DNA from: Heterostelium album PN500
Taxonomy: Eukaryota > Evosea > Eumycetozoa > Acytosteliales > Acytosteliaceae
Reading direction: 5' to 3'
NCBI RefSeq assembly: GCF_000004825.1
Contig: NW_008805094.1
Location: 236,478-300,477 of the forward strand
DNA length: 64,000 bases
Part shown: in pieces, positions 1 to 64,000 of the stretch
Layout of the letters: every line of letters starts with the position of its first letter
How positions within the stretch are numbered: position 1 is the first letter of the stretch
Position numbers and translations under genes: made by a program
Notes under the pieces: generated by a model
Told to the model about the DNA's origin: nothing
Seen by the model: only the letters and a program-made list of their open reading frames with translations
Databases searched by the model: none

Positions 1-311
1 GATTCATTGCCCACAATTATCCAAAAGAGGCAGATTTGGGAAAATTATTTTGTTAATATTTTCAAAAAAACTTGAAATTGGATAATTTTCCAATCAAATC
101 ATTATCTTATTATCAATCTTGATACTCTTCAATCAACCTCCAAACCTATCTCCATTCAAGACCTAAATGTTTCATTAACTTTGGTCAGAATACATTCTGT
201 GCTCAATAATAATAAAAATCATTTATTTTTTTAACCAATTGATATTTAACATGACTTTGTTATAGATTACCAGATTCACTTGTTCTTTTATTAATTTTTA
301 TGATTAATATT
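1..311. other. Intergenic flank, no gene seen
   Basis: AT-rich sequence downstream (3' side) of the large minus-strand surface-protein gene. I see no open frame, tRNA or repeat of note. It probably holds that gene's 3' untranslated region and polyadenylation signals. Confidence 0.6.
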
Positions 312-3300
312 TTAAGATTGAGGAGATCTTAATTTTTGTAGTTTTTGGGTGACACGTTTGTTTTCAATGTTTTTCATTCTGTTCTTTTTAACTACAACAG
401 TGGTGACTGCAGCGATACCGATTGCTGCAACACCACCTACGACACAACCAACAATGATCTTCCATTTGTTGTCGTTCTTTGATTCCGTGCACTTATTATG
501 CCCGGACTTCATGGGATCAATAAGTAAAGAAAAATCTGGATCGATTACCATGGACTCTTGGAAATTGGAAACAAGTGTCGAAATGATGGTTAGCGACTGA
601 TTGACAGTTGTTGGTACGACATTAGACATTCTCGGTACACCATCAAGTAAAGCTCTCCTACTGATACGACCATAGATAACGTTTCCATTGGCCTGGGGAA
701 TGCTGATACCAGTCAATTCAGTTCCATTGACAAAGATCGACTCTGGCGCGTCATAGCATTCGTCTACCTCGGAATCAATTGAAAGTTGTATTTCAAGCAA
801 ATTCAATACGCTTGTGAAATTCCAGTGATCGATATCGATTTGGTATTTGAGAGATCCCATGGTCAAGTTGAAGTCTTCACCGGCAAAATTCATTGGGAAG
901 TCAGATAGTGATACATTGGCAGGTGGGTTGATTTGAGTGAAAGTGATTCTAATTGAAGAGGAACGTGTTTGATTGGTTGAATACACCCATTGGTTCATGG
1001 AAACGTTGACATGATCGATAGGATGTTCGATGATTGTACTATCATTCTTTGACAATACCCATTTGAGGGTGGATAGCTCTACGCTGAAGACCTCCTCCAT
1101 CAACTCTGAACGTTCAATGATTTTACTCAGTGTGAAAGAGTAGTATCCAATACCATTGTCAACTATTACCTCTGGAGTGGTTGGATCCGGTGTGATAATG
1201 GGTGGATTGGTTTCATATTTGATATCACATTTCGGGCCGCCCCATCCGGCATTGCAGACACATGTGCCAGTCTTATTATTGCAAGTACCTTGCACACAAA
1301 TAGATGAACATTGATCTACCAAATCAACTTTTAGAGTACGAGTTGAACTATAACTATAGATTGGATTAAAGACTGTATTCTTTACGGCCAATCTAATGTA
1401 GTATTGGGTATCTGAAGTGAGTGACACGATTTCACAATTAAGAGTTTGGAGGTTTCTACATGAAGTGGCAACCCAACTGGTATTATCAATAGAGATATAC
1501 AAATCGTAGAATGTCAAAAAGTCTTCACCACCGACACTCTCACTCCATTCCACTGTAATTAAATAAGGATGTGGTTCTACAAAAGTAATAGTTGAACCTT
1601 CAAGTGGTATTACATCTATAATAGTTATAATTATTGAATTTTAATTAATTATTTGTTTATGAATGAATAAAAATTGATAAACTTACATTTAGCAATGATT
1701 GATTGTGATTTGGAATATCCATCATTATATGAAATAACAGTGATATTGTGAGTGTATGCCTCTTTCAAACCAGTGATATTACATGCTAAAACGATAGTAT
1801 TGATACATCCGATGACATCGGTACCATCGAGTTTAGTGGTATAGGTTGTTTGATTAGGGACACCACCTGTTGAGTTGTAGGTGACATAGACTGTTTGTGA
1901 TTGGGGAACAGAATAGACATCCAAGTTTAATAATGAATACAATGTTACACTCTCATCGACTGGATCAGATTGTCCATCTTGATTCCTTGCAATAACGGAA
2001 ATCGATACATTCGAGCCTGGAACTAAACCACTGACGAAACAAAAATGAACTAATTCACACTCTGGTTTCAATTCACCATTTACAGAAACAATGAATGTAC
2101 TTGATGGTGAATTGGTAGTAGAATATGTAAAGTTTATAGATGATATTCCAATAGAATTTATAACGATAGGTGATAGAATTGGCACTTTAATTATCAAAAG
2201 GAATAGGAAGAAAGAATTAATAAAATTTCCAAACCTTTTTTAATTACATATATTATTATTATTATTTTAACTTACTTATAAATTTAACTTCTCTTGTTCT
2301 TTCTTTGGAATCACCATCATTTGATGCAACAACAGAAATATTTGCAATAAATGGTTGTTGTAATCCAGTGATTTCACATCTCGTTTTTGTGGTACCTGTA
2401 CAATCGGTAACCTCAGTGCCATTCATTTTGATTGTGTATAAAGTCTCAGTTGGAACACCACCATCAGAATTGTAATTTGCAACAATTCTATCGCTATAAG
2501 ACATTGTTTCCAATTCAGGTGTTGTTATTGTAGGATAGAGATTTCCACTTGTAGATTTATCAGAGGATGCTCCAGCTGCATTAGTAGCGGAAACCTCAAC
2601 AACAAATGCTGAACCTGGTACCAATTGACTAACAGAACACGAGGTTGTGGTAGAACATTCTGGAATGGCAATTTGATTAACTCTTACATTATAGGAGGTT
2701 GGATAGTTTGTTGCAGAATAATTGAAACTAATTGATTTTGTTCTATAGCTTTGAATAGTAACACTTTCCATTACAGGTGCTTTAATAATAATAAATAATT
2801 AATTAGTTTATGAAATCATTACTCTTAATGATAATTTAATTTAATCTTACCAAAGAAATCAACAATAACAGTAGATTGTTTGGAATAACCGTCATTTGAT
2901 GCTACAACAGTGATGTCATGATGATAGTTTGGATCTAATCCGCCGATTGTACATGTCAAAGTAGCTATATTAACACAACCTGGAACATCATCACCATCCA
3001 ACTTGGTAGTGTAAGTTGTTTCGGTAGGAACACCACCAGTTGTTAAGTAGTTGACAATTATTTTACCTAACATGGCAACTGGTGAAATAGTTGGTTCAGA
3101 AACCGATGGATAAATATTACCACTTGCTACTTGGTTGTCTGATGTACCAACGTTATTTGTGGCACTAACAGCAATAGAGTATGAGGATCCAGGTGTTAAA
3201 TTACGGATTGTGCAGGTGGTGGTTTGAGCGCATTCCGGATGAATAATACTATTGAAGTAGACATTGTACGATGTAGGACTTCTCGATGCCGAATAATCAA

Positions 3301-6138
3301 ACTGCACCAAGTTGGTAGTGAAGGAAACCTGCAAGGGGTTCATCACTGGCGACAAGTAGGTAACTTGCTGAGTGTTTGATTGTGAATCACCGTCATTCGA
3401 AGCAGTACCGGCGACAAGAACATTGTATTCTGCACCCAATCCTGTTATTTTACATTGATTCGATGCAATGTTTACACAGCTAGCTACATTCTTTCCATCA
3501 ACTTGAGTAGTATAGACAGTCTCACCTGGGACACCATTGCTCGATTGGTAGGTGACAGTTATTTCATTGGGTGCTGGCACAGTGGATATAGTTGGTACCG
3601 ATACCTTGTTATATAGATTACCGGATGCTGTTTGAGCTCCTGAGGAACCAGCTGCATTGAGCGCAGTTACTGAAATACTATAAGGTGATCCCGGAGTTAA
3701 ACCGCTAATCGAACAAGAAGTCATTGTCGAGCATTCTGTTCTTTGTGCACCATTAAATAAAACTGTATATGATGTTGGTGAAAATGTAGCTGAATAACTA
3801 AATGTAATTGATTTAGTTCTAAAACTATTAATAGTAATCGGTGATAAAGTTGGTGCTTTTTTTCGTAAAACAAAAAAAAAAGAAAAAATTAAATAATTTG
3901 GATAGTAAATCTAAAAAGGAAAAGAATGTTGAGTCTCTGAAAAAATTAAAAGTCAACAAAAGCTCTCACTCCCCCTTTCTTGAAAATCAAAAATATTTAC
4001 GATAAAACTCTAATAACTCTGAATCTGAAGCTGTGTATCCATCGTTGATAGCTGATACTCCAATTGTGTAGGTGAAAGTTGCTGCCAGTCCTGTGATGGT
4101 ACATTGTGTGGTAGCAATATTTTTACATGGTGCGTACTCGGTTCCGTTTAGAGTGGTGGTGAATCTGGTTTGCGTTGGGATACCACCAGTTGAAGAATAG
4201 GCAACTACGATTTGGTTGGGTGTTGGAGTAACCGTGGTAATTTGAATAGCTACGAGTGCGTAAATGGAACCTGAAGCTGTTACAGCTGGCGAGGTACCGG
4301 CAATGTTAGTTGCAGTAATAGAAATACTATAAGCAGAACCCGGTGTTAAATTGGCGAGTGTACATGAAGTCATAGAAGCACATTCAGGACGAACAACATT
4401 ATTGAATTTGACCTCGAATGATGTCGGGCTCATTGAAGCAGTATAAGTAAAAGTAATTGTTTTAGTTGTAACAGTAGTTACTTGGATTGGATTCATTGTT
4501 GGTACTATACATATAAAAGAGAAAAGAATTAGTTATAAATTTAAAATGAACTAAAAGATAACTATAAATAATTACTTACTTATATAATCAACATCTTGAT
4601 TAGATGTTATAGTAAAACCATCATTAGTTGCAGCCACAGTTATTTTTTGAGAGTAAAATGCTGGTAATCCGGTCACAGTACACGATAGTTGTGAAATTCC
4701 ATTACAACCAGTAACAATGGCACCATTCATAGAGGTGGTGTATAATGTTAGACCTGGTATACCACCTGTGGTCGTATAACTAACCACCATTTTATTTTGA
4801 GATGGAACTATATTGAGAACTGGAGCAGATACTTGAGAAAGTATTTTTCCAGTTGCTATTTTCTCTGGCGAGGTTCCAGCTGCGTTTTTAGCAATAATAC
4901 CAATGGTATAATCCGATCCTGGTGTTAAATTGGTAATGGCGCAAGAACTCTTTGTAGAACACTCTGGACGAGCAACTCCATTAAATGTAACAGCAAATGA
5001 AGTTGGATTATTAGTGGCCGAATAAGAAAAGGTAATTGTTTTAGTTGTAAGAACATCAATATTGATAGTATTTACATCGGGTGCTACAATTTTAAATAAA
5101 ATAAATAAAAAAATTAATTAATAAAAAATAAAATTTCTTATAAAATATTATTTTTAAATACCTGGAGCTAAAGTGTAAGAAATGGTAGTATAACTTTGTA
5201 CGTATCCACCAATCAATGTATAAGTTCTTGCTGTAAATCTGATTTGAGTTGAAGGTAAAGGTGGAACGGTGATGGAGACAGGTCCTGAAGGTTGATTTGT
5301 ATAGCTTGTCTGCACCCATGTATTAGTGTTTGGATTGAGGTATTCAATTAAATAATAATAAGTATATTTAGAACTGGTCATTGCAAATGAACTAAAACTA
5401 AGAGTGTATCCATTAATTGTTGGTGGTGAAACAGTAAAAGTATTGGTAGTGGCGGCCATGAATCCAGTGAGTCTGATATTCAAGCTGTTGCAGGAATTAA
5501 AGGTGTAAGGATTCGAAATGGCACAACTAGCAACGTACATCGATGCAATAGCAGTACTTCCAGCTACTCCACCAGTAACAAGTGCTGTGGTTCCTGGGAA
5601 ATCACTCATACTAACACATGCATTTTGTTTAATTGTATGTCTTGAAGCTTCATATACTGAGGTACATGGAGATCCTCCACTATAATAATAAATAATTTAA
5701 TAAATATTAATTTAATTTATAAATAAATATATAAACAAATATTTTAAATTTTTAAATTAATACATACTATGGTACACGTTCAAATCCGGCCCAACCATCT
5801 AATAGAACCGGTGGATGTGGATAATTTCCGTAAATAATTTTATCATAACACACACCAAAAGAATAAGCTTCTGTGGTTGTTGCTGTTCCTGAACAATCTG
5901 CGGCTGAACTGTATTGGTATTTGGTTACTTGAGTTCCAGTAACAACGAATTTATGATTAGCACCTGGTAGTGAATAACAAGTATTGATTAAATAAGCTGA
6001 AACTCTATTAATAACACCGTTTGCATTACAACCAGCTACAGAATATTCAGCTTCGGTAATCCATTGTGATTCAACTCCAATCAAACTTGCTAAAACAATG
6101 AATAAGAATATTGATTGTTTTTTAAAAATATTTATCAT
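312..6138 (-). CDS. Large modular surface protein: Fn3-like repeats, EGF, ComC-type C-terminal domain, TM
   Basis: Eight exons (6138-5768, 5679-5162, 5083-4580, 4504-4001, 3855-2851, 2779-2276, 2184-1687, 1615-312) join in frame to 1735 residues. The start gives a clear signal peptide (MINIFKKQSIFLFIVLASL...). A cysteine-containing N-terminal region follows, then many roughly 85-residue beta-sandwich modules of Fn3/IPT style with repeated motifs such as 'SPTSYNV', 'PECxxxxSC' and 'LTPGSxYSI'. Near the C-terminus there is an EGF-like module (CSSICVQGTCNNKTGTC, then CNAGWGGPKC), an extracellular domain of the kind seen in dictyostelid ComC family proteins, and one membrane helix (IIVGCVVGGVAAIGIAAV) before a short basic tail. 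By family this is a type I cell-surface protein, possibly for adhesion or signalling; no ligand can be read from sequence. The middle exons all have phase-1 borders and lengths near 504 bp, pointing to exon duplication. Confidence 0.85.
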
Positions 6139-7171
6139 GAATAAAAAAATAATTATTTATAAAAATGTAAAAATTATTTTTCTAATTAAAAACAAATACT
6201 AATTAATTAATTTTGGAAAAAATAAATAAAATATAAATTATCTAAAGTAAATATATAAATAAATACAAAATTATAAAATAAATAAAAAAAAAAGATTGTT
6301 GAAAAACAGAAACAAAAAGAGATTCTCTTTGAAATTCAAAGTCATTCATTTGGATATTTGTTAATACGAAAATTAAAAAAAATCAAACAAAAATCTTTTG
6401 ATAATAATTAATAACTGGTATTGGCTTGGACCAACGAAGTAAGGTTAGATAGAATTAAGAGTAGTGGACTATGGATGTCATCGATCTTTCGTAATTTATT
6501 ATACACTATTTTTGAGTCTACAAAAAAACAAAAAGCTGTTTTACAAAAAAAAAAACCACCAAAAAAAAAAAAAAAGTAGTTTTATTTTTCCCTTTGGTCT
6601 TATTTTAAAAAAAATCTATCGATTTCGAGCTTGAATTTTTCTATCAAGATTGATGTGATGATGTGGATTGACCAGAAAAATTTCGTGTAAGTTTGCTTTT
6701 TTTTCATTGCGAGAGGTGGTTTCCACATAATATCGAAATTTTTTTTTTTTTTAATTTTTTGCATAATTCGCTTTAATTTTGTTCAAATTTACAAAAAGAA
6801 GGTTGGTATTAATTTAAACAAAGAATTTAAATTTTGACCCTTATTTGTTTTAAATAGTAACAAATGATATTATATGATTATGTGTTTTTTAATTATCAAT
6901 AATAATATATATACAAAAAATAAATAAAAACAATAATAATTCTAAATTAACATAATAAAACATTTAATTATTACCAACAAAAAACTTATTACACAGGGTT
7001 ATATTATATTTTTAAAAATAATAAATAAAAATTAAATAACTGACTAGTTGAATTGTATTGTTGATCTAAATTCTAAGAGTTGTACTCTTTTCTTGTCAAT
7101 AATATTATTTTTATGATATTCTTATTATGAGATTTCGATATCTTTACTTTATTAATAATATTTGTTTGGTT
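6139..7171. other. Intergenic region, convergent/tandem spacer
   Basis: Separates the start of the large surface-protein gene from the 3' end of GET4. It is AT-rich with several A and T runs around 6540-6760. It should contain the promoter of the surface-protein gene on its left side. I see no gene or RNA structure in it. Confidence 0.55.
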
Positions 7172-8059
7172 TTAATCCATATCATCGGTATCATTTACAA
7201 CGGAATCAACCATATTTACATCGGATGAACCTGAATTATTTCCACCGCCACCCATCATTGGTGATAATCCACTGAACAATCCGGATAACAAAGATCCTAA
7301 TCCACCAGATTGTGGAAGTGGTACATTATAGTACAAATTTGCTATTTGTTCCAAATACTATAAAAACAAAAAAACAAAACAATTCAGTTGTTAATATTAT
7401 AATGATGATTTGATATTGATATTTCTAATTCAACCAACAGTAAAGTTAAACATACCTTTGAAAACATTGGATCTCTAGCTATGGATGGTTCATACTTTTG
7501 CTTCAAAAGATTAAAGAGTGGTAGTGCGTCTCTCTGTAGTGTCAACAATAGGAATCTAATATAGTTGAGCAATGGTGTAAAATCGGCTGTTTGAATCGAT
7601 AGTTTCTGTACGAATGATTGAAATAGTTGTTCTGCATCCGCTGACTTTTTAATACATAAATATCTAAATGATGATAATAAAGATGATGAACAATTGGTTA
7701 GTATTCGCTCAATCATTCATTCATTCATTCTCATACAAAAAGTAAAGTAAAGATAAATACTCACCCAAATACAGCTCTTGCAATGTATAAATCTACTTCG
7801 GATTGTGATGCATCTCTTGTCCATGCAACCAACATGTCAGCGAACGAAATCGGGTCGTTTCCAAAGATAAAGTGTTTCTGTGCATCTATATAGTCACCGT
7901 TCTTTGCCATGGCGATGGCAAGCAGTGCATGGAACTCGTCACTTCCTTTATCACCTGCACCTGCACTCTCACTCCACTTGATAGCATCTCTCATGAATGT
8001 AATCATCGCTGCATTCTCTGGACAGTTAAATCCTTTAAATAATGTTGATACAGTATCTA

Positions 8060-8125
<66 letters not shown>

Positions 8126-8473
8126 TCATAAATATATAAGATAGATAAGTTAATAAAAGAATGTAAACTAGATAGGTAATCTTGTATTTTATATATATAT
8201 ATATAAAATATAATAGTTACTCTTTGATTCATCATCATATTTAGTACCGAAAGACTTGTATGTTTCAATTAAAAGTTGACCCAATTCAGCAGCACAGTTC
8301 CATTGTTGGTATTTCAAAAAGTTGGTTGCACCTGACAATAGGAGACTGATTGTTTCCTTGTATTTCTTTGCAGATGCATTTCTAAAGTATAATGCCTTGT
8401 ATGACTGTAAGAGATCATAGTAGTTTCCTGCTGAAAACTTACTTTCAAGACTTGCAATCTGTCTATCACTCAT
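7172..8473 (-). CDS. get4: GET4 / TRC35 homologue, tail-anchored protein targeting
   Basis: Four exons (8473-8221, 8056-7765, 7663-7456, 7357-7172) give 312 residues, the usual length for this family. GET4 is the alpha-helical (TPR-like) scaffold of the cytosolic complex that hands tail-anchored membrane proteins to the GET3 ATPase. Matches to the animal TRC35 pattern run along the whole chain: 'GNYYDLLQSYKALYFR' near residue 20, 'EFHALLAIAMAKNGDY' and 'KHFIFGNDP' in the middle, 'ARAVFGYLCIKKSADA' across the exon 2-3 junction, then 'YEPSIARDPMF'. The tail is glycine-rich then acidic and lies near the family's 'GGLLGNLLTSLMG'-like end. The first intron holds a long AAT/TTA microsatellite which, read in frame, looks like a poly-leucine peptide but is not coding. 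Confidence 0.9.
8063..8125. repeat. (AAT)n microsatellite inside a GET4 intron
   Basis: About twenty consecutive AAT triplets lie inside the first GET4 intron (8057-8220). Reading it on the minus strand gives a run of leucines, on the plus strand a run of asparagines. Such triplet repeats are common in dictyostelid genomes and are expected to vary in length between strains. Confidence 0.9.
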
Positions 8474-8879
8474 TCTAATATATATATTAATATTTAATTA
8501 TTAATTATTACAAAAAATAAAAATAAAGTAATTTTTCTTTTTTTTTAAAAACTTTTCAAAATTTTTATTAATAAAAAGACACCTTAATGTTCAATATGTT
8601 TAATATTTTCTATTCACAATATTGTTTTTAGCATATCTCAAAGCATATTCTCAATTAACATTGTTTGGTTTTAAAATACCAAAAAATTTACTAAAACAAA
8701 TTTACTAATGTATATGTTATAAAATCTTATATAAGAAATAATATTATTAAACAAAAATTTTAAACATTTTTTTTATTGTCAAACTAGTTTTGACAAAAGA
8801 GAGAATTTATTATTATTTTTTTAGATTTGATCCTGTAGTTTTGGTAGGATTGGTTATTATATTTGTTTGTTTTTAATTA
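8474..8879. other. Intergenic spacer
   Basis: AT-rich spacer between the GET4 start and the stop of the next minus-strand gene. It should carry the GET4 promoter. I see no other feature. Confidence 0.55.
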
Positions 8880-9978
8880 TTAGATACCGGCACTGATCCA
8901 CTCATAATGGAATTGAGTGGTGATTGTAACTGATGGGCTGGTGTACTTTTGACTTCTTGCAAGGTCAATAACGGTTGTTTCATACAAAGATGGACCAACT
9001 GGAGCGAATAATACGATGGAGCTACCTTTGACGCCGAAAACACTAGTTAAAAACGGATTGTTCGAACCAGTTTGAACAGTATAGATTTTGGATACACTTT
9101 GAGAAGAAACATCAACAGAGTATATTTCAAAGCTACAAGGGATACACATATCGATAAAGTAGATTTGATCATCTGTATAAACAATTTGTGGAACTTCCAT
9201 TAAGAAACCAGCGAAATAACTTGGTCCTTTAACGACGGTATTACTCCACAAGTTATATACGATGAAATATGTACCACTCTTGTTTACATTAGAACTATAA
9301 ATGATATAGTAATTACCAGTTGTAGGATCATATGAACCGACTGGATATATACTGTTAACATTCATTGGACCTGTTGGGAGTTCGACACTGGATCTATAAT
9401 TCAATGAAGAGTGTAAATAAAAGAGGAATTGTACTATCATCTATATAAAAAATTATATTATACTTACATTTCTTTCTTATTGAAATCCCAGATGTTAATG
9501 GTTAGATTAGAGCTTGGTGGACCAGGAAGAAAGGATGCGAGTGCAACAAAGTTTTTCACTGGATCATAAGCATATTGTTGAGGGGCAGACACTCCATTAT
9601 AAAATCCATTGACATTATTCAATTGAAAGAAAGTATTATCCTATTTATTATTTGTTAATATATTATCTCTTTCTTTTTCAAATTGATACTTACACTAATA
9701 GAATACTCCAGAATCACATCATTCTTGGCAACTTTATCAGTGGCCAACAATAAAAAAGAGTCAGAGCCATCACCAGAAAGAATGGTTTGGATTGAATATT
9801 TGTTGGATACTCCCATATTAACATTCTTAATAAGTTCACCAGTGGTGGTGTTTACCGAGTAAAATTGTTGGATTTTATCAATCATTATAAATTGATTGAT
9901 TTCCAAATACTCCATGGAAATAGACACACTGATTGCCATTGACAATAATAAAATTAAACGAATAGAATTTGAATACAT
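8880..9978 (-). CDS. Secreted protein of unknown function, propeller-like
   Basis: Three exons (9978-9694, 9640-9468, 9393-8880) give 323 residues in frame. The start is a strong signal peptide (MYSNSIRLILLLSMAISVSIS), so the product should enter the secretory pathway. The body has repeated short beta-strand stretches with aromatic and 'DPxTGNYYIIYS'-type motifs (for example 'GSYDPTTGNYYIIYS', 'QYAYDPVKNFVALASF'), which is the texture of a beta-propeller, but I do not recognise a named family. No C-terminal membrane segment is visible. The second intron ends at an acceptor at 9394-9395. A tempting upstream ATG at 9440 lies inside that intron and is out of the spliced frame, so a model starting there would be wrong. 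Decayed copies of this gene's first exon and promoter lie just upstream. Confidence 0.75.
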
Positions 9979-10800
9979 AATTAAGTAAATATTTTAATTA
10001 ATAATAATAATAATATTTAAAGTTTGAAGTGATTTATGTTATAAAATTCAAACTAATTGCCAAATTTATAGTTAAAACAAACTAGATATTTTTTAGATTC
10101 TTTATTTTATTTTTAGTTTTCAAGGTGATTGATATTTTTTAGTTTTAGTTTTTTGTTAAAGATTTTTTTAATTTTAAAATAAAATAAATATCAATCAAAA
10201 GATTATTTCCTATTTCCTATTTCTTCATATATCCGCTTGGTATTGTCTTATACAATTTCATGCTACCAAGATATTAAACCATTTTGAACATATCTTCAGA
10301 CCCACCAAGGTTATATATTCACCAAAATAAGGATGAGATAGTCTCACTAAGTCAAGAATAGATTTGATTATATAATGATAAATATAAAAATTAAAATCAC
10401 CTTATTGTTTGATTTCAAATATTAAAATCAATTCATTTTTGTTTCTTCATTTTTTAGTGAAAGTAGTTTATAATGATATTAAAATACAAAATTTTGACTT
10501 ATAACAATTACAATTAAAAAAAATTTATTGGATGATAATCACACCGGTTTTGGAATATATTTTTAAATTTGGAATTTATTCATATTTTTTTTGAAATAAT
10601 AAGATTTATAAATCATCAATACTGTTTGAGAAAGGACTCATTCTTTGTTTTAAAAATTAAATATTTTAATATTTTTTAAATTAAATAGATCACCAAGTTT
10701 TCCAGGATAAGTTGTTTTTTTTTTTTCTAATTTAATATATACCAGGACTGATCCATATTATCCTGTTTAAATTAATTAGTTAATAAATGATTGAAAATAT

Positions 10801-11128
10801 ACTTACATAGATAGAATATTCGAGAATCCAATAATTATCGGCCACCTTGTCAGTGGACAACACTATAAATGAGTTAGAACCTATTAGAATTACTGATTAT
10901 TGTTTATATATGATAGTATAAAGATAGATAAACGATGTAGATGGTTTGTGGATGAAACTAAAAGTGTTCTTTATTTTATATATTCTAATGATGTTTTGAC
11001 CCAAATTTTAATTTTTTCCATCTGTCGTTGAATTGAATTAAACAAATCATTATAAATTGATTGATTTCCAAATATTCAATGGATTAACAAATTAAAAATC
11101 ATTGAAATAATAAAATTAAAGAATACAT
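10801..11128 (-). pseudogene. Decayed copy of the first exon of the 9.9-kb secreted-protein gene
   Basis: The segment 10801-10880 resembles 9688-9768 (end of exon 1 with its donor site) base by base with scattered differences. The segment 11045-11138 resembles 9880-9988 (start codon and signal-peptide region, including 'ATTGATTGATTTCCAAATA' and the flanking 'GAATACATAATTAAGTAA'). The roughly 160 bp between them have diverged beyond easy alignment. The second half contains deletions that break the frame, and no exon 2 or 3 is present. This is a truncated duplicate. Confidence 0.75.
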
Positions 11129-11129
11129 A

Positions 11130-11470
11130 ATTAAGTAATAATATAAATTTAAAGTTTCAAACTAAAATATTTAAAGATTGAGGTGATTTTTGATGAAAAT
11201 TAATAATCTTATATATAGATTTTTAGATATTCTAAAATATTTATTTTCCAGGGATTTTTTATAGAGATTAATTTTTACATACTGATTGTCATTGATAAAA
11301 TAAATAATTTTGAATTTTATTTAAAAGAATATATTAAAAGTTTTAAGTGATTTAAGTAAAAATAATAAAAACTAGATATTTTTAAGATATTACATAAAAT
11401 ATTTTATTTCCCAAAAGATTTTTTTGAATTTTTAAGGTGTTTGAACAAAGATATTATTTTGTTTTTGCTT
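11130..11470. repeat. Repeated promoter-like segments of the secreted-protein gene
   Basis: The 5' flank of the intact gene (about 9979-10150) carries 'AAGTTTGAAGTGATTTATG' followed by 'ACTAGATATTTTTTAGAT'. Similar blocks recur behind the pseudogene: 'GATTGAGGTGATTTTTGATG' with 'TTTTTAGATATTCTAAAATA' near 11175-11250, and 'AGTTTTAAGTGATTTAAGTA' with 'ACTAGATATTTTTAAGATA' near 11338-11390. A stretch near 11280-11300 also echoes the signal-peptide codons. I read this as remains of a second and third tandem copy. Confidence 0.5.
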
Positions 11471-11844
11471 TTTAGGAAAATAAAAAGATCATTAACTATC
11501 TATCTGAAGGATATTTACAGCAAAGTGTTGATTCACCAATAAATAGTGATTTTGTTAAAATTAGGTTGATTTTAAATTTGTTCACCTTTTTTCACCAATT
11601 AAACTATATATTCATGGAGTCTAAATAGGCGGATAGAAAATCTCTAAAAGTCAAGATTCGATTTAAATTTCAAAATTGAATAAATTCAGCTCAAAGTATT
11701 TAATTTCTTACTAATTATTCATTATTGTTACATTGGGTGTTTGTACCTAAGGTTGTAGTTTTTGTCTTTTCTAAAATGAGTTATAAAAAAGTAAGAATAG
11801 ATGTTAATTTAAAAATACAAAATTAAACTTTTTTTATTGTTTTC

Positions 11845-13276
11845 TTATTCATTTAAAACAGTGTATAGTAAGAATAATGAAACTATTTGAATGACAAGTA
11901 TTAGGAGAATATTTGGTATGTGTTTGGATGATGAACTAGCTGGTCTATCGTAGCTAAAGAATACTGCTGGTTTACCATTGTCATTTGAGCTAAATTGATC
12001 GAGTGTGATTGAAACAGGAAATTGTTGAGATGCATCTTGTCCTTTGGGTAAATGATCGATTGTACATTGAATAGATCTATGACCTTCATTCAAGTTAACA
12101 GGTTGTTTACATTCACTACCACCAATCTTTACTGATACTTTTGTAACATTCTCCAAACTAAGATAATTTCCACCGATTGTAATCACACCACCTTCCACTG
12201 AACAATTACTTATTGAATTAATAACTGGGTCTATAATAGAATAGAAATTAATATTAATTTATATAATTAGTTTAATTTAATTTTATAAAATTAATCAACA
12301 ACAACTTACAAATTGTAAAGTTTAGAGTATTGGAAATATTGAAATTGGTAACATTAACAAATACACTATTATTTCCATTTCTAACAGAGACTGGATAGAG
12401 TTTGGTAATATTCATAATAATATCTGTATGCTTTGTAAATGCATCGAGCCTCTGGAATGTATTGAGATTGATTACTAAGAATACCATTTTGATATCACTA
12501 CCAAAGCTATCACCAGATACATGTAACATATAATTATCAGTGGTAACATTTTTAGCAATTGGTTCTGAAATTAAATAATTAATTAATAAAACTATAATAT
12601 TTCATTATTAAATATATATTTCTTCTTACGTTCAAATGAAAAATTTGATAACGCTCCAACCTCTCTAATTAATATGGAAACTGGCAAGTCGATACCAACG
12701 AATGTAGATTGATCCGGTGTCAATCGGTAGTAGCTTTGAGAGAGATTCTTTCCACCGATTCCAATCTCCTTGAGCGATAGGGTCTCGTTGGTAAAGGTGA
12801 GAGTGTTGTTAGAGACAGCCGATGGACTTATGTACCAACCGTGGACTGTGATGATACCACCTGAAGTTGGTACCGAAGTAACGTTGTTGATAATAAGTGG
12901 ATTCCATCCAAACTTGGAGGTTGCACCTCTATTATCAAAGAGACCTGCTAAACCTTGGTACACCTGAGTATCATCGAAACTAACGGTGATCACCGAGTCA
13001 TTTTTCGAAACTATATGCATCGATGTAGTTGGACCACCACTAAAAGCAAAAACAACTACACTTGTAACATTGGTAAATTGACGTCCTATAAAATCAGCTT
13101 TAAATCCAGGATAATATATTAAATTGGTTATTTGAAATGCATTATTAACTGTGTCGATGAATCGGAGGGAAATATATTAGTTAATAGATTTGGATCTTTA
13201 CAATTTTAAAGTTTCATATCATACCATTTATTAAAATTATATAAAATAAAAGAGATGATAATAAATATTTAGTCAT
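11845..13276 (-). CDS. IPT/TIG-domain cell-surface protein, probably membrane- or GPI-anchored
   Basis: Four exons (13276-13225, 13148-12630, 12564-12310, 12230-11845) make 403 residues; all internal junctions are phase 1. Exon 1 encodes only a short signal peptide (MTKYLLSSLLFYIILING). The body has IPT/TIG-style immunoglobulin-like modules with the typical pattern 'PTSGGIITVHGWYISPS' and 'VEGGVITIGGNYLSLENVT'. Many N-glycosylation sequons (NVT, NTL, NVS) are present. The last 25 residues are hydrophobic (ILLILVIQIVSLFLLYTV) with almost no cytoplasmic tail, suiting a GPI signal or tail anchor. Dictyostelids have many such adhesion or allorecognition proteins (Tgr-like), but this one is shorter and I cannot assign it to a named member. 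Confidence 0.78.
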
Positions 13277-14007
13277 TGTTGAACTAAAACAGTATTAATA
13301 AATAAATAAATAAGAGATAAGATAAATAAAAATGTAGTAACTATTATTTGAAATGAAAATGATAAAACAACTTTTGTATTTAGTATATCCAACTTCTCTG
13401 GCAATAATAATGATATATTTATTGTGAATATATGAGAAGAAGAAAATGAAAAGGAAGGAACAACAGTTTGTTTCAAATAAATATTAAATAATTTATTTAT
13501 TTAGAAGATCTGAAAAGGGTACTTTGATATAAATTATAGTATGCATGGTTATTATATAGTACAAATGGTTAATATGTAGCTAATAGCTAACCTATTGATG
13601 ATTGTATCTGCTAGGTAGGTAAATTGAGATTTAAACCAAGAGTGTAATCATCACCAGACCAATAAAAAAGTAAGTTAACTTAGTAGTAAGAGATGATCAA
13701 CACATACTAAGAAGTTTTAACACAATTATAAAACACACAATTAAAACATTTGATTTGAATGTTGATTTATAAATCATATTGACACACAAACACAAAACAC
13801 ACACCACACAAACAAATAAATAAATAAATTATTTAACACAGTCAATTGAATTGTATTCAACCCGTTTTTATATTAAATTTTCGACAACGATTGATGGAAA
13901 TGCACACCAAAAAAATTAAAATGTATGAATAAAATTAACTTTTTCATTTTATGATTTTTTAAAAGGTTTTCATAAATAATAGATAGATAGATAGATAGAT
14001 CATCGAG
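13277..14007. other. Divergent promoter region
   Basis: Shared upstream region of the minus-strand IPT/TIG gene and the plus-strand PPIH gene. It contains a CACA-rich segment near 13780-13820 and a GATA tract (13981-14000) just before the PPIH start. No gene seen. Confidence 0.55.
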
Positions 14008-14787
14008 ATGTCAGATACAACAACAACAACAACAACAAACAATAACGAATCGGGAACACCTAACCCAATTGTGTTCTTTGATATAGCTATCGATGGTCAG
14101 GCTATAGGTAGAATTAAGATTGAACTATACGCTGATGTAGTACCTAGAACTGCCGAAAACTTTAGGTAAATACTTTAATTGATCTATCTATGAAACGTTG
14201 TCAAATACTTAAATCTAGATTACTAATACACCTTTTATGTTCATTGTGATCACTCCACCAATAATGATAGACAATTCTGTACAGGTGAATACAGAAAATC
14301 AGGTGTACCCATTGGTTTCAAAGGTTGTAAATTTCACAAGGTATCAAAGGATTTCATGATTCAAGGTGGTGATTTTGTAAAGGTATGTTACAGCTTTATG
14401 CTACCTATTGTAGTAATAATAATAGTTTAGTTTTGATATTTATTACAAATACATTTACTTACATTTTCGTTATTTTTTTATTAATAGGGTGATGGATCAG
14501 GTAGAACATCGATATATGGTGAAAGATTCCCAGATGAAAACTTTAAATTAAAACATACTGGACCTGGTACATTATCAATGGTTAACAGTGGTACACCAAA
14601 TAGCAATGGTTGTCAATTCTTTATATCATGTGTAGCCACCGAATGGTTGGATGGAAAGAACGTAGTTTTTGGACAAGTAGTCGATGGAATGAAAGTCGTT
14701 AGAACCATAGAAAATGTACCCGTTGTAAATCCACAAACAAATAAACCTAAATTCGATGTCGTCATAACAGAGTGTGGCGAACTGTAA
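14008..14787 (+). CDS. ppiH: Peptidyl-prolyl isomerase H (cyclophilin H, U4/U6 snRNP-associated)
   Basis: Three exons (14008-14165, 14271-14382, 14488-14787) give 189 residues. Apart from a short threonine/asparagine-rich head, the chain follows human PPIH closely: '[20 protein letters not shown]', '[18 protein letters not shown]', '[20 protein letters not shown]', 'QGGDFVKGDGSG', 'NGCQFFISC', '[19 protein letters not shown]'. The cyclophilin active-site residues are present: Arg of the FHKV segment is replaced by Lys (F-H-K), while [12 protein letters not shown] and W-L-D-G are intact. By family it isomerises prolyl bonds and binds the tri-snRNP in the nucleus. The Lys in place of the usual catalytic Arg (FHRV in most cyclophilins) is notable and could lower isomerase activity. 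Confidence 0.92.
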
Positions 14788-15035
14788 TAAATAACATCAT
14801 GATTTATAAATACTATCTAGTTTAGAAAAAAGGGTAAAATCATTTACAAAATGTTTTATTTATATTTATTATTTATATTATATTTATATATATGTTTGTT
14901 TGTTTTGTTTTGTTTTGTTTGAAATCGGAATATTAGGAGTGAATTAACAATTCTAGTGGAAAGCTAATAATTATTTCTTTCCATTCTAGTTTTTGAAAAA
15001 TGTGTGTAAATTGTTGTTGTTGTTGTTGTTTGTAT

Positions 15036-17111
15036 TTAATTATTGATTGGTGAACTATATAATTCTGATTTGTGATCGTTGATGTCGGAATGTTTTCGGT
15101 TGTTCGCTGGTGATTTGTCACCGCTGCTACTGCTTTCCGCTTCGATGTCAACATCCATTTCGAGACGATTCGGTTCGTGGTCGTCGTCATCGTCGGACTT
15201 GTTAGCAAAGTTCAGTGGTGATTTCGAACGATCCATATCGTCGATCAGCTGTTTGGTCTGTTGATGTGGCGATCCTCTGTTGGAAGTGGACTGACTGCTA
15301 CTTCCCGATCCGCCAGCGGCATCTGCAGTGGTTGGTGGTGAAAGTGAAAGTTTACTTGGCGACTGCGAAGAAGATGAAGCTGCCAGAGTCGGTGGTGTTG
15401 TCATCGATGACTTTAACGATGTTAAAATAGGTGGTAGCGGTGATGTTATATGACTTTGAAAATTGGATTGTTCTACATTATTACTTGGTGAACTTTTAGA
15501 TGACGATGATGATTTCGAAGATGATGATGATGATTTACGATGTGATGATTTATGATGATGTTCTTGAGTGTCGACACTCTTATTACTATTATTATTATTA
15601 TTATTTGGTGAAGTTTCTGTTTTCTGTCTTTTATGTTTCTTTTCTGAGGGAGTGTTGGTGGTGGTGGTGGTGGTATTGGTGTCTGCTTCATGCTCGGATG
15701 CAGATGCATCGGTGGCGATACCTTGGTGATATCCACAGAACGGTGTTTGTTTAGATTTCTGCACTGGTATATTACATTTCTTTGAGTTCTTCTTGTTGCT
15801 CGCGACGTATTGACACCACATGAATCCAGAGTTTGGATCGAGTGGCGCGTGATGCCAGCAGTATTTGAGGTTGGGCAGTGACTTGCTCTTGCACCAACGA
15901 TCCTTGCCAAAAGCTACACAATATCCTTCTTGCGGCTCGTTCTTGGGTGTTGACGAAGAAGAGTTGGAGTAAAAGTCATCGCCTACAATTGGTGGTGGAT
16001 TACCAGATGCCTGTTGAGATTGTAGCAGTGGAGTGACAGAGGGTGACTGTATCTTATCGCCACCGGTGCTTCTTCTATCTCTATCCCTATCTCTATCAGG
16101 TAGTCGCTCCTTACTGGAAGATGACGATGACGATGACGATGAAACAGAAGAAGAAGTATGTAATTGTGCTCCTAATCTGCTGCCAGATGATTTCTTTCTT
16201 TTCTCGTCTTGAGTATGTCCATTCTCCTTATCGCTTCTATCGGTATCTCTGTCTTTATCCTTATCCTTATCCTTCTCTTTATCTCTGCTGCTTCTTTCTC
16301 TATCCTTTTCTTTTCCTCCTTCTTTATCTTTATCTCTTTCTCTTCTCTCTTTACGTTCTTTGTCGCGGTCACCTCTATCTCCTTTGTCTCTTTCCTCTTT
16401 ATCTCTTCCACGTTCTCTACGGTCTTTTTCTCTTCTTTCCTCTCTCTCTAACTTAGACTCTCTTTCCTTTTCTCTTTCTTTTTCTCTCTCAAGCTCCAAT
16501 TTGATCTCTCTTTCTTTTTCTTTTCTCTCCTCTCTTTCTCTTTCTCTATCCCTTTCCTTCTCTTTTTCTCTTTCCCTTTCCTTCTCTTTTTCTTTTTCTC
16601 TTTCTTTCACTCTTCTTTCCTCTCTCTCTAGTTTAGACTCTCTTTCCTTTTCTCTTTCTCTTTCTCTATCCCTATCTCTTTCTCTATCCTTTTCTCTTTC
16701 TCTTTCTCTATTACTATTATTACTATTACTAATAATATCTCTTTCAAAACCTTTTTCCTTTCTCTCACTATTGGATAGAACTCTATTAACTTCTACATCA
16801 CTTTCATCAGATGATACCTCTTCGAATTTTAGTAATTTATCTAATAAAAATCTAAATATGAGAAATATTAATATAAAATTGATTTTTACCAAAAAAGGAA
16901 AAAAAAATAATTTTTGAGATCTATCATAATTTTTAGGATTGAATAAACAAAAATAAAAATGAAATATATACCTTTTCTCTTTAGCTAATCTTTTCAATTG
17001 TTTCTTTGCCTCTTCTAGTTGTATCAAAGCATAATCTTTCTCTTCGTTGATCACAGCATATTTCCTCTTCAAATTTGAATACAAGACCTCAAGATCTTGT
17101 CCTGTATCCAT
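15036..17111 (-). CDS. C3Hc3H zinc-finger protein, KANSL2/INO80D-like chromatin factor
   Basis: Two exons (17111-16972, 16851-15036) give 651 residues. The intron (16852-16971) is 120 bp, a multiple of three and free of stops, so naive translation runs straight through it. The chosen start (MDTGQDLEVLYSNLKRKYAV) begins a coiled-coil segment of 50-60 residues; an in-frame ATG at 17216 would add a lysine-rich stretch that looks untranslated. Next comes a long arginine/glutamate/lysine-repeat helix, then near residues 355-435 a cysteine/histidine module with 'CVAFGKDRWCKSKSLPNLKY' followed by 'CWHH' and later 'CNIPVQKSKQTPFCGYHQ'. This is the pattern of the potential DNA-binding C3Hc3H domain in KANSL2 (NSL acetyltransferase complex) and INO80D. 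The C-terminal third is serine-rich low complexity. Nuclear role is inferred from the domain. Confidence 0.75.
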   Translation of the reverse strand: MDTGQDLEVLYSNLKRKYAVINEEKDYALIQLEEAKKQLKRLAKEKRYIFHFYFCLFNPKNYDRSQKLFFFPFLVKINFILIFLIFRFLLDKLLKFEEVSSDESDVEVNRVLSNSERKEKGFERDIISNSNNSNREREREKDRERDRDREREREKERESKLEREERRVKEREKEKEKEREREKEKERDREREREERKEKEREIKLELEREKEREKERESKLEREERREKDRRERGRDKEERDKGDRGDRDKERKERRERDKDKEGGKEKDRERSSRDKEKDKDKDKDRDTDRSDKENGHTQDEKRKKSSGSRLGAQLHTSSSVSSSSSSSSSSKERLPDRDRDRDRRSTGGDKIQSPSVTPLLQSQQASGNPPPIVGDDFYSNSSSSTPKNEPQEGYCVAFGKDRWCKSKSLPNLKYCWHHAPLDPNSGFMWCQYVASNKKNSKKCNIPVQKSKQTPFCGYHQGIATDASASEHEADTNTTTTTTNTPSEKKHKRQKTETSPNNNNNNSNKSVDTQEHHHKSSHRKSSSSSSKSSSSSKSSPSNNVEQSNFQSHITSPLPPILTSLKSSMTTPPTLAASSSSQSPSKLSLSPPTTADAAGGSGSSSQSTSNRGSPHQQTKQLIDDMDRSKSPLNFANKSDDDDDHEPNRLEMDVDIEAESSSSGDKSPANNRKHSDINDHKSELYSSPINN

Positions 17112-17794
17112 TTGTTTGTAATATCTTTTAAAAATATCTGAAAATAACCTGTTTTTTTTATATATATAATTCGAGATTAAATCTAAATTCTGTTTTTTTT
17201 TTTTTGTAAGATTCAATCTAAAAAATAATTATTAATATAAATGTACTGCTGCTATTTTATTTTATCTTATCTATCTATATCTTTTATATCTTTTGATTTT
17301 ATTATTTGATGTTGAAATTGAAATTGATGTTGATTTTTATTTTATCTTTTTTAAAAAAAATAATTAATGATTTAAAATAAATTATTTAAATAATGAATAA
17401 TAATGAATACCAATGAGAATGAGTTGAGTTGAATGGCGTTCATGCACAACATGAAAAGAATAAAAAATAAAAAAACAACAACAACAGCAGTAAAAAACCA
17501 ACAAACATTATTGTGAAAAAACCAAATTTCCTATTAAAAAGATTTATGACTTCAAGGCTGCTTTTTTATTTATTTGCGGAACAACAAAACACACAAAACA
17601 CCAAACAACGACAAACAACACCAAAATAAACTTGTTGATTTTAAAGAGTTTAAAAACGCTGTCTCTGTTTCTCTGTCTTTAAAGAGAGAGTGGTGGTGGA
17701 TATTTATTACAATATATAATATTGAGATGAAATTATATCATATAACTATATACTACCTATTATATGTTAGTATATGTATGTAATATTAAGAATT

Positions 17795-17826
<32 letters not shown>

Positions 17827-18928
17827 AGTAATATATAATATATTTTATGATGGTTCATTGTAGATTGATTACGAAGATTACCTTTATTATTTAAATATTT
17901 TGAAACTTTATTATTTAGATAACTTTATTCTTCTTTTGATTAAATATAATATATTTTGTTTAAAGAGGTTGGCAGGTTCTAATATTAATCACAGTTTACT
18001 TGTTGCAGCAATACATCAATATGTAAACAAAAAAAAAGAAACATAAAAATATTAAATAAATTAAATAAAAATAAAATAAAAGAAATCAATCATCAAATCA
18101 ATAGAATAGATTAGATAACTACTAACTAACTAACTAACAACAACATCATCATCATCACCAAGATACTTAATTCCTCCAACCAAACCAAACATTGTTTTTT
18201 ATTGTTGTTGCTACTCTGTTGTTGTTGGTTGTTGTTTTTAGTAGGTATCATCGAATCTACGTATCTATTTCAATCAACAAGTCAATGTAAAAACCATTCA
18301 CACTTCTAATTACTATTTTTTTATTTTATTTTTTTTCAATAATATTTGTTGTTGTTGTCGATGAGCATAGTTGGTGTGTTATTGTATACACCAGTCATAA
18401 AAAAAACCTAAAAAAAAAAAATACAAAGATTTAGAAACAAAAAAAGAGGGGGTATCATAAAACCATTGAAGACACCTACTCAAAGTCATTACAAAAAAAT
18501 AAAATTAAGTAGGTGTTGAATTGAAAGAAAACCAAACAACATACTTTTATTTGCAAAGAACCAAAGTCAGGTTTGGCATTTTTGTGGGGGTAAATACTTA
18601 TTTATTGGTTTATAAATTTATTTCAAATAGTTGACTAAACCTCACTCGCGTCAAAGCATCATCAAAAACAACAACAACAAACAATAACAAACATAATAAA
18701 GTAAAGTATTATAAAAAATAATATATAGACAATTGTCGTTTACATATAATATATTTTACACAATAATGATATTTGTTTTTTTTTTTTGGTTTATAAATTA
18801 TGTACAAAAATAAATAAAAGTAAATATTACTTTTATTGTGGGTGATTAATTTATTAAAGATATTATATGTAAGAATAAGATTTGGTATTACTTTTTTTGT
18901 TATTATTATAAAAAAAGAGAAATACAAG
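17112..18928. other. Long intergenic region
   Basis: AT-rich, with CAA/GTT-rich patches near 17460-17640 and 18180-18360 and a poly-A tract near 18410. It should hold the promoter of the zinc-finger gene at its left side and the 3' flank of the next gene at its right. No coherent open frame or RNA structure seen. Confidence 0.55.
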
Positions 18929-21550
18929 TTACTTTTTAACTTCAACAGGACTTTCAAAGATGTTGTTGTTGTTGTTGACGGTTAGATCTTGATCTCTTGG
19001 TATGTCATCGGGATTGACAATGATCTTTGAGAGGTTGACTAATGAGTATTTGGAGGGATCACCTAGTCGGTCGAACCTAGACTTAATCAACTCTATGAAT
19101 GGACCGGTCAATTGGGGAATATATACAAGTTTCGGTTTGTCAGGACCTGGTTCTCTCTCTTTGTCTTTGTCTTCGTCGGCTTCGTTTCCATTGCCATTCT
19201 CTTTGTTGTGTGAAGGCGATGGTTTTCTTGGTGATTTCTGTTGTTTCTTCTTTTCTTTCTCTTTCTCTTTCTCTCGTTTCTTCTCTTCTCTCTTTGATTC
19301 TTTGTCTTTCTTGTGTCCGTTCTCTCCTGCTGATACTTGACTGGCATCTGTTTGGTTGTCCGATACCTCTTTGTTCTCTTCGATATCACCGACATCCATT
19401 CTCCATCGGCGATAGGCAATAACAAGCTCCAGTTCTTCAATGACTCTTTCTTTCATGTTTGGCGAGAGTGGCTTGAATATCTCGGTGTAGACATCGACTT
19501 CCTCGTCCTTGAGGAATTGCAGTAGACCTAGCAGCCATGACACCGATTGAGAAAGGAGACCGGTTGCGATAGTTCCATCATGCTCATTGACATTCATCTT
19601 GGCATCGGATACAACAAGATCATGCACCATATCGTAGATTCTCTCCATTAAAATTCGGCAAGCGTCTTCATACAAAGCCAAACGTTCATTCATAGTGATA
19701 TGCGCGCTCTTATCCTTCTTGAACTTCTTTTTCAAATCTCGAGTATCGATTGACTCTTCTCCATTGTTGTGATTTTCGTTGTTTGAGATATTACTATATT
19801 GTGTTTGTGGTGTAGTTGGTTGTGACTTTGGTAATTGCTGAGTTGTTGTTGTTGTAGTAGTTGTTGTTGAGGACGATGAGAAGAGATTAGATGGTTTCAA
19901 CCAACCGAAAGTGGAACGAAGCAAACTGTTTCCACTGTTGGACTTCTTGTCTTCGGTTACGGTAACCGGTTGGTTTGGTGAGCCGTGGATGTCGAGGTCA
20001 GAGTCAATGTAGGGTGGAGTGTGACCGGCTGACTTTGGATGGTAGTCGTCGAATTCGTCTGCAGCAACGTGGCTACCATTGCCGTTGCTGTTGTTGTTTA
20101 GTTCCAAGTCATGGTCGTCGTCCTCCACCAGTTCTCCACTCTCGGCAACAGTGATAATCTTCTTCATGACGTAGGCAATCTTCTCAAAGTGATAACCGAT
20201 GTTGGCTTTACAGAACAGCTTGCCAAGCGGTTCGTAGAGAACCGGTAGCAACTCACGAATGATATCTATCATCTCGTCATTACCAAGAATATCGATAAAG
20301 TCGTTCTTCTCCTTCTTTCTCTTCTCCATCTTTACGTATTCAAACAGTGCTTTGAAGTGTTCTTCGTCGAGCGTTGCGATAATGGCGGAATCTACGGGTG
20401 GCGAGCCTGGCCACTGATATTGCATGACGGACAACGAGTCTGGGACGTCCTTGAAATAGGCAATGGGTTGGCCGTCGAAGCTCGAGATTTGGTGAATGTT
20501 CTGAACGAATCCTTTCATCTTTGCCATGAGCAGCTTTCTCACATTCTTATTGGGAATGTTCAGGAGCGCAGTCTCTGCATCCTTCTGTGATTTCTTGAGT
20601 GTACGCTCGGTCTTTCCAATCTCCACCATGACAGAGGTGATTGTTTGAATGAGATTACGCGATCCAAATGGTTTCGCTAAGAACAAGATGATGAAACCCT
20701 TGAGGAGCGTAATGGGATTAGCGATGGCGAGTGATGCGCGAATCGCTTTGACCGGGGTGATCATGTAGAGACGCTTCATCTTTTGCACCTGTTTGGGATC
20801 GCGCAACTCACGCTCCATCCAAAGCGACATAATCTTAATGACGGTATTGACAAACTCTGTGAATTCATCCGGTAGATCCTTCATGTGTTTCGTCTTTAGA
20901 ATGATATTGAACAACGATGATATTCCATTGTGTGAATCGCCAGTGCCATGTGCAGCATCTCTATTCTTCTTCTCGATATTCATAATGATGATCTGTGTCA
21001 GTTCAGTCAGACGCTTCTGTAGCTTAGCGATGGATTCGTCACGTTCGATGTCCTTTGGGTTACGGTCACGCTCCTCCATGATCTTTTCGTCCTCCTCGTC
21101 GTCCAGTGTCTCTTGTTTGTGTTGTTCGTCACGTCGTCGCTCTTTGATCCACTCCTTCTCGGCGTTGGCAACCGAGGGGTCGACAAAGATCTTCAGTGTC
21201 TTATCGTTGGTTCTCTCCATGGGAGTACGAAGCGCAACGTCAAACACCTTTACAACAAACTTTCGGAATTGGTCACGTGTCTCTTGTTTCGAGGCGAGTT
21301 GCGACTGAATCACAATCTGTGGCAGTGTGTGAATCAACTGGCGAAACTTTGTCTTGGCGCTCTCCTTGTTGGCCAGCAGAGGAATCGTTGTCAGCTGATC
21401 GAAAAGGAACTTTAGAAACAGTGTATCATTGAGAAAGTCTGCATCGTTAAAGTAGATCTTGATCTCTTCCATCACCGAGTACTTTAACAACTGTTGTTTA
21501 AAGTATGATTCTTGATCAAGATTTAACTTGACCTCTGTATACTCTTGCAT
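18929..21550 (-). CDS. PX-associated-domain protein (DUF3818-like), large cytosolic
   Basis: A single exon encodes 873 residues. The N-terminal 100 residues ('QESYFKQQLLKYSVMEEIKI', 'FDQLTTIPLLANKESAK') and the central region around residues 270-340 ('IRASLAIANPITLLKGFIIL', 'FLAKPFGSRNLIQTI') resemble the PX-associated modules found beside PX domains in fungal proteins. I see no PX domain itself, so phosphoinositide binding through PX is not supported. Two low-complexity inserts are present: an acidic and serine/threonine/glutamine linker around residues 490-590 and a lysine/glutamate-rich block around residues 755-815. The end ('KLVYIPQLTGPFIELIKSRF') looks folded again. In fungi this architecture is linked to membrane lipids and traffic; here that is inference. 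The alternative is a dictyostelid-specific helical protein. Confidence 0.6.
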   Translation of the reverse strand: MQEYTEVKLNLDQESYFKQQLLKYSVMEEIKIYFNDADFLNDTLFLKFLFDQLTTIPLLANKESAKTKFRQLIHTLPQIVIQSQLASKQETRDQFRKFVVKVFDVALRTPMERTNDKTLKIFVDPSVANAEKEWIKERRRDEQHKQETLDDEEDEKIMEERDRNPKDIERDESIAKLQKRLTELTQIIIMNIEKKNRDAAHGTGDSHNGISSLFNIILKTKHMKDLPDEFTEFVNTVIKIMSLWMERELRDPKQVQKMKRLYMITPVKAIRASLAIANPITLLKGFIILFLAKPFGSRNLIQTITSVMVEIGKTERTLKKSQKDAETALLNIPNKNVRKLLMAKMKGFVQNIHQISSFDGQPIAYFKDVPDSLSVMQYQWPGSPPVDSAIIATLDEEHFKALFEYVKMEKRKKEKNDFIDILGNDEMIDIIRELLPVLYEPLGKLFCKANIGYHFEKIAYVMKKIITVAESGELVEDDDHDLELNNNSNGNGSHVAADEFDDYHPKSAGHTPPYIDSDLDIHGSPNQPVTVTEDKKSNSGNSLLRSTFGWLKPSNLFSSSSTTTTTTTTTQQLPKSQPTTPQTQYSNISNNENHNNGEESIDTRDLKKKFKKDKSAHITMNERLALYEDACRILMERIYDMVHDLVVSDAKMNVNEHDGTIATGLLSQSVSWLLGLLQFLKDEEVDVYTEIFKPLSPNMKERVIEELELVIAYRRWRMDVGDIEENKEVSDNQTDASQVSAGENGHKKDKESKREEKKREKEKEKEKKKQQKSPRKPSPSHNKENGNGNEADEDKDKEREPGPDKPKLVYIPQLTGPFIELIKSRFDRLGDPSKYSLVNLSKIIVNPDDIPRDQDLTVNNNNNIFESPVEVKK

Positions 21551-24500
21551 TTCTTATTACTATTGTTGTTGTTGTTTACTACTATTATTACTATTGTTTC
21601 TACTATTACTAATAATTCTTAATATTACAACCTCTTTTCTGTATGTATTTATCTTACTAAATTATTAATGTTTTATTCTCTCTCTTTTGATCTTTATAAA
21701 ATCTATAGTTTTAAGTTAGAATGTATGAATAAAGGATGAATGTATCAGTTAGTAATGATTGATTGCAAATCAAATGAAATGAAATGAATGATAGATTAAT
21801 ATCGAAAAGAGAATGATAGAATGATAAATTGTTATGTGATGAAAGATAGATGGTAAAAAGATGGTAGAACAGATTGGTTTGATGATCTAAACCTGTTTTT
21901 TTTTTCAGAGGGGATATGATATGATGATTGCTTAATAGGTAATGAAAAATGGACAGATAATGGATGTAAGATGGATAGTTAAGAGAATATAACACTGAGT
22001 TTGTTTGAAGCTTTTGATATATGATTCCTAATATGATGATGGTCAGATGGATGTAATTTACACTTTTAGAGAAATATGAAATTTGAATGAATTTGGTAAA
22101 TTTTCTTAAAATAGAATGATGAATGATAAAAAAGAAGTAGATGACGAAAATTCCAAATGGTAAAATGAAAATTGCTTTACCAAAAGTAGTGGATGAGGGA
22201 AGGAAGAGAAACCTGTGAAATATGATGATTTTAAGGTTAGAAGAAAGTTAAATCGTACTTTTATGAAATGAAAGTGATGAGCTAATTAAAATTCTTTGCT
22301 TGTTAACTATTACTACTATTATAACTATTATTATTATTATTTCTATCTAACTGGTCACTATTGATTGCTTCAATCAAAAGAGATAAATAAAATTAAAATT
22401 AAATTAAAATTAATAAAATTGATTTACTATTAAATTTAAATCTTGACTTGGTATTAAACAACTGGATTGATGTGAATCTATGTTATGTTATGTTATGATA
22501 TGTTGTCAATATTAATATGAATTTGTATTATGTCGTTGTTGATTGATGGTAAAACAAACAAAACAAAAATAGAATAAATATAATTTGGTTTTTTTATACA
22601 ATTATTATTACAACAATTATTATTATAATTATGAATTATTTAGATAAATGAAATTGTGTGTGAGGTGGGGTATGAAGAGGATTTCACCTGACTAGTGATG
22701 TTTGATATATAAATAAATAAAATATAATATAATTGAATTAATTAATAATAAATGATGATGTGGTCAATGCGTATGGAGGGGTATTTATTTTTATTAAACG
22801 AATATTTAGGAGTGTTGTTGCAAATAAAAAAAAACAAATTTAATTATTTTATTTTAGTCCAAAGGCTACAAATTTATTGATTAAATGATTGTTTGCAAAA
22901 ATTTGAGAAATTGTAACCACTAGTGCAAATAGGGTGTGTAACTTCAAAAAAAAAAAAAAAAGAGAAATAGAGAGTGAATTGGAATGAGTGTGTTGTGAAA
23001 GTAGAGAGATGCGTATATTGTGTGAGTGTTTGATTACATGAATAATAATTACCTGAATTGTATTTCTATTTATAATATTTAAATTTTGTTTTGATTGAAA
23101 TTGAAATTTTTCTCTATCTATTTATCTATCTATCTATCAATCTATATGAATCTAAAAAATGTCAAAATATATAAAGTTGGAACTAATTAATTTTAGAAAA
23201 TAATTGACTTTTTTGTTATATATAATCTCCGTCAGAAAAGAATGATTTAGGTAATGCAAAATGCTATGAAAATGATCTGTTTTGTTGCAAATTAAAATTT
23301 TATATTTTTAAAAACAAAAAATTATTTTTAAATTTTTTTGACTTTTTCAAAGAAGTCTGATACCAAGGTGTTGTTGTAACAGCAATTTTAAGACATTATT
23401 TGAAAAGGACTTTCAGGAGAAGTACAACATCGAAAAAAACATCCTGGTGATTTCTTTTTTTGTAACTGACAACATAGAAATTTAAAATAACAAATTCATT
23501 TATTTTTAAAACACAGTGTTTGTTGTTTATTTAGATTTCTACAAAAAGAAACAAAACAAAAAAAACAAAAATAAATTAATTACTTACATTACTATATACT
23601 ATACTATTCTATTCTTCTAACTTAATATGTCCAATGATAAAAAATAATATGAATTTTAAAAATAAAATAAAAATAAAAATAATAAATTATCAAATTTAAT
23701 TGGATAGATTAAAAAAATATAATAATAATAATAATATGAAAAGGATAGTGTAGGGTATGAGCAGATTGTAAAAAGGAAGGAAGAAAAAAAAAAAAAAAAG
23801 AACAATTTCAGAGTCACTCTTTACTTTATAATAGAAATATAATAATTATTTTAAATAATTAATTTATAATGACAACAAGTATAATAATTTTTTGATAACT
23901 TTAAAAACTCAAAAGTAATATTGAACCTATTGTTTGTGTATAACCTAACTCTATGGTAACATACAGATTTGTAGATGAACTTTTTTATAAAAACAGTCAC
24001 AATTTCAGATTTTAAAATTTCATCGATTGAAATAATGAACAATAACCCAAGTTTTACAACCACCACACACTCTTTAAAAAAAAATTTTTTCGAAAACACC
24101 ACACAGGATGGTTACATTTTCATAGACTTGGAACCATATTCTTAAGCTAATGCAAATCAATATCTAGAACAACAAGTTGAAGGCAATACAGACATCGGCC
24201 GATCGCTTAGCACACTATTGAGCATCATATAATCTTATGACTCTATTTCTATTTCATGCAAAACAACAACATTTTTAAAAAGTGTTCAGAATAACCAACT
24301 CTTTAAAAGAAGAACGAAAACAAATTATAAAACAACAGATTCAATGAGCGAAATAGAATAATAACAAGACATTATCAATTCCAACACAACACAATGCTAT
24401 TATATTCATTGTAGTATTTAGATCTCTACTCTACTTTTTTTTACAAATACTACGATATCGTATTTTAACATATATATTTAAATGAATGAGATAGATCTGC

Positions 24501-24700
24501 TGCACACATATATATTTTTATAAAGAAATATCTCTTTTTTCAAATTTGAAATTGAATATTCACTGATTTGATTGATAGATATTACAAGTTAACGATACTA
24601 CTGATAAATAAAAGAATGATTGACATGTTTTTGTTTAAATAAATGTTTTTTTTTAATTTTAATAATCTAAAGTAAATTAAAGGAGAAATGAAGATCGAGG
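21551..24700. other. 3.1-kb gene-free region
   Basis: Contains the promoter side of the large PX-associated gene, then AT-rich sequence with short microsatellites (GATT-rich near 21710-21870, TCTA repeats near 23115-23140). The block around 24080-24420 is less AT-rich and holds short unlinked coding-like frames. I cannot support a gene. The 3' flank of ARL1 lies at the right edge. Confidence 0.5.
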
Positions 24701-25659
24701 TTATCCACCAGATGATATAATATTTACAAGCCAATCCAAACCTTCATATAAACCGATTCCTTTGATTGCCGATGTCTTTACAATAGACCACTGTCTGTTC
24801 TTCAATGAGCTGAGTTTCAAACCCTCCGATACCTGTGCATCTGTCAGTGCACCGGGCAGATCTTGCTTGTTGGCAAACACTAGCAGTGGCGTAGTCTTCA
24901 GTTCCTCCTCTGAAAGCATCGCCACCAACTCTTCGTTTGCTATACCCAAACGATCTGGATCCGATGAATCCACTACATATATAATCGCATTGGTATTCGG
25001 ATAGTAACACCTCCAATAGGGTCGAATTGCGCTTTGTCCACCTAAATCCCAAACTATATTATCAACACAACAAACAACAAACAACATCAATAACAATTAA
25101 ATCAAAAAGTAAAGGTGTTAGTTATTTTGTTTAACTTCTCTATTATTATTATTATTATTATTATATTTAGTACTAAAGAACAAATGTAATAATTAACAAC
25201 ATACCTTGAAATCTTATATTCTTATAGTTTACTGTCTCTACATTAAAACCAATTGCTAAATAAAACAATATTGCTTCATTAGTATTGTAAAATATACATT
25301 CTATATAGAATGATGAACATACTTGGTATTGTAGTTAAAACTTCACCACATTGTAATTTATATAATATTGTTGTTTTTCCTGCGCTGTTTTACAATAATG
25401 TTAATTAATATCGTAGAAGTGTGTGTGTTGAATTCAACATTTAACTATAGTACAAACCTATCTAATCCAAGTATAAGTATTCTAACATCTTTATTACCAA
25501 ACAATTTAAAAAACAACGATGAGAATAGATTCCCTATAGAATTAAAAAATAACACAAAACAAGATATTGTTTTTTTGTTTCGTATTAGACTATCTAACTA
25601 ATTATCTTTTGATTATAAATGTTATTGATATAGTATAGATCTATATATTACCTACCCAT
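24701..25659 (-). CDS. arl1: ARL1, ARF-like small GTPase of the Golgi
   Basis: Five exons (25659-25656, 25533-25458, 25384-25323, 25255-25205, 25053-24701) give exactly 181 residues, the standard ARL1 length. The GTP-binding motifs are complete: P-loop 'GLDSAGKTT', switch I region '[11 protein letters not shown]', 'WDLGGQ' of switch II, 'NKQD' and 'TSA'. Further ARL1-like signatures are '[20 protein letters not shown]' and the C-terminal '[13 protein letters not shown]'. Gly2, the N-myristoylation residue, is created across the first splice junction because exon 1 contributes only ATGG. By family, ARL1 sits on the trans-Golgi and recruits GRIP-domain golgins. All junction phases agree with the protein, so the tiny first exon is well supported although it must be confirmed by transcript data. 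Confidence 0.93.
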
Positions 25660-26059
25660 CTCTCATAGTACTACTATATATATATGATATTTGCAAATAA
25701 AATTAAATGTTACTTGTTTTTTTTTTTTTTTTTTTTTGAATTTTCAAAAAATTAATTAATTAGTTAAAAAAAAAAGATATTTAATTATTATTAATTGTTA
25801 AAGGTCAGGTCTGTCATTGATTGATCAATTCAAGTTATTATTATTATTTGTATTCTTTTTTAAGTCAAGACTTAGTTTAGTTAGTATTCAAAATATTTAA
25901 ATGTTTTTTTGTTTTTAAAAAAAAAAAAACATTGTCTTTTGTTTAAATTATTCTACTTGTATATTACGAGCAATTTGTTGATCATTATCTTTAGATTAAC
26001 TACAACTGTTAGATTTAGAAAATATATAATTTTTATTGAAAATAGTAAAGTTCGATGAT
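25660..26059. other. Intergenic spacer
   Basis: Upstream of ARL1 and downstream of the LLPH-like gene. It carries long T and A runs at about 25718-25738 and 25915-25930. No gene seen. Confidence 0.55.
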
Positions 26060-26500
26060 TTATACAATTCTTGGTTTTCTTGAATGCTTTGCTTTCTTTG
26101 ATTTCTTTTTCTTTGGGAAATTTTGCTTCTTCTTTACTTTAAGTTTTTTATCTTGCTTTGAAGTAGTATTATCGTTGTCATCGACCATATCAGTATCTTT
26201 TTCAACTGTCAGTGGAACCATTTCTGGTGGTAAAGTTAAATCTATAATACATTAAAGTACAATAATTTAAAATAAATAAGGTATAAGTAAGTTATAACTG
26301 TAGCTTAACAAAACTATAAACAAAATAACAAATCTGTATTATATTTACTACATACCTTGTACGTCTGTTTGTTGTGATTTCATATGTGCATTCATTTTAT
26401 CGACTGTTTGTTGTAAGAGTGTATCGTTGTATGGCTGCAGCTTAGCTCTCATGAGAGCAACATTCTTTAATCTTCTCTTTGATCTTACAGAGTTACCCAT
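26060..26500 (-). CDS. Small basic nucleolar-type protein, LLPH/DUF2423-like
   Basis: Two exons (26500-26356 and 26241-26060) join at phase 1 to 108 residues. The N-terminus 'MGNSVRSKRRLKNVALMRAK' fits the LLPH/DUF2423 family signature, in which a short 'K/N-S-x-R-S-K' head precedes basic residues. The C-terminus is a run of lysine/arginine clusters (KKKQNFPKKKKSKKAKHSRK) of the nuclear and nucleolar localisation type. Family members (human LLPH, yeast homologues) are linked to 60S ribosome biogenesis; that role is inferred here. It was too short and too split to stand out as an open frame. An acidic patch (DTDMVDDND) separates the two ends. Confidence 0.7.
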
Positions 26501-27524
26501 CTTTGTGATATCTCTATGTGTATATATATAAATAAAAAAATAAATAAATTAATAAAAAAAATTGAATCAATTTTTAACAACCGAACGAGGAGTTTTTTTT
26601 TTTTTCTAATTTTTTTTTAAATTTTTTAGAAAAATAAATAAATCAATTAACAATCAATTATGAGATTTAAATCTACAACTTCTGATTCACTAGAAAAGAC
26701 AGATAGAAACATAAATATAAAAATATTATTTGAACGATAAAGATTCAATTTTGGTTGTTTATGAGTAAAATAATTATTAAATAAAAATTTTATTAAGATT
26801 TATGTTATTTCTTAGTTGGTTTAATGTCGCTTTAAACTCACCTGAACTATTGATTATCAGGTGAGAAGCTTGACAGTTGATTAGATTGGTTGTTGGTGTT
26901 GTTGTTGTTGTTGTGTTGAATGATTGAATGGGTTATAAGTTGTTTGAAGGTTGACCTTGGACTGGACAGATACATTCAGATAGAGATGATATGGCAACGA
27001 GAGCAATTGAGTATTGAGTATTGACCAACGGTAGAAGGTGGCGACAACATTAATGATTTGCTAATTCCAATAGAAATGAAATTAGTTAATTAACAATATA
27101 CTTGCCTTGTTGTTGCTAGAAGTAAAATAATGTTGTTGAGTATTAAATTGATCGCGAGCTAAAATCGAAATTGGTTGACTGAATCACTTTCAATTCACGG
27201 TTGGAAGTATTTCCACCTTGTTATTACTTATGTACATGATTGGGACTGTGTCTTTCCATTCATGCCAATTAAATAATAAGGAATCATTCAATTCCCCATA
27301 CCCAATATTACTACTGCCAACCAACCAACTAACTAATTAATTTGCCTGTTTAAGCTATGTATTTTCTTTTTTACCACAGTTGTCGAAAAGAAAACATAAA
27401 AAACAAAATGACCTTTAAAGTAATTTACTTTAGAGAGTAAATTTAATTGAGCAATGTTGCTTCTTTGTTGTATATTGTTGTTGTTGTTGTATTGTAACAA
27501 GTAGTAATATTGGTCTTTCTTTCT

Positions 27525-27616
27525 TCTGCTTGGTGGCAGGTTTCTGCTTGGCGGCGTTAAAATCTGCTTGGTGGCAGTTAAAATCTGCTTAGTGGCAGAC
27601 GTCTGCTTGGTGGCAG
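27525..27616. repeat. Five-unit tandem array of a 15-bp hairpin motif
   Basis: Five copies of a 15-bp unit close to TCTGCTTGGTGGCAG begin at 27525, 27543, 27563, 27584 and 27602, so the spacing is 18-21 bp. Four copies keep CTGC...GCAG, which can fold into a small hairpin; the second copy is altered (GGCGGCG). The array opens the hairpin-rich island and differs sharply in composition from its AT-rich surroundings. Confidence 0.85.
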
Positions 27617-27689
27617 ATAATAAAGATCTAACATGATGACTACCTGTGTAATTTACATGTGATCGATTGGATCTTTCGAAACTAATGGT

Positions 27690-28463
27690 TGTCTACGTAG
27701 ACAGTCTATACCATAGACCCATCACATCTCGCTGTGAATCAATGGGCACGTATTGAAAATACGCACCCATTTCTTGGTATGAATCAATGGCACCACTCAG
27801 TGGTATCCATCTCTTGGTAATTAGACCTTTGAGTATCTCTCAGGTGCTGAAAGCAACAACCTGTTTGATTTGTATAGCTCTCTCCAAACATTAGGGTGCT
27901 TGGCGAACTTAACTGAACATCTTGATGTCCAATATGGTTCGGCTTTTAAAGTAAGTTAGTTTAGTTTAGTTAATCGAATCGCAAACCCGATAACATGACT
28001 TGACATGACATGACTAACAGTGTTAATTAGTTTAGTTTAGTTTAGTTAATCGAATCGCAAATCCGATAACATGACATGACATGACTAATAATAATAATAA
28101 TAATAGTTATAGTAATAATAATATCTTCGATATTAATATCTCTTTGTATTTATCTTTGTATTGTATTTATCTTTGTACAGTATTTATCTTGTAGAAATAG
28201 TAGTGGTAGTCGTTTGATTGTCTCTGACTTGGTGGTCGCACCAATACAAACTTGTCCTTGGCACGTTGCATGACATGCAAGTGTCTAAAGGCTACGCTAC
28301 TTGTTGGTTGCAACCTTTCGAGGTATGCCAGAGTCACACTCGGGTGACCCTCGAGTCGAACACGAAGTGTTACGAACCCATTTTAGATGCACATTGCCTG
28401 ACCATTTGAGGAACTCGAAATGGTTTTGCAGCTAACCCTTTTTTCACTCTCGCGTGAATAGGG
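27690..28463. repeat. Hairpin-dense non-coding island B
   Basis: Within about 770 bp there are more than ten short inverted repeats: TGTCTACGTAGACA (27690), GTCTA-TACCA-TAGAC (27704), ATGGG...CCCAT (27742-27770), ACCACTCAGTGGT (27792), ACATCTTGATGT (27917), TTGGTGGTCGCACCAA (28229), TTGCATGACATGCAA (28266), GGTTGCAACC (28306), GTCAC...GTGAC (28333), AACACGAAGTGTT (28359), a 10-bp stem at 28401-28424 and a CCC-TTCAC...GTGAA-GGG stem at 28436-28463. The DNA is much less AT-rich than the flanks and has no long open frame. It could be a degenerate mobile element or a structured RNA locus. Confidence 0.65.
27961..28074. repeat. Two direct repeats of about 38 bp, 76-bp period, in island B
   Basis: The sequence TAGTTTAGTTAATCGAATCG followed by CAAACCCGATAACATGAC at 27961-27998 is repeated at 28037-28074 with one substitution (CAAATCCG). 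Both are preceded by TTTAG repeats and followed by ATGACATGAC. Each copy contains ATCG...CGAT, able to form a four-base stem. Confidence 0.85.
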
Positions 28464-30149
28464 CGGTAATAATAACAATGTCTCTCTGAAGATATTCATC
28501 TATTCAATTGTTTAATTATTACACCATCTTGTATTGTCAGAAAAAAAATTATAAAAATATAAATAAATTAAAAAAGATATCGATATAGGATATAAATCTT
28601 TATCACTCTCTTTTCTCTCTCTCTTTTTTTTTTTTTTGTTTTCTCCTTTTCTCTTTTTCTCTCTCTTCTCTCTCTCTCTCTCTTATTTCTCTATCTATAT
28701 CTCTCTCTCTCTCTTCTAGGTTTTATCAATGAATATTAACAAGATAGTGTGAAAGAAAAATTAAACCAAAAATTAAAAAAATCCAACCAAAATTAAAATT
28801 AAATTAAAAAAAATTTTAATTTTAACTGGTTATAATCTGGATTATAAAGAAGAAGATATCACAAACAACCTTTTTTTACTGTAATAAAACATCCAACAAA
28901 AATAAAAAATTAAACAATACAAATATTAAAGCTTTAAATTGAAATAAAAAAATAATAAAATATATATAATATATAAATAATTTAAAAGATGTTTGTTTTA
29001 TAATATTTATCTATTTGGTTGTTGTTGAGTTTTAATGAAAATGAATGAAAAAATAAAAGTTCACAACTATTATTCAAAAAAAAGCAAATAATAATGCCTA
29101 TTAAAGAAAAATAAACAATTTAACACCAAAAAATTATTTTATTTTTGCTTTACAAAATCAAATATATTTAACTCGTCTCACAGTCACCCATTTATTTGGT
29201 TGTAAAAAATATCATACTACTTCAACTTAAGTCAATATTTCATTTTTATCATATGTCAATAAATAAAATAAATAAATTTCCAATTCATACAAGATAATCA
29301 TTGATTAAATAGTTATTTTTATAAAAATGATATGACTCCTTACAAATGTAATGTGAGCTTATAAATTGATTGTGATCAAATTTATTTTTTTTTGTTTTTT
29401 TTTTTTATTTTTTCAAATAAAATGAAGGAATTTTTTAATATTTAATTTTTTTTTTTTTTTTTTTTTTGCAAAATCATCACAATTAATTGTATGTGCACAA
29501 GGAAAAAAGATTTTTTGCCTATTTTTATGAACATAGTATGAAAGTCTCACACACATAATTAATCTTTAAAACAAACATACCAACAATAGATTATTATCAT
29601 CATCATTGTCAACTCGCGAAAAACACTCAACAACAGACAACATCCAACAACAACCAAACTCAACAACACATCGAAACTTGACAACATCGTTCAAATCAAA
29701 TCTTAATTAAATATTTAATTTTATTCAATAATTATTTTGTAACCAGGTTGCATTAATTTCAATTTTAATAATATTATTTGATATTACATTATAACTTCCT
29801 CTTCTTCTTCCCCTTCTTACACTAACCCCCTTCTCACTCCTCCTCTTCCTCCTTCCCCAAATTTTTAATATAACTTACCAAATTGATCAACTCAAAAAAA
29901 AACAAATAGCTATTCTAGTGAAAAACATAAGAAACATAGCAAAATAAAATAACTTTAGTTGGTTAAAGGTATTATTCTTCTTCTTTTAAAGCAAAAGCAA
30001 AACAACTGATCAAATCAAATAAATTAAGATCGTACAACCCTCGAAAAGTACAACCCTTGACAGGTCAAAGCAGTTCATATTGTTTGAAAGTAAATCTCAA
30101 TCACCAATTTTCATACTACTGTAACTATTACAGTAGTATATAGAGTACG

Positions 30150-32795
30150 ATGTTTGACCGTTTACTAAAGAGATCTAAAGAAAAAGAAAAAGAAAAAGAT
30201 AAAGAAAAAGAGAAAGATAAGGATAAGAAATCTGACAACAACAGCAACAATAATAATAAAGGAAATGTAGATAATAACAATAGCAATAATAATTATAAGA
30301 ATAATATAACAACAATTCCAATACCAACAACACCATTTTCAAAGACAAATAATAATAATAATAATAATAACAATAGTAATAATAAAAATAATGAGGTTGG
30401 ATATCTTGATATTCCTGATATGGTAATCAATAGTAGACTTGGTAGCGCTAAAAATGGATCACCATCACCATCGCCTTCACCGGCACTCACACCACTACTC
30501 AATGTACCACCACCAACAACAACATCAAAAGTAAAGTCTGGCAGTGCAGCTGTTACTATCAACAATAACAACAACAACAACAAAACACCACAACTACAGG
30601 TGGAAACAACAGCTTCATCTTTCACAGACAAACCACACTCACTTCTCAATCATACACTACAACAACAACACGACAGAGAACAGTCAGCAGCTACAGGACA
30701 ATCACACCTCAAAGTGCCATCTCCACTCTCCTCACCGGTGCACAGACGTAACACCATTGACAATGGCTACGGTTACTCTCTCAGCGGACAACTCACCCTC
30801 GAAAGATCACCATCCTACGAGCAATCGATGCGCGCATTATCACCATCGCTCTTTTCCTTCATGTAAATATCCAATGCAATCTCTCTTTTACATATCTGTA
30901 TCAATACTAATTAATCAATTCTATATAGACAATCGATTGGATACATGGATGAGTACTATGAAACAGAGGAGAATGTACAGCGCTATTTGAACTCGGTTTG
31001 GGACAGTGTTTTGTTGCCAAAGACTCAGACGTTGGCGCGTATCGATCTGAAGTTTATTGTGCGTCGTGGCATTCCCGATGGAAAGCGTGCGTCGGTGTGG
31101 CGTCTGATGACCGGCTACGAGGAGTTGCAGACCAGCTCCGAGTTTGATTTGATATCGCTGGCGCTGAACGGCGAGGGCGTACCCAAGAAGTTTCGAAACA
31201 TTCCGTCGTTCGGAGGCATTCTCTCGCCGTCCGACCACTTCCTCACCGAGGAGGGTATCCAGCAGGTCAAGCGCATCCTCTCGATCACCGCACTCAACTT
31301 CCCAGAGGTTGAATACTGTCCTGTGATACCGGACATCGTACACATCCTCCTGATATTCATGTCGGATCTCGAGGCATACGCCATACTCAACCTCCTCATC
31401 CAACAATCGAAAGACAACTTCTATCGCTACCTAAACACCAACAATCGTGACTGTACATCATTCCTTCTAACCTTTGATTCTCTAGTTGAAATACAAATAC
31501 CAAAATTATATAAACGTAAGTTGTTATATAACATAAACAACATAAACAACACAAACACAACATAAACAACCTAAACAATATAAGCACAAACATAACCTAA
31601 ACCCAACATAAACAACATAAACACAAACACAAACAATATAAACAACACAAAACATAAACAACATAAACAACATAAACACCATAAATATAAACAACATAAA
31701 AATGTGTATTAACAAAACATCTTGTTTGTTTCATGAAAAATAGATATGATAGGATTAGGTATAACGAATTGTAGTGTTTTCGCGGAGGAATGGTTCTCGA
31801 GACTGTTTGTATCGCATCTACCGTTCCAGATTGTGTTGAGAGTGTTCGATTGTTTCTTGTGTGAGGGCTACAAGGCGTTGTATCGTGTCGCTCTCGGTCT
31901 GTTGATGATTCACAAGCGAGTGCTGTTGAAGGCAACGTCATCGGAGCAGTTTCTATCGATTTTGAAAAACTATAACCTTCAACTGAGCAGTCCTGACGAA
32001 CTGATGAAGAGAGCATTCAGTATACATCTCAAACGACGTGACCTACTCAGCATCGACGCAAAACAAACACCGAAACTCTACAACATCTCCGAACCACAAC
32101 TACCGATATACTATAGACCAAAAGTTACAACACCATCATCTATATTAGAAGAAGATCATGTAAGTAATAATAACAAAGTTAATCTATATATATAAACAAA
32201 CTAATCTAATTCTAATTCTAATCATTTACTTTCAGTATGAAATAATATGGGCTTGGTTACCACATAAATATTGTATATGTGATCCTAAAGTTATATTCAA
32301 TTCAAACAACGATGGATTTAATCTACGATTGCTCTGTGAGAGAGTAGAGAATCAATCGCCTATCTTTATCTTTATACGAACACACAAAGGAGATGTATTT
32401 GGTTTCTTTACTGATGACGATCTAACACCGTCCGATACATTTGGATCACAGTAAGTAACAGCTGTTTGTTTACAACTTGAATGCGATTGTGCACACGAAT
32501 ATTTACTAATATAATAATAATAACTATATAACTTTATAGTGATACATTTGTATTTAGTTTGAAACCACATGTAGGTGTATATAAACCGAATAATAAGAAT
32601 GAATTGTATTTAAAGGTTACTAGTGGTGCGAATAGAGATCTCTGGGTTGGTCAATCTCAGTTGGGTGAACATGCAATTCATTTGGATAGAGATTTGAACG
32701 GTACTAGCAGTTGTTGTGAAACCTTTGACAGTCCTTGTTTATGTTCCGATACAAAGTTTACTTGTGCAACATTAGAAGCAATTACACTAGTATAA
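30150..32795 (+). CDS. TBC1D24-like protein: TBC domain plus TLDc domain
   Basis: Five exons (30150-30862, 30929-31515, 31744-32159, 32236-32450, 32540-32795) give 728 residues. The first 235 residues are low complexity (lysine/glutamate, asparagine, proline/serine). The TBC domain spans exons 2-3: 'LKFIVRRGIPDGKRASVWRL', 'FGGILSPSDHFLTEEGIQQV', 'LPFQIVLRVFDCFLCEGYKA', 'LYRVALGLLM'. The usual 'GYCQG' glutamine finger is replaced by 'YCPVIPD', just as TBC1D24 has 'FCPALP', so Rab-GAP catalysis is unlikely. Exons 4-5 encode a TLDc domain ('IWAWLPHKYCICDPKVIFNS', 'HAIHLDRDLNGTSSCCETFD', 'LCSDTKFTCATLEAI'). By family (TBC1D24, fly Skywalker) it works in vesicle traffic, with phosphoinositide binding through the TBC part and oxidative-stress links through TLDc. 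Confidence 0.92.
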
Positions 32796-33496
32796 TATTA
32801 TCCATTCTCTATAATCATAATTAAGTTTTATATTTATATATATCCTGTATTATTATATATATATAACATCTATAACAATCAATAATTGTACAAAGAAGAC
32901 ACATCATTTACCTCTCAAAAACCCCTCCTATCTTTTCTTTCTTCTACTCTCTCTTCTCTTCTCTCCTTTCCTCACTTATTCTTTTCTTTCCTTTCATCCC
33001 CACTCTAAACCTTTTAAAATGTAAATAAAAGTTTATCATATGTTTAAATTAAAACAAAAATATATTTAAACTTGATATTATATCACTTTATTTGAATGTA
33101 TCTTTACTTTAACAACCTTATCTTCCTATCTGTCTCTATCTATTTGATAGTTATAAACATATCATTTTTACAATTTATATTCATTGACAAGTTGGTACCC
33201 ATACATATAGGTTCTTAATGTTGTGTTGTAGCTGAATGCTTAAAACATGTTGCTTAACGTTCATACATGAAATACATGATTGATGTAATATATGTATGTA
33301 AACTAATAAGCGCTATTTTCTATCTATCATGACACTGGTGTTCGTTGTTTTGTTTGTTTGATGATACTCTTTTGTAGTGATTATAAATATTGTTGTTATT
33401 GTTTGTTGATTGATAGTATTGTGTCATGATAGAAATTTGAATTGAGAGTATCATATATTGTTGTTATTATTATTATTATTATTATTATTTAGATCT
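32796..33496. other. Convergent intergenic region
   Basis: 3' flanks of the plus-strand TBC-TLDc gene and the minus-strand small-protein gene. It has a C/T-rich stretch near 32920-33005 and an ATT microsatellite near 33460-33490. No gene seen. Confidence 0.55.
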
Positions 33497-33825
33497 TTAC
33501 ATTTGATCTTTCAATGGATTGATAGCACCAGTCTTCGAGAAGTAACCTTCTTCTTCCAACTCTTTGTAGGCACGAATCACCAATGGGTCTTGAATGACAT
33601 CAGACTTTGCTTGTTTCAATTGTTTCTTCTCCTCTTTGATTCTAGCATTGATTTCTAAACTCTTTTGATACTTTCTAGTAGCTTGATTACTATTGAATTT
33701 AGCTGCTTGCTTTCTTGTAGCTTAAAAATTAAAATAAAACAATAAAATTAATATTTTTTAAAAAAAATTGTTAAAATATTATATGTACCTTCTCTACAAA
33801 ATAATGTTACAGTATTTTTAAACAT
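33497..33825 (-). CDS. Small basic protein of 86 residues, unknown
   Basis: Two exons (33825-33789, 33720-33497) join at phase 1. The first exon encodes only 12 residues (MFKNTVTLFCRE), giving an N-terminus that could act as a mitochondrial presequence. The rest is a basic, helical chain ('YQKSLEINARIKEEKKQLKQ') ending in 'YFSKTGAINPLKDQM'. I do not recognise the family; the size and charge would suit a mitochondrial or ribosomal accessory protein. It starts 265 bp from the divergent 107-residue gene, so the two probably share a promoter region. Good splice signals, consistent phases and sober amino-acid composition support a real gene. Confidence 0.6.
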
Positions 33826-34090
33826 ATTTTATTTTTATAACTTTATTTATTTAGATAAACAAATAATTAACGAACTAAAAGGTTGTGAAAAATGTTAACA
33901 ATGAATAATATGATAGAAGATTTAAAAACTTTTTTAAAAAATTTGTTTTTATGAATTTTTTTTAACGAACGATAATCTGATCATATGATTGCTATAATTG
34001 ATTGATCATTGATTTTACATTAATAATAATAATAATTATTTAAATTTTAAGTGTTTTTATTTTTGTATAGTTCGTTGGATATTAGAAGGA

Positions 34091-34498
34091 ATGAACTCTG
34101 GTGTAAGATCATTTTTGAGATCTGTAAATAGATCGAATCTATTTGTAAATCGATCAACCACTACTACCACAGTTGTAAATGGAGTCAAATCATCGTCATC
34201 ATCATCATCATCATCGACAATCAATTGTAAATCATTTTCACAATATAGCAGTACAAAGAGTGTACCTGTAGTAGCATCAAGTAGCACATCTTTAAAACCA
34301 AATTCATCAACAACATCATCAATTTTATCAATAAGAAGCAGGTATTGTATTACATATATTTAACAACAATACAATCACATATTATAATCATATTACAATA
34401 ATAGCTAATTAAATTAAAATTATAGAGTAACAAGAAATGGAATGTCAGTAATGGAACTATTGGCAATTGCAGGATCAGATGACGATGATGGAGTATAA
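34091..34498 (+). CDS. Small serine/threonine-rich protein, 107 residues, likely mitochondrial
   Basis: Two exons (34091-34341, 34426-34498), phase 2 junction. The N-terminus (MNSGVRSFLRSVNRSNLFVN) is basic, hydroxylated and free of acidic residues, as in mitochondrial targeting sequences. A serine/threonine-rich low-complexity middle follows. The last exon gives a compact ending, 'RNGMSVMELLAIAGSDDDDG', that looks conserved in style: a short amphipathic helix and an acidic tail. I do not recognise a family. The gene is divergent from the 86-residue gene, which also has a presequence-like start. Confidence 0.55.
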
Positions 34499-34833
34499 TC
34501 TAGCCTGGCCCTTTATAGTAATAATAATAGTATAAAATGATAGATAGATAGTTAAAACAAGAGCGATAATCAAAATACAATTTAAAACAACATTATGTAC
34601 AATCAATCAAACATTCAATTTGCTTTTTCGAAAAAAAAAAAAGATAATGGTTATTTTACCATTTTCATCACAATAAAATAATAATATTTATAGTCAAAGT
34701 GTTAGTTATTGTAAATTGACACAGAGCGATAGAATAGAAAGATGCAGAGTTTAAAAACATTATTTATTTATTATCTTAAGAATACAGTATCTTCTTAGTT
34801 AGTTTGTTTGCCAATCTTGGCAATAATTTTAGT
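34499..34833. other. Convergent spacer
   Basis: 3' flanks of the small plus-strand gene and the minus-strand B-box gene. AT-rich, with a GATA tract and a short A run near 34630. No gene seen. Confidence 0.55.
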
Positions 34834-36519
34834 TTAAAGTTGGAATAGAGTGTTGGCACCTTTTCTACTTGATTGATCATTGTGAAGTATTGGTTCCCAT
34901 TTGTTTAGTTCAACTGAATACATAAAATTCGAATTCTTTCCTTGGAGTGAGTAGATATAGGACTCGTTGTCATTGGCCTGATGATAGACTAATCTGTGAC
35001 TGAGAATACCAAAGAAAGATCTATCCAATTGCTTGACCTCATATCTTTCGATATTGATTCGTTCAAATCTATTTTCAGAGAGAATATAAATGTTACCTTT
35101 GCCATCTGTACACGCTGCTCTTTTAGGGTATTTCGGTAGATTAATCGGTAGGTCAATAGTTATCTTGGTGTCGATATCGAATTTGATTATCTTCTTTGCA
35201 TCTGGAATAACACTGTAGATGCAGTTCTTAAAGTGGAATATGAAATGATGGTGTGCTACACATTTAAGAATAGTAGAATATCTCTCGAATTGTAGGGTAT
35301 GAATGTTGAACCGGTAGATGAGAGAGTTGTCCTTATCTTTAGTGGAATTTGTTATAGAGTAGATCAGATAGATATGATCTTTGTCATCGTAGCAAACCGA
35401 GGGATCTCCACACACCTCAATACCTTTTATTTGGAATGGAATGAATGCTTTAGTGGTGGTTGAATATTTTAATATCGATTTGATCGGTTTGTTATTACCA
35501 CGGAATCGATATACATTTTCATTGACAGTGACAGCTGTATAGTACAGAAACGCTTCTTCTATCTCAGGAATATCGATTACGTAATCGAAATGAATATTAT
35601 TTCTATCGGTGATGTTTATTATTGATAGTTTGTGATTGGTGTCAGTCGAGAAAATAAATGATGGTTTGTTTGGATGTGTGAGTGATTTCAATTTGAAAAT
35701 GATTTGGAATTGATTTTTGAATTGATCTAATTGGTGATGATTGGTTGTCAGTTGATATTGCTCGAATTGGTTGAGTTGAATATGATTCAATTTCAAGATA
35801 TTGTGTTCAACTAAAAGATTCAACAATGATTGGTCGTCGAATTTGTGATCTGCTAAACTGAATATCGAATTATTATTCAACTGAATGAATTCCGTATGAT
35901 TTGAACTTTGTGATATAGTTTCTATGATTGTTTTTATTTGGTATCGATCGGTTGTTGCTATTGCTGTATCTGGTAAAAAGGTACAAGCAGAGGAAGTGGA
36001 GGAAAAGTGTGAAGATAGACTAGCCTCAACGTCGTCAACATCTTCAATCACATCATTTATAAAATGACTATTGATTGAATTCAATGATTTCATTATTTGG
36101 ATATTCTGTTCGATTTGATGCTCCAATTGATCTTTGTTTTTAATGATCGGCTTCTTTAGTTTGTGTTCCTCAATGGCAAGGAATTCATGCAACTCTTTGA
36201 ATCGATTTGTTATTTCATCTTCTGTAAGTTGAAGCTGTTGAAATTCCTTTACACTTGATTTCAAAGAATTGAAAGTTGATTCCATAGTTGATTGAATATT
36301 AAGAAATGTTGGTGAATCTTTATAATAGTTATTATTGTCATTATTATTATTGTTATTATTATTATTATTATTAATATTTATGTTTATTTGCTCTCTAATA
36401 TTATTGATATGATCGAATGAATGATCTCTATGCTGTGGTGCACATGCAACACACATTAAAACATTACAATCAAAACAAATGTTTTTATACTTTTTATTAT
36501 GATCAGGACAATTATTCAT
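34834..36519 (-). CDS. B-box zinc-finger protein with kelch-like C-terminal half
   Basis: A single exon encodes 561 residues. The first 40 residues form a B-box: 'CPDHNKKYKNICFDCNVLMC' then 'VACAPQHRDHSFDHI', with the Cys/His ligands of a two-zinc B-box in place. An asparagine run and a coiled-coil-like segment follow. The second half (from about residue 270) has repeated beta-strand motifs such as 'VTVNENVYRFRGNNK' and 'CTDGKGNIYILSENRF', the texture of kelch or other beta-propeller repeats. There is no RING finger at the N-terminus, so it is not a complete TRIM ligase. Dictyostelids have a lineage-expanded family with this layout; function is not known. Confidence 0.78.
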   Translation of the reverse strand: MNNCPDHNKKYKNICFDCNVLMCVACAPQHRDHSFDHINNIREQINININNNNNNNNNNNDNNNYYKDSPTFLNIQSTMESTFNSLKSSVKEFQQLQLTEDEITNRFKELHEFLAIEEHKLKKPIIKNKDQLEHQIEQNIQIMKSLNSINSHFINDVIEDVDDVEASLSSHFSSTSSACTFLPDTAIATTDRYQIKTIIETISQSSNHTEFIQLNNNSIFSLADHKFDDQSLLNLLVEHNILKLNHIQLNQFEQYQLTTNHHQLDQFKNQFQIIFKLKSLTHPNKPSFIFSTDTNHKLSIINITDRNNIHFDYVIDIPEIEEAFLYYTAVTVNENVYRFRGNNKPIKSILKYSTTTKAFIPFQIKGIEVCGDPSVCYDDKDHIYLIYSITNSTKDKDNSLIYRFNIHTLQFERYSTILKCVAHHHFIFHFKNCIYSVIPDAKKIIKFDIDTKITIDLPINLPKYPKRAACTDGKGNIYILSENRFERINIERYEVKQLDRSFFGILSHRLVYHQANDNESYIYSLQGKNSNFMYSVELNKWEPILHNDQSSRKGANTLFQL

Positions 36520-37147
36520 TTTTTAAGTTTTATTTAATATTAAAAATTATTTATATCTCCAAATGTTATTTTTTAATGATAAAACCAAAATAACCTAACC
36601 TTTTTTTTTACCCCAATAACTGTTCTTTTAACAATTCCCATCGTGATCCCAATGCCCATTTTTAATTTGATCAACTTTTTTATTTTTGGTCTTTGAAAAC
36701 TTTGATTTAAATCAAGACAATTATTTTTTGATCCTATAAATTGTGATATAGTTTATATCCAATTTATTAAATAGAGTTTAATATTTTCATATTTTGAAAG
36801 GATAACAATGGAAACCCATGTTGCAAAATTTATTAAGTTGGGCTAAAACAATACTGATCAACTTGATAAAAGTAGGAATAATGGAACTTTTTTCTATTTG
36901 ATTGTGGTTGAAAGAGACAACTATTTCAATGAAAGAGAGAAAATGAAAAAGAATTTGGAAAGAGCAAGAAATATTTTATTGGAACAAAAGAAAACTATTT
37001 CACAGTTACAAAATCAAAATCAACTATTGATATCAAATCAAAATGATAGTAGGAAAAGTGTGAAGAAAGAAAATTTCTAAAAATTAATTTATTTATTAAT
37101 GTTTTTCCAACAAATTTTGATCAGATTTTCATCTTGCTCATTAGAAA
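36520..37147. other. Intergenic region holding a duplicated gene fragment
   Basis: Divergent promoter region between the B-box gene and the CCA-adding enzyme gene. Apart from the fragment at 36905-37055 it is AT-rich and featureless. Confidence 0.6.
36905..37055 (+). pseudogene. Fragment copied from the coiled-coil gene at 59.86 kb
   Basis: From 'GTTGAAAGAGACAACTATTT' through 'CAAAATCAACTATTGATATC' and on to 'AAATCAAA', this segment matches about 59989-60121 within the first exon of the coiled-coil gene with only about two substitutions (TTGATA against TTAGTA). The copy has neither the donor gene's start region nor its downstream two thirds. A 60-residue open frame runs through it, but its first codons and its ending are not from the donor frame. 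It is read as a recent partial duplicate. Confidence 0.85.
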
Positions 37148-39351
37148 ATGTTCACGAATCGAGTAAATAGATATAACAAAATCATTTACAATAATATTAA
37201 TAAATATAATACTTGTTATAAATGTTATTCTAATCACAATATTTATATTTATAGTAGTAGAAGTAGTAGTAGTTTTAACAAAAACTACAACAATTTTAAG
37301 TGTGTTGCTATTAGAGATTTTACAAGTGGTAACATCAATAGAGATAAACAAAATGATAGTTTAATAATAGATAGCAACAAAATTTACAACAACAACAACA
37401 ACAACAACAACAGCAATCACACTAAAAGTAAAGATGATAAAGTTATTGTTGAAGTATCAAATAGAATCATCTCTTCATTGAATGATCAAGAGAAAAGATA
37501 TTTCGAGCTATTCAAGAGTGTAGCAAAACATAATAATTTACAAGATAAAGTAGAATTAAGAGTTTCTGGTGGTTGGGTTAGAAATAAAGTATGACTATAT
37601 CAATAAAATAATAGTTGTTTATTGTTTATTCACAAATTATGTTTTTTTTTTAGTTACTTTCTATTGATAGTTCAAGTAGCGGTTATTTCGATATAGACAT
37701 TGCAATCAGTGGTATAACAGGTAGAGAATTCGTAGATTTAATAGAACATTATAGAATAGAACATGGTTTATCACAAAAGAAATGTAATTATCAAACCTTT
37801 ACCAACTATAAAGTTAAAGTTAAAGTTAGAGTGTTTAATAATGATGTCGTGTTTGTTTCTATTTAAATAGATTTAGTTAGAAGAAATCCAGATAAATCAA
37901 AACATTTAGAGACTGCATCGATTGTTATTGATGGTTATACATTTGATTTCACTGGTTTGCGAGCAGAGCAATATGATACTCATACTAGAATACCTCAAAT
38001 TGTAAAGTTTACAAAAACTTATAAAATAATAATAATTATTATTATTTTAGTGATTATTAATAATATTATATTGTTATTGATTAGGTTGATGGTACACCTA
38101 CAACAGATGCATTTCGTAGAGATATTACAATCAATTCATTGTATTTCAATTTGGAGACATATCGTGTTGAAGATTTCACTGGCAATGGCATTGATGATCT
38201 GTGTAACAAATACATTCGAACACCACTCTCACCTCATATCACATTGATAGAAGATCCACTTCGTGCACTAAGAGTTTTAAGATTTGCAACTAGATTTCAT
38301 TTCAATATAGATCCTTCTTTATATAGATCAATTGAGTCAATTGAAGTTAGAGTAAGTGATTTTTGTTATAGTTCATTAACAAACAAAAACAATAACAATA
38401 CTAAAATATATGTAATCTCTATTTATATATATATATATATATATATTATTAGAGTGCGCTTGGATATAAAGTTAGTAAAGAAAGAATAAAGAATGAATTT
38501 TCGTTGATGATGTCTAGTTATGATAGTGGTGCAATTCAATACTTTAGATATTTGGTTGATACCAATTTGGTGGATGTAGTTTTCCAATCGACTGGTTCAA
38601 TACAGATTACCAAAGAAGATTGGTTGCTATCGCTCAATTATTTGGAACATTCGTTGCGATTCAAACATCAGTTATCGAAAGAGATGCAGGAGGATTTCAT
38701 TCTCGGTGTTCTGATGTTGCCCTTGAAGCTAAAGTATCACGATGCTCTGAATTTGGAGTATCTATTGGAGCATTTCAAATCGTCAAAGAAACAGGTTAGA
38801 ACGGTGCTGTCAATTATATCGTCACCAGAGATTCTCATCAATCAGGTGATCAAAACATTGTTGTTACCTTCGATGACCATCACCAAAGAATCGTTGACAC
38901 AACCACATCTTTTCGATCAAATAACACTACCACTACTAGGTTGGCTAAGAAACAACGAGTGTTGGCAAATGGGATTATCAATATCAGCCGTTCATTCTGA
39001 AATCATCAATCTACCAATTGCTCATGTTGATAAAGGTATGAATTAATAAGATCATTTTAATTATGTATATGTATTAATATAAACTATTATATTTATTTAG
39101 ATTTGTTTTGGAATGATTTTAGAAATAGTTTAGAATCTCTAGAGTCGATTGCCAATCAAAAGCATTGTCTTGATGGTCATGAGGTGAAGAGTGTTCTAGG
39201 AATAGTGGATAATGGTCAGCCCATATCAAATATAATTCATGAGCTAATGATTTGGCAATGGAAGCAGCTATGTTCTTCCGGTAATATCAATAGAGATGAA
39301 TCGAAGCTTTTTATAAAAAAGCTATGGAATGACCAAACAAATAAAACTTAA
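37148..39351 (+). CDS. CCA-adding enzyme (tRNA nucleotidyltransferase)
   Basis: Six exons (37148-37588, 37654-37783, 37871-38001, 38085-38351, 38453-39035, 39101-39351) give 600 residues. The enzyme adds or repairs the 3'-CCA end of tRNAs. Signatures of the eukaryotic class II type are present in order: 'RVSGGWVRNK', the metal-binding 'FDIDIAIS' (DxD), 'RNPDKSKHLETA', 'FDFTGLRAEQY', 'DAFRRDITINSLYFNLETYR', 'VEDFTGNGIDDLCN' and 'DPLRALRVLRFATRF'. The first roughly 90 residues are asparagine/serine/tyrosine-rich and basic at the start, suiting a mitochondrial presequence, so dual nuclear/cytosolic and mitochondrial supply by alternative starts is possible. The exon 2 donor (TGTAATT at 37783) is inferred from protein continuity; the unspliced frame would stop 80 bp later. 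Confidence 0.9.
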
Positions 39352-39468
39352 AAAAGTACACTATTAAAAGTGAATATTTGTACATTATATACTTTCAAAT
39401 CTGATCACTCTGTAGTCATAGATCTAAAGATGTTTCAAGTGAGAATATATAATATAAAACACGAAATA

Positions 39469-39521
39469 GCAGGTTAATATCAATACCTGCAATTTGTTGA
39501 CTGATCATGAGTCAACAAATT
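39469..39521. repeat. Two adjacent hairpins after the CCA-enzyme gene
   Basis: GCAGGT...ACCTGC (39469-39490, ten-base loop) is directly followed by a perfect 12-bp stem, AATTTGTTGACT...AGTCAACAAATT (39491-39521, seven-base loop GATCATG). A T run and a long A run come next. Together they could form a strong structure in DNA or in the 3' end of a transcript. Confidence 0.85.
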
Positions 39522-39562
39522 TTTTTTTTCAAAAAAAAAAAAAAAAAAAAAAACTTTTTAGT

Positions 39563-40031
39563 TGTAACCAATGGGTGTGATGCTTGTGGAGCAGATGATA
39601 ATTAGTTAACTTCCCTTTTGGCATAGCGGGAAAACCCATTTTTTGTAAAGTAGTAATACCTGAGGTATTATACCTCTTAGGATAGTACTCTTTATCAAAA
39701 GGTTGATTGAGAGATATGTAGAAAAGGTCTTGATTCGATATTAATAATGAGATCGGTACCGAGCTTTATTTATTATCTTTTAATTAAACATACCTTGATT
39801 CGATATTAATAATGAGATATCGAAACAATGGAGTTCCTCTCGGGTATTTATACTTTTGGTTTACCATCGGTTGGACGGGATTCGTTGATGACTTCATCCT
39901 GGTAAACAATTCTAGAGCTTCTCCGGTTGGTGATTCACCAATGGACCGTTAATAAACGTCTTCTGGAATTTCTATGGAATTTCTAAGAGTGTTCACTGAA
40001 ATATCCATGACTTTTCTACACATTGGTTACA
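39563..40031. mobile_element. Putative 469-bp element with TGTAACCAAT terminal inverted repeats
   Basis: TGTAACCAAT at 39563-39572 is matched by its perfect reverse complement ATTGGTTACA at 40022-40031. The ends read TG...CA, as in LTRs, and also suit a MITE. Inside are a 17-bp palindrome (39654-39670), a 25-bp perfect direct repeat (39729-39753 and 39794-39818), GTTTACCA...TGGTAAAC (39859-39907) and TTGGTGATTCACCAA (39927-39941). There is no open frame. The right end lies 51 bp from the 3' end of a tRNA-His gene, and dictyostelid retroelements are known to favour tRNA-gene flanks. No clear target-site duplication is seen, so the assignment is tentative. Confidence 0.5.
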
Positions 40032-40082
40032 CTTACATTAGTCTTTACCGCATGCGGGCATGATTTTATTAAATATTTAAGT

Positions 40083-40152
40083 GCTCGGACCTGGAATCGA
40101 ACCAGGGTTAGGAGGACCACAACCTCATGTACTGCCACTATACGATCCGAGC
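40083..40152 (-). tRNA. tRNA-His (GTG anticodon)
   Basis: Read on the minus strand, the 7-bp acceptor stem is GCTCGGA/TCCGAGC. The D arm is GTA-TAGTGGCAG-TAC, the anticodon loop TTGTGGT carries GTG (His), and the T arm is CCTGG-TTCGATT-CCAGG. The A box and B box (GGTTCGATTCC) are intact. The discriminator base encoded after the acceptor is A. There is no intron. The first anticodon-stem pair is T-C, a mismatch. The core matches the eukaryotic tRNA-His pattern 'GTATAGTGG...GTTGTGG'. The extra 5' G typical of His tRNAs is normally added after transcription. Confidence 0.95.
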
Positions 40153-40295
40153 ATATGATGATTTCAATAAATCAATCTGAACATGTCATTAATCGACGAA
40201 TTCATTCCATTCAAAGTTTTCTATTTTATAATCAAGACAGATCTTTCACGTATTTATAGCTTTTTACTCCAACGTACGTAAGTCCACTCCAAGAA

Positions 40296-40320
40296 GTGAA
40301 ACAACAAAATCATGTTTCAC
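40296..40320. repeat. 8-bp inverted repeat upstream of tRNA-His
   Basis: GTGAAACA and TGTTTCAC face each other across a nine-base loop about 145 bp upstream of the tRNA-His 5' end. It is one more hairpin in the tRNA neighbourhood. Confidence 0.75.
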
Positions 40321-40420
40321 CACCAACAATTAATGGAGTTTACTTCATTTGCAACCAGTTCTAAACAAATAATTAAAATTGTGTGATGAAAATTTAATAT
40401 AAAATTATAGGTCATTTATT

Positions 40421-42674
40421 TTAAAAATCAATTGTTTTATGACTGTAACTTCTATACCATTTAGATTTATCATATAAAAATTCTCTTACGTTTTCTCTTA
40501 CTGAACCTCTGTGGTATGGATTGGAATTGGAGTTGTTTCGTTTTGGCATTAGAATTTGATCTCGCAGTGAAGTGCTATTTGAATCGCTGTCGGTTGAGTT
40601 TTTGTTTGATGTAGATGGTAGATCGTCTTCTTTCTTGTTTGTGGCAGCAGTAGCGGCAGATGAAGCATCACCATGATTATGTTTGTTGTGGCTACAACAC
40701 TTCTTTTTGTTCTCGCCAGTCGGAGTTGGTGGTCTCATCAACTCAAACATCGTAACATTATTCATTACACCGGTCACCTGAACATAAAATAATCTGCTGA
40801 TCCAAGCCATAATCAACGATTCATAAGAGATCAACACCAAAAGTCCTTTGTTTTCGGCATAGTGGAATGTCAACCAACTAAAGAATGATAGGAATGCAGG
40901 TGCATCAGGTGTCAAAGCAAGATCTAGAAAAATAATAATAATAAATAATTATTGTTGTTAGTCAGTTAACATTTTTTTTACTTTTATATATTTAATTAGT
41001 TGAAAATACTTACATTTGAAATTTAAAACCATACTTAATGAATAGGAAATGGTAAACAAAGCAAGTAACATGATGAATGCTAGATTATTGTTGGCACCAA
41101 CACAATTGTTGATCCAACCGCAGTGATGATCGAATCTTGCTACACATCGCTTGCAAGTTCTACAATGTCTTGAACGGATTGGCTTATTAATTAAACAAGA
41201 TGAACAAACCTCTGGTACTTTTAATTCGTTTTCAATTGCAGACAAGAAATCCTAATTATTTATGAATCAAAATGAGTAAAACATACATGACTAACTATCC
41301 TAAATTAAATTACTTTTGTATCCTGTGATTCTGTGTATGCCGAGATGGTACCTGGATCTGAGAAAAAACATATAAATGCATAGAAATAATACATTGAAAG
41401 TGCTACAACAGTGAACATATGTAAATAGGTTTCCTCTGGTAATGCTGTTTTTGTTTTGTTAGATTATCTATAGTGTACACAACAATTGTAAAAACATTTA
41501 ATCTTACCAAAAAGTATATATCTAAGATAATAAATGGTCTGAGATGCAAATGAACAAATCATCCAAGTTGGCAACATTGGATTCGGTGTATATGGCAATA
41601 ACAATGGTTCGATAATGAATTTGAAAAAGCCGATTATCAGCATAAATATAAATATCGATGGAATCAAACTAAAATAATACAATTCGAATGCAAATGAACA
41701 ATAGATTGCTATAGTCGTTAAAATCCAAAATAGATTATAAGGTATCTGGAGAAAAAAGATGTAATTTCAAATTGGAAAATAAACAAAAAGGTGTGAGTCA
41801 TGGGAACGAGTTTGTTACTCCTATTGCTACTACTACTACTTACTGGACCTAGTTTTCTTAATGGATGATGTGGATAGATTGCTAGAGTTCTGGCGAGATA
41901 GGTGTGATTCTGTTGGCGACACAAGTCGATCGGAGTGTCACCGTTGGTGTCCTTGGTGAGTAGGTTGCCACCAAAGTCGGCGAGAGCTTTGATTGGATCT
42001 TTGTGACCTTTGTAGCATGCCCAGTGAAGGGCTGTGCGACCATAGGTGTCGAGTGCATCCAACTCGGCACCCTTGTTCACCAGGAACAATATCAGTTGAA
42101 TGTGACCCTGGTAGGCAGCCCAATGCAGTGCAGTCTGTCCGAGTTGATCACGCGACATCAGTCCAACGCCCTTCTCGAGGAGATATCGCACGATCTTCAT
42201 CTCCCCATACTGCGACGCGTGTATCAGTGAGTTGTAACCACGACGGTCCTGCAAGAATGGATCGCCACCGCTGTTCAGCACGTATTTCACTATGAAAGGA
42301 TCGCCACCGATGCATGCCCAGTGGAATGGTGTCTGTCCTTCGTCGGTGTTTGGCTGATTTGGATTGCCACCCATTGAAATCAAGTACTTTACAATGTCGT
42401 AGTTCTTCTTGTAGCATGCCCAGTGCAACGGTGTGTTTCCAGAGTCATCGGAGCTGTTGACAGCCGACGACAAATCTGCATGTGGATTTTGCAAGCGTAT
42501 CTTCTCAACGAAAGCGACACACTCTCTTAACTGTCCAAACTTTGCTGCTTCAACCAATGAAAATGAAGGTAAATCAATTAAACTAGTAATATTATTATTA
42601 TTGTTATTTCCATTATTATTGTTGTTATTATTATTACTATTATTACTATTATTATTATTACTATTCATATTCAT
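40421..42674 (-). CDS. Ankyrin-repeat DHHC palmitoyltransferase (AKR1/ZDHHC17-like)
   Basis: Five exons (42674-41844, 41745-41508, 41444-41314, 41251-41014, 40923-40421) give 646 residues. An asparagine-rich head precedes about six ankyrin repeats ('[20 protein letters not shown]', '[20 protein letters not shown]', '[20 protein letters not shown]', '[12 protein letters not shown]'). Membrane helices follow. A cysteine-rich DHHC domain lies in exon 4: '[20 protein letters not shown]' then '[17 protein letters not shown]', with the catalytic Cys of DHHC intact. Further helices and a polar C-terminal tail complete it. By family it transfers palmitate to cysteines of peripheral membrane proteins, at Golgi or endosomal membranes, choosing substrates through the ankyrin repeats. 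The exon 1 donor is GTAAGT at 41843, which removes a serine-rich read-through of the open frame. Confidence 0.93.
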
Positions 42675-44397
42675 GACTTTTGGTAGATTGTAGTTTGTAG
42701 TGATGGTTGATGATATGACACTAATATGATAATGATGATTATATACTATGATTTACAATAGTACCTATAGTTTAGTTTTTACAACAACAACTACAACCAC
42801 TAACAACGAAGAACAACTAACACTAAGCCAATAACCAAAAAAAAAACACTTTTGTCTCTTTGTTTAAGGAAACAGAGTTAGTTAACGATTAAAATTATTT
42901 ATTTTTAAACTTTAAAAATTCAAAAAAAAACTAATTGTTTTTTTACATAATTTTTTTTAAATAAATATCTTGCAAAATCTTAGGATTGTAAAAATCAACT
43001 CAAAAAAATTGTTTTTATTCCTCAACTTGAATTTGAGCAAATAAATTAATATATTCTTTTTTTTTTTATTTATATAAAATCAAAAATTAGAGTGTTACAA
43101 CAAAAGAATTTGTATATTGATTATATATTTAAATAATTGTTTATTTACCTTTTAAGTTTAAATCAATGATTTTTTTTATTGTATTTATTTAAAGTAGTGA
43201 CTTGTAAAAGAAAAAAAAAAGTTTTTAGATTAAATTAAAAATTTCCATTTATGGTGGGAATAAGTTTTGTTCTAACCAAGATAAAAGAAACTTTGGAAAA
43301 TTGATAAATAACTAAAAAAAAAAGAGGTGACCTTTAAAGGAAGTTTTCCATTGGGTTGAAGAAGGAAAAGCAATTGGTGTTCGATACCAGAATTTAGACA
43401 TACCCCTTGCACGCTTTCTCTCATTCATTTAAAGAAGCGAATCTATTATCAAATTCGAAAATGAATTTAACCTAGCCACTTCACTCTTTTAGTCAGTTAT
43501 AAAAGATTTTTTATTTTATGAAACACATACACACTCACTCACACTCTATTAAAAATTTTTTTATTTAATTAAAATTATTAAATTATCGTTGAACTTGTTG
43601 TTGTTCTCTTACTGAGTTAGCTAGCTAGCATCGACGACTTTGATATTATTAACCCTACAACTGGTGTCACTGTTCTTACTTTCTCTACCAAAAAAAAACA
43701 AATAATATCAACAACTATAATAATCTTTTTTTTTTTGTTTTGTTTTTGATAATATTATTATTATTTTATTAATTAATTTATTTTTCAAATATTTTTTTGT
43801 TGTTAAATAAAAGTACTCCCCCAATTTTATTATTACATATATATGTCATAGTTTTATTTTCAATTTTATTCAATTCACCTTCGGACAATCCTCACACACA
43901 CACAACCACACAAACATACACACAGAAAACATCTTTGCTACAACGCTTTCGGCTGGAATTTAATAAATTATCTGTTTTTTGATTTCCATTCTTCATAGTG
44001 TTTGCTTTTAAAAATCCATAAACAAACAAAATAATAATACAAAAAAAGAATTATATATCATTAATCATTAATTTTTCACTATCATTAATTAATTATATTA
44101 GAGATAGATTTACATTTTTAGTGTTTGTGTTTGTTTTTTTTTAATAATAATATTATACTACTTATTTTTTTATTTTTATATAAAATCTAAAGAAAAAAAC
44201 AATAACTTAAAATAATTGATTATAATTTTATATATTTTTAGTTGGAAATAGATAGATTTTTTAATTTTAATAAAGATTTTTATATTATTTGTATATAAAT
44301 ATAATATTATATCTTTGAATCTTTCATCTTTTTTTTAAAATTGTATTTGTTTTTACAAAATTGTATAACTTTTAAAAAAAACAAAACCAACAAAATC
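42675..44397. other. Divergent promoter region, 1.7 kb
   Basis: Between the DHHC enzyme and the RBR ligase genes, transcribed away from each other. AT-rich with CACA-rich stretches near 43520-43545 and 43890-43925 and long A/T runs. Short open frames here (for example near 43.8-44.0 kb) lack coding character. No gene seen. Confidence 0.55.
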
Positions 44398-46439
44398 ATG
44401 GAAGATATGTATCCACCTGTTCAAGTTACACAGGTGTCATCGGAAGCACCCAATATAATAAATCATAGCTCAGATAATTCAACTATTATTCGATCGACCA
44501 CTGTACTACCAGATGCAACACAATTGAATCCAAACATTTTGGTGCCAGTTGGATTTTCAACTCCGTCACCTCTTAGAAAGTCACAGAGAAGAGGTAGTTT
44601 CTCTTCTATACTACGAAGAAGAAGTTCAATCGTTTCGATGGCGAGAAGAGCCTCGAAAGATGTCGATATATCCGATGAGAGAATGGCGAAATTCCTCAAT
44701 ACCATATCACTTCGTACCACTACCGATAGTTGTGGAAGTGATGACAGTGGCAGCTGTTACTCTGACATTGCATCCAACGTAGATATAGCTGATTACGATC
44801 AAAACGATTGGTTTCTACAAGAAGATGATGTAAGTTTAAATATAACCTATTCATATCCATTCAATCTAATTACTAAAGTTTCGTTTTTTTTTAATTAAAA
44901 GATTGACGATGAACCATTGTTTACAATATTAGAAAAACAAGAACTTGAAAATAAAATTATAGAAATGGCAGAAACTCTATCAAGTCAAATAGATCTATCT
45001 CCTGGTATTGCTATTTTATTATTAATATATTTTAGGTAAATGTTAAAATACAGTTAGTTTATCAAAAGTTTTATATAAAATGTATATTAATATCTTTTAA
45101 TTATTTGTTTATATTTTAACAGATGGGATCAAGATAAAATATTAGGAAATTATTTTGATGATCCAGAACAATATTGTTTGAATGCAGGTGCATTTTTAAC
45201 AAAAGCGAAACCAAACTATACAGGTGTACCATGCTTGATTTGCTACGAACTGTTCCCACAGAAGGAATTGTACAGTTTGAATTGTGGTCATGGTCCATAT
45301 TGTCTCAACTGTTGGAAAACCTATTTGCATGAAGAGATTATGACAACTGGTCCAGAGGTGATTCATTCCACTTGTATCTCACCACGTTGTAAATGCAAAT
45401 TAAATTTTGAAAATTGGAAAACATTAGCTTCACAAAGAGATTATAGCAGGTAAGTAGTTTAGTTTATAATAATAATTTAATTAATTTATTAACTTTTTTT
45501 TTTATTTTTATATTTAAAAGGTATTGGTATTTTATTGCAAAAGATTATGTATATCATGATAAACATCTTGTTTTTTGTCCAAATCCAACATGTGGAAGTG
45601 CTATCAAGTATCAAGGAGTTGGAAGACCGAATGATGTAGTCGAGTGTAATTGTGGAACGAGATTCTGTTTCTCCTGTGGCTGTGAAAAGCACAATCCAGT
45701 GTCGTGTGCACAACTCACAGAGTGGAAATCAAAGAATAACAACGATCAAGAGAGTATCAAGCTGATCATGTCGACCTGCAAACCGTGCTATCACTGTGGT
45801 ATGCCAACGGAGCGTATTCAAGGATGCAATCATATGGTCTGTCGAAAGGAGCAAGGCGGTTGCGGTGGTGAATGGTGTTGGATGTGTCGTGGCGATTGGA
45901 AAACACACGGTCAGCATACCGGTGGATTCTACAGTTGCAACAAGTATGAGACATCCGACGGCAAGAAAGACGACGAATCGACACAGACCATCAAGAAGGA
46001 GAGTGAACGATTCCTGCATTACTTTAACCGATACTTTAACCACGACATGCTGATGAAGCATGCACTCAAGATGAAACTAGAGGATATCGAAGACAAGATG
46101 AATCAATTCCGAGAGTTGACCAATCATAATCCAGACTTTCTGTTGGAAGCACTCGAACTACTCATCGAATGTCGTAGAATACTCAAGTATACATACGTAT
46201 TTGGTTTCTATCTAGGCGATAATGTTCCAGGCAAGATGTTCTTTGAGTACCAGCAGGCAAACGCCGAGGGTATCACTGAGCTGCTCTCGGAAGGTGTATA
46301 TATCAACGTCGCTCTGATCAACCCTGAAGAAATGAAAAACAGAATAAGAGTGACAAGAAAGTACATCGACAATCTAGTAAAGAGTATCGAAGAGGGTTTA
46401 GGATTAGATAGCAATATGGGTTTGGCGCCTCAAGAATAA
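44398..46439 (+). CDS. RBR-type E3 ubiquitin ligase, Ariadne-like
   Basis: Four exons (44398-44829, 44902-45035, 45123-45449, 45521-46439) give 603 residues; the ATG at 44398 (MEDMYPPVQVTQVS) is preferred over an upstream non-ATG extension. A serine-rich, acidic N-terminus leads into RING1 ('CLICYELF' ... 'LNCGHGPYCLNCW'), the IBR ('CPNPTCGSAIKY' ... 'CNCGTRFCFSC') and the Rcat/RING2 module ('CYHCGMPTERIQGCNHMVC'). In the last, the Cys of 'GCNHM' is the expected catalytic acceptor for ubiquitin. 'CGGEWCWMCRGDWKTHG' completes it, and the C-terminal 200 residues are the helical Ariadne domain with 'LLEALELLIECRRILKYTYV'. By family it takes ubiquitin from a UBE2L3- or UBE2D-type E2, may be activated by neddylated cullins, and is autoinhibited by the Ariadne domain. 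A UBE2D-type E2 is encoded at 57 kb in this window. Confidence 0.93.
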
Positions 46440-46599
46440 AATATTAATGAAATATTCCCAAAAATAAAAAAAAAACAATCATAAAATAAAATATAATATT
46501 ATGATTTTATTTTAATTAACTTAAGTTTAAATTATTTACTTTATATTATTTATATTCATTTATTAGCTAGTTGCGATATTATCACATTCGAATAGAGAT

Positions 46600-47637
46600 T
46601 TATTTTATCTTTAGTTTACCGTATAGTCCTCGATTACCAAAGCATGGTCTAAGATATTGTGCAAGTTGATATGTTATTTTGCCGGCTTCGTAATCTTTAT
46701 AAGCAAGCAGACCACCAACTGCTGCTGCTTGATTGGCTACAATACCAACGGGAATGGTAATTCCGATAATCCTTGAGATTCTAGCTAGATCATCATTATC
46801 TTTTTGCGATAGTTTTTGTTGTGGTTTGGCAGTTTCGGGTGGTGCAGATTTGGTTGGTTTTGGAGTTGGAGTGCTTGGTTTCACTGGGACTGCTGGTGGT
46901 GGTGTAGAGGGAGTCGGTGTGGGCGAATGTCTTGGACCGGCTGCAGCCTGGATATTTTGAATATCACCATCTTTATCGGCGAGTACAGTAACCTTGGTCA
47001 TCTCAGGTGTACCGTGTTGATGAGTATCCATATGATGACTTTCCAAGACGTCATTCAAGAACATATCGGCCGTTCGGAAGAAATCGACGGGTTGACCGTT
47101 ATCCATTGCGTGTGGAACTCCAACTGGTATGTCATTCACTATTAAGTAACCTTCGGCGTGCAACTCTTCGGTCAATGCCTCTGCAACGTTGTTTAGTTCA
47201 CTAAAGATATAGGGGTCGACGGCAATATAGGCGTAGAAGGAATTATGAATGGCTCTGTCGTGGTAGTGATTCGCTGTGTTGGTCAACATATCGTGAATCT
47301 CATCGTGGAAACCCTCGTTATTCATAGAATGACCAATATAATCTAATCTGTGGAAATTGTGCGCTGCATCGTAAACGAAAAATGCATAGAGTACATCGAA
47401 ATGATGATTGGCAGCATCCTCTGGAAGATTGGGAGTGCCATCGGCATTGTGAACACTACGAATAGTCCATTGACGAAGATCATTTACAGGATTAAGTGGA
47501 TAGAAACCACAAATAATGGAATCCCACCGAAAAGCAACAGTACTAGCCAAATCTGTGGGTAAATTCAAAAAAGTATAGTACCGCACCGATTGAACTATAG
47601 CTATATAGAAAAATAATATAAGAATTATTGATTTCAT
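46600..47637 (-). CDS. Secreted or membrane protein of unknown function, 345 residues
   Basis: A single exon. It opens with a signal peptide (MKSIILILFFYIAIVQSV) followed by a histidine-rich folded region of about 200 residues (for example 'YIGHSMNNEGFHDEIHDMLT'), with only one cysteine there. A proline/threonine-rich linker ('PRHSPTPTPSTPPPAVPVKP') follows, then a hydrophobic stretch ('IIGITIPVGIVANQAAAVGG') and a basic end. The layout suits a type I membrane protein with a short cytosolic tail, or a glycosylated stalk protein. I do not recognise the family. Confidence 0.72.
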   Translation of the reverse strand: MKSIILILFFYIAIVQSVRYYTFLNLPTDLASTVAFRWDSIICGFYPLNPVNDLRQWTIRSVHNADGTPNLPEDAANHHFDVLYAFFVYDAAHNFHRLDYIGHSMNNEGFHDEIHDMLTNTANHYHDRAIHNSFYAYIAVDPYIFSELNNVAEALTEELHAEGYLIVNDIPVGVPHAMDNGQPVDFFRTADMFLNDVLESHHMDTHQHGTPEMTKVTVLADKDGDIQNIQAAAGPRHSPTPTPSTPPPAVPVKPSTPTPKPTKSAPPETAKPQQKLSQKDNDDLARISRIIGITIPVGIVANQAAAVGGLLAYKDYEAGKITYQLAQYLRPCFGNRGLYGKLKIK

Positions 47638-48341
47638 TCTTTTGTTTTTTTTAAATTTAATTATTTATTATTGGATCCAAGTGAAATTGGTATAAATGTT
47701 CATTTTATATCAACCTAATTAAAATGCTATTCAAAAGAATCATAAATCTATAAATTTGATCGTCAAGACAAGATTAAACTGTAGTAGCAAATGTGTGGTG
47801 GTTAGAAACTGTGAACTAAATAAATACAGAGTGGTTTGACAAATATACACAAAATGTTTTTGCAAAAGCAATTGTTATTGTAATATTTATTTATAAATTT
47901 TTGATGTGAATTATTACTCTTCACCACCATCCTCGATGATTTATCATCACTTGAGATGTTTAATTTAATATTATTGCGATTAGAATTGATAAGAATAGAA
48001 GTAGATAACAATTAAAAAATAATTTAGAATGCTAAAATATTTGAAATAATACCTTGGGACTGACAGTTTAACAAAATTATTGTTACCAATAAAATTTATA
48101 TTATTATGAATAAAATAGATACTCAATAAAATGAGTAATTTATTCAAACCATCCACTCCGCTATTATCGTTGTTATTAATTCTATCAATAATGATTTCAA
48201 AGTAGCCAATATTATCTTTGTAGTATACTATATCTTTCTTGACAATACTTAGATAAAAACAACTAACAATTTATTCAATCTAAATTACTCCAATAATAAA
48301 TTATATTCATTCATTCATAAATTTTTTATTATATTTTAAAA
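47638..48341. other. Divergent promoter region
   Basis: Between the 345-residue protein (minus) and the first of two small secreted-protein genes (plus). AT-rich; no coding or RNA feature recognised. Confidence 0.55.
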
Positions 48342-48776
48342 ATGAAACTCTTTATAGTTTTATTTCTAATAGTTTATCTTGTATATCTCTCAGAATCAAT
48401 TCAATTATTCATTAAGAAAGGACAGACTTGGGAGAAAAAAGCTGAACATGGCAATGTTGATGAAGAATATATAAAGTTTAAAATGAATATTAACAAAGGT
48501 GATTCATACGAGTTCCTTATGGTTTGCAATTCTAGTCTTCAAGATCTCATTCCAAGAGTATACTCTGTAGACGTTCGATCCGATGGAATGGAAGAAAAGA
48601 TTACCTTCACTGATTTCCTTAACGGAGAATATAAAGGCGAAACCCCAATGAAATTCAGATGGTGTGGTTACAACATTTTCCCTTTCAATATTACCAATAG
48701 AAATTCAATGATGGGAGGTGACTACGTTTTACATATGAAAAGAGAGGATATTTGTGTTTGGAAAGATGAAAAATAA
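48342..48776 (+). CDS. Small secreted protein, first of a tandem pair
   Basis: 144 residues, no intron. A signal peptide (MKLFIVLFLIVYLVYLSES) is followed by a compact chain with the motifs 'VYSVDVRSDGMEEK', 'GETPMKFRWCGYNIFPFNIT' and 'GGDYVLHMKRE'. Three cysteines (in 'VCNSS', 'WCGYN' and near the end, 'DICVWK') could form one disulfide. It is clearly a paralogue of the next gene: residues such as YSVD, RS, GETP, KF, WCGYN, F.N.TN, GGDYVLH and KRE align. No named family recognised; a secreted effector or matrix role is only a guess. Confidence 0.75.
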   Translation: MKLFIVLFLIVYLVYLSESIQLFIKKGQTWEKKAEHGNVDEEYIKFKMNINKGDSYEFLMVCNSSLQDLIPRVYSVDVRSDGMEEKITFTDFLNGEYKGETPMKFRWCGYNIFPFNITNRNSMMGGDYVLHMKREDICVWKDEK

Positions 48777-49211
48777 ATAAATAATTCGATAAATTCAATA
48801 AAAAAAATTCTTTAGGTATTCATTTATTATTTTTATTTCTAAAAAACAATTTTAATTAATCGATCAAAGTGTTTTTTTGATATTAAAATATCCCAATTGA
48901 TTTTATTTGAATATAAACAATTTAATAATTTTTGATAGAAAATATAATTTCTTTATATATGGTGCAATCAATATACTACCAATTTATCATTTAATAATGA
49001 TGATGGTTTAAAAAATTACATTGCCGTGTGATACAAACCATTTATTTATAAAAAAATTGAGTAAGGAAAAGATGTTTATACCAATAATTATATTAAACCA
49101 TATCAAATGTTTTAATCCCAAAAATAAAAACAATATAAATTTATCTTAATAAATAGTAGCTAATACTGAAACCATTTTATCTTAAATCAAATAGTTTTTT
49201 TTTAAAAAACA
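48777..49211. other. Intergenic spacer between tandem paralogues
   Basis: Promoter region of the second paralogue. AT-rich; nothing else recognised. Confidence 0.55.
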
Positions 49212-49652
49212 ATGAAGTTATTTACTATTATTATTTTAGTTGTTGTAGTTTTAATACAATTCACATTGTCTATCAAAATATACACTATTGATAACTCAGG
49301 AAAATGGAATCTCAGAGCATCAACTCCCAAACATGACGATCCCTATTTAATATATAAAATAGAATTCGGTCGTGGCGACTTTCTCCGGTTCGCTGTTGTG
49401 AATAATGAAAGCTATCAAGATTACCATCCAAAGATCTACTCAGTTGATATAAGATCTGAAGATTCAGAAGAGAAATTCGAATATATCGATGAAGATGGTA
49501 ATACTTATTCCGGAGAGACCCCAAAGAAATTCACTTGGTGTGGATACAATTTATTTGGATTCAACGTTACAAATAAAAATAAAATTCTTGGTGGTGACTA
49601 TGTTCTTCATTTGAAACGAGAAGCAAAATGTATTCCCAAATATAAATATTAA
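49212..49652 (+). CDS. Small secreted protein, second of a tandem pair
   Basis: 146 residues, no intron. A signal peptide (MKLFTIIILVVVVLIQFTLS) precedes 'KIYSVDIRSEDSEEK', 'GETPKKFTWCGYNLFGFNVT' and 'GGDYVLHLKREAKC'. It aligns along its length with the gene 435 bp upstream and shares the start MKLF and the central WCGYN block. It lacks the first central cysteine of its sister (NN in place of CN), leaving two. The pair arose by tandem duplication and has since diverged widely, so it is not recent. Confidence 0.75.
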   Translation: MKLFTIIILVVVVLIQFTLSIKIYTIDNSGKWNLRASTPKHDDPYLIYKIEFGRGDFLRFAVVNNESYQDYHPKIYSVDIRSEDSEEKFEYIDEDGNTYSGETPKKFTWCGYNLFGFNVTNKNKILGGDYVLHLKREAKCIPKYKY

Positions 49653-49915
49653 AATAAAAGTAGCTAAAATTTCTAAGAGCTTGTTCCTCTTTTTAACTCG
49701 ATTTTAAATATTCTTATTTAATAACTCAACTAAATTATTTTACTCTCTATTCTTGTGTGATGAAAGCCAATGTGTTGAATATTATTTTGATTTTAATAGT
49801 AAGTTTTGTTATTTTGATTGGTTTTATTTATTTCAAGAATGTTAATATTGTTTTGGTTTGTTTTGATTTCTGAAAAAAGAAAATAACTTTCTTTTCTTTT
49901 TTTTTTTTTTTTATT

Positions 49916-52900
49916 TTATTGTTGTACTACAAATGATTTAGAATCTGGATTTTGTCCTTCGAGAACTGAAATCTTAATATTTCCTCTCTCTGCTTTGGCA
50001 GTGTAGAGTTGTTCTTTTGGAAGTTGATCGACTTTGGTGAATTTTGCCTCGGTGTTTCCTTTCTGAGTGCGATAGGCAATCGAGTCACTGAATTCAATGT
50101 TCAGTGGCTTCGACTGTTGTTTCTCGTAGAGCTTCGATAGCAGTGTGATAAATACGGTCTTACGATTGGTCTCGCAAATGTAATCGGTCTCCGAGGGCAC
50201 ATGGAGCACAAAGAAATTGTCACACAAATGACTGAGACTGACTTTTTCGAGGGCGGAAAATGCAATCTTACGCTTCACTACGAACCACGATCCGTCCTTC
50301 TTGGGCTTGTGAGTGGAGATGTGGAGAATATTGCTGTTGGTAACGATGAGTGCACGCTTCTGAATTTTTTGGTGACGGTTGATCTTGCTGACACTGACAC
50401 TGAGTCGGACGCTAGCGTTTGGTCCTTCTTCGCGCGCCAACACCTGTTTGGTGTAGTCGTCGTTGGCGACCGAGAGGAAATCACCGATGAAAGCGAGAGA
50501 ACTCAGCACCAACGAATCACGATTACGCTCTTTCTTGCCTTGGAACAAGTTTTGCGAGTAATTCTTGAGTTGGACACACTCTCTCCTCAGCAGCCAACCT
50601 CTGTAGGCACGCTGGATCTTCATGGCGGCGCGAGTCTGCAAGTACCAACGACGTGTCTTGAACATCTTCCATGTCGATTGGATCATTGTGGCGAGCTCGT
50701 GCATTCGCTGGTTACGTTTTTCCTCCATCTGGAAGAGTGGCTGTGGATTACGGATGAAAATCTTGTTGACACCGAATTGATATTCGCCGGCGGGAATTGC
50801 CAGCTCCTCCAAAAGCAGCTCGGCTCCACGCTTGGCATCGCCACCTTCCCATTTTGGCCATGTCTTTTTTCCGATCATGTAGTAGCGACGCATGAATTTG
50901 GCGTAGGTCTGACGGTAGCAGAATCCGGCTCTACGCACCAAGAGATTCTCAAACAGTCCGAGGTATTTGACTTGCTGGGCAGACTTGTCGGAGTCCCAAT
51001 CGAGTGCACGCTTCACTTCGTTCGGTTTGATACAACGAATGTAGTGTGGATTACAACTGTACAATGATTTTAGCAGAGCGGTCACCTGTGTCTTGAATTG
51101 GAAACCGGCGGTAATCGGACGTTTCTTGTCGGTGGGGATGGCATTCTTGGCTTGTTGGTTGGCGAATCCACTCTTTTTGAGACGGTCGTACGCCTTTGAT
51201 GATTCGGTGGTTGGATCCAACTCTTCGACTACCGGCTGGTATTGGAAGATCTCTGAGAGCAGCGATAGCGAAGAGGAGGTGGCCAACGATACCAAATCAT
51301 TGAAGAGAGTATCACGATTCTTGTCGAGGAATCCATCGATTGTATAATGCACCTTTCCGGCGTAGTGATTGATGATGAACTGGCTAACCTTTGAGGTGAG
51401 CGGTACCTTTGAGTAGTGAGAATGCGATGCAAAATGTTTGCCAAGTTTCTCCAACAAACTGTTGTCGTTACCCTCGGGGAACAAACACTCCTCGTCGAGC
51501 AACGCCAAAATACCGAAAGGTTTCTTCTCAATCAATTCAACACATGCCTTATTATTAACATAATCTACAGGTACCCATTTAATTCCTTCAGTAACATACT
51601 CCTCTTGTTCAGTCTTCAACGTCAAATCAATAAAAATCTGTTGTAATGTTTCATTTACATAGTTTATACAAAATTGTTCAAAACTATTATTCTGGAAAAA
51701 AAAAATTTTTAATATTAATTAATTGATTGAATAAATGATTGTTTTAAACTTACTTCAAATATTTCGAAACCATAAATATCTAATACACCAATTACTTTTC
51801 CTTTTGTTTTAACTTCGATGGATTTGTTGATGGTTCTAACGAGCCAATCGAATACCTTGCTGTAGATTGCTTTGGCAAATGCATCACGGGCATACAGTGC
51901 CTGCTCGACACTCTGTGGCACGCGGTAGCTGGATACACGTGCTCCTTGTCCGGTGGTAATGACACGCGAGATTAGCGCTTGCTCCAAGAGGTCGTTCTCG
52001 ACACCCATCAGAGCGGCAATGGTAGAAATCAACTGACGATCGGCAGCAGTCGATCCCGGTGTCTTTCCAGAGTTGTCGGGATTGAAGCTGATGTTACCGA
52101 TCAACATGATGGCAGAGAGCAACTTGAAGATCTGCTTCTGCTCGTCTTCGTTGATGCCAACCACCTTCATAGCTTTACGAGTTGCCTTGAAGCCAGCGAC
52201 ATCGTCGATGCCATCGGCAGTGTAGGCGCGACTCTTATTGAGATAGTTATATTGCTCGATTGGCAGCAGTTTGTAGAGCTCGCGCTCCTCTGGCGACGAT
52301 CCACTCAGCAGCTGATAGAAAATATGGAAATTACGCTCACCCGTTGTTTGCTTGACGACACGCGATTTCTCGAGCAAGTAGTTTGTGATTTTTCCACCCT
52401 CTGGATCACCGATGTAGTTGAATTGAATCTCCATGTATTTACCGAAACGCGAACTATTATTGTTACGCAGTGTCTTGGCATTTCCAAACGCCTCCAACAG
52501 TGGATTCGACTCGAGAATCTGGTTTTTGACACGCTCCACGTCCTGACTCGATCCAGTGATACTCGCAATGTATTGCATGATATACTTGCTGGCTTCGGTC
52601 TTTCCAGCACCGGACTCACCACTGATAATAATACACTGATTCTCGTGCTCCGACTTGAGAGCACGATATGCCTTGTCGGCAACACTGTATATATGTGGTG
52701 GAATTTCAAACTCATGTTTTCCTTTGTATAGATCGATGTACTCCTTTCCATAAATTCCCAATTGTTTATATGGATTACATGAAATTAATACTGGTCCAAT
52801 TGATGTCTATAAAAAAATATTAATAATATTAATATGCGACTTTTAAATTAAATTGTATATAATATATATATATATACATACATAAATAAGTCCTTCTTTA

Positions 52901-53278
52901 TATCTCTTTTGTAGATTTCCATTCAATGAATTCTCAGAGACTTCAGTCAACATTACCAAATCATCGACACCAACACTGTTGTTGACCGGTCTCAAACCTG
53001 TTGAAGATGTTGTTGGTGCATGTGATGTGGTTGATGTTGTTGTTGTTGTTTTACCTTTTGATGCCTAAAATATTTACATTATAATAACATATAAAATTAA
53101 TAAATTTTAAAAATTGGAAATCTTTTTTATAAAAAGTTGAGAGTGATTCATAGTTTATCTAAATCAAAGATATATATAATTATAAATCTATAAATCTTTG
53201 ATATATCTTTGACTTTGATCTACCTATTTTATAAATGTTGGGATATCTAATTTTCAAAACTTTTATAAAACCTACCAT
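49916..53278 (-). CDS. Class I myosin heavy chain, short-tail type
   Basis: Four coding exons (53278-53276, 53064-52882, 52806-51754, 51691-49916) give 1004 residues, close to the lengths of Dictyostelium MyoA and MyoE. The motor has the P-loop 'GESGAGKTEASKYI' (about residues 125-138), switch I 'NNSSRFGKYM' and switch II 'DIYGFEIF'. The TEDS-rule position, 16 residues before 'DAFAK', is serine (in 'GARVSSYRVP'), so activation by a PAK-type kinase is predicted. One or two IQ-like motifs follow ('ATMIQSTWKMFKTRRW', 'AMKIQRAYRGWLLRR'). The tail is a basic TH1 membrane-binding domain only, with no proline-rich or SH3 region. It should move on actin and link it to plasma or endosomal membrane. 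Exon 1 supplies only the start codon before a GTAGGT donor; a serine/threonine insert lies near residues 5-25. Confidence 0.92.
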
Positions 53279-54399
53279 TTTTTGTTTTGTTTTTTTTGTT
53301 AAATATGATGCTCGATGATGACGCTCTATTCTGTAATCAAAAAGCTTCAATTAAACAACTAACTACTACTACAATAGTAAAACTTGATCAATTGATTATC
53401 TATATATCTAACAATCTAAATGGTAATGAATTATTTTTATTTCGCACAAACTAAATTTATTCTTGCAAAATTTGTTTTAATTTTGTGCTAAATTCAAATA
53501 AAAATGGGTGTTTGATTAATAAATGGATTGTGGGGTTTCAAAAGTCAAAGAAAGAAAATGATGATTGTGTGTTGTTTATTTTTATTGACTAAAAATGTTG
53601 ATCAATCTTAAGATTGATGAGGTTGTGATGATGTAATAATAATTATTAAGCTGCTTATTTAAAATGAATGTTGTTGAAGATTATGATGGTGATCAGTGCT
53701 TGATGAAAATAAATGTTGTTTTAAAAAACAAACAAACAAATTTAAAAAGCAAACAAACAACAATGAATGAATGAGTGTTGCTTAAAACAAATAAACAATA
53801 ATGTAAAATGATTTTGAATCAAAAAAAAAAAAAAAAAAAAAAAAAAGAAAAAGAAAAAGAAAAAAAAATTATAAAAAAAATAATTAATCACGTGATTTAT
53901 TTGAAATTGAGGTAGTAAATCTTTTCACCCCACAACCATTTTTTTAAAAGAAAATGAAAAGTTTCAAAAAAAATTTTTTTTCAAAAATGATCGTTTTTTT
54001 TGACAGCAAAAAAGCGGTCCTTTGTTGTCTTTAAAAAGAAAAGAAAAAAAAAAAACAATAGGTGATATTTAATAAATTATATTTTATTGTGTTATTAATT
54101 ATATTTTGTTTGTTATAGTTATAATTTATGATTAGTATTATTATTATTATGGCATTTATTGGTTATTTTGTTGTTTATTATTTGTTATATGGATTATAAG
54201 CCAAATCGTTACACAGATTGTTTTTTTTTTTTTTTTTAGTTTTGGTTTTTTTTTTTTTTTTTTTTGTAAACTGATGATTTTGTGGACGAATTTCAAAAAT
54301 ATAAAGAATTAAAAGTGAAACTATTGAATCATCAACAGATTGCGATATGAACTACTACTACTATGGAACTAAAATGTTACTGCTACTACTATCAATTGT
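53279..54399. other. Intergenic region
   Basis: Promoter side of the myosin gene and 3' flank of the RRM protein gene. AT-rich, with long A runs near 53820-53875 and T runs near 54220-54265. No gene seen. Confidence 0.55.
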
Positions 54400-56113
54400 T
54401 TATTCCTCATCGTCATCAACCATGAGTGCTTGGAATTTATTTTGAATGGCTGCTTCCTGCAGATATTTTGTATACAAAATTGAAATTGATTCGATTAATA
54501 TGAAAATTCATATGAATAAAATTTGATATCAGATTCGTTTTTTAATTAATTACCTTTTTGGGAGTAGCTTTTTGAACGACTTCTTTCTTTGGTTCTTTCA
54601 ATTTACCGGTTGATACCCATCCATCTTCGTCTTTAACTGGTGTTTCTTTCTTGTTTTGTTGTGGTAGTCTGTCAGATGATTTCTTGGTGAAGTCTCTGTT
54701 TGGACGTTGATATTTGTTGTTGTCACCGCTGTTGTTCAAACTGCTATTGTTGTTTCTGTCAAACTTGTCAAATTTATCAAATTTACTGTTGCTACCTGTG
54801 CTGTCGGTGGATGATTGCATTGGTTTTCTAGCTTGTTTGTTATCACGTCGGTAGTTTTGATTGTCTTCGTTGTTGTTGTCAGCGTTGTTGACATTTTGTT
54901 GTTGTTGTTGTTGTTGTGGTGGCTGGTATGATGATTGTTTGCTGTTGTTGTTGTTATCTTGATCTTGTTCGTATGGTCTCTTGGTGTCATCACGTTCACG
55001 CTCTCTTTGAATTCTATCTATATCGACGGGTTGTGCACCACCAAATGGATTCGCCGAGGTCTGTCGTGGCTGTCCGAATGCAGCGTTCGATTGTTGTTGT
55101 TGTTGTCTTTGATGTTGATGCTGATGTTGATGTTGTTGATTTTGTTGTTGATTGGCCATCTGTTGTGCTTTATATTCAGCTTTGCTGGCAGCGAGTGACT
55201 TGATGCTCAATTGGACGTCGGTATTTGGGAGTTTCTCACCGTTCAACTTGCAAACCATGTCGAAACTCTTGGTATCCTTGAGAACGACGTAGATCAAGTT
55301 GTTCTTTTGCGAGCTTTCAACGCTAGCAATGAGTGGCTTCTCCTCAAACATTGGGTGATCCTCAATGAACACACCGATGTCCTCGGTGGTGACAGTCTCT
55401 GGGTGTCCACTAACGACAACAGTCAATCCTTGATCGGCATATTCTTTACGTGGTTGTTGTTGTTGTTGTTGTCCACCTTGTTGCTGTCCACCTTGTTGAT
55501 TGTTGTATTGTGGACGTCCACCATTCTCACCATATTGTTGCTGTCTATTGTTATTATAATCATTGTTGTTGTTATTGTTATATTTATTGTATCCAACTCT
55601 TTGTTGATTATTGTTGTTAAAGCTGTTGTTATTGTTGTATCCAACTCTTTGTTGTTGGTTATCGCTTCTGTATCCACCACCTTGTTGTTGGTTGTTGTAT
55701 CCACTACGGTTGTTGTCACGACCATAGTTGTTATTGTTGTTGTTGTTGCTATATCCACCACGATTATCGTTGTTGTTTCTATATCCACCACCTTGTTGTT
55801 GTTGTTGGTTATTGAATCCACCACGATTGTTATTGTATGGACCACGGTTGTTATTGTATGCACCACGGTTGTTATTGTTATAACCACTACCACCCTGTTG
55901 GTATTGTTGTTGATGATGTTGTTGCTGTTGAGCTTGTTGCTGAGCTTGCTCCTCACGCTCACGTTGCATCTCACGCTCACGTTGCTCTCTTTCCGCTTCC
56001 TCTTGCTTGACCTGAGCCATCTTCTCGGGATTATCACGCAACTCCTTCTCTAAAGCTTGAGTCTCCAACTCTCTCTCTCTCTCCTCATTCTCTGTTTCAT
56101 CTGCCCAATTCAT
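54400..56113 (-). CDS. RRM-containing, Q/N/G-rich RNA-binding protein
   Basis: Two exons (56113-54554, 54456-54400) join at phase 0 to 538 residues. The N-terminus 'MNWADETENEERERELETQA' carries a W-A-D-E motif like that in translation factors such as eIF4B. A glutamine/glutamate coil and a long asparagine/glycine/arginine/tyrosine-rich segment ('GGYRNNNDNRGGYSNN' and similar) follow. An RRM-like fold spans about residues 225-305 ('LTVVVSGHPETVTTEDIGVF', 'NLIYVVLKDTKSFDMVCKLN'). The tail has polar repeats, a 'DEDGWVSTGK' patch and an acidic end on the short second exon ('NKFQALMVDDDEE'). The composition suits an RNA-granule or translation-associated protein. The exact orthologue is uncertain; eIF4B-like and SERBP/Vig-like are the alternatives. 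Confidence 0.75.
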
Positions 56114-57068
56114 TTGTTGTTGTTGTCTTTCTTGTTTGAACTAAACCAAGTTGAACTACTACTACTACTTCTAGTTTAAACTATTGTAAATAAAGTATTT
56201 TAAAATAATGATAATAATTGATAATTAAAATTATTAAATAATTAGTTTCTCTTTATTTATTTTTAAAACAAAAAAACAAAACTAATAAAATAATAATAAC
56301 AAACAAACTTTTACTTAAAAAAAAAGAAAATTTTTGAAAAAAAAAGTATGTATTTTTTTTGCTTTTAATTTTTTTTGTTTTTAATTTTTTTAATTTTTTT
56401 TTTTTGAGATTGTTTTTTGTTTATATTTATATCTATGTACAAAAAAAAAACAACAAAAATTTATATATATCTAGCGTGTGTGTGTGTGTGTGTGACTTTG
56501 TTTTAAAGTGAGATAATTTTAAAATAAATATTGATGTATTATTATATCTTATTTAATATTATTATTTTTTTTTATTATTTTTTTTTCGAGATTTTTTTTT
56601 TCACGAAGAACTTCTTTTTTTGACTTCATCCAAATTTCTTTTTTTGTTTTTTTTTTTTTTTTGGTATTGCCATCATCATATCATATGCTCCAAACCCAAT
56701 TTATTGAGTGGAATTATATTAATCAATAAATATCAAAAAAAAGTAATCTTTTTTTAATCCAATTCAAATATAATAATAGTATTATTATTTTAAGATAATA
56801 ATAATTCAGATTATAACCAACCAAGTGATTCCATTTTGTTTTTTTTTTTTGAGTTGGTTATGACCAATCAAAATACAATTACCAATTTTTTTTTATCAAA
56901 AATCTCTTTTGCAAAAAATCAAAAGTCAAAATATTTTCAAAGCCATGCGAAAATAGAGAAATAAGAAATGATACATAAGTGATGATTGTTTTTTTTTTTT
57001 TTTTTTTTATGGGGAGAGTTTTGTTTTTACAAACAAATAATTCCGATACTTAATAAAAAGTAACTAAT
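56114..57068. other. Intergenic region
   Basis: Promoter of the RRM protein gene and 3' flank of the E2 gene. It has TG repeats near 56475-56495 and many T runs. No gene seen. Confidence 0.55.
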
Positions 57069-58023
<955 letters not shown>

Positions 58024-59859
58024 TGTTTTATGTATGTATTAAATTGAGTATATATAAATAGTGTATATATGATAAAATATAATAATTAAACAGGTAGGTA
58101 ATGTAGATTGAGGAACTTTGAAGCTTTAGATTCAAATACTAAATAATATAGTGATATCAAAATAAGTAGGAGTGTTTTCGATTAATTACACGATGCTAGA
58201 AATAAATCTAAATAAAATAATAAAAAAAAGTTAATTAGAAAGAAGAGTTCAGTGCGTAAAAAAACAAAAGTATGAATTGAAGTGAAAAAAAAAATTAAAA
58301 AAAAAATAAATAAAAAAAAAATAATAGAAAAAAAAAATAAACAAACACAATTAAAAAAAAAAAATTAAAAAAATAATAAAATAACAATTATAAAAAATTG
58401 CAAACTATTAATAATTTAGGTTTTTACTTGGAACAATTGAAAAACAAGAATTAAAGATGCGATATGGACAAAAGAATGTGATTAACTTTGAACGAGATTA
58501 ATAAAAATAACCGGTTGTTAATATTATTGAGTTGCTTGTTCAAACTGTAATTTTGTTAACTGCTCCTATCTCTATATCTAACCGTTTACAACTTGACTAT
58601 TGTTATTAAAGTTAGGTATTTCATTCATTGTCAACATTTTGTTAAATATTTGTTTTTTATCTTCTTTGTTTATTCTCACTTTACAATTATAATGATTCTT
58701 ATAATAAATGTTGCCTAAAGTTATTGTTTATAGAAGTAATAGTTTAAAAAAGATAAAAAGAGATTGCCAATAAAATAATATATATGCTTATTCATATTAA
58801 TTAATTAAAACAGTTTGTTTTATTATGTTATTTTATTATAAGAAATATGTGTATACAATAACAACAAAAAGTTTATAAAGTTATAGTTTTCTATCTAGTT
58901 ATTAAAATTTATATTATAGTTACATACATTTAAATATATAAATATATTAATATTAAAGTGAAATAAAAATTATTCAATAACAATAATTATTGTGTTGATC
59001 GTTTTTAATAAAAAAAAAAAATAAATAATAAAAAATAATAATTTGATTTTTTTTGAGTGAATCATTTTTTGGATTATTGACTCGACAAAAGAAGGTTGTT
59101 TTTTTTCACAATTTTGTGAAAAATGATATTTATTTTATTGTTTTTAATACACAAATCATTTTTTTAATTTTAAAAGTTCACCTTTTACCAAGAATTTAAA
59201 ACAAAGAAGAATGGCAGGAAATTAATAAATTTAATTCTTTTATTAATTAATTAAATAAATCAAAATTAAAATAATTTATATCAATTTTTTTCTTTCATTA
59301 GTTTTAGATTTCTCTAAATCTATTTCATAATGTTTGTATGGAAAATAAATACTCATATATATTTATTGATTGAACGTAATCAATTAAATTAAAATTCTGA
59401 TTATTTTTTTGTAATATTGTAGTCAAACACATATTATTTTGGAAATAATTTAACCACTCACCACACAAATGTAATAGAAAATAAAAATTATGTGTGTTTG
59501 ACATTGGGTGTCACCCAAATTGTTTTTATTGACAGTTCAATTAAATAGAAATGGATTTTCTCAATAGAGATTATTAAGTTCATTTTACAATGACATTTTT
59601 CTCATTGTGTTGGTTTTGGTTCTACTTTTTTCTGTTGCTGTGATGTTTATATAACTTTTGATATCATCCAATTTTTAATAGATTTTCTACCTTTGAAAAT
59701 AATCGATAAACACTCTTGCCAACTTACATCAAATTTGAACTTTGAGTTAATAAAGTAAAGATAGATTATTATTTCCTTTGTTAGTTTTTTACTATTTTTT
59801 TATTTATTACAAAAAATAAATCAATTTCTTTATTTCTATTATTAATTTAACCTTTAAAA
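58024..59859. other. Divergent promoter region, 1.8 kb
   Basis: Between the E2 (minus) and coiled-coil (plus) genes. Extremely AT-rich with several A runs near 58285-58375. The inner pair 'GTCAAACACA' (59412) and 'TGTGTTTGAC' (59492) is a perfect 10-bp inverted repeat about 70 bp apart. No gene seen. Confidence 0.55.
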
Positions 59860-60934
59860 ATGAATAGTATTTGTAATAATAATAATAATAATATGAATAA
59901 TAATAATTTGGAAGTAGATAGATATAGTGTAGAATCATTATTAAAAGATAATATTAGATTAAAGGAGATTATTAAAGTCTACCAATCAGAAAGAGACAAC
60001 TATTTCAATGAAAGAGAGAAAATGAAAAAGAATTTGGAAAGAGCAAGAAATATTTTATTGGAACAAAAGAAAACTATTTCACAGTTACAAAATCAAAATC
60101 AACTATTAGTATCAAATCAAAGTAGTATTAATAATAATAGTAGTAATATTCCAATAATAGATAAAAATATTAATAATAATGAGAATAATAATATTAATAA
60201 AAATGATAGTGATAATGTAATATTAGAAATAAATGATAATAATGATATCGTTGAAACACCTTCACCAAATGTAAAGTTATTTAGAACCATGATAAAGAGT
60301 TTGTCATTGGAAACTATAACACCACCATTTACATTTATCTCAAATTATATTGGATCATCACCGAATGGCAATTTTCAATCTCCATGTACAACACCAAACC
60401 ATCAACTTTCAATTCCAATCACTCCAATTGTAATCAGTAGTAATTCAAGTTCAGCAAATTCCACACCAAGACAACATTACAATAGTGATCTTCATAGTAG
60501 TAGCAATAGTATTTATAGACAAGATAAAGATACAATTTTAATTACTCAATTAAAAAGTAAATTAAAGAAAATCAAAGAAAAAAGAAAAAAAGACAATCAA
60601 TACACCAATAAATTGGAGAAAGAGATGGCATCTTTGGAGGAAGTAAATTATTTCTATAAACAAAAGGTTGAGTTGCTTGAAAAAAAGATTAGTAGTATCA
60701 ATTCAATCAATAAAATTACAAGTCCAAGAGGTAAGGAATATTATTTTTTTTTATTTAATCATTAAATTTTTAATTAACATCAATTTTTTATTTGTTTCAG
60801 TTAAATCTAATAGTCCTTATTTAAAGAGTCCAAATCATAGTAATTTAACCAACAGCGCTAAATTGAGAAGTACCAACAGAAGAAATAGTGTTGGTGGAAG
60901 TTCAAATTCAACACTTGATATTTTAGTATTATAA
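59860..60934 (+). CDS. Coiled-coil protein, unknown function
   Basis: Two exons (59860-60730, 60801-60934), phase-1 junction, 334 residues. An asparagine-rich head is followed by a coiled coil at about residues 28-88 ('SLLKDNIRLKEIIKVYQSER', 'KMKKNLERARNILLEQKKTI', 'SQLQNQNQLL'). After a low-complexity and proline/serine/threonine linker comes a second, basic coiled coil at about residues 225-285 ('LKSKLKKIKEKRKKDNQYTN', 'KLEKEMASLEEVNYFYKQKV'). The last exon encodes a serine/asparagine-rich basic tail. I do not recognise the family; leucine-zipper-like dimerisation is likely. Part of its first exon is copied at 36.9 kb. Confidence 0.75.
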
Positions 60935-61606
60935 TTATTTAAAATAATATTATAATAAATAAAATTTAAATTTAAATTAAAAAAATAAGAAAAATTATTT
61001 AATTTTTGATATCATTGCATGGTGTGGGAATTCAATTAGTTGAGTGTTGAGTAGTGTGTGTTGTTGATTTTGATGTATATATGATGTGATGTGTTTGATG
61101 TTCACACACGTCAGAAAAGTGAATGAATATTTGATTTTATTCTTTCATTTTTAGTAAAGTTGATTTTATTCATTGCTTCCAACAGTTTTTTAATTTATAT
61201 GAGTGGTTATTTTTTTTATTTATATTTTCTGTGACTGACATTGCAAGTACAATTGTTAAATCAGACTTGATTTGGAATATTGAGTGGATACCACATTATA
61301 AAGTTTGATAATATTTTATGACTTTTCAAGTCTAAATGTGGTTTAAATTACTTTTTTAAATATCTTTTTATTCTTTTTTTTTTTTTTGATAATGATTATT
61401 AAATTAATCAAATTAAAATAAATATAATAATAATAATAATATATTAAATATTATTGTTTTTAAAAAGAACAAATAATAATAATTTAATAATATAGTATAG
61501 TTTATTTCTTTTTAATAAAAATAATAATAGTAAATAGAATAGAAAGGAAAATAGAATATAAATTAATTTAAAATATACATATTTTTTATTTTATAAAAAG
61601 AAAATA
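60935..61606. other. Intergenic spacer
   Basis: 3' flank of the coiled-coil gene and promoter of the LNR protein gene. It has a TG-rich patch near 61020-61110 and AAT-rich sequence near 61420-61450. No gene seen. Confidence 0.55.
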
Positions 61607-63520
61607 ATGGAGATAAATAAATTTAGATATCTTCAAAAAGTTGGATTTATATTTTTAGTATTTTTTATAGTAGTATATAGTGCAGAAGATAAAAGCGACC
61701 GATGTGCAGAGAGATGTCCAACCAGTTGGATAGGTGATGGTTTTTGTGATCGTGAATGTAATATACAAGCTTGTCGGTATGATGGTGGTGATTGTCCAGG
61801 ATCTGGTATTAATACATGTAAATATATTGAGCTAAAACAATTATATCAATCAAAATAAAATTCCAACTAAATCAAATTACTAAATATAAAATAATAATTA
61901 TAGATTTCTGTAGTCCAAAATGTAGAAAAAGTTGGATTGGTGATGGTGTTTGTGATCTTGAATGTAATACAGCAGATTGTACATATGATAATGGTGATTG
62001 TTCAGAAAATAGACCTGCAAATTGTATGTTGTTTGTTGATTTTTATAATTGAAAAAGTTAAAAAACAAAAGAACATGTGGAAAATTAATTAATTATTAAC
62101 TATTTCCATTTTTTCCATTTTCCATTTCCATTTTTTTTTCACTTTAGCAACAGAATGTTCAACTGGATGTCGTGAGAAAATGATTGGCGATGGTGTTTGT
62201 GATACCGCTTGTAACTTACCAGAGTGTGATAACGATGGCTACGATTGTGAGAAGAATGCAAAACTACCGGAGGAGTGCGCCATTGGCTGTTTGAAGGCGA
62301 TGATCAACGATCGAATTTGCACACCGCGTTGCAATGTGACCGAGTGTCTCTTTGATGGCGGCGATTGTAATATCACGTCGATCGAGTGCGCGCCGGGCTG
62401 CACCTGGGGAATGATCTACAATGGCCAGTGCGACCCCAAGTGTCAGGTGATCGAGTGTAGTTTCGACGATGGCGATTGCATCTTCAAGCAGGAGGAAGCG
62501 CAAGACACTTGCTCGGAGGGCTGCTACTCGGGCTATATTGGTGACGGCGAGTGCGATCCGGAATGCAAAACGGCGGCGTGCAACTACGACAATGGCGACT
62601 GCGAGAAGCCACCCAATCCACTGAATATCAACAGCACCGAGTGCAGTCCTGGCTGCTCGCCGACCACCATCAAAGACGGCGTCTGTGACATGGCGTGCTA
62701 CGTGAAGGAGTGTCTGTTCGATGGCGGCGACTGTCGTAACTACGGCGTCGACAAGAAGGAGTGTGCAAAAGGCTGTCCGATCAACATGGTCGGCGACAAA
62801 TGGTGTATGGCAAAGTGCAACGTCAAAGAGTGTAACTACGACGGTGGCGATTGCGACGCGCAAAACACAGGCAATATCCACGGATCGACTTGCGATCCCG
62901 GCTGCCAGCTCTCGATGCTTGGCAACGGCTACTGCGACTACGAGTGCAACACATTCAACTGCCAGTATGACAACGGCGATTGCGGCGTGGCGTCGGCCAA
63001 CCAAGGTGGCAACGGAAGCCAGCCGTTGGACGGACTGCGCGATGGCGTGCCTCTCGACACGTCGGCACCCACTCCTCAGTGCCAGCAGGTGCCGCCCAAC
63101 CTCAAGTTCTGCGGTCTTTCGTCGAATGCCTCGAGTATCATGTCGATGCGTGCCTGTCTCGATGCGGACAACCTGATGAAAGCGCACTACATCGACAACC
63201 CAACGAGTGACCGTGACATCGACTGTTTCCACACGCGCGCGTTCTTCACGTGTTCGCGAGGCTGTGTGGCGTGTACCAATGCCGGACGTGCCAAGCCGGT
63301 GTGTCGTTCGGTCTGCATCGACTACAAGAATCACTGTGGACACCTCAGCAAGGAGATTGAACAACTCAACTGTGACACCGACGAATACACAGACGTCGAT
63401 TGCACCAAAATCAGCACAGTACGAAAATCACCAACCAACAGCGCAACCAGTCAATTCTCCAACTACAACTTTATCCTTACCGTATTCATTTCAATCTTTA
63501 TATTTCTAACGACTATATAA
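61607..63520 (+). CDS. Secreted/GPI-type protein with nine Lin-12/Notch repeats and a Cys-rich C-terminal domain
   Basis: Three exons (61607-61817, 61904-62023, 62148-63520), both junctions phase 1, 567 residues. A signal peptide (ending '[11 protein letters not shown]') is followed by nine Lin-12/Notch repeats. Each has six cysteines and a C-x-W/M-I-G-D-G-x-C-D...C...Y-D-x-G-D-C pattern (for example '[13 protein letters not shown]', 'CRYDGGDC'). Exons 1 and 2 each encode one repeat and exon 3 the other seven. Residues around 415-525 form another cysteine-rich domain ('[15 protein letters not shown]', '[20 protein letters not shown]', '[12 protein letters not shown]') with a frizzled-CRD-like spacing. 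A hydrophobic C-terminus ('[17 protein letters not shown]') with no tail suits a GPI anchor. LNRs bind calcium and shield cleavage sites in Notch; there is no Notch transmembrane or ankyrin part here. Confidence 0.85.
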
Positions 63521-64000
63521 TGTAATTATAAAAGAACATACTTATTATTATTATTCCTTTACAAAACAAAACAAAACAAAAATTATTATTTTTTTTTAAA
63601 ACTAAAACAAAAAAATAAAAATAAATAAAAAATCGAAATATTAAAAACAGTTGTTATATTATATATGAAATATTTAAATGATAGTTAATTAATAGGTGTT
63701 TACTTTTATAGGTATAAGAAGAATATCTATAGATATTCATCGAATCCTCAAAAAAAAAAGTATATACTTTTCACATAACATACTTATAATAGGTAATTTT
63801 TGATTATTTGGTATAAATATATTAATAAAGATTTCTGTATTACAATTTCATTTACTTTGAACAAATTTAATCATTGATTTGATTGAGATGAATATCTTGT
63901 TTAAGTTAATTTATGATCAATTTGTTTTTTTTTTTTTTTTCTTATTTTTCTTTTTTTTTTTTTTTTTTTTGTTTTTTTACGAAACGTACGTACTAACTAC
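63521..64000. other. Downstream flank, no gene seen
   Basis: AT-rich sequence after the LNR protein gene, with long T tracts near 63920-63975. No coding or RNA feature is visible before the window ends. Confidence 0.55.

Follow-up and report, generated by a model that had tools for sequence, protein, structure and literature searches.

A hairpin-dense island between divergent genes

The window, that is, the whole 64,000-nucleotide stretch of Heterostelium album PN500 DNA that was analysed, corresponds to positions 236478-300477 of one contig in a 32.9-Mb genome of 39 contigs. The hairpin-dense island is located in a 3.6-kb spacer between two divergent genes (Table 1). No Pfam match at E <= 1 was obtained for the two frames of the left gene. 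The GC contents of the three island blocks are 0.43, 0.25 and 0.48, in order (0.39 overall); the right flank has 0.26 followed by 0.22, and the left flank 0.32 followed by 0.18. The abrupt change of base composition described in the original prediction was therefore seen on the right; on the left the change is stepwise, and an AT-rich dip lies in the middle of the island. The left flank (26831-27524), folded at a span of 60 nt, gave z +0.3 on the plus strand and -1.7 on the minus strand (10/200 shuffles). Since this flank has no clear structure, the predicted boundaries of the island are good.

Two further features lie to the left. A strong lone hairpin, CTCACCTGA...TCAGGTGAG (26837-26865), is present at the left GC step, where it precedes the ATG of the minus-strand gene by approximately 340 bases; the fold of 26825-26880 had z -4.8 on the minus strand (1/500 shuffles) and -4.0 on the plus strand (0/500). 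Just left of the island is a perfect 14-bp inverted repeat (27302-27315 and 27500-27513) with 184 nt between its arms.

Table 1. Features of the island and its neighbouring genes (positions are those of the window; fractions are shuffles reaching the observed value)
Feature	Position	Strand	Evidence or remark
Left neighbour gene	frames 26060-26251, 26348-26548; ATG at 26500	minus	small
Hairpin-dense island	27525-28463	.	hairpin count vs. shuffles; alone among 682 tiles
String of about ten hairpins, each 20-71 nt	27525-27943	-	best folded as minus-strand RNA
Five-unit hairpin array, TCTGC-TTGGTG-GCAGA	27525-27620	.	z -4.1 minus (0/500), -3.5 plus (2/500)
Chained word-sharing palindromes	27690-27718	.	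TGTCTAC/GTAGACA, TAGAC-A-GTCTA, GTCTAT-ACC-ATAGAC
Hairpin with 14-bp stem	27741-27771	-	two adjacent mid-stem G-U on minus; 3-nt loop
Sister hairpin of 27741-27771	27782-27815	-	z -4.45 minus (0/500)
Hairpin with 9-bp inner stem	27902-27943	-	two minus-strand G-U pairs; z -4.18 minus (0/500)
61-bp repeat pair, AT-richer middle block	27949-28009, 28025-28085	.	92% identical
Branched stem-loop domain	28199-28301	+	z -2.39 (6/400)
Branched domain closed by GTTGGTTGCAA/TTGCAGCTAAC	28303-28436	+	z -3.75 (0/400); mean pair probability 0.90
Last hairpin, ttcac-TCTCGC-gtgaa	28443-28458	.	before AT-rich spacer
Right neighbour gene, RabGAP-TBC	frames 30915-31565, 31737-32195; likely ATG 30150	plus	Pfam

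Excess of short hairpins

Hairpins were counted when they had perfect arms of at least 4 bp, at least two G/C per arm and a loop of 3-8 nt, and dinucleotide shuffles served as controls. The island contained 31 such hairpins against 8.56 expected (sd 2.99), a count reached by none of 500 shuffles, confirming that its excess of short hairpins is genuine. Arms of at least 5 bp numbered 12 (2.94 expected; 0/500), and arms of at least 6 bp with loops of up to 12 nt numbered 5 (1.38 expected; 3/500). A true loop of 3-8 nt is present in 27 of the 31 hairpins, the other four being palindromes that need an opened centre. Because 10 of these 27 lie in repeat arrays (six in the five-fold array and four in the 61-bp repeats), the 31 hairpins do not represent 31 independent events. 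In the first stem count (27520-28490), arms of at least 6 bp with two G/C were mildly unusual (5 vs. 1.46; 3/300 shuffles), the same arms with three G/C were ordinary (154/300 shuffles reach the count), arms of at least 7 bp occurred once (0.45 expected; 111/300) and arms of at least 8 bp did not occur. As counts with longer or GC-richer arms are ordinary, the anomaly of the island consists of many short stems and not of long ones. The many inverted repeats that had been predicted are thus present as short hairpins; inverted arms of up to 24 bp, which had also been proposed, were not recovered, because none of the 17 inverted pairs of at least 12 nt detected in 26800-29200 had both arms inside the island.

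Folding gave a signal on both strands, the stronger one on the minus strand. The unlimited fold of 27520-28490 had z -3.3 (plus) and -6.0 (minus), with 0/20 shuffles reaching either value; the span-60 fold of 27525-28463 had z -4.4 (plus) and -6.8 (minus; 0/200 each), and z -5.0 (0/200) when G-U pairs were forbidden. The island therefore folds more stably than its dinucleotide shuffles, as a structured non-coding RNA does, and the excess persists or rises at a span of 60 nt, in agreement with the suggestion that the stems are independent rather than parts of one fold.

The excess varied with the length of the spacer between the arms. Across the island, spacers of 3-4 nt (11 vs. 2.6 expected) and 5-6 nt (14 vs. 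2.6) were raised, and those of 0-2 nt more weakly so (12 vs. 4.5); none of 200 shuffles reached any of the three counts. The excess was absent at spacers of 7-8 nt (2 vs. 2.3) and 9-12 nt (7 vs. 4.8), and spacers of 13-20 nt (20 vs. 10.0) and 41-80 nt (67 vs. 48) were also raised (1/200 shuffles each). For spacers of 5-6 nt, the left half had 7 against 1.34 expected (0/200), the region 27621-27948, which excludes the five-fold array, had 3 against 0.94 (14/200) and the right block had 3 against 1.27 (28/200), so that this excess rests largely on the repeat arrays. Spacers of 3-4 nt were raised in the left half, in the left half without the array (27621-27948; 4 vs. 0.96) and in the right block (3, 4 and 1 of 200 shuffles, respectively). 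Those of 0-2 nt were not clearly raised within either half, where 16 and 41 of 200 shuffles reached the counts. Spacers of 3-6 nt are the loop sizes favoured by a folded single strand, whereas dyad sites for proteins need none such.

E. coli 16S and 23S rRNA were sampled in four stretches of 940 nt, which have a GC content of 0.52-0.55 compared with 0.39 in the island and showed no excess at spacers of 3-6 nt (z -0.9 to 1.6). Their largest z at any spacer was 2.2 (spacer 0-2, one stretch), and their span-60 z values on the sense strand were -2.65, -2.43, -0.72 and -2.33. Local perfect hairpins are thus more numerous in the island than in these four stretches; the difference may reflect an array of separate hairpins, young hairpins that have yet to erode, or a mutational origin. 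Since the rRNA stretches lack the excess, the simple claim that the island looks like a structured RNA is weakened.

Rarity of the island

The hairpin count was extended to 682 tiles of 900 bases, covering 117,468 bases in all, from the window and from 18 loci elsewhere in the same genome; these loci came from a search with an AAT repeat and are not a random sample of the genome. The set omits L001, L021 and L022, which are the island, and L009, which falls within the window. Tile 27451 had 28 hairpins against 6.9 expected (z 8.4). The nine best tiles all overlapped the island, and the next separate place had z 3.5.

Thermodynamic tiling gave a milder contrast. With 150-nt tiles averaged over approximately 975 bases (L009 kept; L001, L021 and L022 left out), 27076-28050 scored -1.93, 39226-40200 scored -1.59 and the AT-rich locus L012 scored -1.42. 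Among 300-nt tiles with G-U pairs forbidden, tile 39451 was best (-5.64) and the island tile 27601 was fourth (-4.04). Among the 465 of 510 window tiles of 400 nt that were scored, tile 27501 on the minus strand was best (-5.73), the best separate place reaching -4.17. Under a strict stem rule, the island was outside the 20 highest tiles of the window profile, which was headed by tile 39001. Two high-scoring loci, L012 and L017, resemble by eye AT-rich simple sequence and coding sequence, respectively. The region 39226-40200, which the tiling had suggested as a sister island, was rejected, its hairpin count being far weaker (tile 39301, 12 vs. 5.5, z 2.9).

Repeat units and local duplication

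The five tandem hairpin units of the original prediction are present, starting at 27525, 27543, 27563, 27584 and 27602 (steps of 18, 20, 21 and 18 nt); four have perfect arms (ctgc...gcag) and the second lacks its 3' arm. The pair of direct repeats that had been put at 38 bp is also there and is longer, at 61 nt, but neither copy folds significantly (z between -1.5 and +0.7). Overlapping palindromes that share words, like those at 27690-27718, were also found at 28331-28371. The hairpin at 27741-27771 (z -5.72 minus, 0/500 shuffles; -3.51 plus, 3/500) and its sister belong to units of approximately 45 nt with common flanks, TGAATCAATGG ... CCATYTCTTGG, and quite different inner stems, each of which is paired; the 5' flanks (27727-27745 and 27772-27790) are 84% identical and the 3' flanks were matched by eye. 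Kept flanks around different paired stems fit template switching, which can create a new stem in one event (Monttinen and Loytynoja 2022, PMC8794818, from an excerpt of the paper).

Direct repeats were in excess at offsets of 5-20 (24 vs. 7.4), 21-50 (31 vs. 13.3) and 51-100 (42 vs. 21.4), with 0/200 shuffles in each class. Local duplication has enlarged the island. Outside the repeat arrays the arms vary from hairpin to hairpin, and an alignment of five hairpins revealed no common sequence. The 17-bp repeat TTGTATTTATCTTTGTA recurs nearly three times at 28144-28190, in the interval separating the two GC-rich blocks.

Strand preference of the two halves

The left half (27525-27943) had z -6.48 on the minus strand (0/400 shuffles) and -2.16 on the plus strand (9/400). 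This signal is not due to the five-fold repeat, because 27621-27948, from which the array is excluded, still had z -6.56 (minus; 0/200) against -2.95 (plus). The difference between strands at tile 27501 was 3.94, the second largest of 232 tiles, and the next tile, 27751, ranked ninth with a difference of 3.16, likewise favouring the minus strand; a comparable difference occurs elsewhere, at tile 54501 (-3.99). The minus bias arises because G-U pairs complete the stems of 27741-27771 and 27902-27943 on that strand, where 27782-27815 also folds better; on the plus strand, 27902-27943 had z -1.97 (22/500).

In the right half, 28199-28442 folded better on the plus strand (z -2.85 vs. -1.73 minus), which argues against one simple minus-strand transcript. 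When 28199-28465 was folded at a span of 60 nt, plus (-2.4) and minus (-2.8) scored alike. Six consecutive T (28439-28444) start two bases past the domain 28303-28436. The idea of a Pol III gene, suggested by this T run, was not accompanied by a promoter word. A telomerase RNA, which would need a template of more than one telomere repeat, was considered for the 8-nt word CTAACCCT at 28432 and set aside, since such 8-mers hit five times in the window and chance explains it.

Coding potential, RNA families and copy number

As predicted, the island has no long open frame. Stop-to-stop frames that overlap it encode no more than 119 aa (the next being 71, 63, 62 and 53 aa), the two longest lying on the minus strand (27333-27692 and 28167-28382). 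Codon scores of 200-base tiles were -0.00 at 27400-27600 and 0.03 at 28150-28350, compared with -0.01 to 0.15 in seven held-out coding stretches and -0.26 to -1.00 in 11 AT-rich intergenic ones; the remaining island tiles (-0.08 to -0.46) were below coding and mostly above the intergenic controls. At the curated cut-off, frames 28167-28382, 27784-27945 and 28218-28409 had no Pfam match. A search of 4227 Rfam families at the gathering threshold gave no match in the island and only a single tRNA elsewhere in the window; the best weak match in the spacer had E 6.2 (19.9 bits, where 50 would be required).

A DNA search of the 32.9-Mb genome with a 991-base query gave 61 matches, namely, the island and 60 at an AAT microsatellite (query 572-640). 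Among the best candidates scored, no second copy of 27515-28080 or 28170-28480 was found at E <= 10, so the island stands alone at the sensitivity of the search, unlike a MITE or fold-back element, which would be multi-copy; the proposal of a non-autonomous mobile element was not upheld. No plasmid relative was found in 72,556 records. None of the 17 inverted pairs had arms at both island ends; four bracket the island at a distance, with 72-92% complementarity (the best being 27215-27226/28470-28481, 12 nt, 92%).

Interpretation of the island

We propose an account of what was observed, namely, the hairpin excess, the loop sizes, the repeat units, the strand bias and the single copy at the search's sensitivity. 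The best explanation, narrowly, is that the island is a single-copy non-coding locus yielding an RNA made of a string of hairpins, a reading which we advance tentatively. It is preferred because both the loop sizes and, as its main support, the strand bias indicate a folded single strand. Perfect stems of 4-7 bp would have been made in place by fold-back template switching during replication and multiplied in place by short tandem duplication, and would then have been retained because they form when a single-stranded product folds. The left half would be read mainly as the minus strand, giving a row of independent hairpins of approximately 20-70 nt, and the right half (28199-28436) would either belong to the same putative minus transcript or form a plus-strand domain of its own, with the T run as its end. 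A function might be, for example, to offer repeated hairpin sites to an RNA-binding protein.

The raised GC content in an AT-rich spacer, the lack of a long frame or an Rfam family and the single copy also count for an RNA. Against it count the dependence of the loop-size argument on repeat arrays, the change of preferred strand at 28199-28442, the four rRNA stretches without such a hairpin excess, strand differences equally large elsewhere, 61-bp repeats that hardly fold, a GC content of 17% in D. discoideum lncRNAs, below ORFs at 25% (PMC5295588, in the part of the text available), and the lack of CCCAYAA in 26500-30200. That 10 of the 27 true loops lie in arrays and that codon scores exceed most intergenic controls makes an RNA locus less likely, and a mutational hot spot or exons more likely.

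The structured RNA locus of the original prediction thus leads, owing to the minus bias of the left half and the loop sizes, with a functionless mutational hot spot nearly as likely. At such a place, repeated fold-back template switching and slippage would generate palindromes and tandem copies that drift. This possibility, somewhat unlikely in itself, ranks close behind because transcription and conservation of the island are putative. The chained palindromes at 27690-27718 and 28331-28371, the accompanying excess of direct repeats and a hairpin excess above that of four rRNA stretches are what a hot spot would leave. It does not account for the one-sided strand bias across the left half, nor for loops of 3-6 nt being more in excess than those of 0-2 nt, with none at 7-12 nt, and nothing similar was found in 117 kb of the same genome (non-random loci).

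It is improbable that the island is cis-regulatory DNA, with its dyads serving as dimeric transcription factor sites for the flanking genes. The spacer lies between divergent genes, the five-fold unit repeats both arms and spacer as clustered sites do, and palindromes with spacers of 0-2 nt are in excess island-wide. However, this last excess is not clear within either half, the arms differ among hairpins outside the arrays, so that no single factor fits, and the minus-strand bias would be an accident.

A remnant of a mobile element of hairpin DNA (MITE, fold-back or organelle-type) is very unlikely. Hairpin units and GC-rich clusters within AT-rich DNA, the perfect 14-bp inverted repeat on the left and the four bracketing pairs recall such an element, but the island is single copy at the sensitivity of the search and no inverted pair marks both its ends. 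The palindromic and double-hairpin elements of some organelle genomes are likewise small, GC-rich and set in AT-rich DNA, sometimes in tandem; these are dispersed and multi-copy, whereas the island is one locus with copies only within itself. Retrotransposons, moreover, make up less than 1% in examined dictyostelids other than D. discoideum (PMC5006619, excerpt). Least probable of all is that the island holds short exons spliced into the transcript of a protein gene not yet recognised. The minus frames of 119 and 71 aa, two tiles touching the coding range of codon scores and other tiles mostly above intergenic controls may be cited in favour, but the steps of the array do not keep a reading frame and three frames lack a Pfam match.

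Comparison with known systems

The hairpin-string RNA that we prefer would have much in common with structured lncRNAs and other hairpin-string RNAs, which are likewise non-coding, single copy, locally folded and raised in GC within AT-rich spacers; the island differs in having no Rfam match, denser short hairpins than four rRNA stretches and putative transcription. Dictyostelid Class I RNAs, which come from the same amoeban group, are also non-coding and hairpin-based. They have a DUSE approximately 60 nt upstream, whereas the island has many hairpins in a row and no promoter word CCCAYAA within 26500-30200, although the P. pallidum form differs from this word, having two Cs (PMC7919456, excerpt). 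According to the part of PMC11014262 available, dictyostelid miRNAs and other ncRNAs are less AT-rich than spacers, a trait that the island shares with miRNA precursors, which most often measure 75-125 nt, longer than the 20-71 nt of the left-half elements. In Table 4 of PMC5282741, itself seen in excerpt, 4,505 P. pallidum transcripts aligned to the genome are classed as 'novel'; unannotated transcripts are therefore common. At loci of template switching, as far as the excerpt of PMC8794818 describes them, stems likewise appear whole and reverse-complement copies lie nearby; in the island, dozens of stems of putative template-switch origin are packed into 0.94 kb. Further background is available, again from excerpts, in PMC5911963 and PMC6592521. 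Among the papers listed in the literature searched, outside which most subscription papers lie, none described the locus or such islands.

A bolder version, which we consider unlikely, is a 'hairpin nursery', in which hairpins would be born continually at one place by template switching and the transcript would be a multi-site hairpin scaffold. If it were true, RNA stems would be born and multiplied here at a density above that of the four rRNA stretches tested. The origin of RNA stems is an old question, and the locus, which belongs to an amoeba amenable to culture and mutation, would let an origin by template switching be tested directly. If the locus were silent, it would be a strong example of a mutational hot spot generating palindromes.

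Other features of the window

A pyrimidine-rich tract at 28590-28719, which ends in CTCTCTTCTAG and lies upstream of the TBC gene, resembles a splice acceptor or a core-promoter tract, and GTAAGT at 27951 could be a donor. A second structured spacer, 39350-40060, lies between a plus-strand gene and a tRNA-His gene (40081-40152, minus strand) and folds strongly. It contains a repeated CTTGATTCGATATTAATAATGAGAT and the outer words GTAACCAATG and CATTGGTTAC in inverse order, and is a candidate for a small element situated by a tRNA gene.
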